Of a stretch of DNA of 64,000 nucleotides, positions 1-64,000 are shown piece by piece. The position numbers were made by a program, and so were the translations under genes. Source of the stretch: Halomicrobium zhouii (GTDB lineage Archaea; Halobacteriota; Halobacteria; Halobacteriales; Haloarculaceae); NCBI RefSeq assembly GCF_900114435.1, contig NZ_FOZK01000001.1:1459854-1523853 (forward strand), in the 5' to 3' direction. Positions within the stretch are counted from its first letter, which is position 1. Each line of letters opens with the position of its first letter. The notes beneath the pieces were generated by a model, which saw nothing but the letters and a program-made list of their open reading frames with translations, searched no databases and was not told the DNA's origin.

Positions 1-1238
1 TCTTGCTCGTTTTCCTGCTCACCGTCCTGTTCGGCGTCCTGGTCGTTCGCGATGCCGTCCGTGTCCTGGTTCGCGTCCTGGTCGCCGTCTTGTTCGCTGT
101 CGGACTCCTGCTCGTTGTCGTCACCGTCGTCGACCGACGCTTCCTGGTCGCTCTCCTGGTCGCTCTCCAGGTCTGCGTCCTGTTCGCTGAAGTCGCCGTC
201 GGCCTGCTGATTCGTGTCCTGGTCGGCGTCCTGTTCGTTCTCGGCGTCCTGTTCGTTGTCGTCACCGTCGTCGATCTCGAGGTCCTGGCTCGAGGACTGC
301 TCGGCGTCGGTGTCCGAGTCCTGCTCGACGTTGTCGCCGCCGATGATGAGCTGGACCTGCCGCTGGTCGACGTCGTTGTCGTTCTGCTCGGCGTTCTGCT
401 CGTTGTTGTCGCCGTCGTCGACGGACTGCTCTTGGTCGAAGTCCTGTTCGGCGTTCTGATCGGCGATCTGTTCGTTGTCGTCGCCGAAAATCGTCAGCTG
501 GACCTGCTGCTGGCCGATGTCGTTGTCGTTCTGCTCGGCGTTCTGGTCGTTGTCGTCACCGTCGTCGACGGACTGCTCCTGGGTGAACACCTGCACCGCG
601 CCCTGGCCACCCGATTGCTCGTTGTCGTCACCGGCGATCGACAGCTGGACCTGGAACTGACTGACGTCGTTGTCGTCCTGTTCGGCGTTCTGGACGTTAT
701 CGCTCCCGGTTCCGGAGCCGATGGACTGGGACTGTTCGAGCATCTGGGCGGCGGCCTGTGCGTTCACCTGCTCGTTATCGTCTCCGAGGATGACGTACTG
801 GATCTCCTCCTGTCCGACGGTGCCGCTCTGGGAACTGTCCTGGTCGTTGTCGTCACCAGTCGTCGTCTGGTTCTGGGTGTAGAAGACGACGATACCCTGC
901 CCGGAGGCCTGTTCGTTGTCCTCACCGGCGATGACCCACTGCTCCTGGTTCTGCTGGTAGTAGAGGGTCTGGGCCTGCGCCTGACAGCTTCCATCGCCGT
1001 CAGAATCCTGGTTTTGTAGCAGGTCCCCGTCTACCGTCGCCGTCCCCTGCTGGTCGTTCGTGTCTCCCGAGGCGTTCTGGACGGAGTCCTGGCTCCCCGA
1101 GACGACGTTTATCTGTTCCTGGCACGATCCACTCTGTGCGTACACGGTTCCGACGCCCGATAACAGCATCCCGAAGCCCAGAACGAGGACGAGGGCTGCT
1201 GTGAGGAGGCGCCTGGCGTTTGTGGTTCTTGATGTCAT
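1..1238 (-). CDS. Secreted glutamine-rich repeat protein, possibly curli-like (C-terminus cut by window edge)
   Basis: The reading frame starts at ATG 1236-1238 and stays open for 412 codons to the left edge, so the C-terminus is missing. Residues 1-34 form a signal peptide: basic start, hydrophobic run, small residues before VYA|Q. From about residue 100 there are five repeats of 47-51 residues. Each carries a core like QVQLxIxGDDNEQ (residues 101-110, 148-157, 196-208, 245-257, 294-306), followed by spaced Gln and a GDDNxQNAEQNDND block. After residue 306 it becomes a D/E/Q/N-rich low-complexity tail. The G-x2-N-x-Q-x3-Q spacing recalls curlin repeats (inference, not homology shown). Two Cys, at 39 and 85, could form a disulfide. 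It lies downstream of the second Q-rich gene with its own promoter and two palindromic sites. Function unknown; a surface or fibre protein is the best guess. Confidence 0.8.
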   Translation of the reverse strand, partial: MTSRTTNARRLLTAALVLVLGFGMLLSGVGTVYAQSGSCQEQINVVSGSQDSVQNASGDTNDQQGTATVDGDLLQNQDSDGDGSCQAQAQTLYYQQNQEQWVIAGEDNEQASGQGIVVFYTQNQTTTGDDNDQDSSQSGTVGQEEIQYVILGDDNEQVNAQAAAQMLEQSQSIGSGTGSDNVQNAEQDDNDVSQFQVQLSIAGDDNEQSGGQGAVQVFTQEQSVDDGDDNDQNAEQNDNDIGQQQVQLTIFGDDNEQIADQNAEQDFDQEQSVDDGDNNEQNAEQNDNDVDQRQVQLIIGGDNVEQDSDTDAEQSSSQDLEIDDGDDNEQDAENEQDADQDTNQQADGDFSEQDADLESDQESDQEASVDDGDDNEQESDSEQDGDQDANQDTDGIANDQDAEQDGEQENEQ

Positions 1239-1290
1239 CGTATTCTCAGTAGGAAACCCTACCGGGAGTGTGCTTGCTCCGTCACCTGTT

Positions 1291-1300
1291 TTGTTATAAT
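1291..1300 (-). promoter_or_regulatory. TATA box for the Q-rich secreted protein gene
   Basis: Read on the minus strand the sequence is ATTATAACAA, about 55 bases upstream of the ATG at 1238. A start site roughly 25 bases downstream would leave a leader of about 30 nt. The same TATAACAAA string sits upstream of the neighbouring FG-GAP/Q-rich gene, in both cases 17-18 bases from a GTAACG-NN-CGTTAC palindrome. Confidence 0.6.
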
Positions 1301-1314
1301 CAGTAATTCGATCT

Positions 1315-1328
1315 GTAACGACCGTTAC
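1315..1328. promoter_or_regulatory. Palindromic operator-like site 1, GTAACG-AC-CGTTAC
   Basis: Six-base half-sites GTAACG and CGTTAC are perfectly inverted around two bases. It lies 17 bases upstream of the TATA box of the Q-rich gene, where archaeal activators usually bind. A second copy lies 22 bp away (two helical turns), on the same face of the DNA. The binding protein is unknown. Confidence 0.6.
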
Positions 1329-1336
1329 CGCCAGCA

Positions 1337-1350
1337 GTAACGGCCGTTAC
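1337..1350. promoter_or_regulatory. Palindromic operator-like site 2, GTAACGGCCGTTAC
   Basis: A fully palindromic 14-mer with the same half-sites as site 1, whose centre is 22 bp away. The matching site upstream of the FG-GAP/Q-rich gene at 5618-5631 suggests a common regulator. Confidence 0.6.
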
Positions 1351-1456
1351 GGGAAAACATGAAACCTTACTAACTTTTTCTGGCGCGCTTCGCCTGGATA
1401 TCCCTCTGCTAACGCTCGCTGACGAACCAATTCAGAGCAACATCGCAGTTCCGCGT

Positions 1457-4400
1457 TCAGGCCGTCCCACCAGTCCCAGTCGTCTCCGTACCCGGTGCGG
1501 TCGATGCTGCCGTCGACGTCTCGGCCGGTCTGACGGACGTCGGTGGCGTCGTCACCGGATATGCAGTTCCGTCTGGCGCGTCGGTCCGCGTGAGTGAGGG
1601 CGTCGAGAGCGCCGAGCCGACGGGCGTGGCCGGCGGCGTGACTGTCGCGGACGGCGTGTCTGTAGCCGGGACCGTTCCCGCAGGTGTCGACGTGTTCCAC
1701 GGAGTCAGCGTCTCCGTGGGGGTCACGACTGCCGTCGGTGTCTCTGGGGGAGACGGTAACGGCGTCTGCGTCGTCGTCGACGTCTCTGCCGCCGTCGGCG
1801 TGTCGGTCGCAGTCGATGTCTCTGCCGCCGTCGGCGTGTCGGTCGCAGTCGACGTCTCTGCCGCCGTCGGCGTGTCGGTCGGTAGCGGCGTCTCCGTCGA
1901 CGTGTCGCGCTCTGACGACGTCTGCTCGCTGGTCGCGGCTGGCGTCTGCTCGGGAGTCGTGCCCGGTAGCGGCGTCGAAGCGACTCCATCTGTCGCGGCA
2001 GGTGTCCTCGTCGTCCGTTCGTCCGACGGTGTCGGTGCCGACGCGGGAGTCGAGTCCGACGGCACCGTCGTTTCGGTCGCCTCGACGGCCGAATCTGTCG
2101 CTGGCGGGGGCGACGTCGTCTCGGCTTCCGACCCGTTCGTCACCGTCTCCGTGCCAGTCGCGGCGACGGACTCGGTCGAGTTGTTCGACCGTGGACCCGG
2201 TTCGCCCTCCGGCGATGCGGTAGCCGGGGTGTTCGACGGTCCATCGGTCGCTTCGTCCGTCGACTCGACCGTCGAGTTGTCTATCGACGCGTTCGTCGTA
2301 TTGTCCATCGACGCGTTCGTCGCGCTCGCCGCCGAACCGTCCTCGATGTCGCTCGCGGTCTGGTTCTGGCTCTGGTTCCGGTCCGCGGTGATCGACTGTT
2401 CCTGGCGCTGGGTCCCCGTCCCCGACTGGTTCTGGGTCTGATTCTGGGCGCCGTCGAAGGTCGCGTTCTGCGTCTCCTCACCGCTCCCATCCGTGTAGTT
2501 CTGGGACTGCTGGATTCCAGATTCGACCGACTGGTTCTGGCTTTGCGTCTGGTTTCCCGTCTGGTTCTGGGTCTGATTCGCCCCGCCGGACTGGTTCCCC
2601 GCCTGGGCGGCGACGACCGACTGGTTCTGGCGCTGGGTCTGGGTGACCAGGGAACTGTTCTGTGACTGGTTCTGATCCTGGTCGACCGCTACCGTCTGGT
2701 TCTGCGCTTGCGCTCCGTCGGAGTCGTTCTGACCCTGTCGCTGGCCCTGGGCGACCGCGACGCTCCCGTTCTGTGACTGGTTCGTCGCGTTGGTGGTCTG
2801 GACCTGGGCCTGTCGCTGGGTGCTGTTCACCGACTGTCGCTGTGACTGTCCCTGCTGGTGGCTGCGGACCTGTTCCTGGCCCGCGTAGACCACCGAGACG
2901 TGCTGGACCTGCGTCTGGCGCTGGTCGACGCCCGCGTCCTGACCCTGGTCCTGGTCCTGGTCGACGTGGACGGTCTGTTCCTGGGACTGGCTCGCGCCGT
3001 CCGCACTGGCGGGGGCCTCCTGGTCCTGGCTCAGGAACGTGACGGTGAACTGCTGGATCTGGCGCTGGGACTGCCCGTCGCTCTCCTGGTCCTGCGACTG
3101 GGACTGCGACTGGTTCGTCCGGCCAGACGAGCGTTGGGTCTGGATCCAGTCTCCGCCCTCGCCCTGGCGCTGGCTGGCGAAGCGAATGACGAGGGACTGG
3201 CGCTGGTACTGGTCGTTGCTAGACCCCGTTCCCTGGTACTGACACTGGCTCTGGTCGACGTAGATGTCCTGCGACTGGTACCACTCGGCGCCGTCGCCGT
3301 CCTGGTGCTGGTCGACGGTGACTCCCTGTTCCTGGTGCTGGTCCTGCTGACCGTCACCGGTCTGGGTCTGGCACTGGTTCTGGGTGACGTAGATTCCCTG
3401 TCGCTGGGACTGACTCGACTGCTCCCCCGCGTCGGGCGTCGACTCACTCTCGTCGTCGGTCCCGCTCCCGGGCGATTCAGTCGAATCCTCGTCGTCCTCG
3501 GGCGACTTCGACAGATCCTCGTCGTCGCCCGGGTCTTCGTCGCCGGCCCCGGTCTCGTCGTCACCATCGCGTTGTTCGTCGCCACTGCCGTCGTCGCCTT
3601 CCTCGGTGCCGGCATCGCGAGGTGTAGCGTCCCCGTCGTCGACGTTCCGGTCGGTCCCGCCATCGTCCGCGACTTCGGTGGCTCCGTCGGTCTCCTCGTC
3701 TGTCCTTTCGTCACTACCGTCGTCGCTACCACCGTCGTCGGTTCCAGTGGGGGTGTCCGCGCTGTCGTCACCGTCGGCGTCTTCGCCGTCTTCGCCGTCG
3801 TCGCCGTCGTCGCCGTCGGCGTCGTCCCGGTCGTCCCCGCCAGTATCGCCCGTGGCGCCGTCCTCGCCGGCCTCGTCCCCGCCGACACGCTCCGTCTCGG
3901 TGTCTACGTCGTTCGGCCGCTCGGACGGCTCCGTTCCGGCGGGTCCGTCGTCGTCTCCGGTCGACTGGTCGGCCTCGCACGCGCCCGAGACGAGGTACGC
4001 CGAACCGCCCTGGGAGTCGTTCCCCGTGGCCGGCGCGCCGATCAGGACGCCGTCGGCGTCGGTTCCGTCGGCGGTACCGGCGGTCGAGACGTCGTACCCG
4101 GCCTCTCCACCCGGGGAATCCCCGGCGAGTTTCGCTGCCCGGAACTCGTCGCTGTCGGACCCACCGTAGAGGAGGTAGGCCGCGCCAGTGGTCGCACCGC
4201 CGGCGTCGTGGTACGGCGCTCCCACGACGACGTCGGCCCGTTCGTCACAGTCGAGGTCGCCGGCGCCGGCGACCGACCAGCCGGTGTGGTCGCCGGCCGC
4301 TTCGCCGTACACCGATATGGCGGCTCGTTCGACCGTGACCGCCCCCCGGAGATCTTCGCCCCCGGCGACGACGTAGGCGGCCCCGGCGTCGTCACCGGCG

Positions 4401-5560
4401 CTGTCGTTGAACGGCGCCCCGATAGCGACGTCGCCGACGCCGTCGCCGTCGACGTCGCCGGCCCCGGCCACCGAGAACCCGGCGCGGTCGTCCGCCCCGG
4501 CACCGACGATCTTCCCGGTGGCAGAGTCGAGGTTCGTCGATTCCTCGGAGGGCATCTCGACGACGTACGTCGCACCCGCTCGCTCGTGCGCGTCCGCGTC
4601 GTGATCGGGGGCACCGATCAGCGCGTTCGTCCTCCCGTCACCGGTGACGTCGCCGCTCCAGTCGACGGCCCAGCCGGCTCTGTCGCCGTCGGCCTCACCG
4701 ACGAACGACCCGTCGGCCGTCTCCGCGGCGGTGCCACCGTCCGAATCGTGGAGCGTCGACGCCGAGAACGCGTACGCGGTCCCACGGTCGTCGTCCGTTC
4801 CCGGGGCACCGACCAGGACGCTGGCCCGGTCGTCGGAGCCGTTTCGCGCGGCCACGGCGTGGCCGAGCCGGTCGCCCGCCTCGTCGCCGACGACAGTCGT
4901 GTCGGCCGTCGAGAGCGCCCGCTCACCGGCGAGGGACTCGCCGCCGTGGACCACGTAGACCGCGCCGGCGTTCGCTCCGTTCCCGTCCGCGCCTGGTGCG
5001 CCGACGACCAGTTCGGAGACGCCGTCGCCGTCGACGTCACTGCTCGCCACGGCCGCGCCCGCCCGGTCGCCCGCCGCTTCGCCGTGAAGGACGAGGTCCG
5101 CGTCGGCCGCGGAGACGGTCGACGGGTCGACTGGCCCGAAGAACACGTACGCCGCTCCCGTCCCGTTGGCACCCGGCGCACCGATCACGACGTCACTCGT
5201 GCCGTCGCCGTTCACGTCACCGCTCGCGACCGATCTGCCGAACCCCGCGTCGCCCGCTTCGTCGTCGAACCGGGTCTGGTTCTCGCCGAGGTCGACGAGG
5301 CCGGTCGGTGGACCGTCACCGCTGGTGTCCGTCTCCGCCGACGCTGCGCCCACGTCGTCGCTGGCGGCGGACTGAACTGCTGGCCCGGCCACTCTCGACG
5401 TTTCGCCGGGCGCCCCGCCGTAGCCGCCGCCGACCGCGGCGGCGGTCCCAGCGGTGCCGAACACGACCACGACCGCCAGCAAGAAAGCGATCGTTTGCGC
5501 GCGCACCGCGGGAGAAAACCATCGATACCTGTCGCCGTCTGTGAGGTCTCCGGAGTCCAT
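1457..5560 (-). CDS. Giant secreted protein: seven-bladed FG-GAP propeller, Q-rich repeats, Thr/Ser/Pro tail
   Basis: 1367 residues. A hydrophobic segment at about 22-43 ending in small residues is a signal peptide or anchor. Residues about 98-545 hold seven FG-GAP units, each ending IGAP- or VGAP-like (for example GDVNGDGTSDVVIGAPG). Several carry DxDGDG-type Ca2+ loops, as in integrin-alpha propellers; the seven units fit one full propeller. About 550-700 is Asp/Gly/Glu-rich. About 713-1072 is dense in QxQ (QNQTQNQ, QSQSQSQ) alternating with V/I-rich strands such as GIYVTQNQ. About 1075-1367 is a Thr/Ser/Pro mucin-like tail with three perfect TDTPTAAETSTA-type units. I see no PGF-CTERM motif and no C-terminal membrane helix, so the mode of attachment is unclear. 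It probably works at the cell surface in adhesion or matrix formation (inference). It shares promoter architecture with the adjacent Q-rich gene. Confidence 0.85.
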   Translation of the reverse strand: MDSGDLTDGDRYRWFSPAVRAQTIAFLLAVVVVFGTAGTAAAVGGGYGGAPGETSRVAGPAVQSAASDDVGAASAETDTSGDGPPTGLVDLGENQTRFDDEAGDAGFGRSVASGDVNGDGTSDVVIGAPGANGTGAAYVFFGPVDPSTVSAADADLVLHGEAAGDRAGAAVASSDVDGDGVSELVVGAPGADGNGANAGAVYVVHGGESLAGERALSTADTTVVGDEAGDRLGHAVAARNGSDDRASVLVGAPGTDDDRGTAYAFSASTLHDSDGGTAAETADGSFVGEADGDRAGWAVDWSGDVTGDGRTNALIGAPDHDADAHERAGATYVVEMPSEESTNLDSATGKIVGAGADDRAGFSVAGAGDVDGDGVGDVAIGAPFNDSAGDDAGAAYVVAGGEDLRGAVTVERAAISVYGEAAGDHTGWSVAGAGDLDCDERADVVVGAPYHDAGGATTGAAYLLYGGSDSDEFRAAKLAGDSPGGEAGYDVSTAGTADGTDADGVLIGAPATGNDSQGGSAYLVSGACEADQSTGDDDGPAGTEPSERPNDVDTETERVGGDEAGEDGATGDTGGDDRDDADGDDGDDGEDGEDADGDDSADTPTGTDDGGSDDGSDERTDEETDGATEVADDGGTDRNVDDGDATPRDAGTEEGDDGSGDEQRDGDDETGAGDEDPGDDEDLSKSPEDDEDSTESPGSGTDDESESTPDAGEQSSQSQRQGIYVTQNQCQTQTGDGQQDQHQEQGVTVDQHQDGDGAEWYQSQDIYVDQSQCQYQGTGSSNDQYQRQSLVIRFASQRQGEGGDWIQTQRSSGRTNQSQSQSQDQESDGQSQRQIQQFTVTFLSQDQEAPASADGASQSQEQTVHVDQDQDQGQDAGVDQRQTQVQHVSVVYAGQEQVRSHQQGQSQRQSVNSTQRQAQVQTTNATNQSQNGSVAVAQGQRQGQNDSDGAQAQNQTVAVDQDQNQSQNSSLVTQTQRQNQSVVAAQAGNQSGGANQTQNQTGNQTQSQNQSVESGIQQSQNYTDGSGEETQNATFDGAQNQTQNQSGTGTQRQEQSITADRNQSQNQTASDIEDGSAASATNASMDNTTNASIDNSTVESTDEATDGPSNTPATASPEGEPGPRSNNSTESVAATGTETVTNGSEAETTSPPPATDSAVEATETTVPSDSTPASAPTPSDERTTRTPAATDGVASTPLPGTTPEQTPAATSEQTSSERDTSTETPLPTDTPTAAETSTATDTPTAAETSTATDTPTAAETSTTTQTPLPSPPETPTAVVTPTETLTPWNTSTPAGTVPATDTPSATVTPPATPVGSALSTPSLTRTDAPDGTAYPVTTPPTSVRPAETSTAASTAPGTETTGTGGTA
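1779..1886 (-). repeat. 36-bp tandem repeat, three units, in coding sequence
   Basis: Units begin at 1779, 1815 and 1851. The first two differ at one position and the third diverges only at its end. They encode TDTPTAAETSTA-like dodecapeptides in the mucin-like tail of the FG-GAP/Q-rich protein. Such in-frame repeats can change copy number by slippage or recombination. Confidence 0.85.
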
Positions 5561-5591
5561 CCTCTGGAAAGTTCGGAATACTGGGACCGGA

Positions 5592-5601
5592 TTTGTTATA
5601 C
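5592..5601 (-). promoter_or_regulatory. TATA box for the FG-GAP/Q-rich gene
   Basis: Minus-strand CGTATAACAAAT lies about 35-40 bases before the ATG at 5560. It matches the TATAACAAA string used by the neighbouring Q-rich gene. Confidence 0.6.
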
Positions 5602-5617
5602 GCAGATGATACTCGTC

Positions 5618-5631
5618 GTAACGCCCGTTAC
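5618..5631. promoter_or_regulatory. Palindromic operator-like site 3, GTAACG-CC-CGTTAC
   Basis: Same half-sites and two-base spacer as the two sites at 1315-1350. It sits 18 bases upstream of the TATA box, against 17 bases at the other promoter. A single copy is seen here. Confidence 0.6.
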
Positions 5632-5639
5632 GCGCTCGG

Positions 5640-6393
5640 GTCGCGGTATTTGACCTGCGATACCACTCGAATTGACGGACCGGTGAGTGTCTAATTCCCG
5701 ACCCGCGACTGACTGTCCGTCGTCGTGCCAGTCACCGGAGTAGACGGCACGACGCGGAGCGACGTCGCGTTCGCGAAGCCGAAGCCAGGTCACGGACCGT
5801 GCGGAAACGAGTCCCTAGCTCGGTGTAGCGATTATCACGACCGTGAGACCGGTCTGGCCGCCGTCTCCGGATTCGTCGCCTGGTCTTCGACGTGGTTACG
5901 GCCGGTCGTTCGTCGACTGGTGACGTCCGCTTGCGGAGTACGTACCGATCCACTGCCGATTGAAAACGGCGGGAGGACCCGTCATTTCTCGGCGTCGCGA
6001 TGGATCGGGAGTGACCCCGTCTCAGCGGCCCAGCTGGAAACCTTCGCGTACCGAACTGTTGGATCGTCCTACCGACAGTCGACGGCGCCAGATTGCCGTC
6101 TCTCCAGGACCGTCCTCGCTCGACGGGCGGGCGCGCTACCGGCTGGCGCGGGCTGCTTGCACGGCGCGGCGTGCATAGCGGCCGAGGGCCCGCGGAGGCC
6201 GTCAGGGCGCGCTGTCCGCACGACTCACCGACCAGGCCGGCAACTGGTCACCGTTCGGTACGTACACGTCGTGACTCGGCACGCAGCCTGCGTCAACGCT
6301 TAGATATCGGACGGCCGTCTTGCCAGGTGTTCTACGAATGCGCACCGACCGTCTCCGCTCGTACCGGGCGAACAGCGATGGCTCCGGCGGGGC
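5640..6393. other. About 750 bp with no supported gene
   Basis: Open frames here (for example 5725-6303 on +) encode Arg/Ser/Cys-rich products without the acidic composition of the neighbouring proteins, and no family motif is visible. A D-arm-like string near 5820-5850 lacks a T-loop. This may be decayed sequence or long regulatory DNA. Confidence 0.5.
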
Positions 6394-7632
6394 GTGGTCT
6401 CGGTGAGCGTCTCGCTCGACACCGAATTTCGCCGGGACAGACTCGTCCTCTGGGTCGTGGCCCTCCTGCTGCTGGTGGCCTTCCTGTGGGTGGCGTGGCA
6501 GTACGTCGGCGCGGTGATGCTCGGGCTGTTCGCCTACTACGTCACCCGGCCGGTGTTCGACAGGATCTATGGACGGGTCGGCAACCGCATGCTGGCGGTG
6601 GTGGTCTCGCTGTTCACGGTCGCGCTGCCGGTGCTCGTCCTCACCGGATGGACGGCCGCCATCGCGATCCAGGGGTTGCTGGAGCTCCTGAGTACGACCG
6701 GGTTCGAGGAACTCGCCGAGATGGTCGAACCCTACGTCGACCTCTCGACGCTTCAGGCGGACCTCGTCGCTGCCGCCGAACAGGCCGCCGCCGACCCGGA
6801 ACAGCTCACGACCCTCGGGGGGAACGGCGTCGGAAACGTCTTCGCGACGCTGCTGGGCACCTTCGTGTTGCTGTTCAACGTTCTCCTCCAGCTGTTCATC
6901 GTCCTCGTCATCGCCTTCTACCTGCTGCGGGACGACCACAGGGCGGCCTCGTGGGCCCGGGACGCGTTCGCGCCGCGGGGCAGCGTCGTCGAGCGCTATC
7001 TCGTGGCAGTCGACCGGGACCTGAAGAACGTCTACTTCGGCAACATCCTCAACGCGATGGTGACGGGGGTGCTCGGTGCGGTGGTGTACGTCGCACTCAA
7101 TCTCGTCGCACCGGACGTGGTTTCGATTCCGGAGCCGGTCTTACTGGGACTGCTCACCGGGGTGGCGAGCCTGATACCGGTGATCGGGATGAAGCTGGTC
7201 TGGATTCCCATCGCCGTCATCTTGCTCGTCGACTCGCTGGTGACCGACCCGGCGACGGCGTGGTTCCCCGTGCTGTTCGCCGGGGTGTCGATCGTCGTCA
7301 TCGACTACATCCCCGACCAGTTGCTTCGGCCGTACGTCTCCGGGCGCTCGCTCCACGTCGGCGCCATCATGCTCGCCTACATCGTCGGCCCGCTGCTGTT
7401 CGGCTGGTACGGCCTCTTCCTGGGACCGCTGGTGCTCGTGGTCGTCTTCGAGTTCGCGCGCATCGTCGTCCCCTGGCTGGCGCACCCGGAGCGGGAATCG
7501 GGGCCCGCGCGGCCGGGCGAATCCGCACCGGTTCGGTCGCCGAGCGGCGTGCTCCGGGGTATTCCGTCGGCGATGCTTCGGCCGCGCGAGGAGTCGGAGT
7601 CGGGCGCCACCGGGGAGCGGACCGACGATTAG
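6394..7632 (+). CDS. AI-2E family membrane transporter
   Basis: About 412 residues, matching the PF01594 family in length and helix pattern. Two or three N-terminal membrane helices (about 15-80) are followed by a long soluble segment rich in Asp/Glu/Ala (about 95-145). Further helices come at about 150-180, 215-275 and 290-350, including the family-like stretch PDQLLRPYVSGRSLHVG. The tail from about 365 is hydrophilic and probably cytoplasmic. Family members export small molecules, act as Na+/H+ antiporters or have unknown substrates, so the substrate here cannot be given. The start is GTG 6394 or GTG 6403 (MSVSLDTEF); neither has a clear ribosome binding site. Confidence 0.8.
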   Translation: MVSVSVSLDTEFRRDRLVLWVVALLLLVAFLWVAWQYVGAVMLGLFAYYVTRPVFDRIYGRVGNRMLAVVVSLFTVALPVLVLTGWTAAIAIQGLLELLSTTGFEELAEMVEPYVDLSTLQADLVAAAEQAAADPEQLTTLGGNGVGNVFATLLGTFVLLFNVLLQLFIVLVIAFYLLRDDHRAASWARDAFAPRGSVVERYLVAVDRDLKNVYFGNILNAMVTGVLGAVVYVALNLVAPDVVSIPEPVLLGLLTGVASLIPVIGMKLVWIPIAVILLVDSLVTDPATAWFPVLFAGVSIVVIDYIPDQLLRPYVSGRSLHVGAIMLAYIVGPLLFGWYGLFLGPLVLVVVFEFARIVVPWLAHPERESGPARPGESAPVRSPSGVLRGIPSAMLRPREESESGATGERTDD

Positions 7633-7657
7633 GCGGCCGCAGAATACGGAACTCGCG

Positions 7658-8146
7658 TCACTCCTCGGCAGGGGGCGCGAGCAGCGACGGCTCGTCGAGG
7701 GTTACTTCGACGCTGGCGCCGTCGAGCCGTCTGAGATAGACGGAGAGCGTTCCGGCCGACCGGGCGGCGGTGAAGAGCCCCTCGACGGCCTCGTCGTCGA
7801 GCGCGTAGTAGGCGGGGCAGACGAACGCCCGCTCGTCGCCGGTTTCGAGCGCCAGCAACAGTGCGACGTGGCCGGCGGCGGTCGTGCGATAGACGTCGTA
7901 CCGTTCGAGCGCGTCCCCAGCGGCGAGCGTCCGCGCGACGCGTTCGTACTCGTCGTCGGGGAGGAGGATGCTCAGTCCGACGCGGTCCCCTTCTGCCCCG
8001 TCGAGCGGAGTGACGTCGCCCGGGTGGAGGACGTGGGCGTCCCACCCCTCCTTCTCGTAGGCCGCGACCTGGTCGTCCGCGTCGGCGAGCAGGTCGTCCC
8101 ACCACGCCATCGGACCTTCGCCGTCGGGGCCGGTGTCACCGGACAT
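7658..8146 (-). CDS. Conserved haloarchaeal hypothetical protein
   Basis: 162 residues from the ATG at 8146 (MSGDTGPDG). An upstream ATG at 8185 would add 13 residues unlike the rest. The protein is soluble, acidic and alpha/beta-like, without signal peptide or membrane helix. Recognisable stretches are WWDDLLADADDQVAAY, the GWDAHVLHPGDVTPL segment, and a C-terminal strand-rich part ending EVTLDEPSLL. I believe it is a haloarchaea-restricted domain family but cannot name a function. It converges with the AI-2E transporter gene (25 bp between stops) and diverges from the dipeptide ABC operon. Confidence 0.7.
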   Translation of the reverse strand: MSGDTGPDGEGPMAWWDDLLADADDQVAAYEKEGWDAHVLHPGDVTPLDGAEGDRVGLSILLPDDEYERVARTLAAGDALERYDVYRTTAAGHVALLLALETGDERAFVCPAYYALDDEAVEGLFTAARSAGTLSVYLRRLDGASVEVTLDEPSLLAPPAEE

Positions 8147-8280
8147 GGATAATCCCCGGGGTGACCCGAGGAAAAGCGTTGGCATCCGCCACTGGACCCG
8201 GGAGCGGGAACTGTCAATGAAGGAACTTTCTCGACGATAGCCACCGGTCTTTTTGTCTGTAGCCGATGGATCCGGTACAT

Positions 8281-9915
8281 ATGTCTACGGAGCACGAAGT
8301 CGACCGACGGTCGTTCGTCAAGCTCGCGGGTGGTGCCGCCGCGAGCGCCGCCATCGCCGGCTGTTCCGGCGACGGCGACGACGAGGCCACCGAGACGGAC
8401 CCGAGCGGCGAGGACACCGAGGGCGGGAGCCCGACCGAGACCGAGACTGGCACCGGTGAGGCCGGCGACGGCGAGTTCGCCGTCACCATCACGCAGGGAC
8501 AGGCGCCGACGACGCTCGACCCCCACAACCACCGCGACACGCCCACCGACAACGTCGCGCTCCACGTCTACGAGGGGGTCCTCTCCCGCGACCGGACCGG
8601 CGAGGTCATCGAGAAGCTCGCCACCGGCTACGAGCGCGTCGAGGACGGCGTGGTCCGGTTCGAGATTCGCGAGGACGTCCAGTTCCACAACGGCGACGAC
8701 CTCACGCCCGAGGACGTCGCCTACAGCGTCAACCGCATCGTCGACGAGGAGGTCGGGCTCTCGCCGAGTCCCCAGAGCGACCAGCTCGCGGGCGTTACCG
8801 GGGCATCCGTCGTCGACGGCGAGCGGGCCGTCGAAGTCCAGAGCGACGGATTCAACCCCGTCGTCTTCTCGGTGTTCGCGACCTACGGGGACGTCGTCCA
8901 GCGGAGCTGGATCGAGGAGACGGACACCGTCGGCCAGGACATGAACGGGACCGGCCCGTTCCAACTCGCCAGCTACGAGGAGGACGTCGAAGTCGTCCTC
9001 GAACGCAACGAGGATTACTGGCGCGAATCCGCCGACGTCTCCGAGCTCACGTTCCGCTCCGCCGAGGAGGCCAGCACGCGCGTCAACCAGTTGCTCGAGA
9101 ACGAGACCGACGTCGCGGTCAACGTCCCGCCCCAGGAAGTTTCGCGGGTCCGCAACGCGGACAACGCGGACGTCGCGGCCGAGGCCAGCACGCGCCTGTT
9201 GTTCTGTGCGATGCGCTACGACGTCGAGCCGTTCTCGAGCCAGCAGTTCCGCCAGGCGATGAACTACGCCATCGATCTCGAGAGCATCATCCAGAACGTG
9301 CTCCAGACGTTCGGCGACCAGACCAGCCAGCCGACCCTGGAGGGGTTCGTCGGGTACAACGACGAACTCGACCCCTACCCCCAGGACACCGACCAGGCCG
9401 AACAGCTGGTCGAGGACAGCGGCCACGCCGGCGTCGAGATCGAGCTCCAGACGCCCGTCGGCCGGTACCTCCGCGACGTCCAGATCGCCCAGGCCGTCGG
9501 TGAGCAGATCAACCAGCTGTCGAACGTGAGCTGTTCGGTCAACCAGCGCGACTTCGAGTCGCTGGCGGGAGAGGTCACCGACGGCGACATCGAGACGTCG
9601 CCGCCCTTCTACCTGCTCGGCTGGGGCGAGGCCACCTTCGAGGGGAGCCAGACCATCACGGCGCTGCTGACTTCCGACGGCGCGCTCACCTCCTACAGTA
9701 ACGAGGAGGTCGACCAGGTGATGGCAGACGCCCAGAGCGAACCCGACGCCGAGGAACGGGAGTCGCTGCTGCAGGAGGCCAACCAGCTACTCCACGAGCA
9801 GGCGCCGTGGGTGTACCTGAACCGCCAGTACAGCGTCTACGGCGTGTCGAACCGCGTCGACTGGCAGGCCCGGAGCGACGAGCGCATCGACGCCTACGCG
9901 ATGTCGCCGAACTGA
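8281..9915 (+). CDS. dppA: Dipeptide/oligopeptide ABC transporter substrate-binding lipoprotein
   Basis: 544 residues from ATG 8281 (MSTEHEVDRRSF). The N-terminus is a Tat lipoprotein signal: RRSFVKLAGG, hydrophobic run, then lipobox AGC at about residue 31. A Ser/Thr/Glu/Asp-rich linker follows, typical of haloarchaeal anchored lipoproteins. The rest is an SBP_bac_5 (class C) fold: TTLDPHNHRDTPTDN near the start, the family segment VRFEIREDVQFHNGDDLTPEDVAYS split by Gly/Asp turns, and a C-terminal LNRQYSVYGVSNRV. It is the first gene of a five-gene operon and would deliver peptides (or nickel or glycosides; specificity is not readable) to the permeases that follow. Confidence 0.92.
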   Translation: MSTEHEVDRRSFVKLAGGAAASAAIAGCSGDGDDEATETDPSGEDTEGGSPTETETGTGEAGDGEFAVTITQGQAPTTLDPHNHRDTPTDNVALHVYEGVLSRDRTGEVIEKLATGYERVEDGVVRFEIREDVQFHNGDDLTPEDVAYSVNRIVDEEVGLSPSPQSDQLAGVTGASVVDGERAVEVQSDGFNPVVFSVFATYGDVVQRSWIEETDTVGQDMNGTGPFQLASYEEDVEVVLERNEDYWRESADVSELTFRSAEEASTRVNQLLENETDVAVNVPPQEVSRVRNADNADVAAEASTRLLFCAMRYDVEPFSSQQFRQAMNYAIDLESIIQNVLQTFGDQTSQPTLEGFVGYNDELDPYPQDTDQAEQLVEDSGHAGVEIELQTPVGRYLRDVQIAQAVGEQINQLSNVSCSVNQRDFESLAGEVTDGDIETSPPFYLLGWGEATFEGSQTITALLTSDGALTSYSNEEVDQVMADAQSEPDAEERESLLQEANQLLHEQAPWVYLNRQYSVYGVSNRVDWQARSDERIDAYAMSPN

Positions 9916-9934
9916 GACCGCGAGGTGGTTTCAG

Positions 9935-10924
9935 GTGTCGACAGGTCGGTTCCTACTCAAGCGGGCCCTGCAGGGCGTGTTCGTCGTCTGGGGAGTCGTG
10001 ACTGTGGTCTTCCTGTTGCGATTCGTCACGCCGGGGGACCCCATCACGTTCATCGCGCCCCTGGACGCGAGCGACGAGTTGCGCCGGCAGATCGCGGCCG
10101 AACTCGGGCTCGACCAGCCGCTGTACGTCCAGTACGCCGAGTACCTCTGGGGGCTGGCACAGGGGGACATGGGCTACTCCTACATCTCGAACACGGAGGC
10201 GAGCGCGCGCATCTTCGCGCGCCTCCCCGCGACGATCGAACTCGCCGTCGCCGCCAGTATCGTCGCCGTCGTGCTGTCGATTCCGCTGGGCGTGATCAGC
10301 GCGACCCGGCGCCACGAACCGGTCGACTACGGCGCGACGCTGTTCTCGCTCGTGGGGATCTCCACGCCGAACTTCTGGCTGGGGATCATGCTCGTGCTCG
10401 TCCTCTCGGTCCAGTTCGGCCTGTTCCCGACGAGCCAGCGCGGCATCGGCTTCGTGCCCGCACTCGCGATGGTTCTGACCGAGGCGGATCTCTCCGGCCT
10501 CGTCACGTGGCTCGCCCACATCACGCTGCCGGCCATCACGCTGGGCACCTACTTCACGGCGCTCATCACGCGACTGACCCGGAGCGGGATGCTCGACGAA
10601 CTGGGCAAGACGTACGTCCGGGCCAGCCGCGCGAAGGGGCTCCCGGAGACGCTCGTCCGGTACAAGCACGCGCTCAGGAACACGCTCGTCCCGGTCATCA
10701 CCGTCGTCGGCCTCCAGCTGGGGACGCTCATCGGTGGTGCCGTCATCACCGAGGCCGTCTTCGCCTGGCCCGGGCTGGGGACGACGCTGATCAACGCGAT
10801 TCACGCCCGCGACTGGCCGATGATCCAGGGCTCGCTCATCGTCATCGGCATCGGCTTCGTGGTCGTGAACGTCGTCGTCGACGCGCTGTACGCTCGCTTC
10901 GACCCACAGGTGGTGTACGACTGA
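9935..10924 (+). CDS. dppB: Dipeptide/oligopeptide ABC transporter permease (DppB type)
   Basis: 329 residues, starting at GTG 9935 (MSTGRFLLKRALQG), 19 bp after dppA. Six membrane helices are expected. The N-terminal helix-loop has the family hallmarks PGDPITFI and LGLDQPLYVQYAEYLWGLAQGD. The EAA loop that contacts the ATPases reads roughly YVRASRAKGLPETLVRYKHALRNTLVP, with conserved Ala, Gly and Leu. It forms the heteromeric channel with DppC. Confidence 0.93.
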   Translation: MSTGRFLLKRALQGVFVVWGVVTVVFLLRFVTPGDPITFIAPLDASDELRRQIAAELGLDQPLYVQYAEYLWGLAQGDMGYSYISNTEASARIFARLPATIELAVAASIVAVVLSIPLGVISATRRHEPVDYGATLFSLVGISTPNFWLGIMLVLVLSVQFGLFPTSQRGIGFVPALAMVLTEADLSGLVTWLAHITLPAITLGTYFTALITRLTRSGMLDELGKTYVRASRAKGLPETLVRYKHALRNTLVPVITVVGLQLGTLIGGAVITEAVFAWPGLGTTLINAIHARDWPMIQGSLIVIGIGFVVVNVVVDALYARFDPQVVYD

Positions 10925-10958
10925 TGGCTCTGACTGACTCGCTCGCGGTGATGCATCG

Positions 10959-11975
10959 ATGATCTCCCCGCGAACGCTCCGGAACTTGCGCAAGGAACTC
11001 CGCGGCAGTGCGCTCGCGAAACTGGGTATCGTGCTGGTCCTCGCCATCCTCCTGGTGGCGACGTTCGCGCCGATACTGGCGCCCCACGACCCCCACGAGC
11101 AGCACCTCGAGGAGAACCAGCTGCCGCCGCTGGGCTTCGACCGGGAGACGACCAACACGACGACGCAGATGGTCAACGGCTCCATCGAGATAATCAACGA
11201 GACCGAACAGGTCAACGCGACGGCGACCTACCCGCTCGGGACGGACTCCCTCGGCCGGGACATGCTCTCGCGAACCATCTACGGCGCGCGGACGTCGCTG
11301 CTCGTCGGCGTCCTCGGCACCCTGATAGCGGCGCTCGTGGGGGTGACGGTCGGGCTCTCGGCGGGCTACTACGGCGGTCGCGTCGACGACGCGCTCATGC
11401 GCAGCGCCGACGTGATGCTGGCGTTCCCGTCACTGGTGCTGGCCGTGGCGCTCGTCGGCCTCTTCGGCGGGGCGGTGATACGGATACCCGACCCGTTCGT
11501 GCTAGCCGGGCTCGCACCCGGGATGCCGCCCAACGTGGTGATACCGGGGACGGTGGTCCTCGTCGTCGGCCTGGTCAACTGGGTGTGGTTCGCCCGCGTC
11601 GCCCGCGGCGAGGCCCTGTCGGTCAGCAACGAGGAGTACGTCAAGGCCGCCCGCTCGCTGGGGGCCAGCGACGGGTACGTCATCGCCCGGCACGTCCTGC
11701 CCAACGCCATCACGCCCATCCTCGTGCTCGCGACCATCCAGATCGCGGCCATCATCCTGCTGGAGAGCGCGCTCTCCTTCCTCGGGTTCTCGGGGACGAA
11801 CCTCTCCTGGGGCTTCGACATCGCCCAGGGTCGCCAGTACCTGTCGACGTCGTGGTGGATCGCCACGATTCCGGGGATCGCCATCCTGCTGGCCGTCGTC
11901 GGGATCAACCTCATCGGCGACTGGCTCCGTGACGCGCTCGACCCCGGCATCGAGGGCGAAGGGGGTGGCGTCTGA
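10959..11975 (+). CDS. dppC: Dipeptide/oligopeptide ABC transporter permease (DppC type)
   Basis: 338 residues from ATG 10959. There is one N-terminal helix (about 20-42, OppC_N type). An extracellular stretch of about 55 residues rich in Asn/Thr (NTTTQ, NGSIEIINETEQ) offers possible N-glycosylation sequons. Then comes the family signature YPLGTDSLGRDMLSR and five further helices. The EAA loop is near YVKAARSLGASDGYVIARHVLPN. The stop overlaps the next start (TGATG at 11973-11977), so DppD is probably translationally coupled. Confidence 0.93.
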   Translation: MISPRTLRNLRKELRGSALAKLGIVLVLAILLVATFAPILAPHDPHEQHLEENQLPPLGFDRETTNTTTQMVNGSIEIINETEQVNATATYPLGTDSLGRDMLSRTIYGARTSLLVGVLGTLIAALVGVTVGLSAGYYGGRVDDALMRSADVMLAFPSLVLAVALVGLFGGAVIRIPDPFVLAGLAPGMPPNVVIPGTVVLVVGLVNWVWFARVARGEALSVSNEEYVKAARSLGASDGYVIARHVLPNAITPILVLATIQIAAIILLESALSFLGFSGTNLSWGFDIAQGRQYLSTSWWIATIPGIAILLAVVGINLIGDWLRDALDPGIEGEGGGV

Positions 11976-13225
11976 TGGGCGACGAACTGCTCCGCGTCGA
12001 GGGCCTGTCGACGCGTTTCTTCACCGAGGAGGGGCAGGTAAACGCCGTCGAGGACGTCTCCTTCACCGTCGGCGACGGCGAGGTGTTCGGCGTCGTCGGC
12101 GAGTCCGGCTCGGGCAAGAGCGTCACCGCGCTGTCGGTGATGGATCTCGTCGAGTCCCCCGGCCGCGTGACCGCCGGCGAGGTGTGGTACCGCAACGCCG
12201 ACCTGGCCGCCGACGTCCGGGACGACCACCCCGAGGCCGTCGACGGCGACTACGTCGACGTCCGCGGCGTGCCCGAGCGGATCCGCCGGTCGCTACGCGG
12301 GCCCTCGTTCAGCATGATCTTCCAGGACCCGATGAGCAGCCTCAACCCGTCGCTGACCGTCGGCGAGCAGATCGCCGAGGCCGTCGAGGTCCAGCGCCGC
12401 GCGAGCGCGAACCCCCGGTCGACGCGCTCGCGGACCCAGGGCTTCGGTCTGGGCCAGTTCATCGCCGGGAGCCTGTTGCCGTCCCGGCGCTACGTCTCCG
12501 AGGAGAGCCGGTCGCGGGCAGTCGAACTGCTCGAACAGGTCGGCATTCCAGACCCGGCCGAGCGGGCCGACGAGTACCCCCACCAGTTCTCCGGCGGGAT
12601 GCTCCAGCGGGCGATGGTCGCCCAGGCGCTGGCCGGCGAACCCGACCTGCTGGTCGCCGACGAACCGACGACGGCGCTGGACGTGACCATCCAGGCCCAG
12701 ATCCTGAACCTGCTCGACGACCTGCAGGAAGAGACCGGGATGAGCATCGTGCTCATCACCCACAACCTGGGCGTCATCGCCCGGATGTGCGACCGGGTCG
12801 GCGTGATGTACGCCGGCGAAATCGTCGAGCGCGGGTCGCTGGAGGCAATCTTCGACGAGTCGGTTCACCCCTACACGAAGGGGCTGCTGGGCTCCATCCC
12901 GGACCTGGCGGACCCGGCGCCGCGACTCAGCCCCATCGAGGGGAACGTCCCGAGCCTGCTGGACGCGGAGATGGGCGACCGGTGTTACTTCGCCGACCGG
13001 TGTCCGAAGGCCATGGAGGAGTGTCTCGACCACCCGCCGGAGTTCGACTGCGGCGACGGCCACGGCGCTCGCTGCGTGCTGGCCGACCACTCCTACGACG
13101 AGTCCCGGGCGCTGCCCGAGGGCTACTTCGATGGCGATAGCGAGGACGGCGGCGCCGCGGCCGGACCGGCGTCGGGCGACGACGCCGACTCACCCGACCC
13201 GGAGGAGGTGACCGGCGATGACTGA
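11975..13225 (+). CDS. dppD: Dipeptide/oligopeptide ABC transporter ATP-binding protein (DppD type)
   Basis: 416 residues, longer than the usual ~330. Walker A is GESGSGKS, the signature [15 protein letters not shown] and Walker [13 protein letters not shown]. The C-terminal oligo/dipeptide domain contains Cys-rich [14 protein letters not shown]. Extra length comes from two insertions between Walker A and the signature (about residues 70-100 around the Q-loop [14 protein letters not shown], and about 135-175, Arg/Ser-rich) and from an acidic Ala/Gly/Asp tail after about residue 385. It pairs with DppF to energise import. The start overlaps the dppC stop. Confidence 0.93.
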
Positions 13226-14249
13226 TCCTCTGCTCCGCGTCGAGGACCTGCGGAAACACTACGTCGACGGGGGTGGCCTGCTGGACCGCGTTCTCGGCGA
13301 GGAACCGGACCGGGTACGCGCCGTCGACGGCGTCTCCTTCGAGGTCGAGCAGGGCGAGACGCTCGGCCTCGTCGGCGAGTCGGGCTGTGGGAAGTCGACC
13401 ACCGGCGAGACGCTGCTGCGCCTGCGCGACCCGACCGACGGCGCGGCGTACTTCGACGGCGACGACGTGTTCGCGATGGACGAGACCGAACTACGGGACT
13501 TTCGCACCCGCGCCCAGATCGTCTTCCAGGACCCCTTCTCCAGCCTCGACCCGCGGATGACTGCCGGTCAGACAATCGCCGAACCGCTCCGGATCCACGA
13601 TATCGGAACGACGGCCGAGCGCCGGGAGCGGGCGATGGAACTGCTCGAACGCGTCGGGCTGTCGGCCGACCAGTTCGACCGCTATCCACACGAGTTCTCC
13701 GGCGGCCAGCGCCAGCGCATCGGCATCGCTCGCGCGCTCGCGCTGGAACCGGACCTCATCGTCTGCGACGAACCGGTCTCGGCGCTGGACGTCTCTGTCC
13801 AGGCGCAGGTGCTGAACCTGCTGGAGGACCTCCAGGAGGACCTGGGGCTCACCTACCTCTTCATCGCCCACGACCTCTCGGTCGTCCGGCACATCTCCGA
13901 CCGCGTCGCGGTGATGTACCTCGGCGAGATCGTCGAGACGGGCCCCGTCGACCGCATCTTCGAGGATCCCCGACATCCCTACACGCAGGCGCTCCTGGAG
14001 AGCGTCCCGCGCGCCGATGCGAGCGAGTACGGCCGCCGCGTCGACGCGCTCCCCGGCGACGTCCCCTCGCCCCGCGACCCGCCCGCTGGCTGCCGGTTCC
14101 ACACCCGGTGTCCCCACGCCCGCGAGGCCTGCACCGCCGAGGATCCGCACGCAATCGCCGACGACGAGAATCCGGTGGCCTGCTTCCGCACCGTCGACGA
14201 CCACCCCTACTGGGAGAGCGAGCCGCTCGAACACGCAGACGGAGACTGA
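13218..14249 (+). CDS. dppF: Dipeptide/oligopeptide ABC transporter ATP-binding protein (DppF type)
   Basis: 343 residues, normal length. Walker A is GESGCGKST, the Q-loop [13 protein letters not shown], the signature [15 protein letters not shown] and Walker [13 protein letters not shown]. The H-loop is IAHDLSVV. The C-terminal domain has [14 protein letters not shown], the Cys motif common in this subfamily. The start lies 8 bp inside the end of dppD, so the operon dppABCDF is tightly packed and complete. Confidence 0.93.
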
Positions 14250-14256
14250 CGGCGGG

Positions 14257-14814
14257 TCACGACTCTGTCGAGGTCTCCGCTTCCGCCTCCGCCTCCGCCC
14301 CCGCCTCCGCCTCCGCTTCCGCCCCCGTCTCGGTCTCTCCCGGTGGTTCTATCTCGTACTCCCCGGGCGAGACGTACTCTAGCTCCTGCTGGGTGTAGTC
14401 CTCGTCGCAGCCCCAGGGGATGATCCCCATGCCGTCCTCGCGGGTCCGGACGCTCACGTCGCGGGTTCCCTGGTCTCCCCCACAGGTCGGGACCGTCACC
14501 GTCACCCGGTCTTCGGGCGGCACGGTCTGCCGGTGGACTGTGATGGTGTAACTGGTCCCGGGTTCGATCACCTCCTGGAACTGGAGTGCCGTTTCCTCGG
14601 GGACGCGGTACCAGCCACTCACGACCTGGTCACCCTCCCGGTCGGTCCCCGCCGTCACCGTGAGAGATAGCTCGAAGGTCTCCGACCGCAGGTTCTCGAC
14701 GTAGAGGTGGCCGCCTTCCACCTCGGGGTTGTTGAGCGTACAGCCACTGACCGCCCCAGCGACGCCCGCTCCCACGGCGCCGAGCACGGCTCGGCGTGAG
14801 GGCCTGTCGACCAT
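14257..14814 (-). CDS. Putative Tat-exported lipoprotein with Glu/Ala tail
   Basis: 185 residues. The N-terminus has RRAVLGAVGAGVAGAVSGC, a twin-arginine signal with lipobox SGC at about residue 25. The body (about 30-150) is predicted beta-sandwich: YVENLRSETFELSLTV, then alternating strands with two further Cys (CGG, GCDED). The last 25 residues are a Glu/Ala/Thr low-complexity tail (EAEAEAGAEAEAEAE). No enzymatic motif is visible. It resembles the many small haloarchaeal lipoproteins of unknown role. It converges on the dpp operon with only 7 bp between stops. Confidence 0.75.
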   Translation of the reverse strand: MVDRPSRRAVLGAVGAGVAGAVSGCTLNNPEVEGGHLYVENLRSETFELSLTVTAGTDREGDQVVSGWYRVPEETALQFQEVIEPGTSYTITVHRQTVPPEDRVTVTVPTCGGDQGTRDVSVRTREDGMGIIPWGCDEDYTQQELEYVSPGEYEIEPPGETETGAEAEAEAGAEAEAEAETSTES

Positions 14815-14868
14815 AGCCGATCTTGTCGCCGTACGGCGAAAAGGGTGGTGCCGCCTCGACCGTCGGTG

Positions 14869-17109
14869 TTATCGCTGTCCGCCGAAGAGTCGTTCGAGCA
14901 GGCCGCGCGAGCGGTGTTTCTCGGCCATGATGACCGAGCAGTCCACGTCGTCGACGACGTCCAGGACCATCGACCGCGAGACGAGCCGCCTGAGGAGTCC
15001 CTCCTCCGTCGCGCCGATGACGAGCAGCGTCGCGTCGTCGGTCGCCCGCTCGATAGCTCGCTCGACGTCGCCCCGTTCGACGCGCAGGGTGGCGTCCTCG
15101 AGGTCCTGTTCAGCGGCCCACTCGGCGAGGAACGCTTCACCCGCGGCCTCGTCGTCGTCGACGTTCAGGAGCGTGATCTCGGAGCCGTACTCCCGCTGGA
15201 GGATACGGGCGATAGCGGCCGACAGTTCGGAGTCGGGGCCGCCCGCGGTCGGGACGAGCACGCGCGAGGGGTCGAGGCCGCGGTCACGCATCACCAGGAA
15301 GTCACAGGGGATGGACTCGGTGATGTCGTCGAACGCCGACTCGACCCGGCCGGGCGAGCCGTGGGAGTCCTCGCCCCAGCCCATGATGACGAGGTCAGCG
15401 GCGTGGGTGCGGGCGGCGTCGAAGATGGCGTCGAACGACTGGTGGGAGACGATGGTGTGGGTCTCGACGGGGACGCCGAACGTCTCGGCGTCCTCGCGGG
15501 CGCTGTTCAGGAGCCGTTCGGAGTCGGCGTCCAGGTCGTCGACGTGGTCGGCCGCGCTCGCGAGCGCGGTCTGGTCGGGGACGGTGACGACGTGGGTCGC
15601 GACGACCGTGCCGCCGCGCTGTTTGGCGATGGCACTGCCCAGTTCGATGAGGTCTTTCTCGTGTTCCGGGTTGGCCAGCGGGACCATCACGCGGTAGGTG
15701 CCGCCGTCTGGCGCGACGCTCTCCGCGGCGGAGACTGCTGGTTCGGGCATCTGGTGGGCCCGGTCGAGGACGTACTGGGAGAGGATGCCCTGCTTCGTCG
15801 TCCGTGTCCGGGCGTACAGCGCGTACCACAGCATCGCGGCGCCGGCGAGGCCGAGGCTCACGAGGATAGCGTCGCGGATGATGTAGGCGATCAGCGCGAA
15901 CGAGGTGATGGCACCGAGTATCGGGACGACTGGATAGAGCGGCACCCGGAAGTCCGGCTCGTAGTCCGGCGGGTCGGCGACGCGCATGACGATCAGGGCG
16001 ATGTTCAGCAATCCGTAGATGATGAGGTGGAGCGCCGACCCGACGCTCGCGAGGAACTCGATGTTGCCCGCCAGGATGAACAGGAGGATCAGTCCGCCGG
16101 TGACGGCGATGGCGCGGTACGGCGTCCCGAATCGCTCGTGAATCTCGTTGAGCGCCGGACTGACGATGCGGTCCCGCCCCATCGCGAAGTTGATCCGCGA
16201 GGAGGCGAGGATGGACGCGTTGGCGCTGGAGGCGGTCGCGAGCAGGCCGCCGAACAGCAGCGCGCCGCCCATGAACGCGCCCTGGATGCGCTCACCGACC
16301 TCGACGACGGCGATGTCGCCGGCGGCGGACACCTCCGCGACGAATCCGGCCGGGACGGCGGCGCTCATCACGAGCAGGACGAGCGCGTAGATGACCGTCA
16401 CCAGGCCGACGCTGCCGATGACCGCCCGTGGGAGGTTCTTGCCGGGCTCCTTGATCTCTTCGGCGACGCTCGTAATCTGGACGAAGCCGAGGTAGGAGAC
16501 GAAGATGAGGCCGGTCGTCGCCATCGTCGGGCCGAACCCTTGGCTCGGCGGAAGGTTCGACAGGTCGGCGGTCAGCGTCCCGAGCAGGGTGAACGCGGCC
16601 AGGATGATCACCAGGAGCACGACGATGACGTTCTGCAGACGCCCGGTCTCCTTTGCGCCGACGTAGTTGATCCCGGTGAAGAAGGTGGCGCCCACCAGGG
16701 CGATGCTCTTCCCCGTCGGAATCGCGACCGGACCGACGGCCATCACGTCGCCGAGGCCGAAGATGGCCGCGATGTAGCGGCCGAACCCGTACATGTAGAA
16801 CGCGCTCGCGAACGCGAGGCCGATCCAGTTCGCCCAGCCGGCGACCGACCCGAACAGCGGCCCCAGCGCGTGGTTCACGTAGTAGTACGCGCCACCGGAC
16901 CGGGGCATCGCGGTGCCGAGTTCGCTCGCCGACAGCGCCGTGAACATAGCGATGACGCCGCCGAGGACGAACGAAGCGACGGCCAGCGAGCCGGCCTGTT
17001 CGATGGCGTCGCCGGGGAGGACGAAGATACCGGCCCCGATCATCGTCCCGACGCCGATGGTCAGCGCCGCGAGCGGACCCAGGTCCTTCGCGAGGTCCTC
17101 CTCACTCAT
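14869..17109 (-). CDS. APC-family amino-acid permease fused to two UspA domains
   Basis: 746 residues from ATG 17109, chosen because a GGAGGTGA site sits just upstream and because the paralogue at 19568-21817 begins with the same MSxxxLAKDLG. A GTG at 17118 is possible. Residues about 1-440 form a 12-helix APC transporter with the signature TIGVGTMIGAGIFVLPG at the N-terminus. Residues about 465-600 and 610-746 are two Usp-fold domains (VMVPLANPE..., RVLVPTAGG...; the ATP-loop-like IGATEEGLLRRLVSRS is in the second). Substrates are probably amino acids or cations; the Usp domains may sense ATP. The next gene in its operon direction is upstream: a single-domain UspA at 17164. Confidence 0.9.
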   Translation of the reverse strand: MSEEDLAKDLGPLAALTIGVGTMIGAGIFVLPGDAIEQAGSLAVASFVLGGVIAMFTALSASELGTAMPRSGGAYYYVNHALGPLFGSVAGWANWIGLAFASAFYMYGFGRYIAAIFGLGDVMAVGPVAIPTGKSIALVGATFFTGINYVGAKETGRLQNVIVVLLVIILAAFTLLGTLTADLSNLPPSQGFGPTMATTGLIFVSYLGFVQITSVAEEIKEPGKNLPRAVIGSVGLVTVIYALVLLVMSAAVPAGFVAEVSAAGDIAVVEVGERIQGAFMGGALLFGGLLATASSANASILASSRINFAMGRDRIVSPALNEIHERFGTPYRAIAVTGGLILLFILAGNIEFLASVGSALHLIIYGLLNIALIVMRVADPPDYEPDFRVPLYPVVPILGAITSFALIAYIIRDAILVSLGLAGAAMLWYALYARTRTTKQGILSQYVLDRAHQMPEPAVSAAESVAPDGGTYRVMVPLANPEHEKDLIELGSAIAKQRGGTVVATHVVTVPDQTALASAADHVDDLDADSERLLNSAREDAETFGVPVETHTIVSHQSFDAIFDAARTHAADLVIMGWGEDSHGSPGRVESAFDDITESIPCDFLVMRDRGLDPSRVLVPTAGGPDSELSAAIARILQREYGSEITLLNVDDDEAAGEAFLAEWAAEQDLEDATLRVERGDVERAIERATDDATLLVIGATEEGLLRRLVSRSMVLDVVDDVDCSVIMAEKHRSRGLLERLFGGQR

Positions 17110-17163
17110 GCGGTTCACCTCCGGTCAGTCGCCGCCGCGCCGGACGGTCGGGCGAGGCACCTA

Positions 17164-17604
17164 TCACGAGCCGCCACCTCCGTCGGCGTTCGCGTCGGTT
17201 CCGGGGTCGGGCAGGACGACGACTGGACGGTCCGACTCGGTCACGAGTTCGAGGGCCACGTCGCCGGTCAGCAGGCGAACGAACCGGCTGCCGCCACGGG
17301 GCGTGACGACGATGCTCGACACGTCGTGGTCGTCGGCCGCGGCGAAGATGGTGTCGGCGACGTCGGTCCCGTACCGGATCTCCGTCTCGATGTCGCCGAG
17401 CGCGTCCCGCAGGACGTCGAACGCCTTCTCGGCCGCTTCCTCGCGCTGCTCGACGCCCGCCTTGTCCATCGCGCCGCCGGCCTTCTCGACGACGTGGACC
17501 GCGACGATATCGCCGTCGAGGTGCGGATCGACCGCACGGGCCGTCGCCGCGGCGTCCTCGGCTCCGGCGACCGGGAGGAGGACGCGGTCGAAGAGCTCAG
17601 CCAT
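17164..17604 (-). CDS. UspA-type universal stress protein
   Basis: 146 residues, one Usp domain: FDRVLLPVAGAEDA at the N-terminus, IVAVHVVEKAGGAMDKA, and the C-terminal SSIVVTPRGGSRFVRLLTGD, a degenerate form of the ATP-binding G-x2-G-x9-G(S/T) loop. The tail is Asp/Ala/Gly-rich. It is co-oriented with the APC-UspA fusion and about 55 bp upstream, probably the first gene of a two-gene unit. The same arrangement recurs at 21863-22306. Confidence 0.88.
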   Translation of the reverse strand: MAELFDRVLLPVAGAEDAAATARAVDPHLDGDIVAVHVVEKAGGAMDKAGVEQREEAAEKAFDVLRDALGDIETEIRYGTDVADTIFAAADDHDVSSIVVTPRGGSRFVRLLTGDVALELVTESDRPVVVLPDPGTDANADGGGGS

Positions 17605-17907
17605 GGGCCTCCCCGGACCGGCGCGAAGAGGGCCGGTGGGACGGCCGTGGGAGATCTGCCTGTCGGCGATGCGAGACGGCTGTACGAACGTCGCCGGCGG
17701 GCCTCAACATACGGGACTGCTGGACACGACAGACTGTAACTGTTCCGCCTCGGTGTATAGACGGTCACTCGGTCGATACGTCCGGATGGAGTGTCGCGAC
17801 GCCGACCCGCGAGCCGGCGCCGGCGGACCGCCGACGAGCGACGACTGTCAGGGCGCCGTGACGGAGGGTTTAGGAGAGTTCCGTCGATACGTACGGGCAG
17901 ACTGGGA

Positions 17908-19566
17908 ATGCGCGAACTACGCGACCTGGACCTGAGTAGTCCGCGAAATCTCACACGCCGCCAGCGACTGTTGGTCATTTACGCCGTCGGTCTCGTTGCG
18001 GTCGTTCTGGCGTACACCTTCGCCTACGCCTACGGGATGCGGACGCTGGAGGACCGGCCGAGAAGCGTCTTCCGGGCGTTCAACTTCGTCATCGAGACGA
18101 TGACGACGACGGGGTACGGTGCGGACTCGCCGTGGGACACGGCCGTGATGAACGTCACCGTGGCGATGATGCAGGTGACCGGCGTTTTCATCGGCTTCGT
18201 CACCCTTCGCGTGCTGGTCATCCCGCTGTTCGAGCGGACGCCGCTCAACCTCGACGACCGACTGTCGATCAAGAACGACCACGTCGTCGTCGCGGAGTAC
18301 CAGCGCGACACCGAGGTGTTGCTCGACGAACTCGAACAGCTCGACGTCGACTACGTCCTCGTCGAGTCCGACGAGGAGGAGGCCAAGCGGCTCTCGGACG
18401 ACGGGTACCAGGCCATCAACGGCGACCCGGAGGACCGGGCGGACCTCGACCGGGCCACTATCGAGCGAGCGTCGCTGCTGATCACCGACGCCGGTCACAG
18501 CACGGCCAGCGTAGTCCTGACTGCCCTGGAGGCGAACGAGGACCTGCGCGTGCTCAGTTTCACGGCATCGACGCGCCGCAAGGCCGCGCTCGCGGAGATC
18601 GGCGTCGACCGGAGCGTCGCGCCACACGCGCTCATCGGGCGGCGGCTGGCGGAGAAGGCGACGACCCCGGTGACGGTCGACGCCGCCTCCGACGGAGACC
18701 ACGTGGCCATCCGCGAGGTGCTCGTCCGGCGCGGAAGTCCGCTTCACGGCGTTCAGGTCGGTGATTCGCCGCTCGCGGCGCATCCCGACCTTACCCTGGT
18801 CGCCGGCTGGTTCGACGGCGAATTGCGCATGGTCCCCGACCCCCGCGACCGGCTCACGCCCAACACGGTGCTGGTCGTCGCCGGCCCGGAACAGGCCATC
18901 GACGAACTGGCGAGTGAGGTGTCGGGCGTCCAGACGCCACGAACCTCGGCGCACACGGAGGTCATCGTCGCCGGGTACGGCGAGGGGGGGAGCGCCGCGG
19001 TCGACGCGTTGCCCGACGACGTCGACGTCACGACCGTCGACGACAGCGAGGCGTCGGACCCCGACGTCGTCGGCGACGTCACGGAGCCCGAAACGCTCGC
19101 GGCGGCGGGCATCGAGGACGCCTCCGCCCTGGTCGTCACCGTCGACGACGACGCGACGGCGCTGTTGACCGTGGCGATGGCCCGCTCGCTCTCCGACGGC
19201 GTCGAGATACTCGCCCGCGTGACGGACGCCGAAAAGACCTTCCCCGCGTTCAGGGCGGGCGCGGACTACGTCCTCTCCGTCCAGCGGGTGTGTGCCCGAC
19301 TGGCCGCGGCGGAGGTCCACGGCGAGCGAGTGATGGACCCGATCGGCCAGATTCGGCTCGTCCGGGCCGACGCGGCGCCGTTCGCCGGCCAGTCGCTGGG
19401 TGAGGCGCGCCGGGACACCGAACGCGGCTGGACTGTCGTCGGTATCAGCAGGGCCGGGACGATTCACACGGACGAGCAGGCGACCATCGAGGTCGACGAC
19501 GAGGTGTTCGTCGCGGGCAGCGACGAGACGATCCAGGAGTTCGAGCGCTCTGTGGACACCGAGTAA
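17908..19566 (+). CDS. Potassium channel with two TrkA-type RCK domains
   Basis: 552 residues from ATG 17908 (MRELRDLDLSS). Upstream in-frame codons give an Arg-rich stretch unlike the protein. There are two membrane helices (about 20-42 and 77-98) around a pore loop with the K+-filter-like TMTTTGYG (64-71). Then come a Rossmann-type TrkA_N domain (KNDHVVVAEYQRDTEVLLDE), a TrkA_C domain with HVAIREVLVRRGSPLHG, a second nucleotide-binding unit (EVIVAGYGEGGSAAVDAL) and a final TrkA_C. Two-helix channels of this kind gate K+ flow according to nucleotides or Ca2+. The gene sits between the two APC-UspA units and is convergent with the second (1 bp between stops). Confidence 0.9.
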   Translation: MRELRDLDLSSPRNLTRRQRLLVIYAVGLVAVVLAYTFAYAYGMRTLEDRPRSVFRAFNFVIETMTTTGYGADSPWDTAVMNVTVAMMQVTGVFIGFVTLRVLVIPLFERTPLNLDDRLSIKNDHVVVAEYQRDTEVLLDELEQLDVDYVLVESDEEEAKRLSDDGYQAINGDPEDRADLDRATIERASLLITDAGHSTASVVLTALEANEDLRVLSFTASTRRKAALAEIGVDRSVAPHALIGRRLAEKATTPVTVDAASDGDHVAIREVLVRRGSPLHGVQVGDSPLAAHPDLTLVAGWFDGELRMVPDPRDRLTPNTVLVVAGPEQAIDELASEVSGVQTPRTSAHTEVIVAGYGEGGSAAVDALPDDVDVTTVDDSEASDPDVVGDVTEPETLAAAGIEDASALVVTVDDDATALLTVAMARSLSDGVEILARVTDAEKTFPAFRAGADYVLSVQRVCARLAAAEVHGERVMDPIGQIRLVRADAAPFAGQSLGEARRDTERGWTVVGISRAGTIHTDEQATIEVDDEVFVAGSDETIQEFERSVDTE

Positions 19567-19567
19567 T

Positions 19568-21817
19568 TCAGCGGCGACCGAAGAGGCGCTCCCGGAGTGA
19601 CCGCGTCCGCGGCCGTTCGGCAAGCAGGACGCTCGTCTCGACGTCGTCGATGACGTCGACGAGCAGCGAATCGCGAACGAGTCGCGAGAGGAGGCCCCGC
19701 TCGGTGGCGCCGACGACCATGAGCGTGTGGTCCTTCGCCGCCCGTTCGATGGCGGTTTCGACGTCACCGGACTCGACGCGGAGGGCCGCGTCGCCGAGGT
19801 CGTGTTCGCCGGCCCACTCGGTCAGGAAGGCCCGTCCCTCCGTCTCGTCGTCTGCGACGTGCAGCAGCGTAACCGCCGCGCCGGTCGTCTCGCGCAGGGC
19901 CGCCCCGACCGCCGCGGAGAGATCCGAGGAGATACCGCCGGCAGTCGGTATCAACACCCGTTCCGGATCGAACGTCTCCCCGTCGAGTACGAGGACGTCA
20001 CAGGGCAGGTCGTGAGCGAGTTCGTCCAGGGTCCCCTCGGCCCGACCTGCGGCGAGGTGGTTGCCGCCGTACCCCATCACGAGCGTGTCGGCGCCGCTCT
20101 CCGTCGCCGCGTCGAACACCTCGTGAAGCCCTCTGTGGGAGAGGATCGATCGCGTCTCTATCGGCACGTCGAAAGACTCGGCGTCGCGCTTCGCGTCGGC
20201 CAGCAGGCGCTCCGACTCGGCCTCGACCGGCTGCTCGCTGGCCGCATCGAGCGGCGTCTGGTCGGGGACGGTGATGACGTGCGTCGCGACCACGCGCCCT
20301 CCTTGCGCGGCGGCCAGGGCCCCGGCGAGTGTGACGAGTGCCCCCTCCGTTCGGGGGTTGGAGAGCGCCACCATGATCGTCGGTCCCTCGCCGCCGTTCG
20401 GTGCGACGGCGTCGGCGGCGTCGACCACCGGGCCGGGGACGTTCGTCTCCTCGTCTCGCAGGTACGACGACAGCACGCCCTCCTGGGGTGTTCGAGTGCG
20501 CGCGTAGACGGCGTACCAGCCGAGCGCGACCACGACGAACACCCCCGACAAAGCGATCTCGATCTCGTCCATGAACGCCACCAGGCCGAGCGACAGCAGT
20601 GCGCCTGCTATCGGCGTCACCGGGTAGAACGGGACGGTGAACTCGGGGTCGTACTCGGGGTCGGCCTCGCGGAAGACGATCAACGCGACGTTCATCAGTG
20701 CGTAGACGATGAGGTGGAGCACCGAGGCGGCCTTCGCGAGGATCTCGATGTCGCGGCCCAGCAACGCGATGAACACGACGATCACGGCGCCAGTGACGAG
20801 GATCGACCGGTACGGCGTCGCGTAGTTCGGGTGGATCTCGTTGAGCCAGTTGGTGACGATCTTGTCCCGGCCCATCGCGAAGTTGATCCGGGCGGAGGCG
20901 AGGATGGAAGCGTTCGCGGACGACGCGGTCGCGAGCAGCGCGCCGAGCGTCATGATGGTCGCCGCAGCGGCGGCGACGCCACCGACTGGTCCGATCGAAG
21001 CGGGGAACGCCAGCTGTGCGGCCTGGGCGACGGGCGCGTCCTGGCTGAGTTCGGGCCAGGAGACCACGCCGAGCATCAGCGTCACGAGGATGGCGTACAG
21101 CACCGTAACGATGGCGACGCTCCCGATGATGGCGATGGGGAGGTTCCGTCCGGGGTCCTTCAGTTCCTCGGCGACGGTCGCGATCTTGGCGTAGCCGAGG
21201 AAGGAGACGAACACCAGCGCCGTCCCGGGGAGGATGGCACCGGTCCCGAACGGGGCGAGGCCGTCACTCCCGGCCAGCGTGGCGTAATCGAAGGAGAACC
21301 AGCCGGCGACGGCGAAGGCTGTCAGGATACCTAGCAGTAGCGTCACGATGACGGTCTGGATCCCGCCGGTCTCCTTGGCGCCGACGTAGTTGACGCCGAC
21401 GAAGGCCATGCCGGCCAGCAGCGCGCCGATCTGGATTTCGTTGAGGAACGGGACGCCCGGAATCGGCACCAGCGTGGTGAGGTACTGACCGAAACCAATG
21501 CAGTAGAAGGCGCTGGCGAAGGCGAGCCCCATCCAGTCGCCCATGCCGGCGATAGATCCGAACACCGGCCCCAGCGCCCGATTGACGTAGTAGTAGCCGC
21601 CGCCAGCCCTGGGCATCGCCGTCCCGAGCTCGGAGACGGACAGCGCGTTCACCATCGCGATGAGGCCGCCGATGACGAACGACGCTACCACTATCGGACC
21701 GGCCTCCTGGGCGGCGACGCCCGGGAGGACGAAGATGCCGGCACCGATCATCGTGCCGATACCGATGGTCATCGCCGAGACCAGCCCCAGGTCCTTCGCG
21801 AGTTCAGTGTCGCTCAC
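19568..21817 (-). CDS. APC-family permease fused to two UspA domains (paralogue)
   Basis: 749 residues from GTG 21817, preceded by a GGAGGG site. The layout is the same as the protein at 14869-17109: APC core (TIGIGTMIGAGIFVLPG), YVGAKETGGIQ, NFAMGRDKIV and two C-terminal Usp domains (MVALSNPRTEGALV..., RVLIPTAGGISSDL..., IGATERGLL replaced by VGATERGLLSRLV). The paralogues clearly come from duplication. Divergence is strongest in the helices after about residue 150 and in the Usp linker. Substrate unknown. Confidence 0.9.
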   Translation of the reverse strand: MSDTELAKDLGLVSAMTIGIGTMIGAGIFVLPGVAAQEAGPIVVASFVIGGLIAMVNALSVSELGTAMPRAGGGYYYVNRALGPVFGSIAGMGDWMGLAFASAFYCIGFGQYLTTLVPIPGVPFLNEIQIGALLAGMAFVGVNYVGAKETGGIQTVIVTLLLGILTAFAVAGWFSFDYATLAGSDGLAPFGTGAILPGTALVFVSFLGYAKIATVAEELKDPGRNLPIAIIGSVAIVTVLYAILVTLMLGVVSWPELSQDAPVAQAAQLAFPASIGPVGGVAAAAATIMTLGALLATASSANASILASARINFAMGRDKIVTNWLNEIHPNYATPYRSILVTGAVIVVFIALLGRDIEILAKAASVLHLIVYALMNVALIVFREADPEYDPEFTVPFYPVTPIAGALLSLGLVAFMDEIEIALSGVFVVVALGWYAVYARTRTPQEGVLSSYLRDEETNVPGPVVDAADAVAPNGGEGPTIMVALSNPRTEGALVTLAGALAAAQGGRVVATHVITVPDQTPLDAASEQPVEAESERLLADAKRDAESFDVPIETRSILSHRGLHEVFDAATESGADTLVMGYGGNHLAAGRAEGTLDELAHDLPCDVLVLDGETFDPERVLIPTAGGISSDLSAAVGAALRETTGAAVTLLHVADDETEGRAFLTEWAGEHDLGDAALRVESGDVETAIERAAKDHTLMVVGATERGLLSRLVRDSLLVDVIDDVETSVLLAERPRTRSLRERLFGRR

Positions 21818-21862
21818 GCTCTCTCCCTCCGTGACCGTTCGCTGTGGGTCACCATCGCCAGA

Positions 21863-22306
21863 TCAGCCCTCGTCCGGGTCGGGCAGCGAGACGACGGGTA
21901 TTTCGGCGTCGGTGACGAGCCTGTTCGCCGTGTCACCGGTGAGGATCTGGACGATTCGGCTTCCGCCCCGCGGCCGGAACGCGATGGCGGTCGCCCCGAC
22001 CGTGGCCGCTTCGTCGAACAGGGTCGCGACGACGTCGGTCCCGTATGCGGTCCTGGTGTCCACCGGCACCTCGTCACCGAGTCGCGATTCGACGACCCCG
22101 AGGAACTCAACGGCGTCTTCCTGTCGCTTTCCGAGTGGTGCCTTGTCGGGAGCACCGCCGCCCTTCTCGATGACGTGGACTGCGGTGACGCGCTCGATCT
22201 CGCCGAGGTACGGCTTCAGTGCCGCACACGTGGCAGCCGCGTCTTTTTCACTGGCCACCGGGACCAGGACGTGGTCGAGTGGTGCGTTCTCGATGTGGTT
22301 GCTCAT
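21863..22306 (-). CDS. UspA-type universal stress protein (paralogue of the one at 17164)
   Basis: 147 residues: LDHVLVPVASEKDAAATCAAL, VTAVHVIEKGGGAPDKAP, and RGGSRIVQILTGDTANRLV near the C-terminus, the same degenerate ATP loop as its paralogue. It lies 45 bp upstream of the second APC-UspA gene in the same direction. Minus-strand CTTATATTTG at 22326-22335 would place the transcription start about at the ATG, so the mRNA may be leaderless. Confidence 0.88.
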   Translation of the reverse strand: MSNHIENAPLDHVLVPVASEKDAAATCAALKPYLGEIERVTAVHVIEKGGGAPDKAPLGKRQEDAVEFLGVVESRLGDEVPVDTRTAYGTDVVATLFDEAATVGATAIAFRPRGGSRIVQILTGDTANRLVTDAEIPVVSLPDPDEG

Positions 22307-22325
22307 GACGGGTCGACCGTGCCTA

Positions 22326-22335
22326 CAAATATAAG
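22326..22335 (-). promoter_or_regulatory. TATA box for the UspA/APC-UspA unit
   Basis: CTTATATTTG on the minus strand is centred about 25 bases before the ATG at 22306, the spacing expected of a leaderless haloarchaeal transcript. It lies in an AT-rich 140-bp divergent intergenic region. Confidence 0.6.
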
Positions 22336-22402
22336 ATCTCCGGTAGTATTTTGCAATCCTGAATCAGAAGAGGACTAATTACGGATTACAAAGAACTAGT
22401 GG

Positions 22403-22410
22403 TATTATAT
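22403..22410 (+). promoter_or_regulatory. TATA box for the Lrp/TrkA_C regulator
   Basis: TATTATAT on the plus strand is about 45 bases before the ATG at 22451. With its minus-strand partner at 22326-22335 it makes a divergent promoter pair about 75 bp apart, through which the regulator could control both units. Confidence 0.55.
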
Positions 22411-22450
22411 TCTCCGACGATCAACTTCCTGGGAACGGCGGTGTAAAGTA

Positions 22451-23221
22451 ATGGCCGAGTATACCCCCGGTATGGACTACCGGCTGGACGAGATCGACCG
22501 GCGGATCATCTTCGAGCTGATGCGCGACGCCCGGAACACGTCCGCGCCGACGATCGCCGAGGAGGTGAACGTCTCGCCGGGAACGATCCGGAACCGGATC
22601 GGCCAACTGGAGGAACACGGGATCATTCGCGACTACACGACGACCGTCGACTTCGAGCGCGCCGACGGTCGCCTCACGAACCTCTACATGTGCAACGCGC
22701 CCATCTCGGAGCGTGAAACCCTCGCCCAGGAGGTCAGTGCAATCCCGGGCGTTATCAACGTCCGTGAACTGATGACTGGCCGGCGGAACCTCCACGTCCT
22801 GGCCGTGGGAGAGGACACCGAAGACCTCCGGCGTATCTCGCGAGCGATCTCCCGGATCGGCATCGACATCGAGGACGAGGACCTCGTCCAGACCGAGACG
22901 AACAGCCCCTACGCCGCGTTCGGCCCAGAACAGGACCGGGCGACCCGGGGCGCGACGGACTTCATCAGCCTCGCGGGGGACGCGAGCGTCGTCGACGTGA
23001 CCGTCCAGTCGGACGCACCGATCGTCGGCCGGACGCTGGAGGACGCTGGCCAGGACGGCATTCTCGAAGACCACTCGCTCGTGATCGCCATCGAGCGTAG
23101 CGACCGCATCCTGACGCCCCACGGCGAGACGGTGATACAGCCGGACGACATCGTGACTATCCTCTGCCGGGGTGGTGACCCGGAGGAGGCCCTCGCCGCC
23201 TTCGTCGGTGCGGAACCCTGA
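22451..23221 (+). CDS. Lrp/AsnC-type HTH regulator fused to a TrkA_C (RCK_C) domain
   Basis: 256 residues. Residues about 10-60 hold a winged helix-turn-helix (LDEIDRRIIFELMRDARNTS, then NVSPGTIRNRIGQLEEHGII). About 65-145 is an Lrp-like ligand-binding fold (ISERETLAQEVSAIPGV). About 165-250 is a TrkA_C domain (VVDVTVQSDAPIVGRTLEDA, ETVIQPDDIVTILCRGGDP). It probably represses or activates the neighbouring transport genes in response to a small ligand such as an amino acid or cyclic dinucleotide; TrkA_C domains bind such ligands in other proteins (inference). It diverges from the UspA/APC-UspA pair. Confidence 0.88.
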   Translation: MAEYTPGMDYRLDEIDRRIIFELMRDARNTSAPTIAEEVNVSPGTIRNRIGQLEEHGIIRDYTTTVDFERADGRLTNLYMCNAPISERETLAQEVSAIPGVINVRELMTGRRNLHVLAVGEDTEDLRRISRAISRIGIDIEDEDLVQTETNSPYAAFGPEQDRATRGATDFISLAGDASVVDVTVQSDAPIVGRTLEDAGQDGILEDHSLVIAIERSDRILTPHGETVIQPDDIVTILCRGGDPEEALAAFVGAEP

Positions 23222-23229
23222 CAGAACAC

Positions 23230-23376
23230 GTGATTCGCGAACTCATCCGTCAGCTCTCGACCGACGCCGCGCCGCTGTACGAGTGTCGACAGTGCGGCAC
23301 CGACCTGGCGGAGCCCCGGGATACCTGTCCGAACTGCGGGTCCGGAGAGATCGCCCGGTACGAAATCGAGGAGTGA
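23230..23376 (+). CDS. Small zinc-ribbon protein
   Basis: 48 residues from GTG 23230, 8 bp after the Lrp/TrkA_C stop. It has two CxxC knuckles, ECRQCG and CPNCG, 14 residues apart, in a rubrerythrin-like or zinc-ribbon arrangement. The N-terminal helix (MIRELIRQLSTDAAPLY) and the short acidic C-terminus are typical of haloarchaeal mini zinc proteins. The small size and tight spacing suggest cotranscription with the regulator. No function can be given. Confidence 0.7.
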   Translation: MIRELIRQLSTDAAPLYECRQCGTDLAEPRDTCPNCGSGEIARYEIEE

Positions 23377-23538
23377 CGGTGGACTCCCGGACGGTGCCTG
23401 GCCCCGTCCCGGTTCTCACGGGCCCCGTCCGGTCGTGTCGCGTGACGAGTCCGCGATGGAGGTCGCCGACTGGATAACACGGTCTTTAACATCGACTACC
23501 GAGGTAGGTCTGGTGATGCCAATACGGGAGGGTCTGCC

Positions 23539-24873
23539 GTGCGAGTCGTAATCGTCGGTGCCGGCGAAGTCGGGTCCAACATCGCCGAGAGCCTGGCCGA
23601 AACGCACGAGGTCGTGGTCGTCGACCTCGACGCCGACAGGGTCGAGTCGCTCCAGTACAACGTGGACGTGCTCGCCGTCCAGGGTGACGGCGCGTCGCTC
23701 GAGACGCTCTTCGAGGCGACTGTGCCCGAGGCCGACCTCCTCATCGCAAGTACGGACGACGACGAGACGAACATCGTCACCTGCGGGACCGCGAACACGA
23801 TCAACGACGACTGTTTCACCATCGCGCGTGTCCGCGACACGAAGTTCCTCGAGACGTGGCGCGGGTCGCCGGACGCCTTCGGCGTGAACTTCATGGTCGG
23901 GACGAACCTGCTGGCCGCCGAGACCATCGCGCGGGTCATCGGGCTCCCGGCGGCCAGGGACGTCGAGACGTTCGCCGAGGGGCAGGTCCACATGGCCGAA
24001 CTCGAGATCAGCGAGGCGAGTCCAGTCGCCGACCAGACCGTCCAGGAGGCCGACCGCTTCGAGTCGCTCACGTTCGCAGCGATCATCCGGAACGGCGACG
24101 TGGAGATCCCCACCGGGAGCACGCGGATCCGGGTCGACGACGACGTCGTCGTCATCGGCTCCCGCGAGAGCGTCCAGCAGTTCGCGGCGGCGGTGGCGCC
24201 GGACGTGGAGGGCGCCCAGAACGTCCTCGTCGTCGGCGGGAGCGACATCGGCTACCACACGGCGCGGCTCCTGGGCGAACGCGGTCTCAAGCCCCGTCTC
24301 ATCGAACGTGACCCCGACCGGGCCCGCGAGATAGCGGAAGCCCTCCCGGAGACGACCGTGCTGGAGAGCGACGCGACGGACCGGGAGTTCCTCGAACGCG
24401 AGAACGTCGACGACGTCGAGACGATCGTCGCCGCCCTGGACAACGACGAGAAGAACCTGCTGGCGGGACTCCTGGCCAAGCGGCTCGGGGCGAAGCGCGC
24501 CGTCGCCATCGTCGAGGACGGCGAGTACGTCCCGCTGTTCGAGGCCGTCGGCATCGACGTCGCGGTGAACCCCCGCGAGGCGACCGCCGAAGAGATAACC
24601 CGGTTCACCCGCGCGCGCCGCGCGGAGAACGTCGCGCTCATCGAACACGACAAGGCCGAAGTCCTGGAGATAGAGGTCAACGCCGACAGCGTCCTGGTCG
24701 ACCGTCCCATCAGCGAGTCCGTCCAGGACCTCCCGCCCGGCGTCGTCATCGGCGCGATAACGCGCGACGGACGGTTCATCATCCCGCGGGGTGACACGGT
24801 CGTCCGCGAGGACGACCACGTCGTCTGCTTCCTCGACGCGTGCGTCATCGACGAGGCGACGAAGCTGCTCTGA
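23539..24873 (+). CDS. trkA: Trk potassium uptake system protein TrkA
   Basis: 444 residues starting at GTG 23539. There are two copies of the TrkA_N/TrkA_C pair. The first Rossmann motif is VVIVGAGEVGSNIAESLAE (residues 2-20) with acidic residue VVDLDAD at the end of beta 2. The second is VLVVGGSDIGYHTARLLGE (about 230-248). Each is followed by a TrkA_C domain; the last ends DTVVREDDHVVCFLDA. As a cytoplasmic ring it gates TrkH according to NAD(H) or ATP/ADP. trkH follows 141 bp downstream in the same direction. Confidence 0.93.
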   Translation: MRVVIVGAGEVGSNIAESLAETHEVVVVDLDADRVESLQYNVDVLAVQGDGASLETLFEATVPEADLLIASTDDDETNIVTCGTANTINDDCFTIARVRDTKFLETWRGSPDAFGVNFMVGTNLLAAETIARVIGLPAARDVETFAEGQVHMAELEISEASPVADQTVQEADRFESLTFAAIIRNGDVEIPTGSTRIRVDDDVVVIGSRESVQQFAAAVAPDVEGAQNVLVVGGSDIGYHTARLLGERGLKPRLIERDPDRAREIAEALPETTVLESDATDREFLERENVDDVETIVAALDNDEKNLLAGLLAKRLGAKRAVAIVEDGEYVPLFEAVGIDVAVNPREATAEEITRFTRARRAENVALIEHDKAEVLEIEVNADSVLVDRPISESVQDLPPGVVIGAITRDGRFIIPRGDTVVREDDHVVCFLDACVIDEATKLL

Positions 24874-25014
24874 GGGGTTCCTCCGAGTGTGCCTGCTCGC
24901 TCACCACGGTCCACGCACGACGGTGCTCTCCAGTGTCGATAGATTCATGACCCGATACCTGCACGTTGCGTCCGTGTTACGTCGGCCGCCACCATCGGCC
25001 CGCGGTGATCCCTG

Positions 25015-26556
25015 ATGGCAATCTACGTCGAATGGCGCCAGAGCGTCTCGCTCACCGGGACCGTCGTGAAGTGGCTCGCGGTCGCCATGGTGGTCCCGCT
25101 ACTCACGGGACTCGTCTACGGCGAGGACACGCTCGTCTTCGTCGCCTCGATGGCGGTTGCCGTCGCGGTCGGCTGGGGGCTCGAACAGGTCGACGACAGC
25201 GACGACCTGGGCACCCGCGAGGCGTTATTGTTCGTGGCGCTGGCGTGGTTCGCCGTCTCCGTCGTCGGCGCCGTCCCCTACGTGCTGGCGGGCTGGATGG
25301 ACCCGGCCCCATCGACGCTGGCCCATCCCGTCAACGCGCTGTTCGAGTCCACCTCCGGGTTCACCACGACCGGGGCGACCGTGGCCGGCGAGATATCTTT
25401 CGACCGGCACTCCCACGCGCTGTTGATCTGGCGCCAGTTGACCCAGTGGCTGGGCGGCATGGGGATCATCGTCCTGATGATCGCGATCCTCCCGGAGGCC
25501 GCAGTCAACGGTGCGCAACTGATGGACTCCGAGGCGCCGGGCCCGCGACTCCAGAAGCTGACGCCGCGAATCGCGGAGACGGCGCGCGTCCTCTGGCTGG
25601 TCTACCTCGCGTTCACCGTTCTCTACGTGCTCCTGTTGCTCCTCCTCCACTACGGCGGCCTCGCACCGGAGATGAACGTGTACAGCGCTATCGCCCACGC
25701 GTTCACCACGCTCCCGACCGGCGGGTTCTCCCCGCAGGCCGAGAGCATCGCCTACTTCTCGCCAGTGGTCCAGTGGCTCGTGATCCCCTTTATGCTCGTC
25801 GCGGGCGTGAACTTCGCGCTGTTCTGGCACCTGCTCAACCGGGACGTCGACCTGTTCTTCGGCGACCCGGAGTTCCGGGCGTACCTCGGCGCGAACGTGG
25901 TCATCTCCGTCGTGCTGTTCGTCCTCCTCTTCCTCGGGGCGGCACCCACACTCGAAATCGGTGGGACGACGGCCGGTAACCTGGAGAACGCGCTCAGGCA
26001 GGCCGCCTTCCAGGTCGCGTCGCTGTTGAACTCGACGGGCTACGCGACCAGCGACTTCGCGAAGTGGGACGCGGGGTCCCAGATCGTCCTCCTGTTCGCG
26101 ATGTTCGTCGGCGGCTCGGCCGGGTCGACCGGCGGTGGGGTCAAGGTCGTCCGCTGGCTGGTCGTGATGAAGGTCCTCCGCCGCGAACTGTTCACCGCGG
26201 CCCACCCGGAGGCGGTCACGCCCATTCGCCTCGGGAAGCACGTCATCGACGAGGACGCCGTCCGCGGCGTTCTCGGGTTCACCCTGCTGTACCTCGTGCT
26301 GTACGTCGTCGGCACCGTGTTCCTCGCGCTCGATGCCAGTCGGGTCGGGCTCGCTATCACGCCCCTCGAAGCTACCAGCGCCAGCCTGGCGACCCTCGGG
26401 AACATCGGTCCGGGATTCGGCTTCCTCGGACCGTTCGGTAGCTACGTCAGCTTCCCCGCGACCTCCAAGCTGTTCATGGTGTTCCTGATGCTGGTGGGTC
26501 GCCTGGAGATCATTCCGGTGCTCGCGCTGTTCACCGGTGGCTTCTGGCGGCGCTGA
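25015..26556 (+). CDS. trkH: Trk potassium uptake system membrane subunit TrkH
   Basis: 513 residues, about ten to twelve membrane segments in the four-fold M1-P-M2 pattern of K+ transporters. Pore-loop Gly-containing motifs are visible: STSGFTTTGAT (about 113-123), TTLPTGGFSP (about 233-242), LNSTGYATSDF (about 339-349) and LGNIGPGFG (about 460-468). The C-terminal LFMVFLMLVGRLEIIPVLALF is a family hallmark. It forms the K+ channel or symport pore with TrkA. Haloarchaea accumulate molar K+, so the clustering with a second K+ channel is sensible. Confidence 0.94.
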   Translation: MAIYVEWRQSVSLTGTVVKWLAVAMVVPLLTGLVYGEDTLVFVASMAVAVAVGWGLEQVDDSDDLGTREALLFVALAWFAVSVVGAVPYVLAGWMDPAPSTLAHPVNALFESTSGFTTTGATVAGEISFDRHSHALLIWRQLTQWLGGMGIIVLMIAILPEAAVNGAQLMDSEAPGPRLQKLTPRIAETARVLWLVYLAFTVLYVLLLLLLHYGGLAPEMNVYSAIAHAFTTLPTGGFSPQAESIAYFSPVVQWLVIPFMLVAGVNFALFWHLLNRDVDLFFGDPEFRAYLGANVVISVVLFVLLFLGAAPTLEIGGTTAGNLENALRQAAFQVASLLNSTGYATSDFAKWDAGSQIVLLFAMFVGGSAGSTGGGVKVVRWLVVMKVLRRELFTAAHPEAVTPIRLGKHVIDEDAVRGVLGFTLLYLVLYVVGTVFLALDASRVGLAITPLEATSASLATLGNIGPGFGFLGPFGSYVSFPATSKLFMVFLMLVGRLEIIPVLALFTGGFWRR

Positions 26557-26568
26557 TACGACCGGTCG

Positions 26569-27699
26569 TCAATCGTCGCTGGCCATCTCGCTCTCCCACT
26601 CTATCTCGTCCTCGTAGTCCTCGAAGTCGATGGCGTCGACGTCGTCGCCCTTCCGGAGGATGAACGGGCCCGCGGCTAGCGTCCGGAGCGAGACCGTCGA
26701 CGCCCGGAGGACGTAGGAGGTGAGGACGACGTAAGGCGCGAGCGCGACGGAGTAGGCGAAACTCACGAACAACAGGAGCGGCGGGATGCCGAACAGCCAC
26801 GTGTCCGGAAACCGGTTCGCGTCGACGGCGAGTAACACGTACGAGATGAAGACGATTACCGGTAGCGAGACGTACAGAAGCCGGCTCGATAGCTGGGCGA
26901 GTTCGCGCTTGTAGTACAGCGACTTGAAGTACTCCCGCCCGGTCGTGAAGAAGACCAGCGAGTCGACGATTTCGTCGATCGCGTCCACCTCCTCGTCGGT
27001 GAGGTCGTCGCCGTAGGACCGCTTCAGGTAGCGGACCGTGTGGAGCTGGCCCGCGTAGTCGTAGTTCAACCCGGCCAGCAGCACCCGGAACGTTCCGTAC
27101 TGGGCGTCGCCGAGGATATTTCGCGCCCGCTCGACGTCCGCTGATATCTTCTCGCCCAGGTCCTCGACGTGTTGCTGAAACTCGTCGTTGGGCGTGTTGG
27201 CCGCGACTCGCTGCAGTTCGTTCGTCTTCTGGAGGATCGTATAGAGGACGACGCGGACGAACTCCCCGGGACGGGCCGGCGTCACGTCGGATTCGATCGA
27301 ATCCTCGATCCGACGACGGAAGTCCAGGGAGGCCGACGTCCGCTCCTCCTGTGCATCGATGTCGCCGATCTCCTGGGAGAGGACGATCGAGTTGATAGAG
27401 ACGACGACGGAGACCAGGAGTATGACGCCGCTGAGAAGCGTGTTGAACAGGGTCTTCACCGTGTTCGTCTCCGTCAACAGGTCGCGAAGCTGAACCGGTC
27501 TGAGGAGCGACCCACCGAGGAGCAGCAGGAAGACGGCACAGAGCAGTGCCAGCGTCACGACCGTCCGGCGTCCCTCGATCAGCGTCCACCGCTTGATCCG
27601 GTTCTCGCCGGGCCGGCTCAGCGCGGACTCGAGGTCCTCCGTGTAGTCCCTGACGGCTTCGGCCCCCTCTTCGGCGATGTTCCGGTCGTCGTCACTCAT
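26569..27699 (-). CDS. Conserved haloarchaeal membrane protein, unknown function
   Basis: 376 residues. Two helices lie near the N-terminus (about 45-66 and 84-108) and two or three in the second half (about 268-290 and 298-330). Between them is a 150-residue soluble, helical segment rich in charged residues (VDAIDEIVDSLVFFTTGREY). Both termini are hydrophilic and acidic. No catalytic motif is seen. It converges on trkH (12 bp between stops) and could relate to ion homeostasis by position only. Confidence 0.75.
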   Translation of the reverse strand: MSDDDRNIAEEGAEAVRDYTEDLESALSRPGENRIKRWTLIEGRRTVVTLALLCAVFLLLLGGSLLRPVQLRDLLTETNTVKTLFNTLLSGVILLVSVVVSINSIVLSQEIGDIDAQEERTSASLDFRRRIEDSIESDVTPARPGEFVRVVLYTILQKTNELQRVAANTPNDEFQQHVEDLGEKISADVERARNILGDAQYGTFRVLLAGLNYDYAGQLHTVRYLKRSYGDDLTDEEVDAIDEIVDSLVFFTTGREYFKSLYYKRELAQLSSRLLYVSLPVIVFISYVLLAVDANRFPDTWLFGIPPLLLFVSFAYSVALAPYVVLTSYVLRASTVSLRTLAAGPFILRKGDDVDAIDFEDYEDEIEWESEMASDD

Positions 27700-27827
27700 C
27701 CTGTGGGTGCGTACACAGTAGGCGTCTGGTCCGCATAAGGAGACGTTCAGGGTCGATACCGCTCACGCGGGGTGTTCACTCCACCTGGACCCCAACTGTT
27801 CTCGGAACCACACCGCTACCGACCGGC

Positions 27828-28673
27828 TCAGTCCGTGAGCGTCGCTTCGGTGTCGATGCCGTACACCCGGGCCGGCGTCTCGACGTGCGCGGTCCGGACG
27901 GCGTCGTCCCACCCCTCTTCGAGCATCCACCGCACTCGCCGCGGCACCGTCTTCGGTCCCAGCACCGCGCCGGGTCGGTCGGGGTCGTCGATGTAGTCGG
28001 TCTCCATGAGGAACGGGCCGCCCTCCTCGACCGCCGCTTCGATGTCGTCCCGGTTCGAGATGACGCTCTTGATGGGGCCGCGAACGCGGCCGCCAGAGTA
28101 GTGCTTGACCACGCGCTCGCGCGGGAGTCCCTCCTCCTCGGCCCAGTCGGCCACCTCGGTGAAGTCCTCGCCGCCCTCGGTGTGCAACTGGACGGCACAG
28201 CCGACCTCGCCGGCGAGTTCGAAGGCGTGGCGCATAACCTCGTTCGACGCTTCCCACACCGCGTCGTCGACGTCGTAGTGGGGCCGACCGGACTTGATGG
28301 CCAGTGCCGGCCCGTCCGCGACGAACTCCGCGGCGACGTCCAGCCCCGCCTGCATGACGTCGCGGGCTTCTTCGGGCGAGTAGCCGTCGTCGACCAGTTG
28401 CGAGATGAGCGCGGGGTGGACGCCCAGCACCGGCCAGGCGTTCCCGTCCAGCACCTCGCTGGCCGCCGCTGTCACCTCGACGGTCAGGTCGAATCCCTCG
28501 CGGAACGTCTCGGCGTCGGTGGCCGTCTCGACGAGGTTCCAGGAAGGCTTGTTGAGCACGAGCAGGTGCGTCCCGCCGAACCTGGCGAACTCTTCTGCGG
28601 CCTCGACGCCCCGACCGTTCACCGGGTCGAGGTGCATGTGGTTGTCCAGCACCGGCGTGTCGAGTTCGTCCAT
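27828..28673 (-). CDS. TatD-family metal-dependent hydrolase
   Basis: 281 residues with an amidohydrolase-type TIM barrel. Metal-ligand candidates in order are LDNHMHLDP (H12, H14), VLGVHPALI, the acidic or His residues in VQLHTEGGEDF, RVVKHYSGG and METDYIDDP, where the final Asp is the usual catalytic Asp. TatD-type proteins are DNases or peptidases; the exact reaction is not readable. The start is ATG 28673. It lies between the membrane protein at 26569 and the NYN protein. Confidence 0.85.
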   Translation of the reverse strand: MDELDTPVLDNHMHLDPVNGRGVEAAEEFARFGGTHLLVLNKPSWNLVETATDAETFREGFDLTVEVTAAASEVLDGNAWPVLGVHPALISQLVDDGYSPEEARDVMQAGLDVAAEFVADGPALAIKSGRPHYDVDDAVWEASNEVMRHAFELAGEVGCAVQLHTEGGEDFTEVADWAEEEGLPRERVVKHYSGGRVRGPIKSVISNRDDIEAAVEEGGPFLMETDYIDDPDRPGAVLGPKTVPRRVRWMLEEGWDDAVRTAHVETPARVYGIDTEATLTD

Positions 28674-28822
28674 GCCCGTGAGTGGGACAGCCGGCGGGAA
28701 AAACGGTTCGTCGGCGCGCGGTGGTCGGTCGCCGTTCGGTGGCCGGTAGCGACTCGGTGGTCAGCCGTCGCTCCGCGGTCAGTCACCGTTCGACGGTCCG
28801 TCGTCGCTCACCCGGTCCACCT

Positions 28823-29272
28823 TCACTCGTCCAGCGTCACGGCCTCGTTGGCAGCTTTCTGGAGCGCGTCCGAGCGACCGTACTCGCCGGGTGCGATGGC
28901 GACCGTCCTGAGACCGAGGTTCGCCGCCGTCTCGAGTGCAGGCTTGAAGTCCGTGTCCCGCGAGGCGACGGCGAGGACGTCGATACGGTCCTGCGTGGCC
29001 GCGGCGGTGGCGTCGACGGCGAGTTTCACGTCGACGTCGCCGCTGGTGACGACCACCTCGAACCCGTTGGCCTCGGCGGCCTTGATCAGGTTCGGGGTCG
29101 CGTGTTCGTCGAGGTAGAGGCGCGCGAGTGCGACGCGGCCGTAGTCGGTGGCAGCCGCTCGCAGATCGTCGAAGTCGACGTCGAACTCGCTACGGAGCAC
29201 GTTCGGACCGTCGACGAACAGCCCGACGCGCGTCTCGCCGCTCCCGCTCCGCAACCGACCCAGGAGGCCCAT
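28823..29272 (-). CDS. NYN-domain protein (PIN-like ribonuclease fold)
   Basis: 149 residues. The N-terminal GLFVDGPNVLR carries the first conserved Asp of the NYN/LabA fold. TSGDVDVKLAVDATAAA and VASRDTDFKPALETA carry the other acidic residues of the Mg2+-binding site. A C-terminal helix ends at EAVTLDE. It matches the stand-alone archaeal NYN family (TIGR00288 type), expected to act on RNA. The start MGLLGRLRSG sits in front of a short basic linker. Confidence 0.85.
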   Translation of the reverse strand: MGLLGRLRSGSGETRVGLFVDGPNVLRSEFDVDFDDLRAAATDYGRVALARLYLDEHATPNLIKAAEANGFEVVVTSGDVDVKLAVDATAAATQDRIDVLAVASRDTDFKPALETAANLGLRTVAIAPGEYGRSDALQKAANEAVTLDE

Positions 29273-29442
29273 ACCTGTCTGCTAACCGCGGCGGCTTAGC
29301 CACTTTCGGTCCGGGACGGCCCGTTCGGCGACGGCCTCGGGGCGACGGCTGAGACTCCCCTCGTCTGAACCGCGGCTCGGAGTTAACTAGGCAGGTGGTA
29401 AGCAGTCCGTTTCGAACCTGACAACGGTAGAATACCAGTACG

Positions 29443-29448
29443 TTTATT
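29443..29448 (+). promoter_or_regulatory. TATA box for the CARDB-like surface protein
   Basis: TTTATT within CGTTTATTCG lies 34 bases before the ATG at 29482, giving a short leader. The 200-bp region between the divergent NYN gene and this gene holds no other clear signal. Confidence 0.45.
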
Positions 29449-29481
29449 CGGCTACTGCGCGGGGTTGCGAACCGAACCGAA

Positions 29482-31140
29482 ATGTCTGCCCTCCGATTCG
29501 AACTGGACCCCCCTCCCGGCCAGCGCGGTGACGTGGACGGGTCGTCCCGTCGCCGAATCCACGTCAGCGGCCGAGTTCTCCTGATCGCTGCAGTGGTACT
29601 TATCTGCTCGACGCCTGCCGTCGGCGCCCTGCCCGCCGCTGACCACGCCGTTCCAGGCGAGATTGGCTCCGACGAACCGAACTCGCAGCTCGCAACGAGT
29701 GGCCCGGTGTTCGCCCAGAGCGGCTCCTCACAGAACGAATCAGGCACTGCGACCGACACCGTGTCAGCGACCACGACGACCGCGGCGACGACGTCAACAG
29801 AAACCGAGACGTCGGCCCGAGCGTCGACGGAATCCCCGTCGGACACCGAAACCAGCGAACCGACCGCGACGTCGACCGAATCGTCGACTGCGACCGACTC
29901 ACCGACGGCGACGGCGACCACGACGTCGTCGACGGCCACGGCGGGGACAGCGGGAACGTCGTCGTCGACGACCGAATCGGCCTTCGAGATCTCCGAGGTC
30001 AGCGCGCCAGCAGCCGTCCGCGCCGGCGACGACGTCACCGTGACGGCGACCGTCACGAACGCCGGGACGGCCGACGCGACAGCGCGGGTCAACTACTCGC
30101 TCGCTGGCCGTACCGCCACCTCGGAGCGTCTCTCCCTGGACGCCGGCGAGTCGACGCGCGTCACGTTCACGGGGAGTACCGCCGAACTCGACCCCGGAAC
30201 GTACGTCCACGGCGTCCGGAACGCGACGGGCGCGGGCGTCGCCCAGCGGCTCCGCGTCACCCCGGACGTCGACCTCACGGTTCAGCAGATGACGGCCCCG
30301 ACCGAGATCTCACGCGGCGACCCGTACGTCGTCCTCGGGACGGTCGACAATCCCGCGGAGTCGGCGATCACGCGGAACGTGAGCTACGCCTTCGACGGCG
30401 TCGCTATCGCGACGAAGCGGGTGACCGTCGCCGGCGGCGAGAGCGAACGTGTCGCCTTCGAAATCCGGCCGGACGGGCTCGAGCGTGCCGCCGGGGCTAT
30501 CGCCAACGGCTCGACCCACACCCACGCCGTCGTCGCCGACGGCGGCTCTCGCGACGGCGGGGAGGTGCTCGTCCGACGCGGCGCGGGCGCCGACCCGTCG
30601 GCGCTCGCCGTCCAGCAGTTCCGGGCCAGCGACGACCTCCGCCCCGACGAGACGATGACCGTCAACGTCTCGGTGCTGAACGTCGCCGACGCTGCCTTCG
30701 AGGGCCAGCTCGCCTACCGCGTCAACGGCTCCGCCGTCGACACTGCCTGGGTTCGGGTCCCCGTCGACGAGCGCCGGACAGTCACCTTCACCGTGCCCCA
30801 CGACGCGCTCGACCGCCGGGACGTCCTGGCAACCCCGGGCGAGACGGACCACGGCGTCTGGGTAGGCGAAACCGCCCTGCAGTCGCGCCCGCTCACGGTC
30901 CACGGACCGTTCGAGACCGAGACGGCGACGGACGCGGCCACGTTCACCGACAGCGACAGTCGAACGAACGGCGCTCGCGGGGACGGTGACGGGTCTTCGT
31001 CCGGGCAGACCGAGACCGAGTCCTGCCAGCGCGGTATCCTCACGCCCTGTGGCGGAACCGGACTCGACGAGACGACGCTGACGCTGATCGGTATCGCCAC
31101 GTCGATACTCGGAATCCTCTACGAGATGACCAGTGGATAA
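29482..31140 (+). CDS. Cell-surface protein with CARDB-like domains
   Basis: 552 residues. A signal or anchor helix at about 31-52 (VLLIAAVVLICSTPAVGAL) is followed by a Thr/Ser/Glu-rich linker (about 85-165), probably O-glycosylated. Three beta-sandwich repeats of CARDB type follow (about 168-265, 266-365, 370-465); the first contains VRAGDDVTVTATVTNAGTADA and VTFTGSTAELDPGTYVHGV. After a second hydrophilic linker with ESCQRGILTPCGG comes a C-terminal helix (TLTLIGIATSILGILYEM), so the protein is anchored. The next gene begins 2 bp after the stop, so the two are probably one operon. Confidence 0.8.
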   Translation: MSALRFELDPPPGQRGDVDGSSRRRIHVSGRVLLIAAVVLICSTPAVGALPAADHAVPGEIGSDEPNSQLATSGPVFAQSGSSQNESGTATDTVSATTTTAATTSTETETSARASTESPSDTETSEPTATSTESSTATDSPTATATTTSSTATAGTAGTSSSTTESAFEISEVSAPAAVRAGDDVTVTATVTNAGTADATARVNYSLAGRTATSERLSLDAGESTRVTFTGSTAELDPGTYVHGVRNATGAGVAQRLRVTPDVDLTVQQMTAPTEISRGDPYVVLGTVDNPAESAITRNVSYAFDGVAIATKRVTVAGGESERVAFEIRPDGLERAAGAIANGSTHTHAVVADGGSRDGGEVLVRRGAGADPSALAVQQFRASDDLRPDETMTVNVSVLNVADAAFEGQLAYRVNGSAVDTAWVRVPVDERRTVTFTVPHDALDRRDVLATPGETDHGVWVGETALQSRPLTVHGPFETETATDAATFTDSDSRTNGARGDGDGSSSGQTETESCQRGILTPCGGTGLDETTLTLIGIATSILGILYEMTSG

Positions 31141-31142
31141 CA

Positions 31143-31862
31143 ATGGCACGAGGACTCCCAGCGGTATGGAGCGGATTGCTCGCACTTCCCTTCGTCGTGA
31201 CCGGAACGTACGTCGCGGCGTTTCAGGCGCAGTATCCGATCGCCGACGGACAGGCCACGGCACCGCCCGCGGCCGGCGTCGTCCTCGCCGTGTTCGGCCT
31301 GTTCGTCTTCGGTCTCGGCGTCTACGTCCAGTACGTCACTGCGCCGTCGTCGCCGACGTTGCGCCAGGGCGAACGAGTCGTCGACGAATGCGTTCCCGCG
31401 CTTCGCCACGCGCTTAGCAAAGCGTTCGCGTCGTTCCCCGTCCTCGGCGTGGGGACCTACCTGCTGTACTTCACGGAACTTCAGTACATCTACCCGATTC
31501 TGGCGCTCGCTGCCGGGCTCTACCTCTTCTCGACGAGCTGTCATCGCTACTGGCAGAACACGCTGACGAAGTACTACGTGACGAACCAGCGCGTCCTCGT
31601 GGAGTACCGCTTCATCTCGCTGGTCCGCAACGAGGTCCCCCACGACAAGGTCCGCGGCGTCGAAGAGCGCCGGACCTTCTGGGAGTCCATGCTCGGCATC
31701 GGGTACGTCATCGTCAGGTCCGGACACGGGAGTGGCCTTGCCGTCACCATCGGCGGTATCTACGATTCGGACGAGTTCGCGAACACCATCCGGATGCAAC
31801 TGGGGTCTCACGACCACGCCGAGGACGAGGAGGCGGACCTCGTTCCCGGCCCAGAAGCGTAG
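31143..31862 (+). CDS. Membrane protein with bacterial PH-like (bPH2) domain
   Basis: 239 residues. Two N-terminal helices (about 8-30 and 45-67) are followed by a third near 98-130. Residues about 140-215 form a bPH2-type domain: YYVTNQRVLVEYRFISLVRNEVPHDKVRGV, then FWESMLGIGYVIVRSGHG. The tail is acidic. It starts 2 bp after the CARDB-like gene, so the two proteins may act together at the membrane (inference). Confidence 0.8.
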   Translation: MARGLPAVWSGLLALPFVVTGTYVAAFQAQYPIADGQATAPPAAGVVLAVFGLFVFGLGVYVQYVTAPSSPTLRQGERVVDECVPALRHALSKAFASFPVLGVGTYLLYFTELQYIYPILALAAGLYLFSTSCHRYWQNTLTKYYVTNQRVLVEYRFISLVRNEVPHDKVRGVEERRTFWESMLGIGYVIVRSGHGSGLAVTIGGIYDSDEFANTIRMQLGSHDHAEDEEADLVPGPEA

Positions 31863-31951
31863 GCGGCGACCATCACGTCAGGACACCATCTCCGACGACG
31901 ACCCCTCGAACGACGAACAGCGCTATCCCGTTCCGCCGTGAACCGCTGTCC

Positions 31952-32395
31952 ATGTACGAGCGCGTACTTCACCCCACCGACGGCAGCGACGCAGCCGACG
32001 TCGCCGCGGCCGACGCCCTGGAACTGGCCGAGCGGTACGACGCCCCGCTCCACGTCCTCTACGTCGTCGACGTGACGGTCGGCCGCGCGACCGACGCCTA
32101 CGCCGGCCAGGTCGTCCAGGAACTGGAGACCATCGGTCGGGAACACGTCGACTCGGTCACCGGGCGCGCTCGCCGGGCGGGCCTGGACGTGACGAGCGAA
32201 ATCGTGGAGGGAACGCCCGCCTCGACCATCGTCGAGACGACCCGGCCGGGGGACGTCGTCGTCATGGGGACCCACGGCCGGAGCGGCCTCGACCGCTACC
32301 TCGTCGGCAGCACGACGGAGAAGGTGATCCGGAGCGTCGACGTCCCCGTGTTGACCGTCCCGCTATCGCGGGCCGAACGCGAGGAGTCCGGGTGA
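31952..32395 (+). CDS. UspA-type universal stress protein
   Basis: 147 residues, complete canonical Usp domain: MYERVLHPTDGSDAAD with the ATP-contacting Asp, LHVLYVVD, and the full ATP-binding loop VMGTHGRSGLDRYLVGSTTEKVIR (G-x2-G-x9-G-S/T). Unlike the two Usp genes near the APC fusions it keeps the classic nucleotide loop, so it probably binds ATP. The flanking genes give no functional hint. Confidence 0.9.
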   Translation: MYERVLHPTDGSDAADVAAADALELAERYDAPLHVLYVVDVTVGRATDAYAGQVVQELETIGREHVDSVTGRARRAGLDVTSEIVEGTPASTIVETTRPGDVVVMGTHGRSGLDRYLVGSTTEKVIRSVDVPVLTVPLSRAEREESG

Positions 32396-32452
32396 GAACG
32401 GCCGGGTGAGACCAGTGCGGCCGAGCGCCGTCCCCGTTCTCGCCCACCACTA

Positions 32453-33613
32453 TCAGTCGTCGGCAGACCGCGGCGTGACTGAGCGCGCCTGGCTCGTCTG
32501 CGTTATCTCGAAGACGGTCATCAGGTCCGTTCGGGAGACAAGGCCGACCAGAGTCCCGTCCGCGTCGGTGACGAGGATCCGCCCGATCCCTTCGCGCTGG
32601 AGGGTGTTCAGCGCCCTGGCTGCCTCCGACGTCGGCGAGACCGTCACGAGATCTGTCGACATGACGTCACCGACCGTTACCAGGTCGCGTTCGCTCGGTG
32701 CCTTCACCTGAACGTCTTCGAGCGTGACGATTCCAACCAGTGTGCCGCCGTCGAGGACTGGATAGCCGGTGTGGCGTTCGCGTACCATCCGGTCGAGGAG
32801 GTCCTCGATCGACGTCTCGGACGTGATCGTGTCGAGTTCGGCGGCGGGTGTCATTATCTCGCCGACGGTCAGCCCCTCGAAGGCGGCCTCCATGACGACC
32901 TGCTGGGTCTCGCTGGTCGCGGCGACGAAGATGAAGAAGGCGATCACGATCCAGAAGAGGTTGAGCGTGAGGATGCCGGCGATACCGAGGAGGAAGGCGA
33001 ACCCCTTGCCGACCGCCGCGGCGATGCGGGTGGCCCGGAGACGTGACCGATTCCGGGAGAGCAACGCCCGTAGCACCCGTCCGCCGTCCATCGGGAACCC
33101 CGGTAACATGTTGAACGCCGCGAGGACGACGTTGAGGACGGCGAGGTAGCCGACGACGAACAGCGCGGCGGGTAGCTCGGCCGGGAGCGCGGTGAAGAGC
33201 CCGTAACAGGCGAGACCGAGAATCACGCTGACGACCGGTCCGGCGACCGCGATGGCGAGTTCCTGGCGCCAGTCGTCGGGGAACTCGGCGAACTGGGCGA
33301 GGCCGCCGAGGAACCACAGCGTGATCGATTCGATCTCCAGTCCGTACCGGCGCGCCACGAGCGAGTGGCCCAGCTCGTGCAGGAGGACGCTCACGAACAA
33401 CCCGAGGGCCGCACTGACGCCGAGGAACCAGGGGAGCTGGCCGTCCGTGAGTTCGTCGGGAGCGATGGCCGTGCCGAAGAGCTGGTTCAGCAGGTCGACG
33501 GTCGGCGTCACCTGCGTCCCGATGAGATACGCCAGCAGCGGGAGGACGAGCAGAAAGGAGGCGCCGAGCTTGATCGGGATGCCGAACAGCGAACCGACGC
33601 GAAGACTTGCCAT
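32453..33613 (-). CDS. Site-2 protease (M50) with paired CBS domains
   Basis: 386 residues. The zinc site HELGH is at 79-83 in a membrane helix, and the third ligand is in NMLPGFPMDGGRVLR (about 167-181). Five or six membrane helices fill residues 12-225. Two CBS domains occupy about 245-375 (MTPAAELDTITSETSIEDLLD and MSTDLVTVSPTSEAARALN), which bind adenine nucleotides in related proteins. It would cleave membrane-embedded substrates such as anti-sigma-like or regulatory proteins. The substrate is unknown. Confidence 0.92.
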   Translation of the reverse strand: MASLRVGSLFGIPIKLGASFLLVLPLLAYLIGTQVTPTVDLLNQLFGTAIAPDELTDGQLPWFLGVSAALGLFVSVLLHELGHSLVARRYGLEIESITLWFLGGLAQFAEFPDDWRQELAIAVAGPVVSVILGLACYGLFTALPAELPAALFVVGYLAVLNVVLAAFNMLPGFPMDGGRVLRALLSRNRSRLRATRIAAAVGKGFAFLLGIAGILTLNLFWIVIAFFIFVAATSETQQVVMEAAFEGLTVGEIMTPAAELDTITSETSIEDLLDRMVRERHTGYPVLDGGTLVGIVTLEDVQVKAPSERDLVTVGDVMSTDLVTVSPTSEAARALNTLQREGIGRILVTDADGTLVGLVSRTDLMTVFEITQTSQARSVTPRSADD

Positions 33614-33975
33614 ATCCGGTATTCGGGCCAGAGACCAATGAACTCCATGGCTGACCCGCTGTGCTGGCTCCCGTGGCGTTCGGCCCCCTGGTGACCCGCT
33701 ATCGACCCTCGTTTCTCGGTCCAGACTCCTCTCCCGCTTCGGTCGAAATTCGCTATTAATCGCTTCTAACTCCGGTTTTCGACCGATTCAGCGTTAGAAC
33801 GGTCCAGATTTTCGCCGGCGACGCAGCGGCCTTCCCGAACCGGGTTCAGAGAGGCCCGGGGGTCGAAATTTTCGGATATTTGCTATCGCGGTATACAGTT
33901 TACGAGAACGGTGTGAAACGGCGATTCCAGGCGGCTTGGGGAATATGTAAGGCGGTTCCGACCGATTTACCGACC
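33614..33975. other. 362-bp intergenic region upstream of gcvT
   Basis: Divergent spacer between the site-2 protease and gcvT, more AT-rich than the genes. GAATATGTAA at 33941-33950 is centred about 30 bases before the gcvT ATG and is the best TATA candidate. No ORF or stable hairpin stands out. Confidence 0.4.
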
Positions 33976-35067
33976 ATGACCCTCCGGTCACCGCCGCTGC
34001 ATTCGACCCACGAGCGGGCCGACGCGAGCTTCACCGACTTCGGCGGCTGGGAGATGCCCGTCGAGTTCGACTCTATCCGGACCGAACACGCTGCAGTCCG
34101 GGAGTCTGCGGGCAAGTTCGACGTTTCGCACATGGGGGAAATCGTCGTTTCGGGCCCCGACGCCGCTCGCCTCACCCAGCTACTCACCACTAACGACGTG
34201 ACGGAGCTCGATCCCGGCGAGGCCCACTACGCAGCCATCACGCGCGACGACGGGGTGATGATCGACGATACGGTGGTCTACCGCCTCCCCGAATCGGTCG
34301 ACGGCGACTACCTGTTCGTCCCGAACGCGGGCCACGACGACGAGATGGCCGCCCGCTGGCGGGACCACCGGGACGACTGGGGCCTGGACGCCGACGTCGA
34401 CAATCGTACGACACAGTACGCGATGATCGCCCTCCAGGGCCCAGAGGCCGAGGAACTGCTCGCCGACGAGACCGACCTCGACCTGGACGACCTCTCGCGG
34501 TTCGACCTGGCCGACGGGTCGGTGGCCGGCGTCGAGACGCTCGTCGCGCGCACGGGGTACACCGGCGAGGACGGCTTCGAGCTGGTCTGCCCCTGGGACG
34601 AGACCGTGACGGTCTGGAACGCGCTCGAGTGCCAGCCCTGCGGCCTGGGCGCCCGCGACACCCTCCGCCTGGAGATGGGCTATCTCCTATCCGGACAGGA
34701 CTTCCACCCCGAGGACGAGCCCCGGAACCCCTACGAGGCGGGCATCGGCTTCGTCGTCAAACTCGACACGGAGTTCGTCGGCCGCGACGCCCTGGAGGGG
34801 GTCGACGCCGAGGGCCCAGACGAGAAACTCGTGGGGCTCTCGCTCATCGACCGCGGCGTCCCCCGACAGGGCTACGAGGTGACTGACGCCGACGGCGAGC
34901 ACCTCGGGCACGTCACGAGCGGGACGATGAGTCCGACGCTGGGCGACCCCATCGCGCTGGCGTACCTCCCCACCGACGCCGTCGAATCCGGAAAGACCGT
35001 CCGCGTGGTCGTCCGCGGCGAACCGAAGAAGGCACGTATCAGGGCCACCCCATTCCTCGACAGATGA
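33976..35067 (+). CDS. gcvT: Glycine cleavage system T protein (aminomethyltransferase)
   Basis: 363 residues from ATG 33976 ([15 protein letters not shown]); the in-frame extension upstream is not coding-like. N-terminal [11 protein letters not shown] and the SHMGEI segment match GcvT. The folate-binding region includes [15 protein letters not shown], with the conserved Asp in the loop. It transfers the methylene group from aminomethyl-lipoyl-GcvH to tetrahydrofolate, releasing ammonia. Its stop overlaps the gcvH start by 4 bases (ATGA), then gcvPA and gcvPB follow, so the full glycine cleavage set is present here. Confidence 0.95.
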
Positions 35068-35447
35068 GCTTCGACGTCCCAGACGACTGTCTGTTCCTCG
35101 AATCACACGAGTGGGTCCGCGAGACGGACGGGACCGCCCGAATCGGCATCTCCGCGTTCGCCCAGGACGAACTCGGCGACGTCGTCTTCGTCGAGTTGCC
35201 TGGCGAGGGCGAGGACCTGGCAGCGGGCGACGACTTCGGCGTCGTCGAGTCGATCAAGGCGGTCTCGGACGTCTACGCGCCCGTCTCCGGCACGGTCACC
35301 GCCGTGAACGGCGACCTGGTCGACCAGCCGGAACTGGTCAACGAAGACCCCTACGGCGACGGCTGGCTGATCGAGGTGGAGCTATCCGAGGAGAGCGAAC
35401 TGGACGACCTGCTCTCTCCCGACGACTACCGCGATCAGATCGAGTAG
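35064..35447 (+). CDS. gcvH: Glycine cleavage system H protein
   Basis: 127 residues. The lipoylated Lys is K65 in [34 protein letters not shown] and [11 protein letters not shown] are further family segments. It carries the aminomethyl group from the P protein to GcvT on the lipoyl arm. It starts with ATGA overlapping the gcvT stop. Confidence 0.96.
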
Positions 35448-35581
35448 CGTTCCGGTCGCCTGTTTTCCTCAGGTACGTGCGAACTCCCTGCGCAGAGCGG
35501 CGTGAGGACTCGAAAGGCCACAGTGAAATAGCGCGGGCCGCTAAATCGCCCCAATGACGCGCGTCACGGGAGGCTGTTCTG

Positions 35582-36907
35582 ATGTCTGAGGGAAGCCCCT
35601 ACGCACCGCACACGCCGGAAACGACCGCGGAGATGCTGGAAGCGGTCGGCGTCGAGACCGAGGCGGACCTGTTCGACATCCCGGAGCCGGTCCGGTTCGA
35701 CGACGAGTTCGGCATCGAGGCTCGCTCTGAGCGCGAGACACGCCGGCACGTCGAGCATATCCTGGAGCGGAACGACGACGTGATTGAGTTCCTCGGGCGG
35801 GGTCACTACGACCACTACGTCCCCTCCGTGGTCGACGACCTGGCGGGCCGCTCGGAGTTTCTCACCTCCTACACGCAGTACCAGCCCGAGGTCGCACAGG
35901 GGTTCCTGCAGGCGCTGTTCGAGTTCCAGTCGATGCTGGTCGAACTGACGGGCCTCGACGTCGCGAATTGCTCGACCTACGACGCGGCCACGGCGCTGGG
36001 CGAGGCGGCAACGCTCTCCCAGCGCGTCCGGAGCGTCTCGGGCGAGCGTGTCCTGGTTCCGGACCTCCTCCGCGAAGGAAAACGGGAGGTACTGGAGAAC
36101 TACGCTGCCGGCCCGGGCATCACGGTCGACACCTACCCGATGGACGACGGGAACGCGGACGTCGACGGCCTCGCGGAGGCGCTCGACGACGACGTGGCCA
36201 TGGTGTACGTCGAGAACCCGACGGTCCGAGGGACCATCGAGGAGAACCTCTCGACAATCGGCAATCTCGCCGACGACCACGGCGCGCTGTTCTGCCTGGG
36301 ATCCGACCCGGTCGCGCTCGCGTTGCTGGAAGAACCCGGCGCCGTCGGCGCCGACGTGGTGGTCGGCGACGCGAGCACCCTGGGGACGGGCACGGCCTAC
36401 GGGATGGGCCTCGGACTGTTCGTCACCCACGAGGACTATCTCCGACAGGTGCCCGGTCGGCTCGTCGGTGCGAGCGACGACGACTCGGGGCGACGGGCCT
36501 ACACCCTCACGCTCCAGACGCGCGAACAGCACATCCGTCGCGAGCGCGCCACCTCGAACATCTGCACGAACCAGGCCTGGGTCGCCCTGCGGACGGCCAT
36601 CCACGCCGCCTGGCTCGGTCCGGACGGACTGGTGGACCTCGCTGAGACGTGCGTCACGCGAGCGCGCGACCTCGCAGCGCGACTCGACGAGATCGAGGGC
36701 GTCAAAGCCCCGGTTCACGACCGCCACCACTTCCGGGAGTTCGTCGCCCGGACCGACCAGCCCGCGGCCGCGGTGCGCGCGGACCTCGCAAAAGAGGGAT
36801 ACGCCGTCCACGCCGTAGGTGAACACCTGATTCAGGTCTGTGCCACCGAGACGACGGAGCACGTGACGGACGGCTTCGTCGCTGCGTTCGAGGAGGTCGC
36901 GCGATGA
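35582..36907 (+). CDS. gcvPA: Glycine dehydrogenase (decarboxylating) subunit 1
   Basis: 441 residues from ATG 35582, with GGGAGG about 10 bases upstream. It has the family N-terminus [18 protein letters not shown] and [31 protein letters not shown]-like ([14 protein letters not shown]) and [18 protein letters not shown]-like ([19 protein letters not shown]). Archaea and many bacteria split the P protein into two subunits that together hold one PLP site. Its stop overlaps the gcvPB start (ATGA 36904-36907). Confidence 0.95.
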
Positions 36908-38415
36908 CGAGATACGACCAGGCACGCTGGATCGACGACGAGGACGGCGAGGCGTACGAACCCTTGCTCTCCGAGAAGGCGACGAAGACGGTCGAAATCG
37001 GTGGCGGTGGTTGTGGCGACGACGGCCAGAGAGACGGTGACGTCGGATCGGACGGCGACGGTGACGGCGACCGGGGAGACGGCGACGGTCGTGACGGCGT
37101 CCTCCCAGACGACCTCACCCGGGACTCGCTCGAACTGCCGGCTGTCTCCGAGCCGGAGATCGCGCGCCACTACACCCGGCTCTCCCAGATGAACTACGGC
37201 GTCACCTCGGGCCCGTTCCCGCTCGGCTCGTGTACGATGAAGTACAACCCTCCGGTGACGGAGGATCTGGCCGCCCTGCCGACGGCCGCCGTCCATCCCG
37301 ACCGACCGGAGCGGTACGTCCAGGGGACGCTGGAGATCATGCACGGCCTCCAGGACTATCTTGGCCGCATCGGCGGGATGGACGCCGTCTCGCTCCAGCC
37401 GCCGGCGGGCGCGGCGGGCGAGTTCGCCGGCATCCTCGTCGCGAAGGCCTACCACGAGGCAAACGGGAACGACCGGTCGGAAGTCGTGATCCCCGATTCG
37501 GCCCACGGGACCAACTTCGCCAGCGCGGCGCTGGCCGGCTACGACGTCGTCGAACTCCCCTCCGACGACGGCCGTGTCGACGTCGACGCGCTCGAGGCCG
37601 CTGTCGGCGACGACACCGCCGCGCTGATGCTGACCAACCCCAACACGCTGGGGCTGTTCGAGCGCGACATCGAGGCGATCGCCGACCTGGTCCACGACGC
37701 TGGCGGCCTGCTGTACTACGACGGCGCCAACCTCAACGCCCTGCTCGGGCGAGCACGGCCCGGCGACATGGGCTTCGACGTGATGCACTACAACGTCCAC
37801 AAGACGTTCGCGACGCCCCACGGCGGCGGCGGGCCCGGCGCCGGCCCCATCGGCGTGGCCGAACGGCTCGAACCGTACCTGCCGGCGCCCCGCGTCAGGG
37901 AACGGGGCGGTAAATTCGAACTGTTCGACCCGGCGGACTCCGTCGGCAAGGTCCACGGCTTCCAGGGCAACTGGCCCGTGTTGCTGAAGGCTTACGCCTA
38001 CATCGCGCGCCTCGGTGACGACGGCCTCGCGGACGCCAGCGCGAAGGCCGTCCTGAACGCGAACTACCTCGCGTCGCAACTCTCCTACGACGTCCCGTTC
38101 GGCCCGTTCCACCACGAATTCGTCGCCTCGGCCGGTGACCAGGACGCCGCCGACGTCGCCAAGCGGATGCTCGACTACGGCGTCCACCCGCCGACGACGA
38201 AGTGGCCCGAAATCGTCCCGGAGGCGCTGATGACCGAACCGACCGAAATCGAGAGCAAGCACACGCTCGACCAGCTCGCCGCCGCCTTCGACGCGGTCGC
38301 GGGCGAAGACGACGACGCGCTCGCGTCCGCGCCGACCCGGACGGCCGCCGCGCGCATCGACCAGGTCTCGGCCGCACGAGACCCGCGGCTCTCCTGGCGC
38401 GAACTGTCCGAGTGA
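36904..38415 (+). CDS. gcvPB: Glycine dehydrogenase (decarboxylating) subunit 2, with Gly/Asp-rich insert
   Basis: 503 residues. The PLP Lys is in [19 protein letters not shown] (Lys near residue 299). [13 protein letters not shown] and [19 protein letters not shown] are further family marks. Residues about 37-66 form a Gly/Asp low-complexity insert ([18 protein letters not shown]-like) between the conserved [12 protein letters not shown] and [13 protein letters not shown], making the protein longer than a typical subunit of ~475. The insert lies in a surface loop and is unlikely to affect catalysis. Confidence 0.95.
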
Positions 38416-38562
38416 GGACACCGCCGGCGGGGCGCTTCACCTCCCGTCGCTTCAACGGTCATGCCGTCGACGTACCGGGAGAGCCGTGGGTGGATAGTGA
38501 TGCCGCGAGAGAAGCCTGCGATTGTTGAGAGTGAACGCCAGCCGTGTACCGCCCGACGGCGG

Positions 38563-38934
38563 TCAGGCGACTGCGTTCCGGATGTTCTCGGCGAGCGTCT
38601 CGTACTGTTCGGTGCCCGTCCCCTTCCGGACGAAGCCGGTCACGCACTCCTTGCCCGGCGAGTCGTCAATTTCGGTCTCGTCACGGCCGGTAAACAGGAA
38701 GAAGGGGACCTCACGACCGGCCTCGCGCACGCGCTGGCACAGTTCCAGCCCGTTGAGGTCCGGCATGGTCAGGTCGCTGACGACGGCGTCACATTCGCCG
38801 TCGATGATGCGCTCGGCCGCTCGCTCGGGGTCCATCTCCGAAGTCACGGACAGTCCGTCCTGTCGGTCGAGAAAGGTCTCGGTGATGTCGAGGACGTCTG
38901 CCTCCTCGTCGACGACGAGTACTTCGATTGCCAT
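38563..38934 (-). CDS. Stand-alone response regulator receiver protein
   Basis: 123 residues, a complete CheY-like receiver: acidic pocket D9/E10, phospho-acceptor D54 in VVSDLTMPDLNG, T82 in FLFTGRDE and K104 in FVRKG. There is no output domain, and no histidine kinase is nearby, so it must work through partner proteins. The start ATG at 38934 follows a short TAA-rich leader. A CheY role or a HalX-like signalling role cannot be told apart. Confidence 0.88.
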   Translation of the reverse strand: MAIEVLVVDEEADVLDITETFLDRQDGLSVTSEMDPERAAERIIDGECDAVVSDLTMPDLNGLELCQRVREAGREVPFFLFTGRDETEIDDSPGKECVTGFVRKGTGTEQYETLAENIRNAVA

Positions 38935-39286
38935 TGGTTATTTCTTGGAGACTTTTCCCGTTAAAACCTGCTGATCACCGTCTCGCCGCCAGATATTCCA
39001 CGATCGACGTATCAACATTCGACTATGTCGGCGTCAGCGGGATCGACGGCTCGGTGGGCTGGGTGGCGGGACAGGGGTCGGACTGGTGTGCGTGTTCGCC
39101 GATGGCTATCCGGAGCTATATCGTTCTGACCGGTGGCTCCCAGTCGTCGTCGAAAGCGTCGGTCCAGTTTGGATTCACGTGGTGATCATCCTACCCCACT
39201 GGCAAATGCGCAGCTATGAGGGCTATCGAGCAGGATCGAGTTGTGGAGAACGCTCCGTACGGTACCGAGCTCCCGGGTCGGGGCGT
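38935..39286. other. 350-bp region without a supported gene
   Basis: Overlapping plus-strand ORFs here (for example 38928-39185) have Ser/Trp-rich products with no motif and no acidic bias. No tRNA, repeat or strong hairpin is seen. Confidence 0.4.
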
Positions 39287-39457
39287 TCAGGCCGAGACGC
39301 TGGTGTCGACGGTCTCGTCGATCCGGACGAAGCCGTAGTCGCATTCACCACAGTTCCACTTCACCTTCTCGCCGAGGTGCATCTCGGTGCTCGCGACCCG
39401 CCAGAACGTCTGTTCGCCACCGCAGTCCGGGCAGTAATGCTGCATTTCGAGGGCCAT
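39287..39457 (-). CDS. Small zinc-finger protein
   Basis: 56 residues from ATG 39457 (MALEMQHYCPDCGG). Two CxxC pairs, CPDC and CGEC, 24 residues apart, can bind one zinc. WRVASTEMHLGEKVKWNC and YGFVRIDETVD complete a fold I recognise as a widespread haloarchaeal mini zinc protein. It may act as a small regulatory or RNA-binding protein; no direct evidence. It is convergent with no close gene and is flanked by gene-poor DNA. Confidence 0.75.
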   Translation of the reverse strand: MALEMQHYCPDCGGEQTFWRVASTEMHLGEKVKWNCGECDYGFVRIDETVDTSVSA

Positions 39458-39798
39458 AGCGGACGTTTTTCCCCGTCGCAGTTCAAACTCCCGGTTTGGA
39501 AGCGATGAATTCCATTTCGCTATATCAAATCGGCCCGGCGCAGCTTGCGGTTCCCCGTCTATCCCAAGCTACCGTCGGCCTGTTAACGAGCCGTAGACGG
39601 TTTATTAGCCACATTGCACGTTCGATTCTCTATATTTCTATTGAACACAACTGATAAGGGCTCTGAAAATAGAGGGGTGATCGATGGTACGATCAGGTGG
39701 GTTACGTATCGAATTCACCGCCACAGGCGGTGAACGGGTGGAATCGGGGGTCGGATCGAGGCTGCAGGCGGGGACTGAAGACCGAGCGGGGGTGCACC
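39458..39798. other. 340-bp AT-rich leader/promoter region upstream of the ATP-grasp gene
   Basis: This stretch is much more AT-rich than the rest of the window, with GGTTTATTAGCC near 39600 and CTCTATATTTCTATTG near 39630 as TATA candidates. The latter leaves a leader of over 100 nt before the GTG at 39799. An unusual leader or a second promoter is possible. AT-rich islands in haloarchaea often mark transferred genes. Confidence 0.4.
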
Positions 39799-41004
39799 GT
39801 GGCGGGTGAGGATCGGGACGCCGTGGTCGTTCCGGCCTCGCGGTATCCGCACGGCTACGCGTCGGTCCGGTCGTTCGGTCGGACCGACGTCCACACTATC
39901 GTCGCCGTCTCGGACGACAACCTCCCGGTCACCGCGTCGCGCTACTGCGACGAAGTGGTCCGGGTGCCGCCGTCGCACGACGTCCTGGCCTACAGAGACG
40001 CACTGCTGGGCATCGCCGCCCGGCCGGAGGTGCGGACGATCATCCCGCACCGCCCGCAGGGCCCCTACGTCCTCTCGAAGTTCTACGACGCGTTCGACCG
40101 CCACGTCGACCTGGTCGTCCCGCCGCTCGACACGTTGAAAGCCGTCCACGACCGCAAACGACTCGCGGAAATCGCAACGGACGCCGGCGTCGCCGTCCCG
40201 GAGACGCGGCTCCTCGAGGACGCGGTCGACTGGGACGTCGACCGGATCGTCAAGTCCCGGTACAACCTGCTCGTCGACGAGTACGTGGACTCCTTCGGGC
40301 CAGGTGAGTCTCACATCGCCAAACCGACGTACCACTTCCGCGCCTCTGAGGTCCTCGATACGGACGGCATTCGCGCGGAGATGCAACACGAACCGATCGT
40401 CCAGGAGTACGTCGACGGCACCGACGAGTACGTCTTCGGGGCGCTGTACGACCACGGCGACCCGCTGGCGACGTTCCAGCACCGCCAGCTTCGCGAGGAC
40501 TCCTACACCGGCGGCGGCGGGGTCTACCGCGAGACTGTGGACGTCCCGGAACTGGCCGAGGCCGGGCGCGCCATCCTGGACGAACTCGAGTGGCACGGGC
40601 TCGCCTGCATCGAGTACATCGAGGACGCGGAGACCGGTGAGTTCTCGCTCGTCGAAATCAACCCGCGGACGTGGCAGTCGCTCGCCTGCGCGACCCGGGC
40701 CGGCGCGGACTTCCCGTACTGGTACTGGCTGCAGGCGACCGGGCGGCCGGAACGGATCTACCCGGAGTACGAGGTCGGCGTCGGGACGCACTACCTCTTC
40801 GGCGAACTCGAACACCTCGTCAGCGTCGCGCGCAAGCGCTCCTCGCTCGTCGACCGGCCGTCGCTGTCCTCGACCGCGCTCGGCATCGCTCGCTCCTGGG
40901 TCGAGACGACGGGGTTCGACTACCTCCACCTCGACGACCCGTTGCCGGTCGTCAGGCAGGCCCTCACTGCGAGTTCCGGCGCGGTAGACCGTCGGATCGA
41001 GTAG
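39799..41004 (+). CDS. ATP-grasp domain ligase
   Basis: 401 residues from GTG 39799 (MAGEDRDAVVVPASRYPHGY). It has a Rossmann-like N-terminal domain (about 1-110) and then an ATP-grasp fold: DRKRLAEIATDAGVAVPET, PIVQEYVDGTDEYVFGA and SLVEINPRTWQSLACATRAG with metal-binding Glu and Asn. Such carboxylate-amine ligases activate a carboxylate as acyl phosphate. The substrate is unknown. It faces the asparagine-synthetase-like gene at 41158, and together they suggest a small biosynthetic pair (inference). Confidence 0.85.
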   Translation: MAGEDRDAVVVPASRYPHGYASVRSFGRTDVHTIVAVSDDNLPVTASRYCDEVVRVPPSHDVLAYRDALLGIAARPEVRTIIPHRPQGPYVLSKFYDAFDRHVDLVVPPLDTLKAVHDRKRLAEIATDAGVAVPETRLLEDAVDWDVDRIVKSRYNLLVDEYVDSFGPGESHIAKPTYHFRASEVLDTDGIRAEMQHEPIVQEYVDGTDEYVFGALYDHGDPLATFQHRQLREDSYTGGGGVYRETVDVPELAEAGRAILDELEWHGLACIEYIEDAETGEFSLVEINPRTWQSLACATRAGADFPYWYWLQATGRPERIYPEYEVGVGTHYLFGELEHLVSVARKRSSLVDRPSLSSTALGIARSWVETTGFDYLHLDDPLPVVRQALTASSGAVDRRIE

Positions 41005-41065
41005 TCCCCGACCAGCCCGTCGACGTTCTGGCCAGACTCGCCTGTATCGATTCGTCTTCATCGAC

Positions 41066-41121
41066 TCGATTCGTTCGGCTCAATTCGTTCGGCTCGACTC
41101 CTTCGGCTCGACACCTTCGAC
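41066..41121. repeat. 14-bp tandem repeat, four copies
   Basis: Units TCGATTCGTTCGGC, TCAATTCGTTCGGC, TCGACTCCTTCGGC and TCGACACCTTCGAC run without gaps. A related unit lies at 41047-41060. The repeat sits between the stop codons of the convergent ATP-grasp and asparagine-synthetase-like genes. Confidence 0.85.
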
Positions 41122-41157
41122 TCCACTCGTCCGCGAGAAAACGGGAACGGCGAGGGC

Positions 41158-43089
41158 TCAGAGCGGTCGCGTGCCGACCTCGTCGCTCCTCGTCCCGGCC
41201 GTCGGCGTCTCCGGAACGACCGGCGCGTCGTCGTCGTCGCCAGACGGGGCGAGGTGGTCGGTGAGGGGCATCTCCAGCAGCGTCAGCAGCGAGTACAGGG
41301 TCGTATGGTTGTCCTCGCTCACCTGGTGAGACTGGAACGTCTCCCGGACGCCGTCGTAGTCGAGGAACGGGAGGCTGCGGATGAGGTCCTCGTTCTCGCG
41401 GATGGCGTCGATGGCGAAGGGGAACGCCCGGAGCAACTCGCGGCGGTCCGGCCACGGCCTGTGGTCGAGATGGGGGGCCGGGACGGGTTCGTCGCAGACG
41501 TGTTTCCGGTAGAGCCCGTTCAGGTTCTTCCGGACGTACGCGACCGGGAACGACGTCGACGGCGGGACGCCGGTCCCCGCGTGGGGGATGTCGGCGAGGG
41601 CCGGGTCGACCGTCCGGAGTCCCGCGCCGACCAGGTCGCGTCGCAACATGTACTTCACCGGGACCTGTTGCTGGAGGTCGAGCAGTCGGTTGTCCAGGAA
41701 CGGCGTCCGGTAGGGTCGAATCTGCGTGAGGCTTCGCGAGAAGATGGCCTCGGTGTCGGCGCTCAGCGGGTAGTAGTCGCCGTACATCACCAGGTCACGC
41801 AGTGACTCGTAGCGAACCCCGTGGCTGACGACGCCGCCGTCGGCCGTCGGCCGGATACCGTCGGCGACGACGTCGGAAAGCGACAGGTCCGGCGTGAAGT
41901 AGGGTATCTCACCGCGGTCACCGGTCTTGGTCGCGACGTAGTCCGCCACGTCGTCGACTCGTCGACCGATCGGGACCGAGAGTTTGCCCACGGGCCCGAG
42001 CGAGTAACTCCTGGTCTGGATGGGACCGCCACCGAACAGCATGTCCGCGAACAGCCCCGAGACGAGGACGTCGACCTCCTCGCGGATCTCTTCCTCGAAC
42101 TCCGCACAGTAGGCCTGGTCGAACCAGCCGCTGAAGTTCGAGAGCGGTGGCGTGGTTCCGAGGGACCTGGCCTCGTGGACGTCGTCCCGGTAGAGCGGGT
42201 GGAAGTCGTCGCCCGCCGTCTCGGCGACGTGCCTCGCGACCCTGGTCTCCCTGTTGTTCCAGTCGGTGACGTGGAACGCGGTGACGGGCTGGTCGATGCA
42301 GGCCTCGACGAGGCGGGAGTCACTGCCGCCGCTCAACAGCAGGCCGTAGTCGAGGTCGTCGCGCGTCCACTCCTCGAAGATGGTCCGGAGCGTCTCGGTG
42401 AGACGGTCGACGAACCACGAGGCGGACCTGTTCACCGGCTCGTAGTGGGGCCGCCAGTAGGATGCCTCGTTCATCGTCAGGTCGTCGAGGTCGATCGACG
42501 TGACCGACGCCGGCTGGAGCTCTCGAACGCCCGAAAGCGGCGTCTCCACGCCGAACACGCGCCGGAGCGCCAGGTACTCCTGCAAGTACGGCTCCTGAAA
42601 CGCCACGTCGACGTCGGGGTGATGCGGCAGCGCCTGCAGGTTCGAGGCGAAGACGAACGTATCCTCGTCCGGGCGCGCGTAGTATATGGGTCGCGTCCCA
42701 ACCCGGTCGGTGACGAAGGAGACGACGTCTGCGGTCCGGTCGTAGACGACGAGCGCGAAGTCGCCGTTGAGCGCTTCGACCATCTCGATGCCGTGTTCCC
42801 CGTACAGGTGGGCACAGAAGCTCGCACTCGTGCCCACGTCCTGTGGTCGCGGGGTGTAGTCCTCACCGCTCCCGTGGCCGTAGACGTCCCCCCAGACCCA
42901 CACGAGTGTGTCCTCTCCCGTCGCGAAGACGGGCTGGTCGCCCGCGAGCCGCGGGTGACAGGACACCACCAGTTCGACGTCCTCGTCGGCGTACGAATCC
43001 GTTCGCTCGTCGTCGCGCCAGGTCACCCACTCGGTCATTTCGTCGGGGAGTTCACTATCCGTCCCGAGTACCCCACAGAGTCCCACCAT
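41158..43089 (-). CDS. Asparagine-synthetase-like enzyme with displaced glutaminase Cys
   Basis: 643 residues. The N-terminal half (about 1-230) is a class II amidotransferase-like fold, with MVGLCGVLG at the start and NGDFALVVYDRTADVVSFVTD later. The second half has the ATP-pyrophosphatase P-loop LLLSGGSDSRLVEAC near residue 255 and a synthetase C-terminal region. Class II amidotransferases need Cys immediately after Met. Here the Cys is residue 5 and no start codon precedes it, so glutamine-dependent ammonia release is doubtful. The enzyme may use free ammonia or another amine, as in lactam-type synthetases. The substrate is unknown. Confidence 0.85.
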   Translation of the reverse strand: MVGLCGVLGTDSELPDEMTEWVTWRDDERTDSYADEDVELVVSCHPRLAGDQPVFATGEDTLVWVWGDVYGHGSGEDYTPRPQDVGTSASFCAHLYGEHGIEMVEALNGDFALVVYDRTADVVSFVTDRVGTRPIYYARPDEDTFVFASNLQALPHHPDVDVAFQEPYLQEYLALRRVFGVETPLSGVRELQPASVTSIDLDDLTMNEASYWRPHYEPVNRSASWFVDRLTETLRTIFEEWTRDDLDYGLLLSGGSDSRLVEACIDQPVTAFHVTDWNNRETRVARHVAETAGDDFHPLYRDDVHEARSLGTTPPLSNFSGWFDQAYCAEFEEEIREEVDVLVSGLFADMLFGGGPIQTRSYSLGPVGKLSVPIGRRVDDVADYVATKTGDRGEIPYFTPDLSLSDVVADGIRPTADGGVVSHGVRYESLRDLVMYGDYYPLSADTEAIFSRSLTQIRPYRTPFLDNRLLDLQQQVPVKYMLRRDLVGAGLRTVDPALADIPHAGTGVPPSTSFPVAYVRKNLNGLYRKHVCDEPVPAPHLDHRPWPDRRELLRAFPFAIDAIRENEDLIRSLPFLDYDGVRETFQSHQVSEDNHTTLYSLLTLLEMPLTDHLAPSGDDDDAPVVPETPTAGTRSDEVGTRPL

Positions 43090-43345
43090 CCGTCTAGTGC
43101 GTCCCCGGTGACGTTCGGTCGTCCCCCACCATCCCTCTGCCAGTCAGTGCCGGTAGTCCAGCTCTACTCATTCCTCGATTTCACCGTAAGAGCTAATAAC
43201 GCTTTTAATTAACGGTTAAAACTTTCATACGTATTATGATTAATCGGGCGTAAGAAACCTGCCAGTTGTGACGTGGCGCCGCGTCAATCGCCGGACGAAA
43301 GCCCTGGGCGTGCACTTCTAAGTGTGTACCGTGCGACGATAGCCT

Positions 43346-43879
43346 ATGCCTATCTACACCGGTCGCGGCGACGAGGGCCAGACCGACCTCCGGACGATGG
43401 ACCGGGTGTCGAAGGACAGCCGTCGCATCGAGGCCTACGGCACCGTCGACGAGGTCAACGCGCTCGTCGGGTCGGTCAGGCCCACGGGCTACGACGACGT
43501 CGACGACCAGTTGCGCGAGATCCAGAACCACCTCCACGTGGTCCAGGCGGACTTCGCCAACCCCGACCCCGACGAGGACGACCCGCAGGTCGCGGAGGAC
43601 CACGTCGACGACCTGGAGACGTACATCGACGCCGCAGACGACGAACTCGAACCGCTCACGTCCTTCATCCTGCCCGGGGGGTCCGACTCCGGTGCAAAAC
43701 TTCACCACGCACGCGCTGTCTGTCGCCGTGCCGAACGACGCGCCGTCTCGCTCGCGGCCGAGGAGTCGATCAACGAGACTGCCGTCGCCTACCTGAACCG
43801 CCTCTCTGACGCGCTGTTCACGCTCGCCCGCCTCGTCAACCAGCGCGACGACGTCCCCGAAGAGAACCCCGAGTACTGA
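43346..43879 (+). CDS. Cob(I)alamin adenosyltransferase, PduO type
   Basis: 177 residues. N-terminal YTGRGDEGQTDL is the ATP-binding motif of PduO-type adenosyltransferases. RIEAYGTVDEVNALVGSVR, LPGGSDSGAKLHHARAVCRRAER and AVAYLNRLSDALFTLARLVNQ complete the family pattern. It transfers the 5'-deoxyadenosyl group of ATP to cob(I)alamin, giving adenosylcobalamin. No other cobalamin gene is near. The upstream 250 bp contain an AT-rich stretch around 43195-43245. Confidence 0.93.
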   Translation: MPIYTGRGDEGQTDLRTMDRVSKDSRRIEAYGTVDEVNALVGSVRPTGYDDVDDQLREIQNHLHVVQADFANPDPDEDDPQVAEDHVDDLETYIDAADDELEPLTSFILPGGSDSGAKLHHARAVCRRAERRAVSLAAEESINETAVAYLNRLSDALFTLARLVNQRDDVPEENPEY

Positions 43880-43970
43880 GTTCTCGGAGTCCGACCACGA
43901 CCCGTCACACCCCTCCTGGCCTTCGAACTGGATAGAAACGCCTTTGGCCCGGACAGACGCATCGAAGCAC

Positions 43971-45242
43971 ATGAGCAACGGGGACGACGCCGAAGACGCC
44001 GACGGCGACGAGTCGGCCGCCGCCGAAGGGCCCGTCGTGACGTTCGAGCAGCGGCTCGACGACACGGCGGCCGACCTCGAGGCAGCGGAGACCGAGGCGG
44101 ACCTGGACGACGTCGAGGCGGAACTCGACGGCATCGAGTCCGACCTCGAAGCCGCCGACCTGCCCGAACCGGACGAGGACGAGGAGGATGCCGAGGACCC
44201 GCGGGAAGACCTCGAATCACGGCTCTCGGACCTCCGCGACGACCTGGAGTCCCAGCGCGGCCCGTACGTCGAGGACGTCGCGGCCGTCGTCGAGGACGCC
44301 GAGGCCACTGTCGCCGACAGCGAGTGGACGGCCGACGGCGAGGGCCAGGCCATCGCCGCCGTCGAAGACTTCCTCGAGACCGTCGACGAGTACGTCACCG
44401 TCGCGGTCTCGGCCGGGAACACCACCGACGACGCGGCCACCGCGCTGGAGGCCGTCGCCGGGACCATCGCGGACTCCGGACTCGACCCCGACGACGACAG
44501 CGAGGAGATCGCGGCCCTGCTGGAGGCCGCCGAGACGCTCGAAGACGACCTGGAGGCCGCCGAGACCTGGCAGGACCTGACCGTCCAGGAGCAACTCGCG
44601 GCCCAGGGGTTCTACGACGTCCTGACCAACGAGAACCGCAAGGACTTCCCGCCGGAGTGGAACGCCATCAAGCTCTACGCCAACGACGGCGAGGTCGAGC
44701 CCATCCTGCTGGCGCTGGACAAGCTCGGCGACTCCGACTTCTTCGAGGAGTACGTTTTCGACCAGCTGCTGCACATGGGGAAAGACGCCGCGTCCGCCTT
44801 CGACGAACTCCACCAGCGCGCCCAGAAGCGCAACAAGGCGCCCATCGAGATCCTCGGAAAGATCGGCGACCCCCGCGCCGCCGAGACGCTCCACGACTTC
44901 ATCGACGGGGACGGCGACGCGTCGCTCCAGAAGATCGTCCTGCGCGCGCTGGGCGAGATGGGCAGCGAGGAGTCGACCCAGCCGGTCGCCAACCGCCTCG
45001 ACGCCGACGACCCGGAGATTCGGTCGATGGCCGCCCGCGCGCTGGGACTGCTCGGCGACACGCGCGCCATCCAGCCCCTCTCGAACGTTCTGGAAGACGA
45101 CGACGAGGACACCGTCCGCGCCTCCGCGGCGTGGGCGCTTCGCCAGATCGGCACCGAGCGCGCCCTCGAGGTCGCCGGCGAGTACACCGACGACCGCGCG
45201 TACCTCGTCCAGGCCGAGGCCGAGAAGGCCGCCGGCGTCTGA
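43971..45242 (+). CDS. HEAT-repeat protein
   Basis: 423 residues from ATG 43971 (MSNGDDAEDADGDES). The first 220 residues are strongly acidic and helical, probably coiled coil. From about residue 280 come HEAT-like helical repeats, such as IEILGKIGDPRAAETLHDFI, IVLRALGEMGSEESTQPVA and MAARALGLLGDTRAIQPLS. HEAT proteins act as scaffolds, so no activity is predicted. Starting at an upstream in-frame codon (43944) would add nine residues without support. Confidence 0.85.
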   Translation: MSNGDDAEDADGDESAAAEGPVVTFEQRLDDTAADLEAAETEADLDDVEAELDGIESDLEAADLPEPDEDEEDAEDPREDLESRLSDLRDDLESQRGPYVEDVAAVVEDAEATVADSEWTADGEGQAIAAVEDFLETVDEYVTVAVSAGNTTDDAATALEAVAGTIADSGLDPDDDSEEIAALLEAAETLEDDLEAAETWQDLTVQEQLAAQGFYDVLTNENRKDFPPEWNAIKLYANDGEVEPILLALDKLGDSDFFEEYVFDQLLHMGKDAASAFDELHQRAQKRNKAPIEILGKIGDPRAAETLHDFIDGDGDASLQKIVLRALGEMGSEESTQPVANRLDADDPEIRSMAARALGLLGDTRAIQPLSNVLEDDDEDTVRASAAWALRQIGTERALEVAGEYTDDRAYLVQAEAEKAAGV

Positions 45243-45327
45243 ACTGCGAGCGACCCGTTTCTGGCTACTATCCCGAGTTCCGTTCTCTCCGAGCCTTTAT
45301 CCCCGATGAGGGGACCAGACCGTCGCG

Positions 45328-46953
45328 ATGCGAAGACTGCTGGTCGCCCTCGTCCTCGTTAGCTGTCTCCCAGCGACGGCGATGGGCGTCGGTGCGTTGG
45401 CCGTCCCAGGCGCGACACCGGTCGGGTCTCAACCCGTCATCGTCGAACTGTACCCGAATCCCATCGCCGACGAGGACGCTGGCGAGTACGCTGTCGTCTC
45501 GCTGCCTTCCGACGTCGACCCCGCCGACTACGTCTTCACCGACGGCGAAGTGACGGTATCGCTGGCCAACGCGTCGGCCGGCGCGCGCGTCGCCGTCGCC
45601 AACGATCGACGCGCTGCGAACCTGACCGACCACTCGCTACTCGTCGATTCGTCGCTCTCGCTGGCGAACGGTGGTGAGGAGGTCTGGATCGAACGGAACG
45701 GTACCGACACGAACGCCACCGTCGTGCACGAACGCCGCTACCGCGACGCGCCCGAGGGCGAGGTTGCCACCTGGAACGACTCTCGGATCCGCTGGCGCCA
45801 GATCGGTGCGACAGACAGGCCCGTGGTTCGCGGTGGCCCAGGTCGGGTCCGCGCGTTCGTCCTCCCCGACTCCCCCGGCGTCCCGGTCGAGACGCTCCGT
45901 GACGCCGACCGGCGGATACTCCTGGCCGGATACACGCTCGTCTCCGACAGGGTCGTCGACGCGCTGACGCGCGCACACGAACGTGGCGTCACCGTCCGCG
46001 TCCTGCTGGAGGGCGAGCCGGTCGGCGGGCGGATGCGACGGGAGGCCGACCTCCTCGACCGCCTCGCCGCCGCGGGCGTCGACGTCCGACTCGTCGGCGG
46101 CGAGCACGCCCGTTACGACTACCACCACGCGAAGTACGCCGTCGTCGACGACCGCGCGGTCGTGATGACCGAAAACTGGAAGCCGGCGGGCACGGGCGGG
46201 AACAGTAGCCGCGGCTGGGGCGTCGTGACCGACCAGCCCCGCGTCGTCGACGGGCTGGAAGCGACCTTTCGCGCGGACGCGGGCTGGCGCGACGCCAAGC
46301 CCTGGGACGAGTTCCGGCGCGGACGCCAGTTCGAGCGCGGTGAACGCTCCGTCGGTGAGTATCCGACGCGGTTCGAATCTACCAGGGTCGGCGTCGACCG
46401 GGCCGACCTGCTGGTCGCGCCCGACAACGCACAGGACAGACTCGTCCGGACCATCGACTCGGCCGACGATTCCGTTGACGTCGTCCAGGTCACCCTCGGC
46501 GACTGGGACTCCCCGCTCGTCGTGGCCCTCAGGCGGGCCGCCCGCTGCGGCGTCGACGTCCGCCTCTTGCTCGGCAACGCCTGGTACAACCGCGAGGACA
46601 ACCAGGCGCTGGCCGACCGCTTCGACGAGTGGGCGAGCGACCGGGACGTCTCACTCACGGCGAAGCTCGCGGAACCGGGGAATCGCTACGAGAAGATCCA
46701 CGCGAAGGGCGCCGTCATCGACGACGACCGGGTCGTTCTGGGGAGTCTGAACTGGAACGAACAGGCGGCGACCAGCAATCGGGAGGTAATCCTGCTCCTC
46801 TACGGTGACGAGGCGGCCGACTACTACGGGGAGGTGTTCGACGCGGACTGGAACGGTGGGAAGCCGGGATTGCCGGTCGGTCTGATCGGAGCCGTCGTGG
46901 GGTGCCTGATCGTGGCCGGTCTGGTCGTTCGGCGTCTGGAGTTCGAGGGATGA
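45328..46953 (+). CDS. Secreted phospholipase D-like protein with lamin-tail-like domain
   Basis: 541 residues. The N-terminal signal is MRRLLVALVLVSCLPATAMG. Residues about 35-150 resemble a lamin-tail domain (VIVELYPNPIADEDAGEYAV, GGEEVWIERNGT). Two HxKxxxxD motifs follow: HHAKYAVVDDRAVV (near residue 266) and IHAKGAVIDDDRVVLGS (near 457), giving the complete PLD double active site. A C-terminal helix (VGLIGAVVGCLIVAGLVV) anchors the protein, so the catalytic part faces outside. Substrates could be phospholipids or DNA; this cannot be told from sequence. CCTTTAT at 45294-45300 is a TATA candidate. Confidence 0.88.
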   Translation: MRRLLVALVLVSCLPATAMGVGALAVPGATPVGSQPVIVELYPNPIADEDAGEYAVVSLPSDVDPADYVFTDGEVTVSLANASAGARVAVANDRRAANLTDHSLLVDSSLSLANGGEEVWIERNGTDTNATVVHERRYRDAPEGEVATWNDSRIRWRQIGATDRPVVRGGPGRVRAFVLPDSPGVPVETLRDADRRILLAGYTLVSDRVVDALTRAHERGVTVRVLLEGEPVGGRMRREADLLDRLAAAGVDVRLVGGEHARYDYHHAKYAVVDDRAVVMTENWKPAGTGGNSSRGWGVVTDQPRVVDGLEATFRADAGWRDAKPWDEFRRGRQFERGERSVGEYPTRFESTRVGVDRADLLVAPDNAQDRLVRTIDSADDSVDVVQVTLGDWDSPLVVALRRAARCGVDVRLLLGNAWYNREDNQALADRFDEWASDRDVSLTAKLAEPGNRYEKIHAKGAVIDDDRVVLGSLNWNEQAATSNREVILLLYGDEAADYYGEVFDADWNGGKPGLPVGLIGAVVGCLIVAGLVVRRLEFEG

Positions 46954-47033
46954 CGTACTGGTCAGTACAGGTGAGCTACGTACCGATCAGGGTTTGTGGA
47001 CTTTCCAGCCGTGAGCATGAAAATGAACACGTC

Positions 47034-47145
47034 GAAAGCCCTCGGCGTGCTCGCCTCGCGCGGACCACGCTGCGCTCCTCGCTACGCTGCGGTGCTTACG
47101 GGTCCGTGCTTCGGCGACCGCGCCTCGCCCTTTCAGTCCCCCAGG
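47034..47145 (-). repeat. Modular repeat element, copy A
   Basis: Read on the minus strand it begins CCTGG then GGACTGAAAGGGCGAGG and ends CCGAGGGCTTTC with GACGTGTT beyond. The core shares AAGCACCGxAGCGxAGCGAG with copy B. Copies B and C have the same ends. The element is 112 bp, in an intergenic region. It could be a structured RNA, regulatory DNA or a non-autonomous mobile element. Confidence 0.75.
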
Positions 47146-47303
47146 GTCCGCGTTGCTCGCGCACGGAGGCGCTCGCGATTGACTCCCCCACGCCTCCCCG
47201 GTCGCGCCTGGCGGCGCGACACGCTTCCTGACCGCTCGGCAACCGCCCGGCCGGGAGCGGCGTTTATGCCGCGACCAGGGGAAGGGCAGGGCTGCGGTGC
47301 CGT

Positions 47304-47414
47304 CCTGGCGGACTGAAAGGGCGAGGTGCGGTCCGGGAACCCCGGTCCACCAAGCACCGGAGCGCAGCGAGGAGCGCAGGTGGGCCGCGGGACCGGAGCG
47401 CGCCGAGGGCTTTC
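47304..47414 (+). repeat. Modular repeat element, copy B
   Basis: A 111-bp element, in inverted orientation to copy A. Left end CCTGG(C)GGACTGAAAGGGCGAGG spans 47304-47326 and right end CCGAGGGCTTTC 47403-47414. The core contains AAGCACCGGAGCGCAGCGAG, aligning with copy A, and short inverted repeats. Confidence 0.75.
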
Positions 47415-47533
47415 TGGGTGTTGGCGGTCTCGTTTCTTTCAGCACCAGCTCAGAAGAACCACCCGAGCAATTCACACCCAGACTCACCACGACGAAAACG
47501 AAACCGCAGATCCGAAAAAACTAGCCGAAACAG

Positions 47534-49444
47534 CTAGTCGTCCGAGAGAGCGCCGGAGTGCTGCAGGTCCTCGTCGATTTCGGCGTCGGCCATCTTCTCG
47601 ACGAGCGCGTCGATGACCTCCTCGCGCATGCCCTCGACGAACTTGATGGAGCCGACGACGAGGTGGCCGCCGCCGGAGACGCCGCCGCCGGCGATTTCGT
47701 CGGTGAGTTCGGTGACGTACTCGGGGATGTCGAGGCGGACGCCGTCAGAGCGGAGGACGGCGAAGTCGGGGCCGTACCCAATGGTGATGACGGGGTCGCC
47801 GGTCTCTTCGACCTTCTGGTCGTGGATCTTGCCGGTCGTCTTCCCGGGCGCGGGGTAGGTAAAGCGGTAGGCGTGGTTCTCGACGTCGAGGCGGTAGAGG
47901 TGGGCCCCGCTGTCGAGGGTCTCGTGTTCGACGTGGCTCGTGGCGGCGTCGAGTTGCTCCTCGACGTCGCGCTCGGCGCGGGTCGCCAGGAACTCGACGA
48001 TCTCCTCGTGGCGGTCGCGGTCGTCGCAGTCGACGTTGAGCACGTCGTTAATGAGTTCGCGGCCGTCGCTGTAGCGCAGCCAGTGGGTGGCGTAGTCCAG
48101 CGCCTCGCCGACGTCCTTGAGGTCCTGCTCCTCGTACCCCTCCTCCTTGGCCAGGTCGACGTAGTCGGGCATCGCCTCGCCCTCGGAGCGGTCGGAGACA
48201 CCGGCAACGGCGGGGACGTGGCGGAGGTCGTCGGTCAGCGACGGGTCGATCATCCGGGCGAGCTCGACGCACATCATCCCCGTCGTGATGCGGTAGTCCT
48301 CGTCGTGGAGGTAGGGGTTGACGTGTTCGTCGATGAGCGGCTCGACGGCCTCGGGGTCTGGGTGGTGGTGGTCGACCACGAGGATGGGGATGTCGTAGTG
48401 GCGGAGGTTGCGGTAGGCGGGCGTGTCCTCCTCGGTGCTCCCGTTGTCGAGCATGCACAGCATCGGGAGCTTCTGGCCGTGGCGCTCGCGGTTCTCGAGG
48501 GCGAAGTTGAGGTCGCGCGTGACGTCCTCGAGTTCGTAGAACGGTGCCTTGCTGGGCAGGCGCTTGAGCATGTGGCGGGGCGCCTCGTCGTCCTGGTAGT
48601 GTTCGGCGATGAACCGTTCGAGGGCGAGCTGGAGCGGGACGCTGGCACAGAGGCCGTCGCCGTCGGCGTGGTGGCGCAGGCGGATGGGCCGACCTTCCAG
48701 CACTGTGCGGCGGAGTCGCCGGGCGACGTCGCGGAGGTCGTCCCAGAGCTTGTCGAAGGCCTCCCACTCGACGAGGGGTTCGATCTCCTCGGGCTCGGCG
48801 GCCTCGTCGAGGGCGGCGTCGAGTTCCTCTCGTACGTCGGCCGCGGTTGTCTCGTCGACGACGGTAATCTCGTTGGCCTCCAGCTGGATGCCGCCGTTGC
48901 GCTCCTCGACGTGGCCGGCGAGTCGGACGATTTCGCCGAGTTCGACGTCGGGGTAGGCGCGGACGCCGGCTTCCTCGAAGGCGGCACACGGCACGATGCC
49001 GGAGCCGTCGCGTACCTGGAAGATGGTCGGCCCGCCGGTCTGGTTGATCTGGAGCACTTCGCCGGTGACGACTACGGTTTCGCCGGTCATCCCCTCCAGG
49101 TCGGCGACGTCCGCCTCGTCACCGTGGGCGCGGTACTGAGTCTCGTACTCGACGATTTCGACTTCGTCGAAGCTGACGTCGCCGTCCTCGCGGACCTCAC
49201 CGAGTTCGACGACGATCTCGTCGCCGACTTCGGGGTCAGAGCGGAGGTTCGACGCGTGGACGAGTCCGGAGACCGGCCCGGAGAGGTCGACGAAGACGCC
49301 GTACTCCATGACGCCGTTGACGGTTCCGAGATACAGTTCACCCTCCTCGACGTCGTCGAGGGTACAGCTATCGGCGAGTTCGTAGACGACGGCTTCCGCC
49401 TCGGAAGCCTCTGCACCGTTTCCGGTGCCAGTGGGCGGAGACAT
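47534..49444 (-). CDS. RecJ-like DHH-family phosphoesterase with S1 and OB domains
   Basis: 636 residues. An S1 domain is at about 35-100 (LYLGTVNGVMEYGVFVDLSG), an OB fold at about 122-200 (GETVVVTGEVLQINQTGGP), the DHH domain begins near 252 (RLRHHADGDGLCAS) with VVDHHHPD further on, and DHHA1 ends with GGGVSGGGHLVVGSIKF. Metal ligands and the C-terminal GGGH motif are present, so it may be an active exonuclease or nanoRNase. In Haloferax volcanii a RecJ-like DHH gene lies near jamm2 and ribL, as here (from memory). A role in DNA repair or replication is plausible. Confidence 0.88.
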   Translation of the reverse strand: MSPPTGTGNGAEASEAEAVVYELADSCTLDDVEEGELYLGTVNGVMEYGVFVDLSGPVSGLVHASNLRSDPEVGDEIVVELGEVREDGDVSFDEVEIVEYETQYRAHGDEADVADLEGMTGETVVVTGEVLQINQTGGPTIFQVRDGSGIVPCAAFEEAGVRAYPDVELGEIVRLAGHVEERNGGIQLEANEITVVDETTAADVREELDAALDEAAEPEEIEPLVEWEAFDKLWDDLRDVARRLRRTVLEGRPIRLRHHADGDGLCASVPLQLALERFIAEHYQDDEAPRHMLKRLPSKAPFYELEDVTRDLNFALENRERHGQKLPMLCMLDNGSTEEDTPAYRNLRHYDIPILVVDHHHPDPEAVEPLIDEHVNPYLHDEDYRITTGMMCVELARMIDPSLTDDLRHVPAVAGVSDRSEGEAMPDYVDLAKEEGYEEQDLKDVGEALDYATHWLRYSDGRELINDVLNVDCDDRDRHEEIVEFLATRAERDVEEQLDAATSHVEHETLDSGAHLYRLDVENHAYRFTYPAPGKTTGKIHDQKVEETGDPVITIGYGPDFAVLRSDGVRLDIPEYVTELTDEIAGGGVSGGGHLVVGSIKFVEGMREEVIDALVEKMADAEIDEDLQHSGALSDD

Positions 49445-49654
49445 TTGACCATTCTTCGGCGTTGCCGGGTTTTTAAGCTTCGGTATGTCTCTGGGTGTTC
49501 TGATCCGTGACTGTGCTCGCTACTGCTGTTGACGGTCACGCGACGGCGTACAGTCGTCCCCAGCGCACGAACGTACGAAGCCGCCATACCCACCGTGCTT
49601 ATAGCGACGTCCCAGTCGGAACGCTTAGAAAGCGGCCGGCACGAAAAAGATGCT

Positions 49655-50146
49655 ATGCCGCTGTTTCGCTCGGGTGGAATCCTCGGCATCGCCGAGTCGG
49701 CCCTCGAGTTCGCGCTGGCAGCCTCGGAGGAGAGTCACCCGAACGAGTACATGGGGATGCTTCGCGGCGAGGACGCGAGCAAACTCGGGCTGGACGAGGA
49801 CGGCACCGTCCTCACCGACGTCCTCGTCATCCCCGGGACCGAATCGAATCCCGTCAGCGCGACGGTCAAGACGAACATGGTCCCCAACGATCTGCGCGCC
49901 GCGGGGTCGGTCCACTCCCACCCCAACGGCGTCCTGCGGCCGAGCGACGCCGACCTGGCGACGTTCGGCAAGGGGAAGGTCCACATCATCGTCGGCGCGC
50001 CCTACGGCTGGGACGACTGGCAGGCGTTCGACCGCGACGGCGAACCGATCGACCTGCGGGTCCTCGACGTCGACCCGCCGGAGGAGGCCTTCTTCGACTT
50101 CGACCAGGCGGACATCGACGCCGAACTGCGGGAGGACGAGTGGTGA
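49655..50146 (+). CDS. JAMM/MPN-type metalloprotease
   Basis: 163 residues from ATG 49655 ([11 protein letters not shown]). The complete JAMM zinc motif is E31 in HPNEYMGML, then H87-x-H89-x7-S97-x2-D100 in [16 protein letters not shown]. Archaeal JAMM proteins remove ubiquitin-like SAMP modifiers or process their ends; the haloarchaeal JAMM2 is the closest by context. Its stop overlaps the ribL start (GTGA at 50143-50146), a coupling also found in other haloarchaea. No SAMP gene is seen in the window. Confidence 0.88.
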
Positions 50147-50577
50147 CTTCCCGCGTCGTCGCCCAGGGAACGTTCGACATCCTCCATCCGGGGCACCTGC
50201 ACTACCTGCGGGACGCGGCGGCGATGGGAGACGAACTCCACGTCATCATCGCCCGGTCCACCAACGTCACCCACAAGGCGCCGCCCATCGTCCCCGACGA
50301 ACAGCGCCGGGAGATGGTCGCCGCGCTGGACCCGGTCGACCACGCTCGCCTGGGCCACCCGGACGACATCTTCGTCCCGATCGAGGAGATCGAACCCGAC
50401 GTCGTCGCGCTGGGATACGACCAGCACCACGACGACGAGGCGATCGCGGCCGCCCTCGCCGACCGGGGTATCGACGCCGAAGTACGCCGGGCGTCTGGCC
50501 GGGAGACGAACGACGAGTACCTGCTCTCGACGGGACGCATCATCGACCGGATTCTCCAGGAACGGGGCTCGGACTAG
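50143..50577 (+). CDS. ribL: FAD synthetase RibL
   Basis: 144 residues starting at GTG 50143. The nucleotidyltransferase signature [18 protein letters not shown] contains Hx[20 protein letters not shown] and the C-terminal [16 protein letters not shown] follow. Archaeal RibL adenylylates FMN to FAD. ribH lies 2.8 kb downstream, so two flavin genes are close but on opposite strands. The start overlaps the JAMM stop. Confidence 0.9.
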
Positions 50578-50883
50578 CGGCGAACCGATCCGTCACTGGT
50601 GCGGAGCGCCACCGGAGCGGACGTCCGAAGATCGCTTCCACGGACATTTTGACATTCACGCGTTCGAATAGGTTCCGGCGTGCCAGGCAATTGCCGAAAC
50701 GCGGAACCGCGACCGTCGTTCTCGCGAACACGATCGGCTCGACGAGGACAGTGTCAGGACGTCGTCACTCGGGGAATCACACAAACGTAAAGGAGACCAC
50801 TCCCGAATATATATCCAGTTCACCACGGGTGTGGACGGTCGAAGGGTGACTGCGATGCGGCACAGGGACGGTCACGGAGCGCT
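50578..50883. other. 306-bp intergenic region upstream of the TrmB-type regulator
   Basis: Holds GAATATATATCC at 50805-50816, a strong TATA box that would give a start near 50835 and a leader of about 50 nt for the gene at 50884. Nothing else is recognised. Confidence 0.5.
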
Positions 50884-51651
50884 ATGACACGTGAAGGCAG
50901 GAAACTGCAATCGACTGCGGTTCGGAATCTGCACGCGCTCGGGTTGAGTGAGTACGCCGCGAGGACGCTCGTGGCGCTCGTGCGAATCGACGGCGGGTCC
51001 GCCCGTGAGGTGAGCGACTCGTCGTCGGTTCCACGGACGCGCGTCTACGACGCAGTCGAAGAACTCGCCGACCGGGGCTTCGTCAGGGTGCGCGAGACCC
51101 ATCCCAAGGAGTTCACGCCGGTCTCTCCAAAGCGGATTCGCCGCGCGTTCTACCGCGAGTACGTCTACAGGCAGGTCGTCGCGGAACTCGGTCTGCGGGC
51201 TATCGGCGCCCCGGGCGAGGACTCCAGCGATGGCGGCCTGGTCGTCGCGACCGGGACAGAGGCGGTGGCCCGGCGCTTCCGTTCCTCGATCGCCGGGGCG
51301 AACGACCGTCTCACGTACGTCTCGGTCGGCGACGCGCCGTCCGCGGGCGTCCTCGACGCCGTCGACGCGGCCAACGACCGGGGCGTCGCGGTGCGAATCG
51401 TCGTCGTCGGGGACGCCGGACCGGTGGACGTCGATACCGCCGTCCCGGACGCGACGGTCCTGTCGGTCCGTGACACGGCGACGCCACCGAACGACCGCAG
51501 TCGCTTCCTCGTCGCCGACGACACCGTCGCGCTGCTCGGCACCTGGGTCGACGGAACGACGGAGGTGGGGCTGTTCAGCGAGGGCACCGGTTCGGACGTC
51601 GTGGCGCTCCTCCAGCAGGTCGTCGACACCTGGCTGGCGGACGCCGAGTGA
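50884..51651 (+). CDS. TrmB-family transcriptional regulator
   Basis: 255 residues. An N-terminal winged HTH spans about 15-85: LGLSEYAARTLVALVRIDGG, SSVPRTRVYDAVEELADRGF and VRVRETHPKEFTPVSP. The C-terminal part (about 115-250) resembles the TrmB/PLD-like sensor domain (FLVADDTVALLGTWVDGTTEVG). TrmB proteins control sugar or energy genes, but the ligand here cannot be read. A HalOD1 protein follows in the same direction. Confidence 0.85.
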   Translation: MTREGRKLQSTAVRNLHALGLSEYAARTLVALVRIDGGSAREVSDSSSVPRTRVYDAVEELADRGFVRVRETHPKEFTPVSPKRIRRAFYREYVYRQVVAELGLRAIGAPGEDSSDGGLVVATGTEAVARRFRSSIAGANDRLTYVSVGDAPSAGVLDAVDAANDRGVAVRIVVVGDAGPVDVDTAVPDATVLSVRDTATPPNDRSRFLVADDTVALLGTWVDGTTEVGLFSEGTGSDVVALLQQVVDTWLADAE

Positions 51652-51784
51652 CCGGACCCGGCTTCCGTCTGCCAGATGATCCCATATGCAGCCCGGAAAT
51701 TTATTCAGACAATCACAAAATGCTTTTCACCTGTCGTTCCGGTCGAGTGTGTATGGAAGGTGGCAGTCGAGGATGGTGGCAGCA

Positions 51785-52078
51785 ATGAGTCAGCCGACAG
51801 ACGACAGGCAACCCGAGGGGTCGGTCTGTGGTGGGGAGATGTACGAAACCGAAGTCGGAGACCGGGACCCCAGCGAGGCCGTCGTCGACGTCGTCTCGGC
51901 GATTCGCGACGTCGAGCCCGCCGACCTCGACCCGCTGTACCGGACCGTCGACCCGGACGCGCTCGATTCGCTGTGTACGAACGAAGATCTCGGTGCGCAG
52001 CCGACGATCCGGTTCGACTACGAGGGGCTGGTCGTCACCGTGAGCGCGTCGAACACGATCACCGTCGTCGAACCGTGA
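51785..52078 (+). CDS. HalOD1 domain protein
   Basis: 97 residues from ATG 51785 (MSQPTDDRQPEG); an ATG at 51773 is possible. The HalOD1 output domain is clear: EAVVDVVSAIRDVEPADLDPLY, then VDPDALDSLC and IRFDYEGLVVTVSASNTITV. HalOD1 proteins are small haloarchaeal signalling outputs with unknown mechanism. AAATTTATTC at 51697-51706 is a possible TATA box. It may belong to the signal path of the preceding TrmB-type regulator (position only). Confidence 0.85.
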   Translation: MSQPTDDRQPEGSVCGGEMYETEVGDRDPSEAVVDVVSAIRDVEPADLDPLYRTVDPDALDSLCTNEDLGAQPTIRFDYEGLVVTVSASNTITVVEP

Positions 52079-52186
52079 GCGTCCCACTCCGCTACAGGTG
52101 CTCCCAGGGAGTGCGAACGTAGCGAATCTCGTCGAAACCTGAACCCGAAAGCGATTCTTCGAAGGGGAGCGACGGTGCCGACCGGC

Positions 52187-53341
52187 TCAGATCAGGTCGG
52201 CGTCGGCGAGGCGCTCGACGGCTTCTTCGAGTCGTTCCTTGCTGTTCGCGTAGGAGAAACGGGCGTAGCCCGGCGTCCCGAAGGCGCTCCCGGGCACGGC
52301 CGCGACGTGGGCCTCGTCGATGGCCTCCTCGCACCAGGCGGTGTCGTCGTCGTCGACCTGGGGCATCATGTAGAACGCGCCCTGGGGCGTGGCGACGTCG
52401 ACGTCGTGGTCCCGGAGCAGGTCGAGCAGGAAGTCGCGGCGCTCGCTGAAGGCGGCGACCATCTCCGCGACGGCCTCGTCGGTGTTCTGCAGGGCCTCGA
52501 CCCCCGCGTGCTGGACGAAGTTGACGGCACAGGAGACGGAGTGGCCGTGGACCTTGCCGGACTGGCTGACCAGGTCCTCGGGACCGGCGAAGTAGCCCAG
52601 GCGCCACCCGGTCATCGAGTAGGCCTTCGAGAAGCCGTTGACGGTGATGGTGCGGTCTTCCATCCCGTCGAGGGTGCCCAGCGACGTGGCCTCGACGCCG
52701 TCGTAGGTGATCTCCTTGTATATCTCGTCGGAGATCACGGTGATGTCGTGCTCGACGGCGAGGTCGCGGACGGCCGCGAGGGCGTCGTCGGAGTAGACGG
52801 CACCGTGGGGGTTGCCCGGCGAGTTGACGACCAGCAGTTCGGTGTCGTCCGAGACAGTCTCGGTCAGGTCGTCGAGCGCACCTGCCAGCTGGAAGTCGTG
52901 GGCGGCGGTGTCGACGCGGGCGAGCGAGCCGCCGGCGAGTTTCACCATCGCCTCGTAGGAGACCCACGCCGGGTCGAGCAGGGCGACCTCGTCACCGTCG
53001 TCGATGAGCGTCTGGAAGATCTCGTAGAGCGCCTGCTTGCCCCCGGGCGTGACGACGACGTTCTCGGCCTCGTACTGGGTGAGGCCGTCGGCGTGGAGTT
53101 TCTCGGCCAGCGCCTCGCGCAGCGCTGGGATGCCGGGCGTCGAGGTGTACCCCGTGTGGCCGGCGTCCAGCGCGTCCTTGGCGGCCTGTTTGATATTCTC
53201 GGGGGTGTCGAAGTCCGGCTCCCCGACCGAGAGGTCGACGACGTCGACGCCGTCGGCCGCCAGTTCGGCGGACTTGTTGCTGATCGCGAGCGTGGCGCTC
53301 GGTTCTACGCGTCCGACGCGGTCTGCGAATTCGAGAGTCAT
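52187..53341 (-). CDS. Pyridoxal-phosphate aminotransferase (class I/II, aspartate type)
   Basis: 384 residues from ATG 53341 (MTLEFADRVGRVEPSATLAIS). The PLP Lys lies in NGFSKAYSMTGWRLGYFAGP. VTPGGKQALYEIFQ, NSPGNPHGAVY and VISDEIYKEI are class I/II family motifs. It probably uses 2-oxoglutarate with Asp, aromatic or other amino acids. The start overlaps the ribH stop by 4 bases, so it is downstream of ribH in one unit. Confidence 0.93.
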   Translation of the reverse strand: MTLEFADRVGRVEPSATLAISNKSAELAADGVDVVDLSVGEPDFDTPENIKQAAKDALDAGHTGYTSTPGIPALREALAEKLHADGLTQYEAENVVVTPGGKQALYEIFQTLIDDGDEVALLDPAWVSYEAMVKLAGGSLARVDTAAHDFQLAGALDDLTETVSDDTELLVVNSPGNPHGAVYSDDALAAVRDLAVEHDITVISDEIYKEITYDGVEATSLGTLDGMEDRTITVNGFSKAYSMTGWRLGYFAGPEDLVSQSGKVHGHSVSCAVNFVQHAGVEALQNTDEAVAEMVAAFSERRDFLLDLLRDHDVDVATPQGAFYMMPQVDDDDTAWCEEAIDEAHVAAVPGSAFGTPGYARFSYANSKERLEEAVERLADADLI

Positions 53342-53751
53342 AGTTTGAGTTCCTCCGCGAGGGCGACGGCGCTGCGGACGGCCTCGCCGCCCTTGTCCGT
53401 CCGCGCCTCGGCTTCGTCCTGGCTCATGCCCGGACCGATGATGCCCATCGTGACCGGTGTGTCCCGGTCGAGGCTGACGTCGGTCAGCCCCTGGGCGGCC
53501 GCGGCGCCGATCACCTGGTCGTGATCGGTGTCGCCGCTGATGATCGCGCCCAGCACCGCCACGGCGTCGACGTCGTCGCGACGGGCGAGCCTGTCGGCCG
53601 CGAGCGGCGTGTCGTAGGAGCCGGGCACGTCGAGGGCCGCGGCGATTTCGGCGTCGCACTCTTCGGCGGCGTCCCTGGCCGACTGCGCCATCGCGTCGAT
53701 CACGGCGCCGTGTTTGTCGTACTGGGCAATTACCAGCCCGAGCTGGACCAT
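53338..53751 (-). CDS. ribH: 6,7-dimethyl-8-ribityllumazine synthase
   Basis: 137 residues from ATG 53751 (MVQLGLVIAQYDKHGAVID). VPGSYDTPLAADRLARRDDVDAVAVLGAIISGDTDHDQVI contains the substrate-binding His region and GAII. It condenses 5-amino-6-ribitylamino-uracil with 3,4-dihydroxybutanone phosphate, the penultimate riboflavin step. An upstream in-frame codon at 53898 would add non-family sequence. The aminotransferase start overlaps its stop. Confidence 0.92.
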   Translation of the reverse strand: MVQLGLVIAQYDKHGAVIDAMAQSARDAAEECDAEIAAALDVPGSYDTPLAADRLARRDDVDAVAVLGAIISGDTDHDQVIGAAAAQGLTDVSLDRDTPVTMGIIGPGMSQDEAEARTDKGGEAVRSAVALAEELKL

Positions 53752-53929
53752 ATGCGACCGGGCGTGTGCGGAACTAAAAGAAGTACCGTTGTGCACCGGC
53801 TGGCAGGCTCCCGGCCGGTCCGCCGACGATCCGCCGACGGGCTGCCGGTACGCGAGTGGTGAATTAGGTGTTAGATAGCTACAAATCCAGCGTGACAAAC
53901 CAGAAGCATTCTAAAGGGTCCACTGGTCA

Positions 53930-55810
53930 ATGGCGGGTATGGCAGCGTCCGACAGCCCCGAATCGTCGACGCCGTCGGGCGAGCGGTCCCTCCCCGACTG
54001 GGCGCCCGACAGTGACGACGTCGTGCTCCTGGTGGCCGGCATCACCCTCCTCGCCCTCCTGGCCCGACTGGTCCTGCTGGGTGACCGAATCGCCCACTGG
54101 GACGAGGGGCGCGTCGCCTACTGGATCGTCCACTACCAGGAGACGGGGTCGTTCGCGTACCGGCGCATCATCCACGGTCCCTTCATCCAGCACGTCAACC
54201 GCTGGCTGTTCCCCATCTGGGGCGCCAACGACTTCACCATGCGCGTCCCCGTCGCCGTCGTCGGCGGCCTGTTGCCCCTCTCGGCGCTCCTCTTCCGCGA
54301 ACATCTCCGGCGCGTCGAGGTAGTCGCGATGGCCCTGTTCCTCTCTTTCAACCCCGTCCTGCTGTACTACTCGCGGTTCATGCGCAGCGACGTGCTCGTC
54401 GCGGCGTTCATGTTCGCCGCTTTCGGCTTCTTCGTCCGGTTCTACGACACGCGCCGGACGCGCTACCTCTACGCCGCGGCCGCGTTCGTCGCCTTCGGGT
54501 TCGCCTCGAAGGAGAACGCCGCGGTGTACGTCCTGACGTGGCTCGGCGCCGCCGGCCTGCTGGCCGACCAGGCGCTCTACCGGCCCCGAAACCACGCCAG
54601 TGGGTACGACCTCTTGCGCTCGAAAGCGAGGGGCGTCCGCGACCGCTTCGACTCCTCACGGGACGAGGTTCTCTCGTTCGTCCTCCACTACGCCAGCGAC
54701 ACCGCCTGGGCCCTGATACTCCTCTTCGGCCTCTTGCTGTTCTTCTACGCGCCGCGGGGCGCCGGGATGGAGGGAATCACGTACCCGCCCGCCGCCGCCG
54801 CGGAGGGGACCGTCGGCTTCTGGCAGGGCTTCGCCAGCCCGTCGAACTTCGTCGACATGGTGCAGGCCACCTGGAACCACTCCGCCGAGGAGTTCGGCAC
54901 GTGGTTCGAACGCTCGACCGAGGCGGGCGACGAGGGCCTCGCCGCGGTGTACGTGGACTTCTTCGACCAGTTCGTCCAGGTGATGATACAGAAGGCGGCG
55001 CCACTGACCGCCTTCGCCATCTTCGGGTTCGTCCTCGAGCGCTACGGCGCCGAGCGCTCGCGCAACCTCGTGATGTTCGCCGCCTACTGCGGCTTCGTCT
55101 CCGTGCTCGGCTACCCGCTCGGGACGGACATCTTCGGTGCCTGGCTCGTCGTCCACGCGCTGGTCCCCCTCTCCATCCCGGCCGCGGTCGGTCTCGCGCG
55201 CATCTTCGACTGGGGGTACGAGGCGTTCGTCCTCGACGACTCGGTGGGCGTCGCCATCGCCGCAGTCCTCCTGTTGCTCGTCGGAGCCCAGGTCGCCGCC
55301 GTCGCGGTGCCAGCGGTGTACGTCAACGACCAGTCCGACGACAACAACCTCGTCCAGTACGCCCAGCCGGGCGGCGACCCGCGCGCCGAACTCCAGACAA
55401 TCGGCGCCGTCGCGGACCGCGAAGGCAACGGGACAGACGTCCTCCTCTACTACGGCGAACAGGGCGACGCGTACGACGACAACCTCGCCTTCGTCAAGGA
55501 CGACCCGAACGACTGGGACTCCTCCTCGCTGGATACCAGGCCGCTGTGTGCGCGGTGGTACAACTCGCTGCCGTTCCCGTGGTACTTCGCCAAGGACGAC
55601 GTCCAGGTGAACTGTTCGCGCGAACGCGCGCAACTGGAGTCCAGAATCCAGTCGAACCCGCCGCCGGTGATCATCACCCAGGACGACGATACCACGGTGC
55701 CGACCGGTGCGCTCGAATCGTCCTACACCGGGACGACCTACGAGATGCGCGCCTGGGGCAAGGAGACGACGTTCTGGATTCACGAGGACGTCCAGACCGA
55801 GGGCGAGTAG
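53930..55810 (+). CDS. Agl23-type membrane protein (GT-C/PMT-like, TIGR03663 family)
   Basis: 626 residues, start ATG 53930 or 53939. About ten membrane helices lie between 32 and 455. The first extracellular loop has LGDRIAHWDEGRVAYW with the acidic pair expected of GT-C glycosyltransferases. RFMRSDVLVAAFMFAAFGFF and ASKENAAVYVLTW are family-like. A soluble C-terminal part (about 470-626) ends in IHEDVQTEGE. Haloferax Agl23 is described as associated with flippase activity for dolichol-linked glycans (family knowledge). An S-layer or N-glycosylation role is likely. Confidence 0.87.
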   Translation: MAGMAASDSPESSTPSGERSLPDWAPDSDDVVLLVAGITLLALLARLVLLGDRIAHWDEGRVAYWIVHYQETGSFAYRRIIHGPFIQHVNRWLFPIWGANDFTMRVPVAVVGGLLPLSALLFREHLRRVEVVAMALFLSFNPVLLYYSRFMRSDVLVAAFMFAAFGFFVRFYDTRRTRYLYAAAAFVAFGFASKENAAVYVLTWLGAAGLLADQALYRPRNHASGYDLLRSKARGVRDRFDSSRDEVLSFVLHYASDTAWALILLFGLLLFFYAPRGAGMEGITYPPAAAAEGTVGFWQGFASPSNFVDMVQATWNHSAEEFGTWFERSTEAGDEGLAAVYVDFFDQFVQVMIQKAAPLTAFAIFGFVLERYGAERSRNLVMFAAYCGFVSVLGYPLGTDIFGAWLVVHALVPLSIPAAVGLARIFDWGYEAFVLDDSVGVAIAAVLLLLVGAQVAAVAVPAVYVNDQSDDNNLVQYAQPGGDPRAELQTIGAVADREGNGTDVLLYYGEQGDAYDDNLAFVKDDPNDWDSSSLDTRPLCARWYNSLPFPWYFAKDDVQVNCSRERAQLESRIQSNPPPVIITQDDDTTVPTGALESSYTGTTYEMRAWGKETTFWIHEDVQTEGE

Positions 55811-55864
55811 TGACTTTCACCGACCTGACCAACCGGTTTTCACGCTGAACCGGCAATCCGGCAT

Positions 55865-55921
55865 CCTGGTGGACTGAAAGGGCGAGGCCATTTCCGGGAC
55901 CGGAAATGGCCGAGGGCTTTC
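55865..55921 (+). repeat. Modular repeat element, short copy C
   Basis: A 57-bp copy of the element at 47 kb. Left end GGACTGAAAGGGCGAGG (55871-55887) is preceded by CCTGGT, and right end CCGAGGGCTTTC is at 55910-55921 with GACGTGTT beyond, as in copy A. The core is reduced to a perfect 10-bp inverted repeat, CCATTTCCGG-GA-CCGGAAATGG. It sits in the 215-bp gap between the Agl23-like gene and purK. Confidence 0.8.
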
Positions 55922-56025
55922 GACGTGTTTGCGGGACCGTTTTCGAGCGCGACGTACGATCCCCCTGCAACGTTTCGCCGTCACGTGAGGCAACGTTTAA
56001 GCGCGCAGGTCGGAATCCGTCGCAC

Positions 56026-57204
56026 ATGACACTCTCCACACCGGGGCCGACGCTGGGCGTCGTCGGCGGCGGACAGCTCGGGCGGATGCTCGGCGAGGCT
56101 GCGGCGCCGCTGGGCGTCGAACTGGTCGTCACCGACCCGACGCCGGACCCGCCGGCTGCGCCGGTCGTCCGCGACGCCCTCGTCGGCGAGTTCGACGACG
56201 AGGCGACGTTCCGCGAGCTGGCGGAGCGGGCGGACGTGCTGACCTACGAGATCGAACTGGCCGACCCGGACGTGCTCGAACGCGTCGCCGAGGAGACCGG
56301 GACGCCGGTCCACCCGGACCCCGAGACGCTCAGGACCATCCAGGACAAACTCGTTCAGAAGCGCCGGTTGTCCGAGGCCGGCGTGCCGGTCCCGGAATTC
56401 CGGCAGGTGGATTCCGCGGACGACCTCCGCGAGGCCTGCGCGGAACTGGGCTATCCCGCGATGCTGAAAGCTCGCGAGGGCGGGTACGACGGTCGCGGCA
56501 ACGTCCCCGTCGAGTCGCCCGACGACGTCGAGGAAGCGTTCGTCGCCATCGACGGCCCGGCGATGGTCGAGGAGATGGTGGACTTCGAGCGCGAACTCGC
56601 GGTGATGGGCTGTCGCGGCGCGGACGGCGAGCGCGACACCTTCCCCGTCACCGAGACGGTTCACGAGGAAGAGATCCTGCGGGAGTCGGTCTCACCGCCG
56701 CGGACCGACGACGACGCCGTTCTGGACCGCGCACGTGAGGTCGTTCTGGAGGTCCTCGACGCGATGGACGGCCGCGGCGTCTTCGGCGTCGAACTGTTCG
56801 AGACGACGGACGGCGAGGTCCTCCTCAACGAGATCGCGCCCCGGCCACACAACTCGGGCCACTGGACCATCGAGGGCTGTCACACCTCTCAGTTCGAACA
56901 GCACGTCCGCGCCGTGATGGGCATGCCACTGGGAACGACGGAACGGCGCGCGCCGACGGTGTCGGCCAACATCCTGGGTGACGTCGAGGAGCGCCAGCCG
57001 GGGACCCTCTCCGGCGAGGAGTCGGTGCTGGCGACGCCGCGGGCGCACCTCCACTGGTACGGGAAACACGACGTCTACGAGCTGCGGAAGATGGGCCACG
57101 TGACCCTGGTGGACGGAGAAGACGGATCCGACGAGTCAGGCGGAATCGACGACTTGCTCGAGGAGATTCGGACGCTGCGAGACGAGCTGACCTTCCGGAA
57201 GTAG
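56026..57204 (+). CDS. purK: 5-(carboxyamino)imidazole ribonucleotide synthase
   Basis: 392 residues from ATG 56026 (MTLSTPGPTLGVVGGGQLG). LGVVGGGQLGRMLGEAAAPLG is a PurK hallmark. The ATP-grasp region includes LKAREGGYDGRGNV and FGVELFETTDGEVLLNEIAPRPHNSGH. It makes N5-CAIR from AIR, ATP and bicarbonate in purine synthesis. purE follows 100 bp downstream. The in-frame extension to 55906 runs through the repeat element and is rejected. Confidence 0.95.
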   Translation: MTLSTPGPTLGVVGGGQLGRMLGEAAAPLGVELVVTDPTPDPPAAPVVRDALVGEFDDEATFRELAERADVLTYEIELADPDVLERVAEETGTPVHPDPETLRTIQDKLVQKRRLSEAGVPVPEFRQVDSADDLREACAELGYPAMLKAREGGYDGRGNVPVESPDDVEEAFVAIDGPAMVEEMVDFERELAVMGCRGADGERDTFPVTETVHEEEILRESVSPPRTDDDAVLDRAREVVLEVLDAMDGRGVFGVELFETTDGEVLLNEIAPRPHNSGHWTIEGCHTSQFEQHVRAVMGMPLGTTERRAPTVSANILGDVEERQPGTLSGEESVLATPRAHLHWYGKHDVYELRKMGHVTLVDGEDGSDESGGIDDLLEEIRTLRDELTFRK

Positions 57205-57304
57205 CGCCCGTCGCAGACTGCCTTCGGTCCGCCCCGGACCCGAACTCGATTCTCGCGGCGATCGATCGCCCACACTTACGTCGGCGCCACGCAGAGGGCC
57301 AGAC

Positions 57305-57955
57305 ATGACCAACGCCGACTCGGTGCAATCGCTGATCGACCAGCTCCACGACGAGGCGGAGATGGACCTGCCCAGCGAGGAGACGCCCGACGTGGGAATC
57401 GTGATGGGGTCGGATTCTGACCTCCCGACGATGGCGGGCGGGAAGGGCAAGCGGCCGGGCGCGTACGACGCGCTCACGGACGAACTCGGATTCGCGGAAC
57501 AGACCGACTACGGGGACGCGCCTGACGCGCAGTTCACCTTCGAGACGTTCGTCGTCTCCGCCCACCGGACGCCGGAGCTAATGTACGCATACGCGGAGAC
57601 CGCCGAGGACCGCGGAATCGACGTGCTCATCGCCGGTGCTGGCGGGAAGAGTGCGGACCTGCCCAACATGACCGCGAGCATCGCCTACCCGCTGCCGGTC
57701 ATCGGCGTCCCGGTCCAGGAGAAGTCCGTCGACAGCGTCATCGGCATGCCCCAGGGCGCGCCGATAACCGCCGTCGACGCGGGCAAGTCGTTCAACGCGG
57801 CGCTGACGGCGGGCCAGATTCTCGCGCGTCAGTACCCCGAACTGCGTGAACGACTGCAGGCCTACCACGACGACCTGCAGGAGGCAGTCGGCGACGTCTC
57901 GCGAGACCTCCACGAGCTGGGGACACCGGGATTCAAGGACGAGTACTGGGAGTGA
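57305..57955 (+). CDS. purE: 5-(carboxyamino)imidazole ribonucleotide mutase
   Basis: 216 residues, longer than typical bacterial PurE (~165). GIVMGSDSDLPTM, SAHRTPELMYAYAE, AGAGGKSADLPNM and PVIGVPVQ are family motifs. Extra residues come from an N-terminal extension of about 25 and an insertion of about 25 at 53-80 (GGKGKRPGAYDALTDELGFA). PurE turns N5-CAIR into CAIR. It is in series with purK, which fits class I PurE. Confidence 0.93.
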   Translation: MTNADSVQSLIDQLHDEAEMDLPSEETPDVGIVMGSDSDLPTMAGGKGKRPGAYDALTDELGFAEQTDYGDAPDAQFTFETFVVSAHRTPELMYAYAETAEDRGIDVLIAGAGGKSADLPNMTASIAYPLPVIGVPVQEKSVDSVIGMPQGAPITAVDAGKSFNAALTAGQILARQYPELRERLQAYHDDLQEAVGDVSRDLHELGTPGFKDEYWE

Positions 57956-58040
57956 CGCTGGTCCCCTCCCGTCTGGAACCCCGGATCGCGCGAGTGAAGC
58001 GCGCTCTGTCCTCCTGACGGGGTCTATCCGCGTTGGGATG

Positions 58041-58050
58041 GGCTTATCTG
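58041..58050 (+). promoter_or_regulatory. TATA box for the winged-helix regulator gene
   Basis: GGCTTATCTG lies 36 bases before the ATG at 58082, giving a leader of only about 10-15 nt. Confidence 0.45.
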
Positions 58051-58081
58051 TCTCACGTCCGTTTGATTAGCCGATCGCACG

Positions 58082-58474
58082 ATGTCTGAACACTCGGCCG
58101 ACGCGACCGGACCGGCTTCGTCCGATTCGTTCGAACGCTCGCATGCGACGGCGCTCGACGCGACGTTCGACGTCCTGTCGAATCGCCGCCGGCGAGAGGC
58201 CTTTCGTTGCCTGGCGGCGCACGACGAACCGATGGCGCTCGCCGACCTGGCGGACGAAGTCGCGGTCGCCGAACGCGGAGCGCCCATCACCGACATCTCC
58301 GCGGAGGTAGTCAAGCACGTCTACGTTACGTTGTATCACAGCCACGTTCCCAGTCTGGAGAACGCTGGCTTCGTCCGGTACGACCAGGAGCGCGACCTCG
58401 TGACGCTGACGCAGGATCGGCCGGACCTCGACCGGTTCGACGCGACCGCCGTTCAGACAGATCGGAAATCCTGA
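58082..58474 (+). CDS. Small winged-helix protein (haloarchaeal DUF7344-like)
   Basis: 130 residues. TFDVLSNRRRREAFRCLAAHDE opens a winged HTH, followed by ALADLADEVAVAERG, VVKHVYVTLYHSHVPSLENAG and FVRYDQERDLVTL. The pattern LSNxRRR...LADLAxEVA...LYHxHxPxLExAGxVxYD is typical of many haloarchaeal regulators. It sits just upstream of the nuo operon, in the same direction, so local control is possible. Confidence 0.85.
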   Translation: MSEHSADATGPASSDSFERSHATALDATFDVLSNRRRREAFRCLAAHDEPMALADLADEVAVAERGAPITDISAEVVKHVYVTLYHSHVPSLENAGFVRYDQERDLVTLTQDRPDLDRFDATAVQTDRKS

Positions 58475-58513
58475 AAAACCGGCGCGACGGTCGGCGAGCG
58501 CAACAATCAACCC

Positions 58514-58520
58514 TTATATG
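58514..58520 (+). promoter_or_regulatory. TATA box of the nuo operon
   Basis: TTATATG within CCCTTATATGC lies 39 bases before the nuoA ATG at 58559, giving a leader of about 15 nt. A GTTAGGAG sequence near 58545 is a possible ribosome binding site. Confidence 0.6.
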
Positions 58521-58558
58521 CAAGTGTTCCCAACCCCAGAACGTTAGGAGATTTCGGA

Positions 58559-58972
58559 ATGAGTAATCCATGGATCGCGATCGGCGCGCTCGCGCTCGTA
58601 GGGGTTCTCATCCCAGTGGGGATGATGGCCGCGTCCTACCTCCTGCGGCCGAGCGTCCCGGAACAAGGAAAGAGCGCCACCTACGAGAGCGGTGAGGTCC
58701 CGACCGGCAGCAGCACCAAGATTCAGTTCAACATCCAGTACTACATGGTCGCGCTGCTGTTCGTCGTCTTCGACATCGAGACCGTCCTGATATTCCCGTG
58801 GACGGTCGTCTACCGCGACGTCGTCGCGAACGTGGGACTCGCCGAGGCTCTGTATCCCATGCTCGTCTTCGTCGGGATACTCGTCGTCGGTCTCGCGTGG
58901 GCGTGGCGCAATGGAGCAGTGAAGTGGGTGCGGAGCCCGCGTGCCAGTCGGCAACTCGACCACAAACCATGA
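58559..58972 (+). CDS. nuoA: NADH-quinone oxidoreductase subunit A
   Basis: 137 residues. There are three membrane helices and the conserved acidic loop KIQFNIQYYMVALLFVVFDIETV (shown in part: FVVFDIETV) near 73-82. The sequence YESGEVPTGS and the C-terminal ALYPMLVFVGILVVGLAWAW are typical. First gene of the operon; its stop overlaps the nuoB start (ATGA 58969-58972). In haloarchaea the Nuo complex lacks NuoEFG, and the electron donor is uncertain (general knowledge). Confidence 0.94.
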   Translation: MSNPWIAIGALALVGVLIPVGMMAASYLLRPSVPEQGKSATYESGEVPTGSSTKIQFNIQYYMVALLFVVFDIETVLIFPWTVVYRDVVANVGLAEALYPMLVFVGILVVGLAWAWRNGAVKWVRSPRASRQLDHKP

Positions 58973-59658
58973 GTAGTGACCAAACGAAGCTGGCGGACGC
59001 ACAGTCTACGCAGGAGGCCCGAATGGGTTCGGGCGCCGACGACCGCTTCAACTCGAAACTGCGGGAAGCGTTCGGCTCGACGCCGTTCATCCTCACCAAG
59101 TTCGACAAGTTCATGAACTGGGTGCGGGGCTCCTCGATGTTCATGTTGCAGTTCGGGATCGCCTGCTGCAGCATCGAGATGATCCACACGTACGCCATCA
59201 AGCACGACCTCGACCGCTTCGGCGCCGGCGTCCCGCGTGCCTCGCCGCGCCAGGCGGACGTGATCATCGTCCCGGGGACCATCGTCTCGAAGTTCGCCCC
59301 GCGGATGAAGCGCGTCTACGACCAGATGCCCGAGCCCAAGTTCGTCGTCTCGATGGGCTCGTGTACGGTCTCCGGCGGTCCGTTCCAGGAGGGGTACAAC
59401 GTCGTCAAGGGCGCCGAAGAGGTCATCCCGTGTGACATCCACGTCCCCGGCTGCCCGCCCCGTCCCGAGGCGCTCATCTACGGCGTCGCCAAGCTCCAGG
59501 AGCGCATCGCCGAGGGCGAGTCCTCGCCCGTCACCGTCAAGCCCTACGAACTGGAGCAGTTCGGTGACCTCGAGCAGGACGAACTCGTCCAGAAGCTCGC
59601 CGACCAGATTGACGAGGAGGACCTCGTCATGCGTTACAACTGGGGGGACTCGCCGTGA
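58969..59658 (+). CDS. nuoB: NADH-quinone oxidoreductase subunit B
   Basis: 229 residues from ATG 58969. The N2 [4Fe-4S] ligands are in FGIACCSIEM (two adjacent Cys), SMGSCTVSGG and VPGCPPRPEAL. A hydrophilic N-terminal extension of about 35 residues is acidic, as often in haloarchaea. The stop overlaps the nuoCD start (59655). Confidence 0.95.
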   Translation: MSSDQTKLADAQSTQEARMGSGADDRFNSKLREAFGSTPFILTKFDKFMNWVRGSSMFMLQFGIACCSIEMIHTYAIKHDLDRFGAGVPRASPRQADVIIVPGTIVSKFAPRMKRVYDQMPEPKFVVSMGSCTVSGGPFQEGYNVVKGAEEVIPCDIHVPGCPPRPEALIYGVAKLQERIAEGESSPVTVKPYELEQFGDLEQDELVQKLADQIDEEDLVMRYNWGDSP

Positions 59659-61334
59659 GTCTCGAAAAAAGGACGCCGGTCGTCGACGACGTCGGCGTCA
59701 CCGAGGACGGCGTCGACTACGACGCGCTCGCCGACCTGCTCGGGGATTCGGTCATCGACCGGGAGGAGCACGTCAACGCCGACGGGTTCGTCATCCGGCC
59801 GGACGACGTCCAGTCGGTCCTCCGCACGCTCAAGGAGGACGCCGGCTTCGACCACTGTTCCTGCGTCACCGCGCAGGACTACGACGACCGGTACGAGTCT
59901 ATCTACCACCTGAAGAAGTACCGGGACCCGACCCAGGAGGTCTCCGTCGTCGTCCCGACGCCGAAGGAGGACCCGCGCCACCAGACCGGCTCCGAAGTGT
60001 ACGAGACCGCGAACTGGCACGAGCGCGAGGCCTACGACCTGGTCGGCATCGAGTACGACGACCACCCGGACCTGCGACGCATCCTCCTGCCCGAGACCTG
60101 GCAGGGCCACCCGCTGTCCGGTGACTTCAACCAGGACCAGCCACAGATCGTCTCGCTGCGCGAGCACGCGAACCCGTTGCAGGACGACAAACAGAGCCCG
60201 GACGACCCGGACACGATGTTCATCAATATCGGTCCGCACCACCCGGCGACCCACGGCGTCCTGCACGTCAAGACGGTGCTCGACGGTGAGCAGATCGTCG
60301 ACATCGATCCCGACATCGGCTACCTCCACCGCTGCGAGGAGCAGATGTGTCAGCAGGGCACCTACCGCCACCAGATAATGCCGTATCCCGACCGCTGGGA
60401 CTACATCTCGGCCGGCATCCTCAACGAGTGGGCATACGCGCGCGCGGCCGAGGACCTGGCCGACATCGAGGTGCCGGAGTACGCACAGGTCATCCGGACG
60501 ATGTCCGCCGAGATGTGTCGCATCGCGAGTCACTCCCTCGCGCTGGCGACGTTCGCGCTGGACGTCTTCGGCGACTTCACCGCCGTCTTCCAGTACGGTA
60601 TCCGCGACCGCGAGATTGTCCAGGATCTCCTGGAGGACCTGACCGGCCAGCGGCTGATGTTCAACTACCTCCGCCTCGGCGGGGTCGCCTGGGACCTGCC
60701 CGAACCCCGCGAGGAGTACTTCGAGAAGATCCGGGACTTCCTGGAGGACCTCCCGGAGAAACTCGCGGAGTACCACGACCTCGTGACGGGCAACGAGATC
60801 TTCCAGATGCGCTGTGTCGACACGGGGATCCTCACGCCCGAGATGGTCAAGGACTACGGCGCGACCGGACCGGTCGCTCGCGGTTCGGGCGTCGACTACG
60901 ACCTCCGTCGCGACGACCCCTACGGCTACTACGACGAACTCGACTGGGACGTCGTCACGGAGGACGGTTGCGACAACTTCTCGCGGGTGCTCGTGCGCCT
61001 GCGCGAACTCGAGGAGTCGGCTCGCATCATCGAACAGTGCGTCGACCTGCTCGAAGAGTGGCCCGAAGACGACCGCACCATCCAGGCCAACGTCCCGCGG
61101 ACGCTCAAGCCCGACCCGGATCGGGAGATCTACCGTGCGGTCGAGGGCGCGAAGGGCGAACTCGGCATCTACATCCGCTCGGACGGCACCGACAAGCCGG
61201 CGCGGTTCAAGATCCGGAGCCCCTGTTTCAGCAACCTCCAGTCGCTGGCGGAGATGTCCGAGGGCGAGTACATCCCGGACATGATCGCCTCGCTGGGTAG
61301 CCTCGACATCGTCCTCGGGGAGGTGGACCGGTAA
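59655..61334 (+). CDS. nuoCD: NADH-quinone oxidoreductase subunits C and D, fused
   Basis: 559 residues, starting at GTG 59655. Residues about 35-185 are the NuoC (30 kDa) part: HEREAYDLVGIEYDDHPDLRR and LPETWQGHPL. Residues about 195-559 are NuoD (49 kDa): NIGPHHPATHGVLHVK, IGYLHRCEEQMCQQG, CRIASHSLALATFALDVFG. The C-D fusion is known in several lineages. The end overlaps the nuoH start by one base. Confidence 0.95.
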   Translation: MSLEKRTPVVDDVGVTEDGVDYDALADLLGDSVIDREEHVNADGFVIRPDDVQSVLRTLKEDAGFDHCSCVTAQDYDDRYESIYHLKKYRDPTQEVSVVVPTPKEDPRHQTGSEVYETANWHEREAYDLVGIEYDDHPDLRRILLPETWQGHPLSGDFNQDQPQIVSLREHANPLQDDKQSPDDPDTMFINIGPHHPATHGVLHVKTVLDGEQIVDIDPDIGYLHRCEEQMCQQGTYRHQIMPYPDRWDYISAGILNEWAYARAAEDLADIEVPEYAQVIRTMSAEMCRIASHSLALATFALDVFGDFTAVFQYGIRDREIVQDLLEDLTGQRLMFNYLRLGGVAWDLPEPREEYFEKIRDFLEDLPEKLAEYHDLVTGNEIFQMRCVDTGILTPEMVKDYGATGPVARGSGVDYDLRRDDPYGYYDELDWDVVTEDGCDNFSRVLVRLRELEESARIIEQCVDLLEEWPEDDRTIQANVPRTLKPDPDREIYRAVEGAKGELGIYIRSDGTDKPARFKIRSPCFSNLQSLAEMSEGEYIPDMIASLGSLDIVLGEVDR

Positions 61335-62389
61335 TGCAGTCCGAGACGCCGCTGCCGTCGGCGCTGGCCGAGCTGCTCGGGCTCGACCCGTCGAACCCGC
61401 TCGTCATCTTCGTGATGGCGCTTATCGCGTCGTTCGCGGTCGCCTCGGGCTTGCTCACCCTGGTCGCCGTCTCCGGTATCTGGGGCAAGCGAAAGATCAC
61501 GGCGGCCTTTACCGACCGCATCGCCGTCAACCGGCACGGTCCGATGGGGCTGCTCATCATCCCGGCCGACGCGCTCCGGCTCCTCTCGAAGGAGCTCATC
61601 ATCCCCGAGGGCGTCGACCGGCCCGCGTGGGACCTGGGGCCGCTCATCATGGTGTTCTCGGCGCTCGCCGGGTTCGCCGTCATCCCGATGGGCAACGGCA
61701 TCCAGATCGCCGACCCCGAGGTCGGCCTCGCGTACGTGTTCGCGATGGCCTCCGTCGCCTCGCTCGGCCTCGTGATGGCCGGCTACTCGTCGAACAACAA
61801 GTACTCGTTCCTCGGCGGTCTGCGCGCGGTCGCGCAGAACCTCGCCTACGAGATTCCGCTCATCCTGACCGGGATGTCGGTCGTCATCTTCGCGGGCTCG
61901 CTCCGGATGAGCACGATCGTCGCCGAACAGGCCGACACGCTGATCGCGCTCGGTCCGGTCGCGATCCCGCAGTGGTACGCGTTCGTGAACCCGTTCGCGT
62001 TCGTCCTGTTCATGGTCGCGAACCTCGCGGAGGTCGGCCGGAACCCCTTCGACATCCCCGAGGCGCCGACCGAGATCGTCGCCGGCTGGCAGACCGAGTA
62101 CTCCTCGGTGTACTTCGTGCTGGCGTACCTCTCCGAGTTCATCCACATCTTCCTCGGCGGGGCTATCATCGCCACCATCTTCCTCGGCGGTCCGGCGGGC
62201 CCGGTGCTCCCGGGCATCGTCTGGTTCCTGATCAAGATAATGGCGGTGTACCTGTTCACCCAGTGGGCCCGCTCGGCGGTCCCCCGGGTGCGCATCGACC
62301 AGCTCATCGAGATCGGCTGGAAGGGGATGCTCGTGCTCTCCTTCGCCAATCTCGTCCTCACGGCGATCATCGTCGGGGTGATCGCATGA
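61334..62389 (+). CDS. nuoH: NADH-quinone oxidoreductase subunit H
   Basis: 351 residues, about eight membrane helices. EVGRNPFDIPEAPTEIVAGW is the family motif, and WARSAVPRVRIDQLIEIGWK is near the C-terminus. NuoH forms the quinone-access chamber and links the redox arm to the membrane arm. Its TGA overlaps the ATG of a 19-codon ORF (62386-62389). Confidence 0.95.
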   Translation: MQSETPLPSALAELLGLDPSNPLVIFVMALIASFAVASGLLTLVAVSGIWGKRKITAAFTDRIAVNRHGPMGLLIIPADALRLLSKELIIPEGVDRPAWDLGPLIMVFSALAGFAVIPMGNGIQIADPEVGLAYVFAMASVASLGLVMAGYSSNNKYSFLGGLRAVAQNLAYEIPLILTGMSVVIFAGSLRMSTIVAEQADTLIALGPVAIPQWYAFVNPFAFVLFMVANLAEVGRNPFDIPEAPTEIVAGWQTEYSSVYFVLAYLSEFIHIFLGGAIIATIFLGGPAGPVLPGIVWFLIKIMAVYLFTQWARSAVPRVRIDQLIEIGWKGMLVLSFANLVLTAIIVGVIA

Positions 62390-62445
62390 GTTACCGACTC
62401 CCGTCGGTGCTCTCGACTGCGGCAATCCGAGGTGACCTACAATGA
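62386..62445 (+). CDS. 19-residue ORF telescoped between nuoH and nuoI
   Basis: ATG 62386 overlaps the nuoH stop (ATGA), and its TGA (62443-62445) overlaps the nuoI ATG (62442). The peptide is MSYRLPSVLSTAAIRGDLQ. Both junctions have the 4-base overlap used for coupling elsewhere in this operon. It may be translated only to hand ribosomes from nuoH to nuoI, or make a real micro-protein. Too short for a family call. Confidence 0.5.
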   Translation: MSYRLPSVLSTAAIRGDLQ

Positions 62446-62903
62446 TCGGCGTCCTCAAATCGATGGCCACGACGATGAAGCACGCACTGGACGGGGAGAC
62501 GTTCACGGTGGAGTACCCTGACGTCGCGCCCGAAGTGAGCCCGCGGTTCCGCGGGGTCCACAAGTTCAGCCAGGAGCGGTGTATCTGGTGTCGCCAGTGC
62601 GAGAACGTCTGTCCGAACAACACGATCCAGATCGTGACGGACGAACAGCGCAACGGCGAGCAGTACAACCTCCACGTCGGCCAGTGCATCTACTGCCGAC
62701 TGTGCGAGGAGGTCTGTCCCGTCGACGCCATCATCCTGACGCAGAACTTCGAGTTCACCGCGGACACGAAGGACGACTTCGCGTACAACAAGGAACAGCT
62801 GAAGAACGTTCCCTGGTACAAGGACATCGACCCGCTCGCGTCGCGCGAACCGGACCGCGGTGTCTGGATCGGTGAAGGGGAAGGCGAAGTCGACTATCAG
62901 TAA
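62442..62903 (+). CDS. nuoI: NADH-quinone oxidoreductase subunit I
   Basis: 153 residues. Two [4Fe-4S] motifs are visible: CIWCRQCENVCPNN and CIYCRLCEEVCPVD. It carries electrons through clusters N6a/N6b to NuoB. The C-terminus ends EGEGEVDYQ. A terminator-like hairpin follows at once. Confidence 0.95.
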   Translation: MIGVLKSMATTMKHALDGETFTVEYPDVAPEVSPRFRGVHKFSQERCIWCRQCENVCPNNTIQIVTDEQRNGEQYNLHVGQCIYCRLCEEVCPVDAIILTQNFEFTADTKDDFAYNKEQLKNVPWYKDIDPLASREPDRGVWIGEGEGEVDYQ

Positions 62904-62908
62904 CCGTT

Positions 62909-62940
62909 CGACCGCGAACGGAGTGAGCGGTCGGTTTTTG
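62909..62940 (+). terminator. Hairpin plus T-run after nuoI
   Basis: Stem CGACCGC / GCGGTCG (62909-62915 with 62927-62933) is followed by GTTTTTG at 62934-62940, only 6 bp after the nuoI stop. It looks like an intrinsic-style terminator or attenuator inside the nuo operon. Confidence 0.6.
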
Positions 62941-62961
62941 GTCCAGATTTTTCGAGGAGCG

Positions 62962-62986
62962 GGTCGCGGGCCGACGGCCCGCGACC
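62962..62986. repeat. Perfect GC-rich inverted repeat (12-bp arms)
   Basis: GGTCGCGGGCCG at 62962-62973 and CGGCCCGCGACC at 62975-62986 are perfect inverted arms around one base. Together with the hairpin before it and the one after, it forms a run of three stem-loops between nuoI and nuoJ. Confidence 0.75.
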
Positions 62987-62992
62987 GCACGA

Positions 62993-63013
62993 GTTGGCGG
63001 CGAAGCCGCCAAC
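62993..63013. repeat. Inverted repeat GTTGGCGGC-GAA-GCCGCCAAC
   Basis: Nine-base perfect arms around GAA, 6 bp after the previous inverted repeat. Confidence 0.75.
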
Positions 63014-63172
63014 CGGTTCCCGCAGCGAACGGAGTGAGCGAGGAAACCCGACGAAGAAAAAGGTGGGTTGTGATATTCTCCCGTTAATTGTTAGTATGGT
63101 GGCCAGAGGCGGTGCTCTGCCGAGACGAAAGAGGAATCTTCAAAAGCGCGCCGAAAGGAGACACAAACAACA

Positions 63173-63445
63173 ATGGCACCACTGCTGGAGACAATGACGT
63201 TCGTGCTGTTCGCGGCAGTCACCATCGCGAGCAGCTTAGGCGTCGTGCTCGTCAGGGACGTCTGGCACTCGGCGCTCTTGCTGGGCGTGGCGCTGCTGAG
63301 CGTCGCAGTCCACTTCGTGATGGTAAATGCGCCGTTCGTCGCGGCGATGCAGATCCTGGTGTACGTCGGGGGAGTCCTGATCCTCATCAGCTTCGCCGTC
63401 ATGCTCACGCGCCCCGACCAGGGCGCCGTCGAGGTGACGCCATGA
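63173..63445 (+). CDS. nuoJ1: NADH-quinone oxidoreductase subunit J, N-terminal part
   Basis: 90 residues from ATG 63173, with GAAAGGAGACAC upstream as ribosome binding site. Three helices, with VRDVWHSALLLGVALLSVAVHF and AAMQILVYVGGVLILISFAVML. It corresponds to the first half of bacterial NuoJ. In haloarchaea NuoJ is often split in two genes. Its stop overlaps the next start by 4 bases. Confidence 0.9.
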   Translation: MAPLLETMTFVLFAAVTIASSLGVVLVRDVWHSALLLGVALLSVAVHFVMVNAPFVAAMQILVYVGGVLILISFAVMLTRPDQGAVEVTP

Positions 63446-63840
63446 CGCGCCCGCGCCTGCGGACGGGACGGCACCTCGTGCCGGGGCTGGCGGCCGTCGC
63501 GCTGTTCGTCGTGTTCGCCACCGTCTTCCTTGGGTCGTCGTTTCCCGAAGCGGCCGGCTTCGGCGCGGACGCGGCCATCATGAAGAGCCTGGGTGCCGCA
63601 CTCATCGGCGTCGAGGCGAGCGCCATCGTCGGGGAGGGAGCGGCCGTCCCCAGCGAGGGATTCCTCGTCTCGTTCATCGTCATCGCCGTCGCACTCGACG
63701 CGGCGCTCGACGGCTCACTCATGCTGGCACGGCGCGAGGAGGCCGGCGAGAACGTCACCGTCGGCACGGACGTTGCCGGGGCCGAAGAGTCGCCCGCGAC
63801 CGCGACCGACGGCGGCGTCTCCGGGGGTGAGAACCGATGA
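63442..63840 (+). CDS. nuoJ2: NADH-quinone oxidoreductase subunit J, C-terminal part
   Basis: 132 residues from ATG 63442. Two membrane helices (about 13-35 and 68-92) are followed by a hydrophilic acidic tail ([20 protein letters not shown]). It matches the second half of a split NuoJ by position between nuoJ1 and nuoK rather than by strong motif. The stop overlaps the nuoK start (ATGA 63837-63840). Confidence 0.8.
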
Positions 63841-64000
63841 TGCCGGCCGAGTACTATCTCGTCCTCTCCGCGGCCGTCTTCTGTATCGGCCTGTTCGGCA
63901 TCCTGACTCGCGAGAACGCGCTCATCTTCCTGATGTCCGTCGAGCTGATGCTCAACGCGGCGAACATCAACCTGGTCGCCTTCTCGGCCCAGTACGGTAA
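63837..64000 (+). CDS. nuoK: NADH-quinone oxidoreductase subunit K (cut by window edge)
   Basis: Only the first 54 residues are present. [20 protein letters not shown] and [18 protein letters not shown] include the conserved Glu of the second helix. Start ATG 63837, or the next ATG at 63840. NuoK is one of the three-helix membrane-arm subunits; nuoL, nuoM and nuoN are expected to the right of the edge. Confidence 0.92.

Follow-up and report, generated by a model that had tools for sequence, protein, structure and literature searches.

Two very large neighbouring genes of Halomicrobium zhouii, here called A and B, encode apparently secreted, glutamine-rich (Q-rich) proteins and carry the palindrome GTAACG-NN-CGTTAC in their promoters. 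The question raised by this locus is whether a single regulator controls both genes through the shared sequence. A sequence-only reading of the surrounding stretch of 64,000 nucleotides (hereafter the window) had predicted this, leaving open whether the regulator would activate or repress. If such a regulator does act here, it must further be asked how the site works and which protein binds it.

Layout of the two promoters

The genes, palindromes and promoter boxes are collected in Table 1. The three copies of the 14-mer are exact matches at the positions first reported for them and, again as reported, the window contains no others, even when up to two mismatches are allowed. Read along the minus strand, the promoter of gene A has the arrangement GTAACGGCCGTTAC - 8 bp - GTAACGGTCGTTAC - 16 bp - TATAACA and that of gene B the arrangement GTAACGGGCGTTAC - 17 bp - TATAACA. 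The 22-bp spacing originally given for the two gene A copies is correct. The distance of 17-18 bases to TATAACA, which had been attributed to each copy, is obtained when start positions are subtracted, the gap proper being 16 bp at gene A and 17 bp at gene B, and it applies to the proximal sites only: the distal gene A copy lies 38 bases from the box.

Table 1. Features of the gene A and gene B promoters and coding regions, in window coordinates
Feature	Position	Strand	Description
Gene A, N-terminal 412 codons	3..1238	-	Signal peptide, Q-rich repeats of the form GxxNxQxxxQ; continues beyond the window start
TATAACA	1292..1298	-	Likely TATA box of gene A
Proximal palindrome, gene A, GTAACGGTCGTTAC	1315..1328	-	16 bp upstream of TATA-like box
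Distal palindrome, gene A, GTAACGGCCGTTAC	1337..1350	-	Start 22 bp from that of the proximal copy (about two helical turns)
Gene B, 1367 aa	1457..5560	-	Signal peptide or anchor, repeats of FG-GAP type (beta-propeller), an acidic and a Q-rich stretch (the latter about 718-1070), T/S-rich C-terminus
TATAACA	5594..5600	-	Likely TATA box of gene B
Palindrome, gene B, GTAACGGGCGTTAC	5618..5631	-	17 bp upstream of TATA-like box

The heptamer TATAACA occurs just twice in the window, at these two promoters. The longer box NATAACAAA(G), at window positions 1292-1301 and 5591-5600, is rare in the window and strongly conserved at these promoters, and may perhaps do more than serve as an ordinary TATA box.

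Rarity of the palindrome

A genome-wide search had been proposed as a check on the significance of the palindrome. In the 4,250,330-base (4.25 Mb) genome the exact 14-mer does not recur at unrelated positions: it is found three times, in all three cases at the promoters of genes A and B, and the reversed control pattern has no exact match (zero mismatches) in the same genome. Sites with one mismatch number four elsewhere in the genome, every one of them within a called ORF. Since the window alone, at two mismatches, yields three sites against 2.2 expected and hence no excess, what carries significance is the exact matches, together with the whole-genome count and the relatives.

Among 144 genomes of the family, counted without the window's genome (G000) and its sister (G063), the exact 14-mer is present at 15 sites, or about 0.1 per genome. 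With the exception of one small group, these were rejected as further regulon members and are attributed to chance: of those whose flanks were examined, most fall within coding sequence and none adjoins a Q-rich gene. The members of the small group share common flanks (..GTAACG..CGTTACagtaatgttcttcagattatactt..) and lie close to radB/CBS genes and a gene for an HTH protein. It comprises two copies 2.9 kb apart in G101 (L028:7705 and L028:10627) and one in G113 (L030:1080), and is apparently a different repeated element, unconnected with the Q-rich genes.

Conservation of the site in relatives

Orthologues of gene A were found using gene A profiles, and the set includes a divergent congener, Halostella pelagica and two other genera. 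They are present in G064 (same genus, around 49% identity, different genomic place), G178 (Halostella pelagica, CP040678.1), G342, G382 and G398 (genus g58), and G237 and G266 (genus g38), with a variant form in G184. The sister genome G063, 'Halobacteria archaeon HArc-gm2', has an identical proximal palindrome at gene A, and its promoters are near-identical to those of G000 over long stretches.

A register-matched dyad is present in the A promoters of G178, G342, G382 and G398, and is weaker in those of G064, G237 and G266. Most orthologous promoters have 7-10 of the 10 arm bases, with 16-18 bp to the box, and the box NATAACAAAG occupies the same place in all orthologous main A promoters; this unusually well conserved box may carry further specificity. 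The A promoter of G064 reads GTAACTCCCGTTAC - 8 - GTAATGGCTAGTAA - 16 - GATAACA, with spacings equal to those of the window: its distal site retains all 10 arm bases and the 22-bp spacing, and its proximal site is weak (6/10). The sites in G237 and G266 are also weak, with 7/10 and 6/10 arm bases, respectively. In G178 there are three sites, 22 bp apart, and the g58 promoters too have three, at intervals of 20 and 31 bp, of which the final one lies 16 bp from GATAACAAAG.

At gene B, G178 has the register-matched site GTAACGCACGTTAC, and sites 16-17 bp from the box are found in G237 (GTAATCCGCGTTAC), G266 (GTAATTCCGGTTAC) and G184 (GTAATTTAGATTAC). The linkage of site and gene is not universal, since the dyad is absent from the gene B promoter of G064. 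The element also accompanies variant or paralogous Q-rich genes (A2) in G342 (L065:6915) and G266 (L101:7228), for which the boxes were taken from separate inspection, the automatic box finder having picked wrong ones. These comparisons refine the consensus to GTAAY-N4-RTTAC; outside close relatives, the inner CG of the originally described motif is not conserved.

The prominence of this dyad was assessed quantitatively by counting all 4-mer palindromes with gaps of 0-12 in the 170 bp upstream of 15 promoters, with G000 and G063 excluded and the three g58 A promoters merged, leaving 13. The commonest, GTAA-N6-TTAC, occurs in 8 of the 13, and the runners-up in 3. For comparison, in 500 dinucleotide shuffles any dyad was present in at most 4 promoters. 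A composite of site and box, GTAAYN4RTTAC-N15-19-WWAACAA, yields seven matches in 392 Halobacteriales genomes, all seven at a promoter of A or B. With the reversed composite, single matches are scattered over a few genomes. In a 12-genome set, likewise, matches are confined to A and B promoters. Conservation upstream of orthologues, the other check that had been proposed, is borne out: in further genera and families the dyad has kept its distance of 16-18 bp to the box. Together with the exclusivity of the 14-mer it supports the prediction of one putative regulator for both genes, which fits the data well.

DUF7344 as candidate regulator

The neighbouring gene at G000:C1:1456873-1457439 encodes a 188-aa protein whose match to DUF7344 (PF24035) scores 88.1 bits, the cut-off being 27.8. 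Seven genomes (G000, G063, G064, G178, G342, G382 and G398) have a DUF7344 gene downstream of gene A, in four separate genomic settings. This adjacency is, alone, suggestive only, because DUF7344 matches are numerous, from about 7 to 58 per genome in the 12 haloarchaeal genomes counted. In a phylogenetic tree, however, which came with long-branch warnings, the cluster copies and one type of copy from the f17 genomes form a single clade (support 97/88) among some 30 paralogues, with one extra long-branch row inside the clade. The tree was used in place of leave-one-lineage-out profiles, which failed to separate cluster copies cleanly from those of f17.

The structural model of DUF7344 contains a winged helix and two transmembrane (TM) helices (pLDDT 78). 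Its fold matches are winged-helix proteins, at modest E-values, and comparison by sequence with solved structures gave no match. In genera g1, g27 and g58, cluster-type DUF7344 is found in the seven genomes having gene A and in none of 12 tested that lack it, an absence judged in part with a profile built from cluster copies. The idea that the f17 copy also tracks gene A was rejected, as every f17 genome tested has it, unlinked, whether gene A is there or not; co-occurrence is therefore claimed for g1, g27 and g58 only. Autoregulation through the dyad was likewise rejected, DUF7344 having no dyad in its own promoter in any genome looked at. In the papers searched, nothing was found on DUF7344. 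We regard DUF7344 as the leading candidate for the factor at the site, albeit tentatively and at somewhat less than an even chance.

In G237, at L171:5611-7299, the unlinked DUF7344 gene adjoins one for an FG-GAP protein similar to the N-terminal half of the gene B product, an arrangement not seen in G266 or G184.

Comparison with known regulatory sites

CsmR of Haloferax volcanii, a soluble 13 kDa protein of the Lrp/AsnC family with about 65 ChIP peaks, has the motif TATCA-N4-TGATA, which adjoins BRE/TATA on the upstream side (PMC13286277). The site described here resembles it in having a 5-N4-5 layout upstream of BRE/TATA in a haloarchaeon, but the arms differ and two genes are involved rather than some 65 peaks.

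ArnR and ArnR1 of Sulfolobus acidocaldarius are membrane-bound one-component regulators having an HTH at the N-terminus and two TM helices at the C-terminus; the ArnR boxes are two inverted repeats, TCGAC-N5-GTCGA, at -43 to -84, upstream of BRE/TATA, and surface structures are controlled (PMC6396743). DUF7344 resembles ArnR in its predicted winged HTH and two TM helices, and in both cases inverted repeats lie upstream of BRE/TATA. Unlike the ArnR boxes, the sequence here is GTAAY-N4-RTTAC, and the phylum and targets differ. We did not class DUF7344 as ArnR-like: it has no HAMP or sensor domain of the ArnR type, nor room for one in 188 aa, and its DNA binding is putative.

Few sites of haloarchaeal transcription factors have been defined, and fewer are this exclusive, with two genes per genome and almost nothing else. 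That the site is a new and highly specific archaeal operator of an undescribed gene family is supported as far as sequence allows. As such it would join two unstudied secreted Q-rich proteins in one regulon, provide a marker for finding more regulon members, and offer a small, clean system for asking whether DUF7344 is a family of membrane-bound regulators.

Proposed mode of action and alternatives

Where an inverted repeat stands at a constant distance from the TATA-like box of two different genes, and is multiplied at intervals of whole helical turns at one of them, the anatomy is that of a dimeric factor's operator. We infer that a dimeric, sequence-specific transcription factor would bind GTAAY-N4-RTTAC and control a small regulon of genes A and B, from a position 16-18 bp upstream of the TATA-like box (T/A)ATAACAAAG, the centre falling at about -54 if transcription starts at the usual distance. 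BRE and TATA are left free in this way, which suggests that the site would act as an upstream activating element. Gene B has one site and gene A two or three, 20, 22 or 31 bp apart; as these spacings correspond to whole helical turns, several dimers could bind on one face. Membrane-anchored DUF7344 might then act as a one-component sensor, turning on a surface or matrix structure. Taken as a whole, with a dimeric site, a two-gene regulon, upstream activation and DUF7344 as the most likely factor, this reading is in our view highly probable.

The palindrome per se is silent on activation versus repression, and several helically phased sites would permit looping too, as expected if a bound repressor blocked or looped the promoter until a signal lifted it. 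Archaeal repressors, however, usually bind at the BRE, TATA box or start, and the proximal sites all end 16-18 bp upstream of the box, clear of all three. The ArnR boxes (PMC6396743) and the CsmR motif are similarly placed and are read as activating. With general knowledge and these two systems as a guide (PMC6396743, PMC13286277), a gap that leaves the BRE free suggests activation; the site is probably one for an activator upstream of BRE/TATA, and repression appears unlikely. As for the factor itself, the same operator might be bound by the product of an unlinked gene, for instance a protein of Lrp/AsnC type resembling CsmR, with DUF7344 doing another job in the cluster. We give this alternative an even chance. 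It accords with the unlinked f17 copies of DUF7344, present there without gene A, with the DUF7344 promoters that lack the dyad, and with the precedent of a haloarchaeal factor on a 5-N4-5 palindrome upstream of BRE/TATA (PMC13286277). Against it, the called gene lists showed no other conserved regulator gene next to the cluster, and the cluster DUF7344 copies, at four separate genomic places, belong to one clade.

Two further explanations were weighed. Were the promoters simply copied from one another, or the related genomes too young to have diverged, similarity would mean little, and the nearly identical promoters of G000 and G063 indeed prove little as a pair. Yet the A and B promoters are unlike each other outside site and box, and genera and families whose proteins are only 44-64% identical, and whose flanks have changed, still carry the dyad. 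Barring artefact, chance and recent duplication are refuted by the 392-genome composite search and the dyad count with its shuffles, and we consider them very improbable. The perfect inverted repeat would also suit a role outside transcription, in modification or restriction, in recombination or as an RNA hairpin. This we judge very improbable: the palindrome keeps one distance and orientation relative to the promoter box, lies outside the expected transcript and occurs nowhere else in the genome, which sets it apart from restriction or modification motifs, and no mobile element was seen adjoining it within the window.

The Q-rich proteins and their gene neighbourhood

At full length, in the sister genome G063, the gene A protein has 1097 aa; it matches no Pfam family. 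Its orthologues show a 47-residue period of GxxNxQxxxQ units, with 20-28 units per full-length protein. The gene A model is strand-rich and of low confidence (pLDDT 58, pTM 0.53), and a fold search with it gave nothing usable; the repeats are predicted to be beta-rich. The gene B protein contains four stretches matching FG-GAP (PF01839; E 2e-26, 91.8 bits), over the Pfam cut-off. A fibre or matrix role is a guess, and in the papers searched nothing was found on Q-rich haloarchaeal proteins or on haloarchaeal amyloids.

Curli (CsgA/CsgB, with the regulator CsgD) are secreted Q/N/G-rich repeat proteins under specific regulation. By analogy, genes A and B may be compared to them as encoding secreted Q-rich repeat proteins, apparently under specific regulation. 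The gene A proteins were, nonetheless, rejected as curlin repeat proteins: measured against the minimal curlin repeat X6QXGX2NX10 (PMC3521004), they contain QxGxxN only 0-2 times each and have no Pfam curlin match. No curli secretion genes were noticed in the called gene lists. Conceivably, although we find it rather doubtful, B, A and DUF7344 could make up a so far undescribed system of extracellular fibres or matrix in haloarchaea, built of beta-structured Q-rich repeat proteins and having its own membrane-anchored one-component regulator for the GTAAY-N4-RTTAC sites, a functional counterpart of curli and their regulator with an independent origin.

The gene order B-A-DUF7344 is kept in G000, G063, G064 and G178. 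To the left of the window region in the genome lie a ribosomal protein operon and SecY. Gene A of G064 (L041:8900-10366) has two in-frame TAG codons where relatives have Q, followed by a frameshift, so that the gene is either decaying or misassembled in its repeats. In genus g38 (L068, L069 and L100; G237, G266 and G184) the Q-rich cluster is without DUF7344 and has instead two other genes, encoding a conserved protein of 476-505 aa ending ..SEGKVYATQNFC and a secreted protein of 253-267 aa. In genus g58, an extra secreted protein of about 400-430 aa is encoded between gene A and DUF7344 (L064:11401-12684, L066:11472-12719 and L067:11328-12566), and a possible paralogue of it lies beside the second Q-rich gene of G342 (L065:4462-5673).
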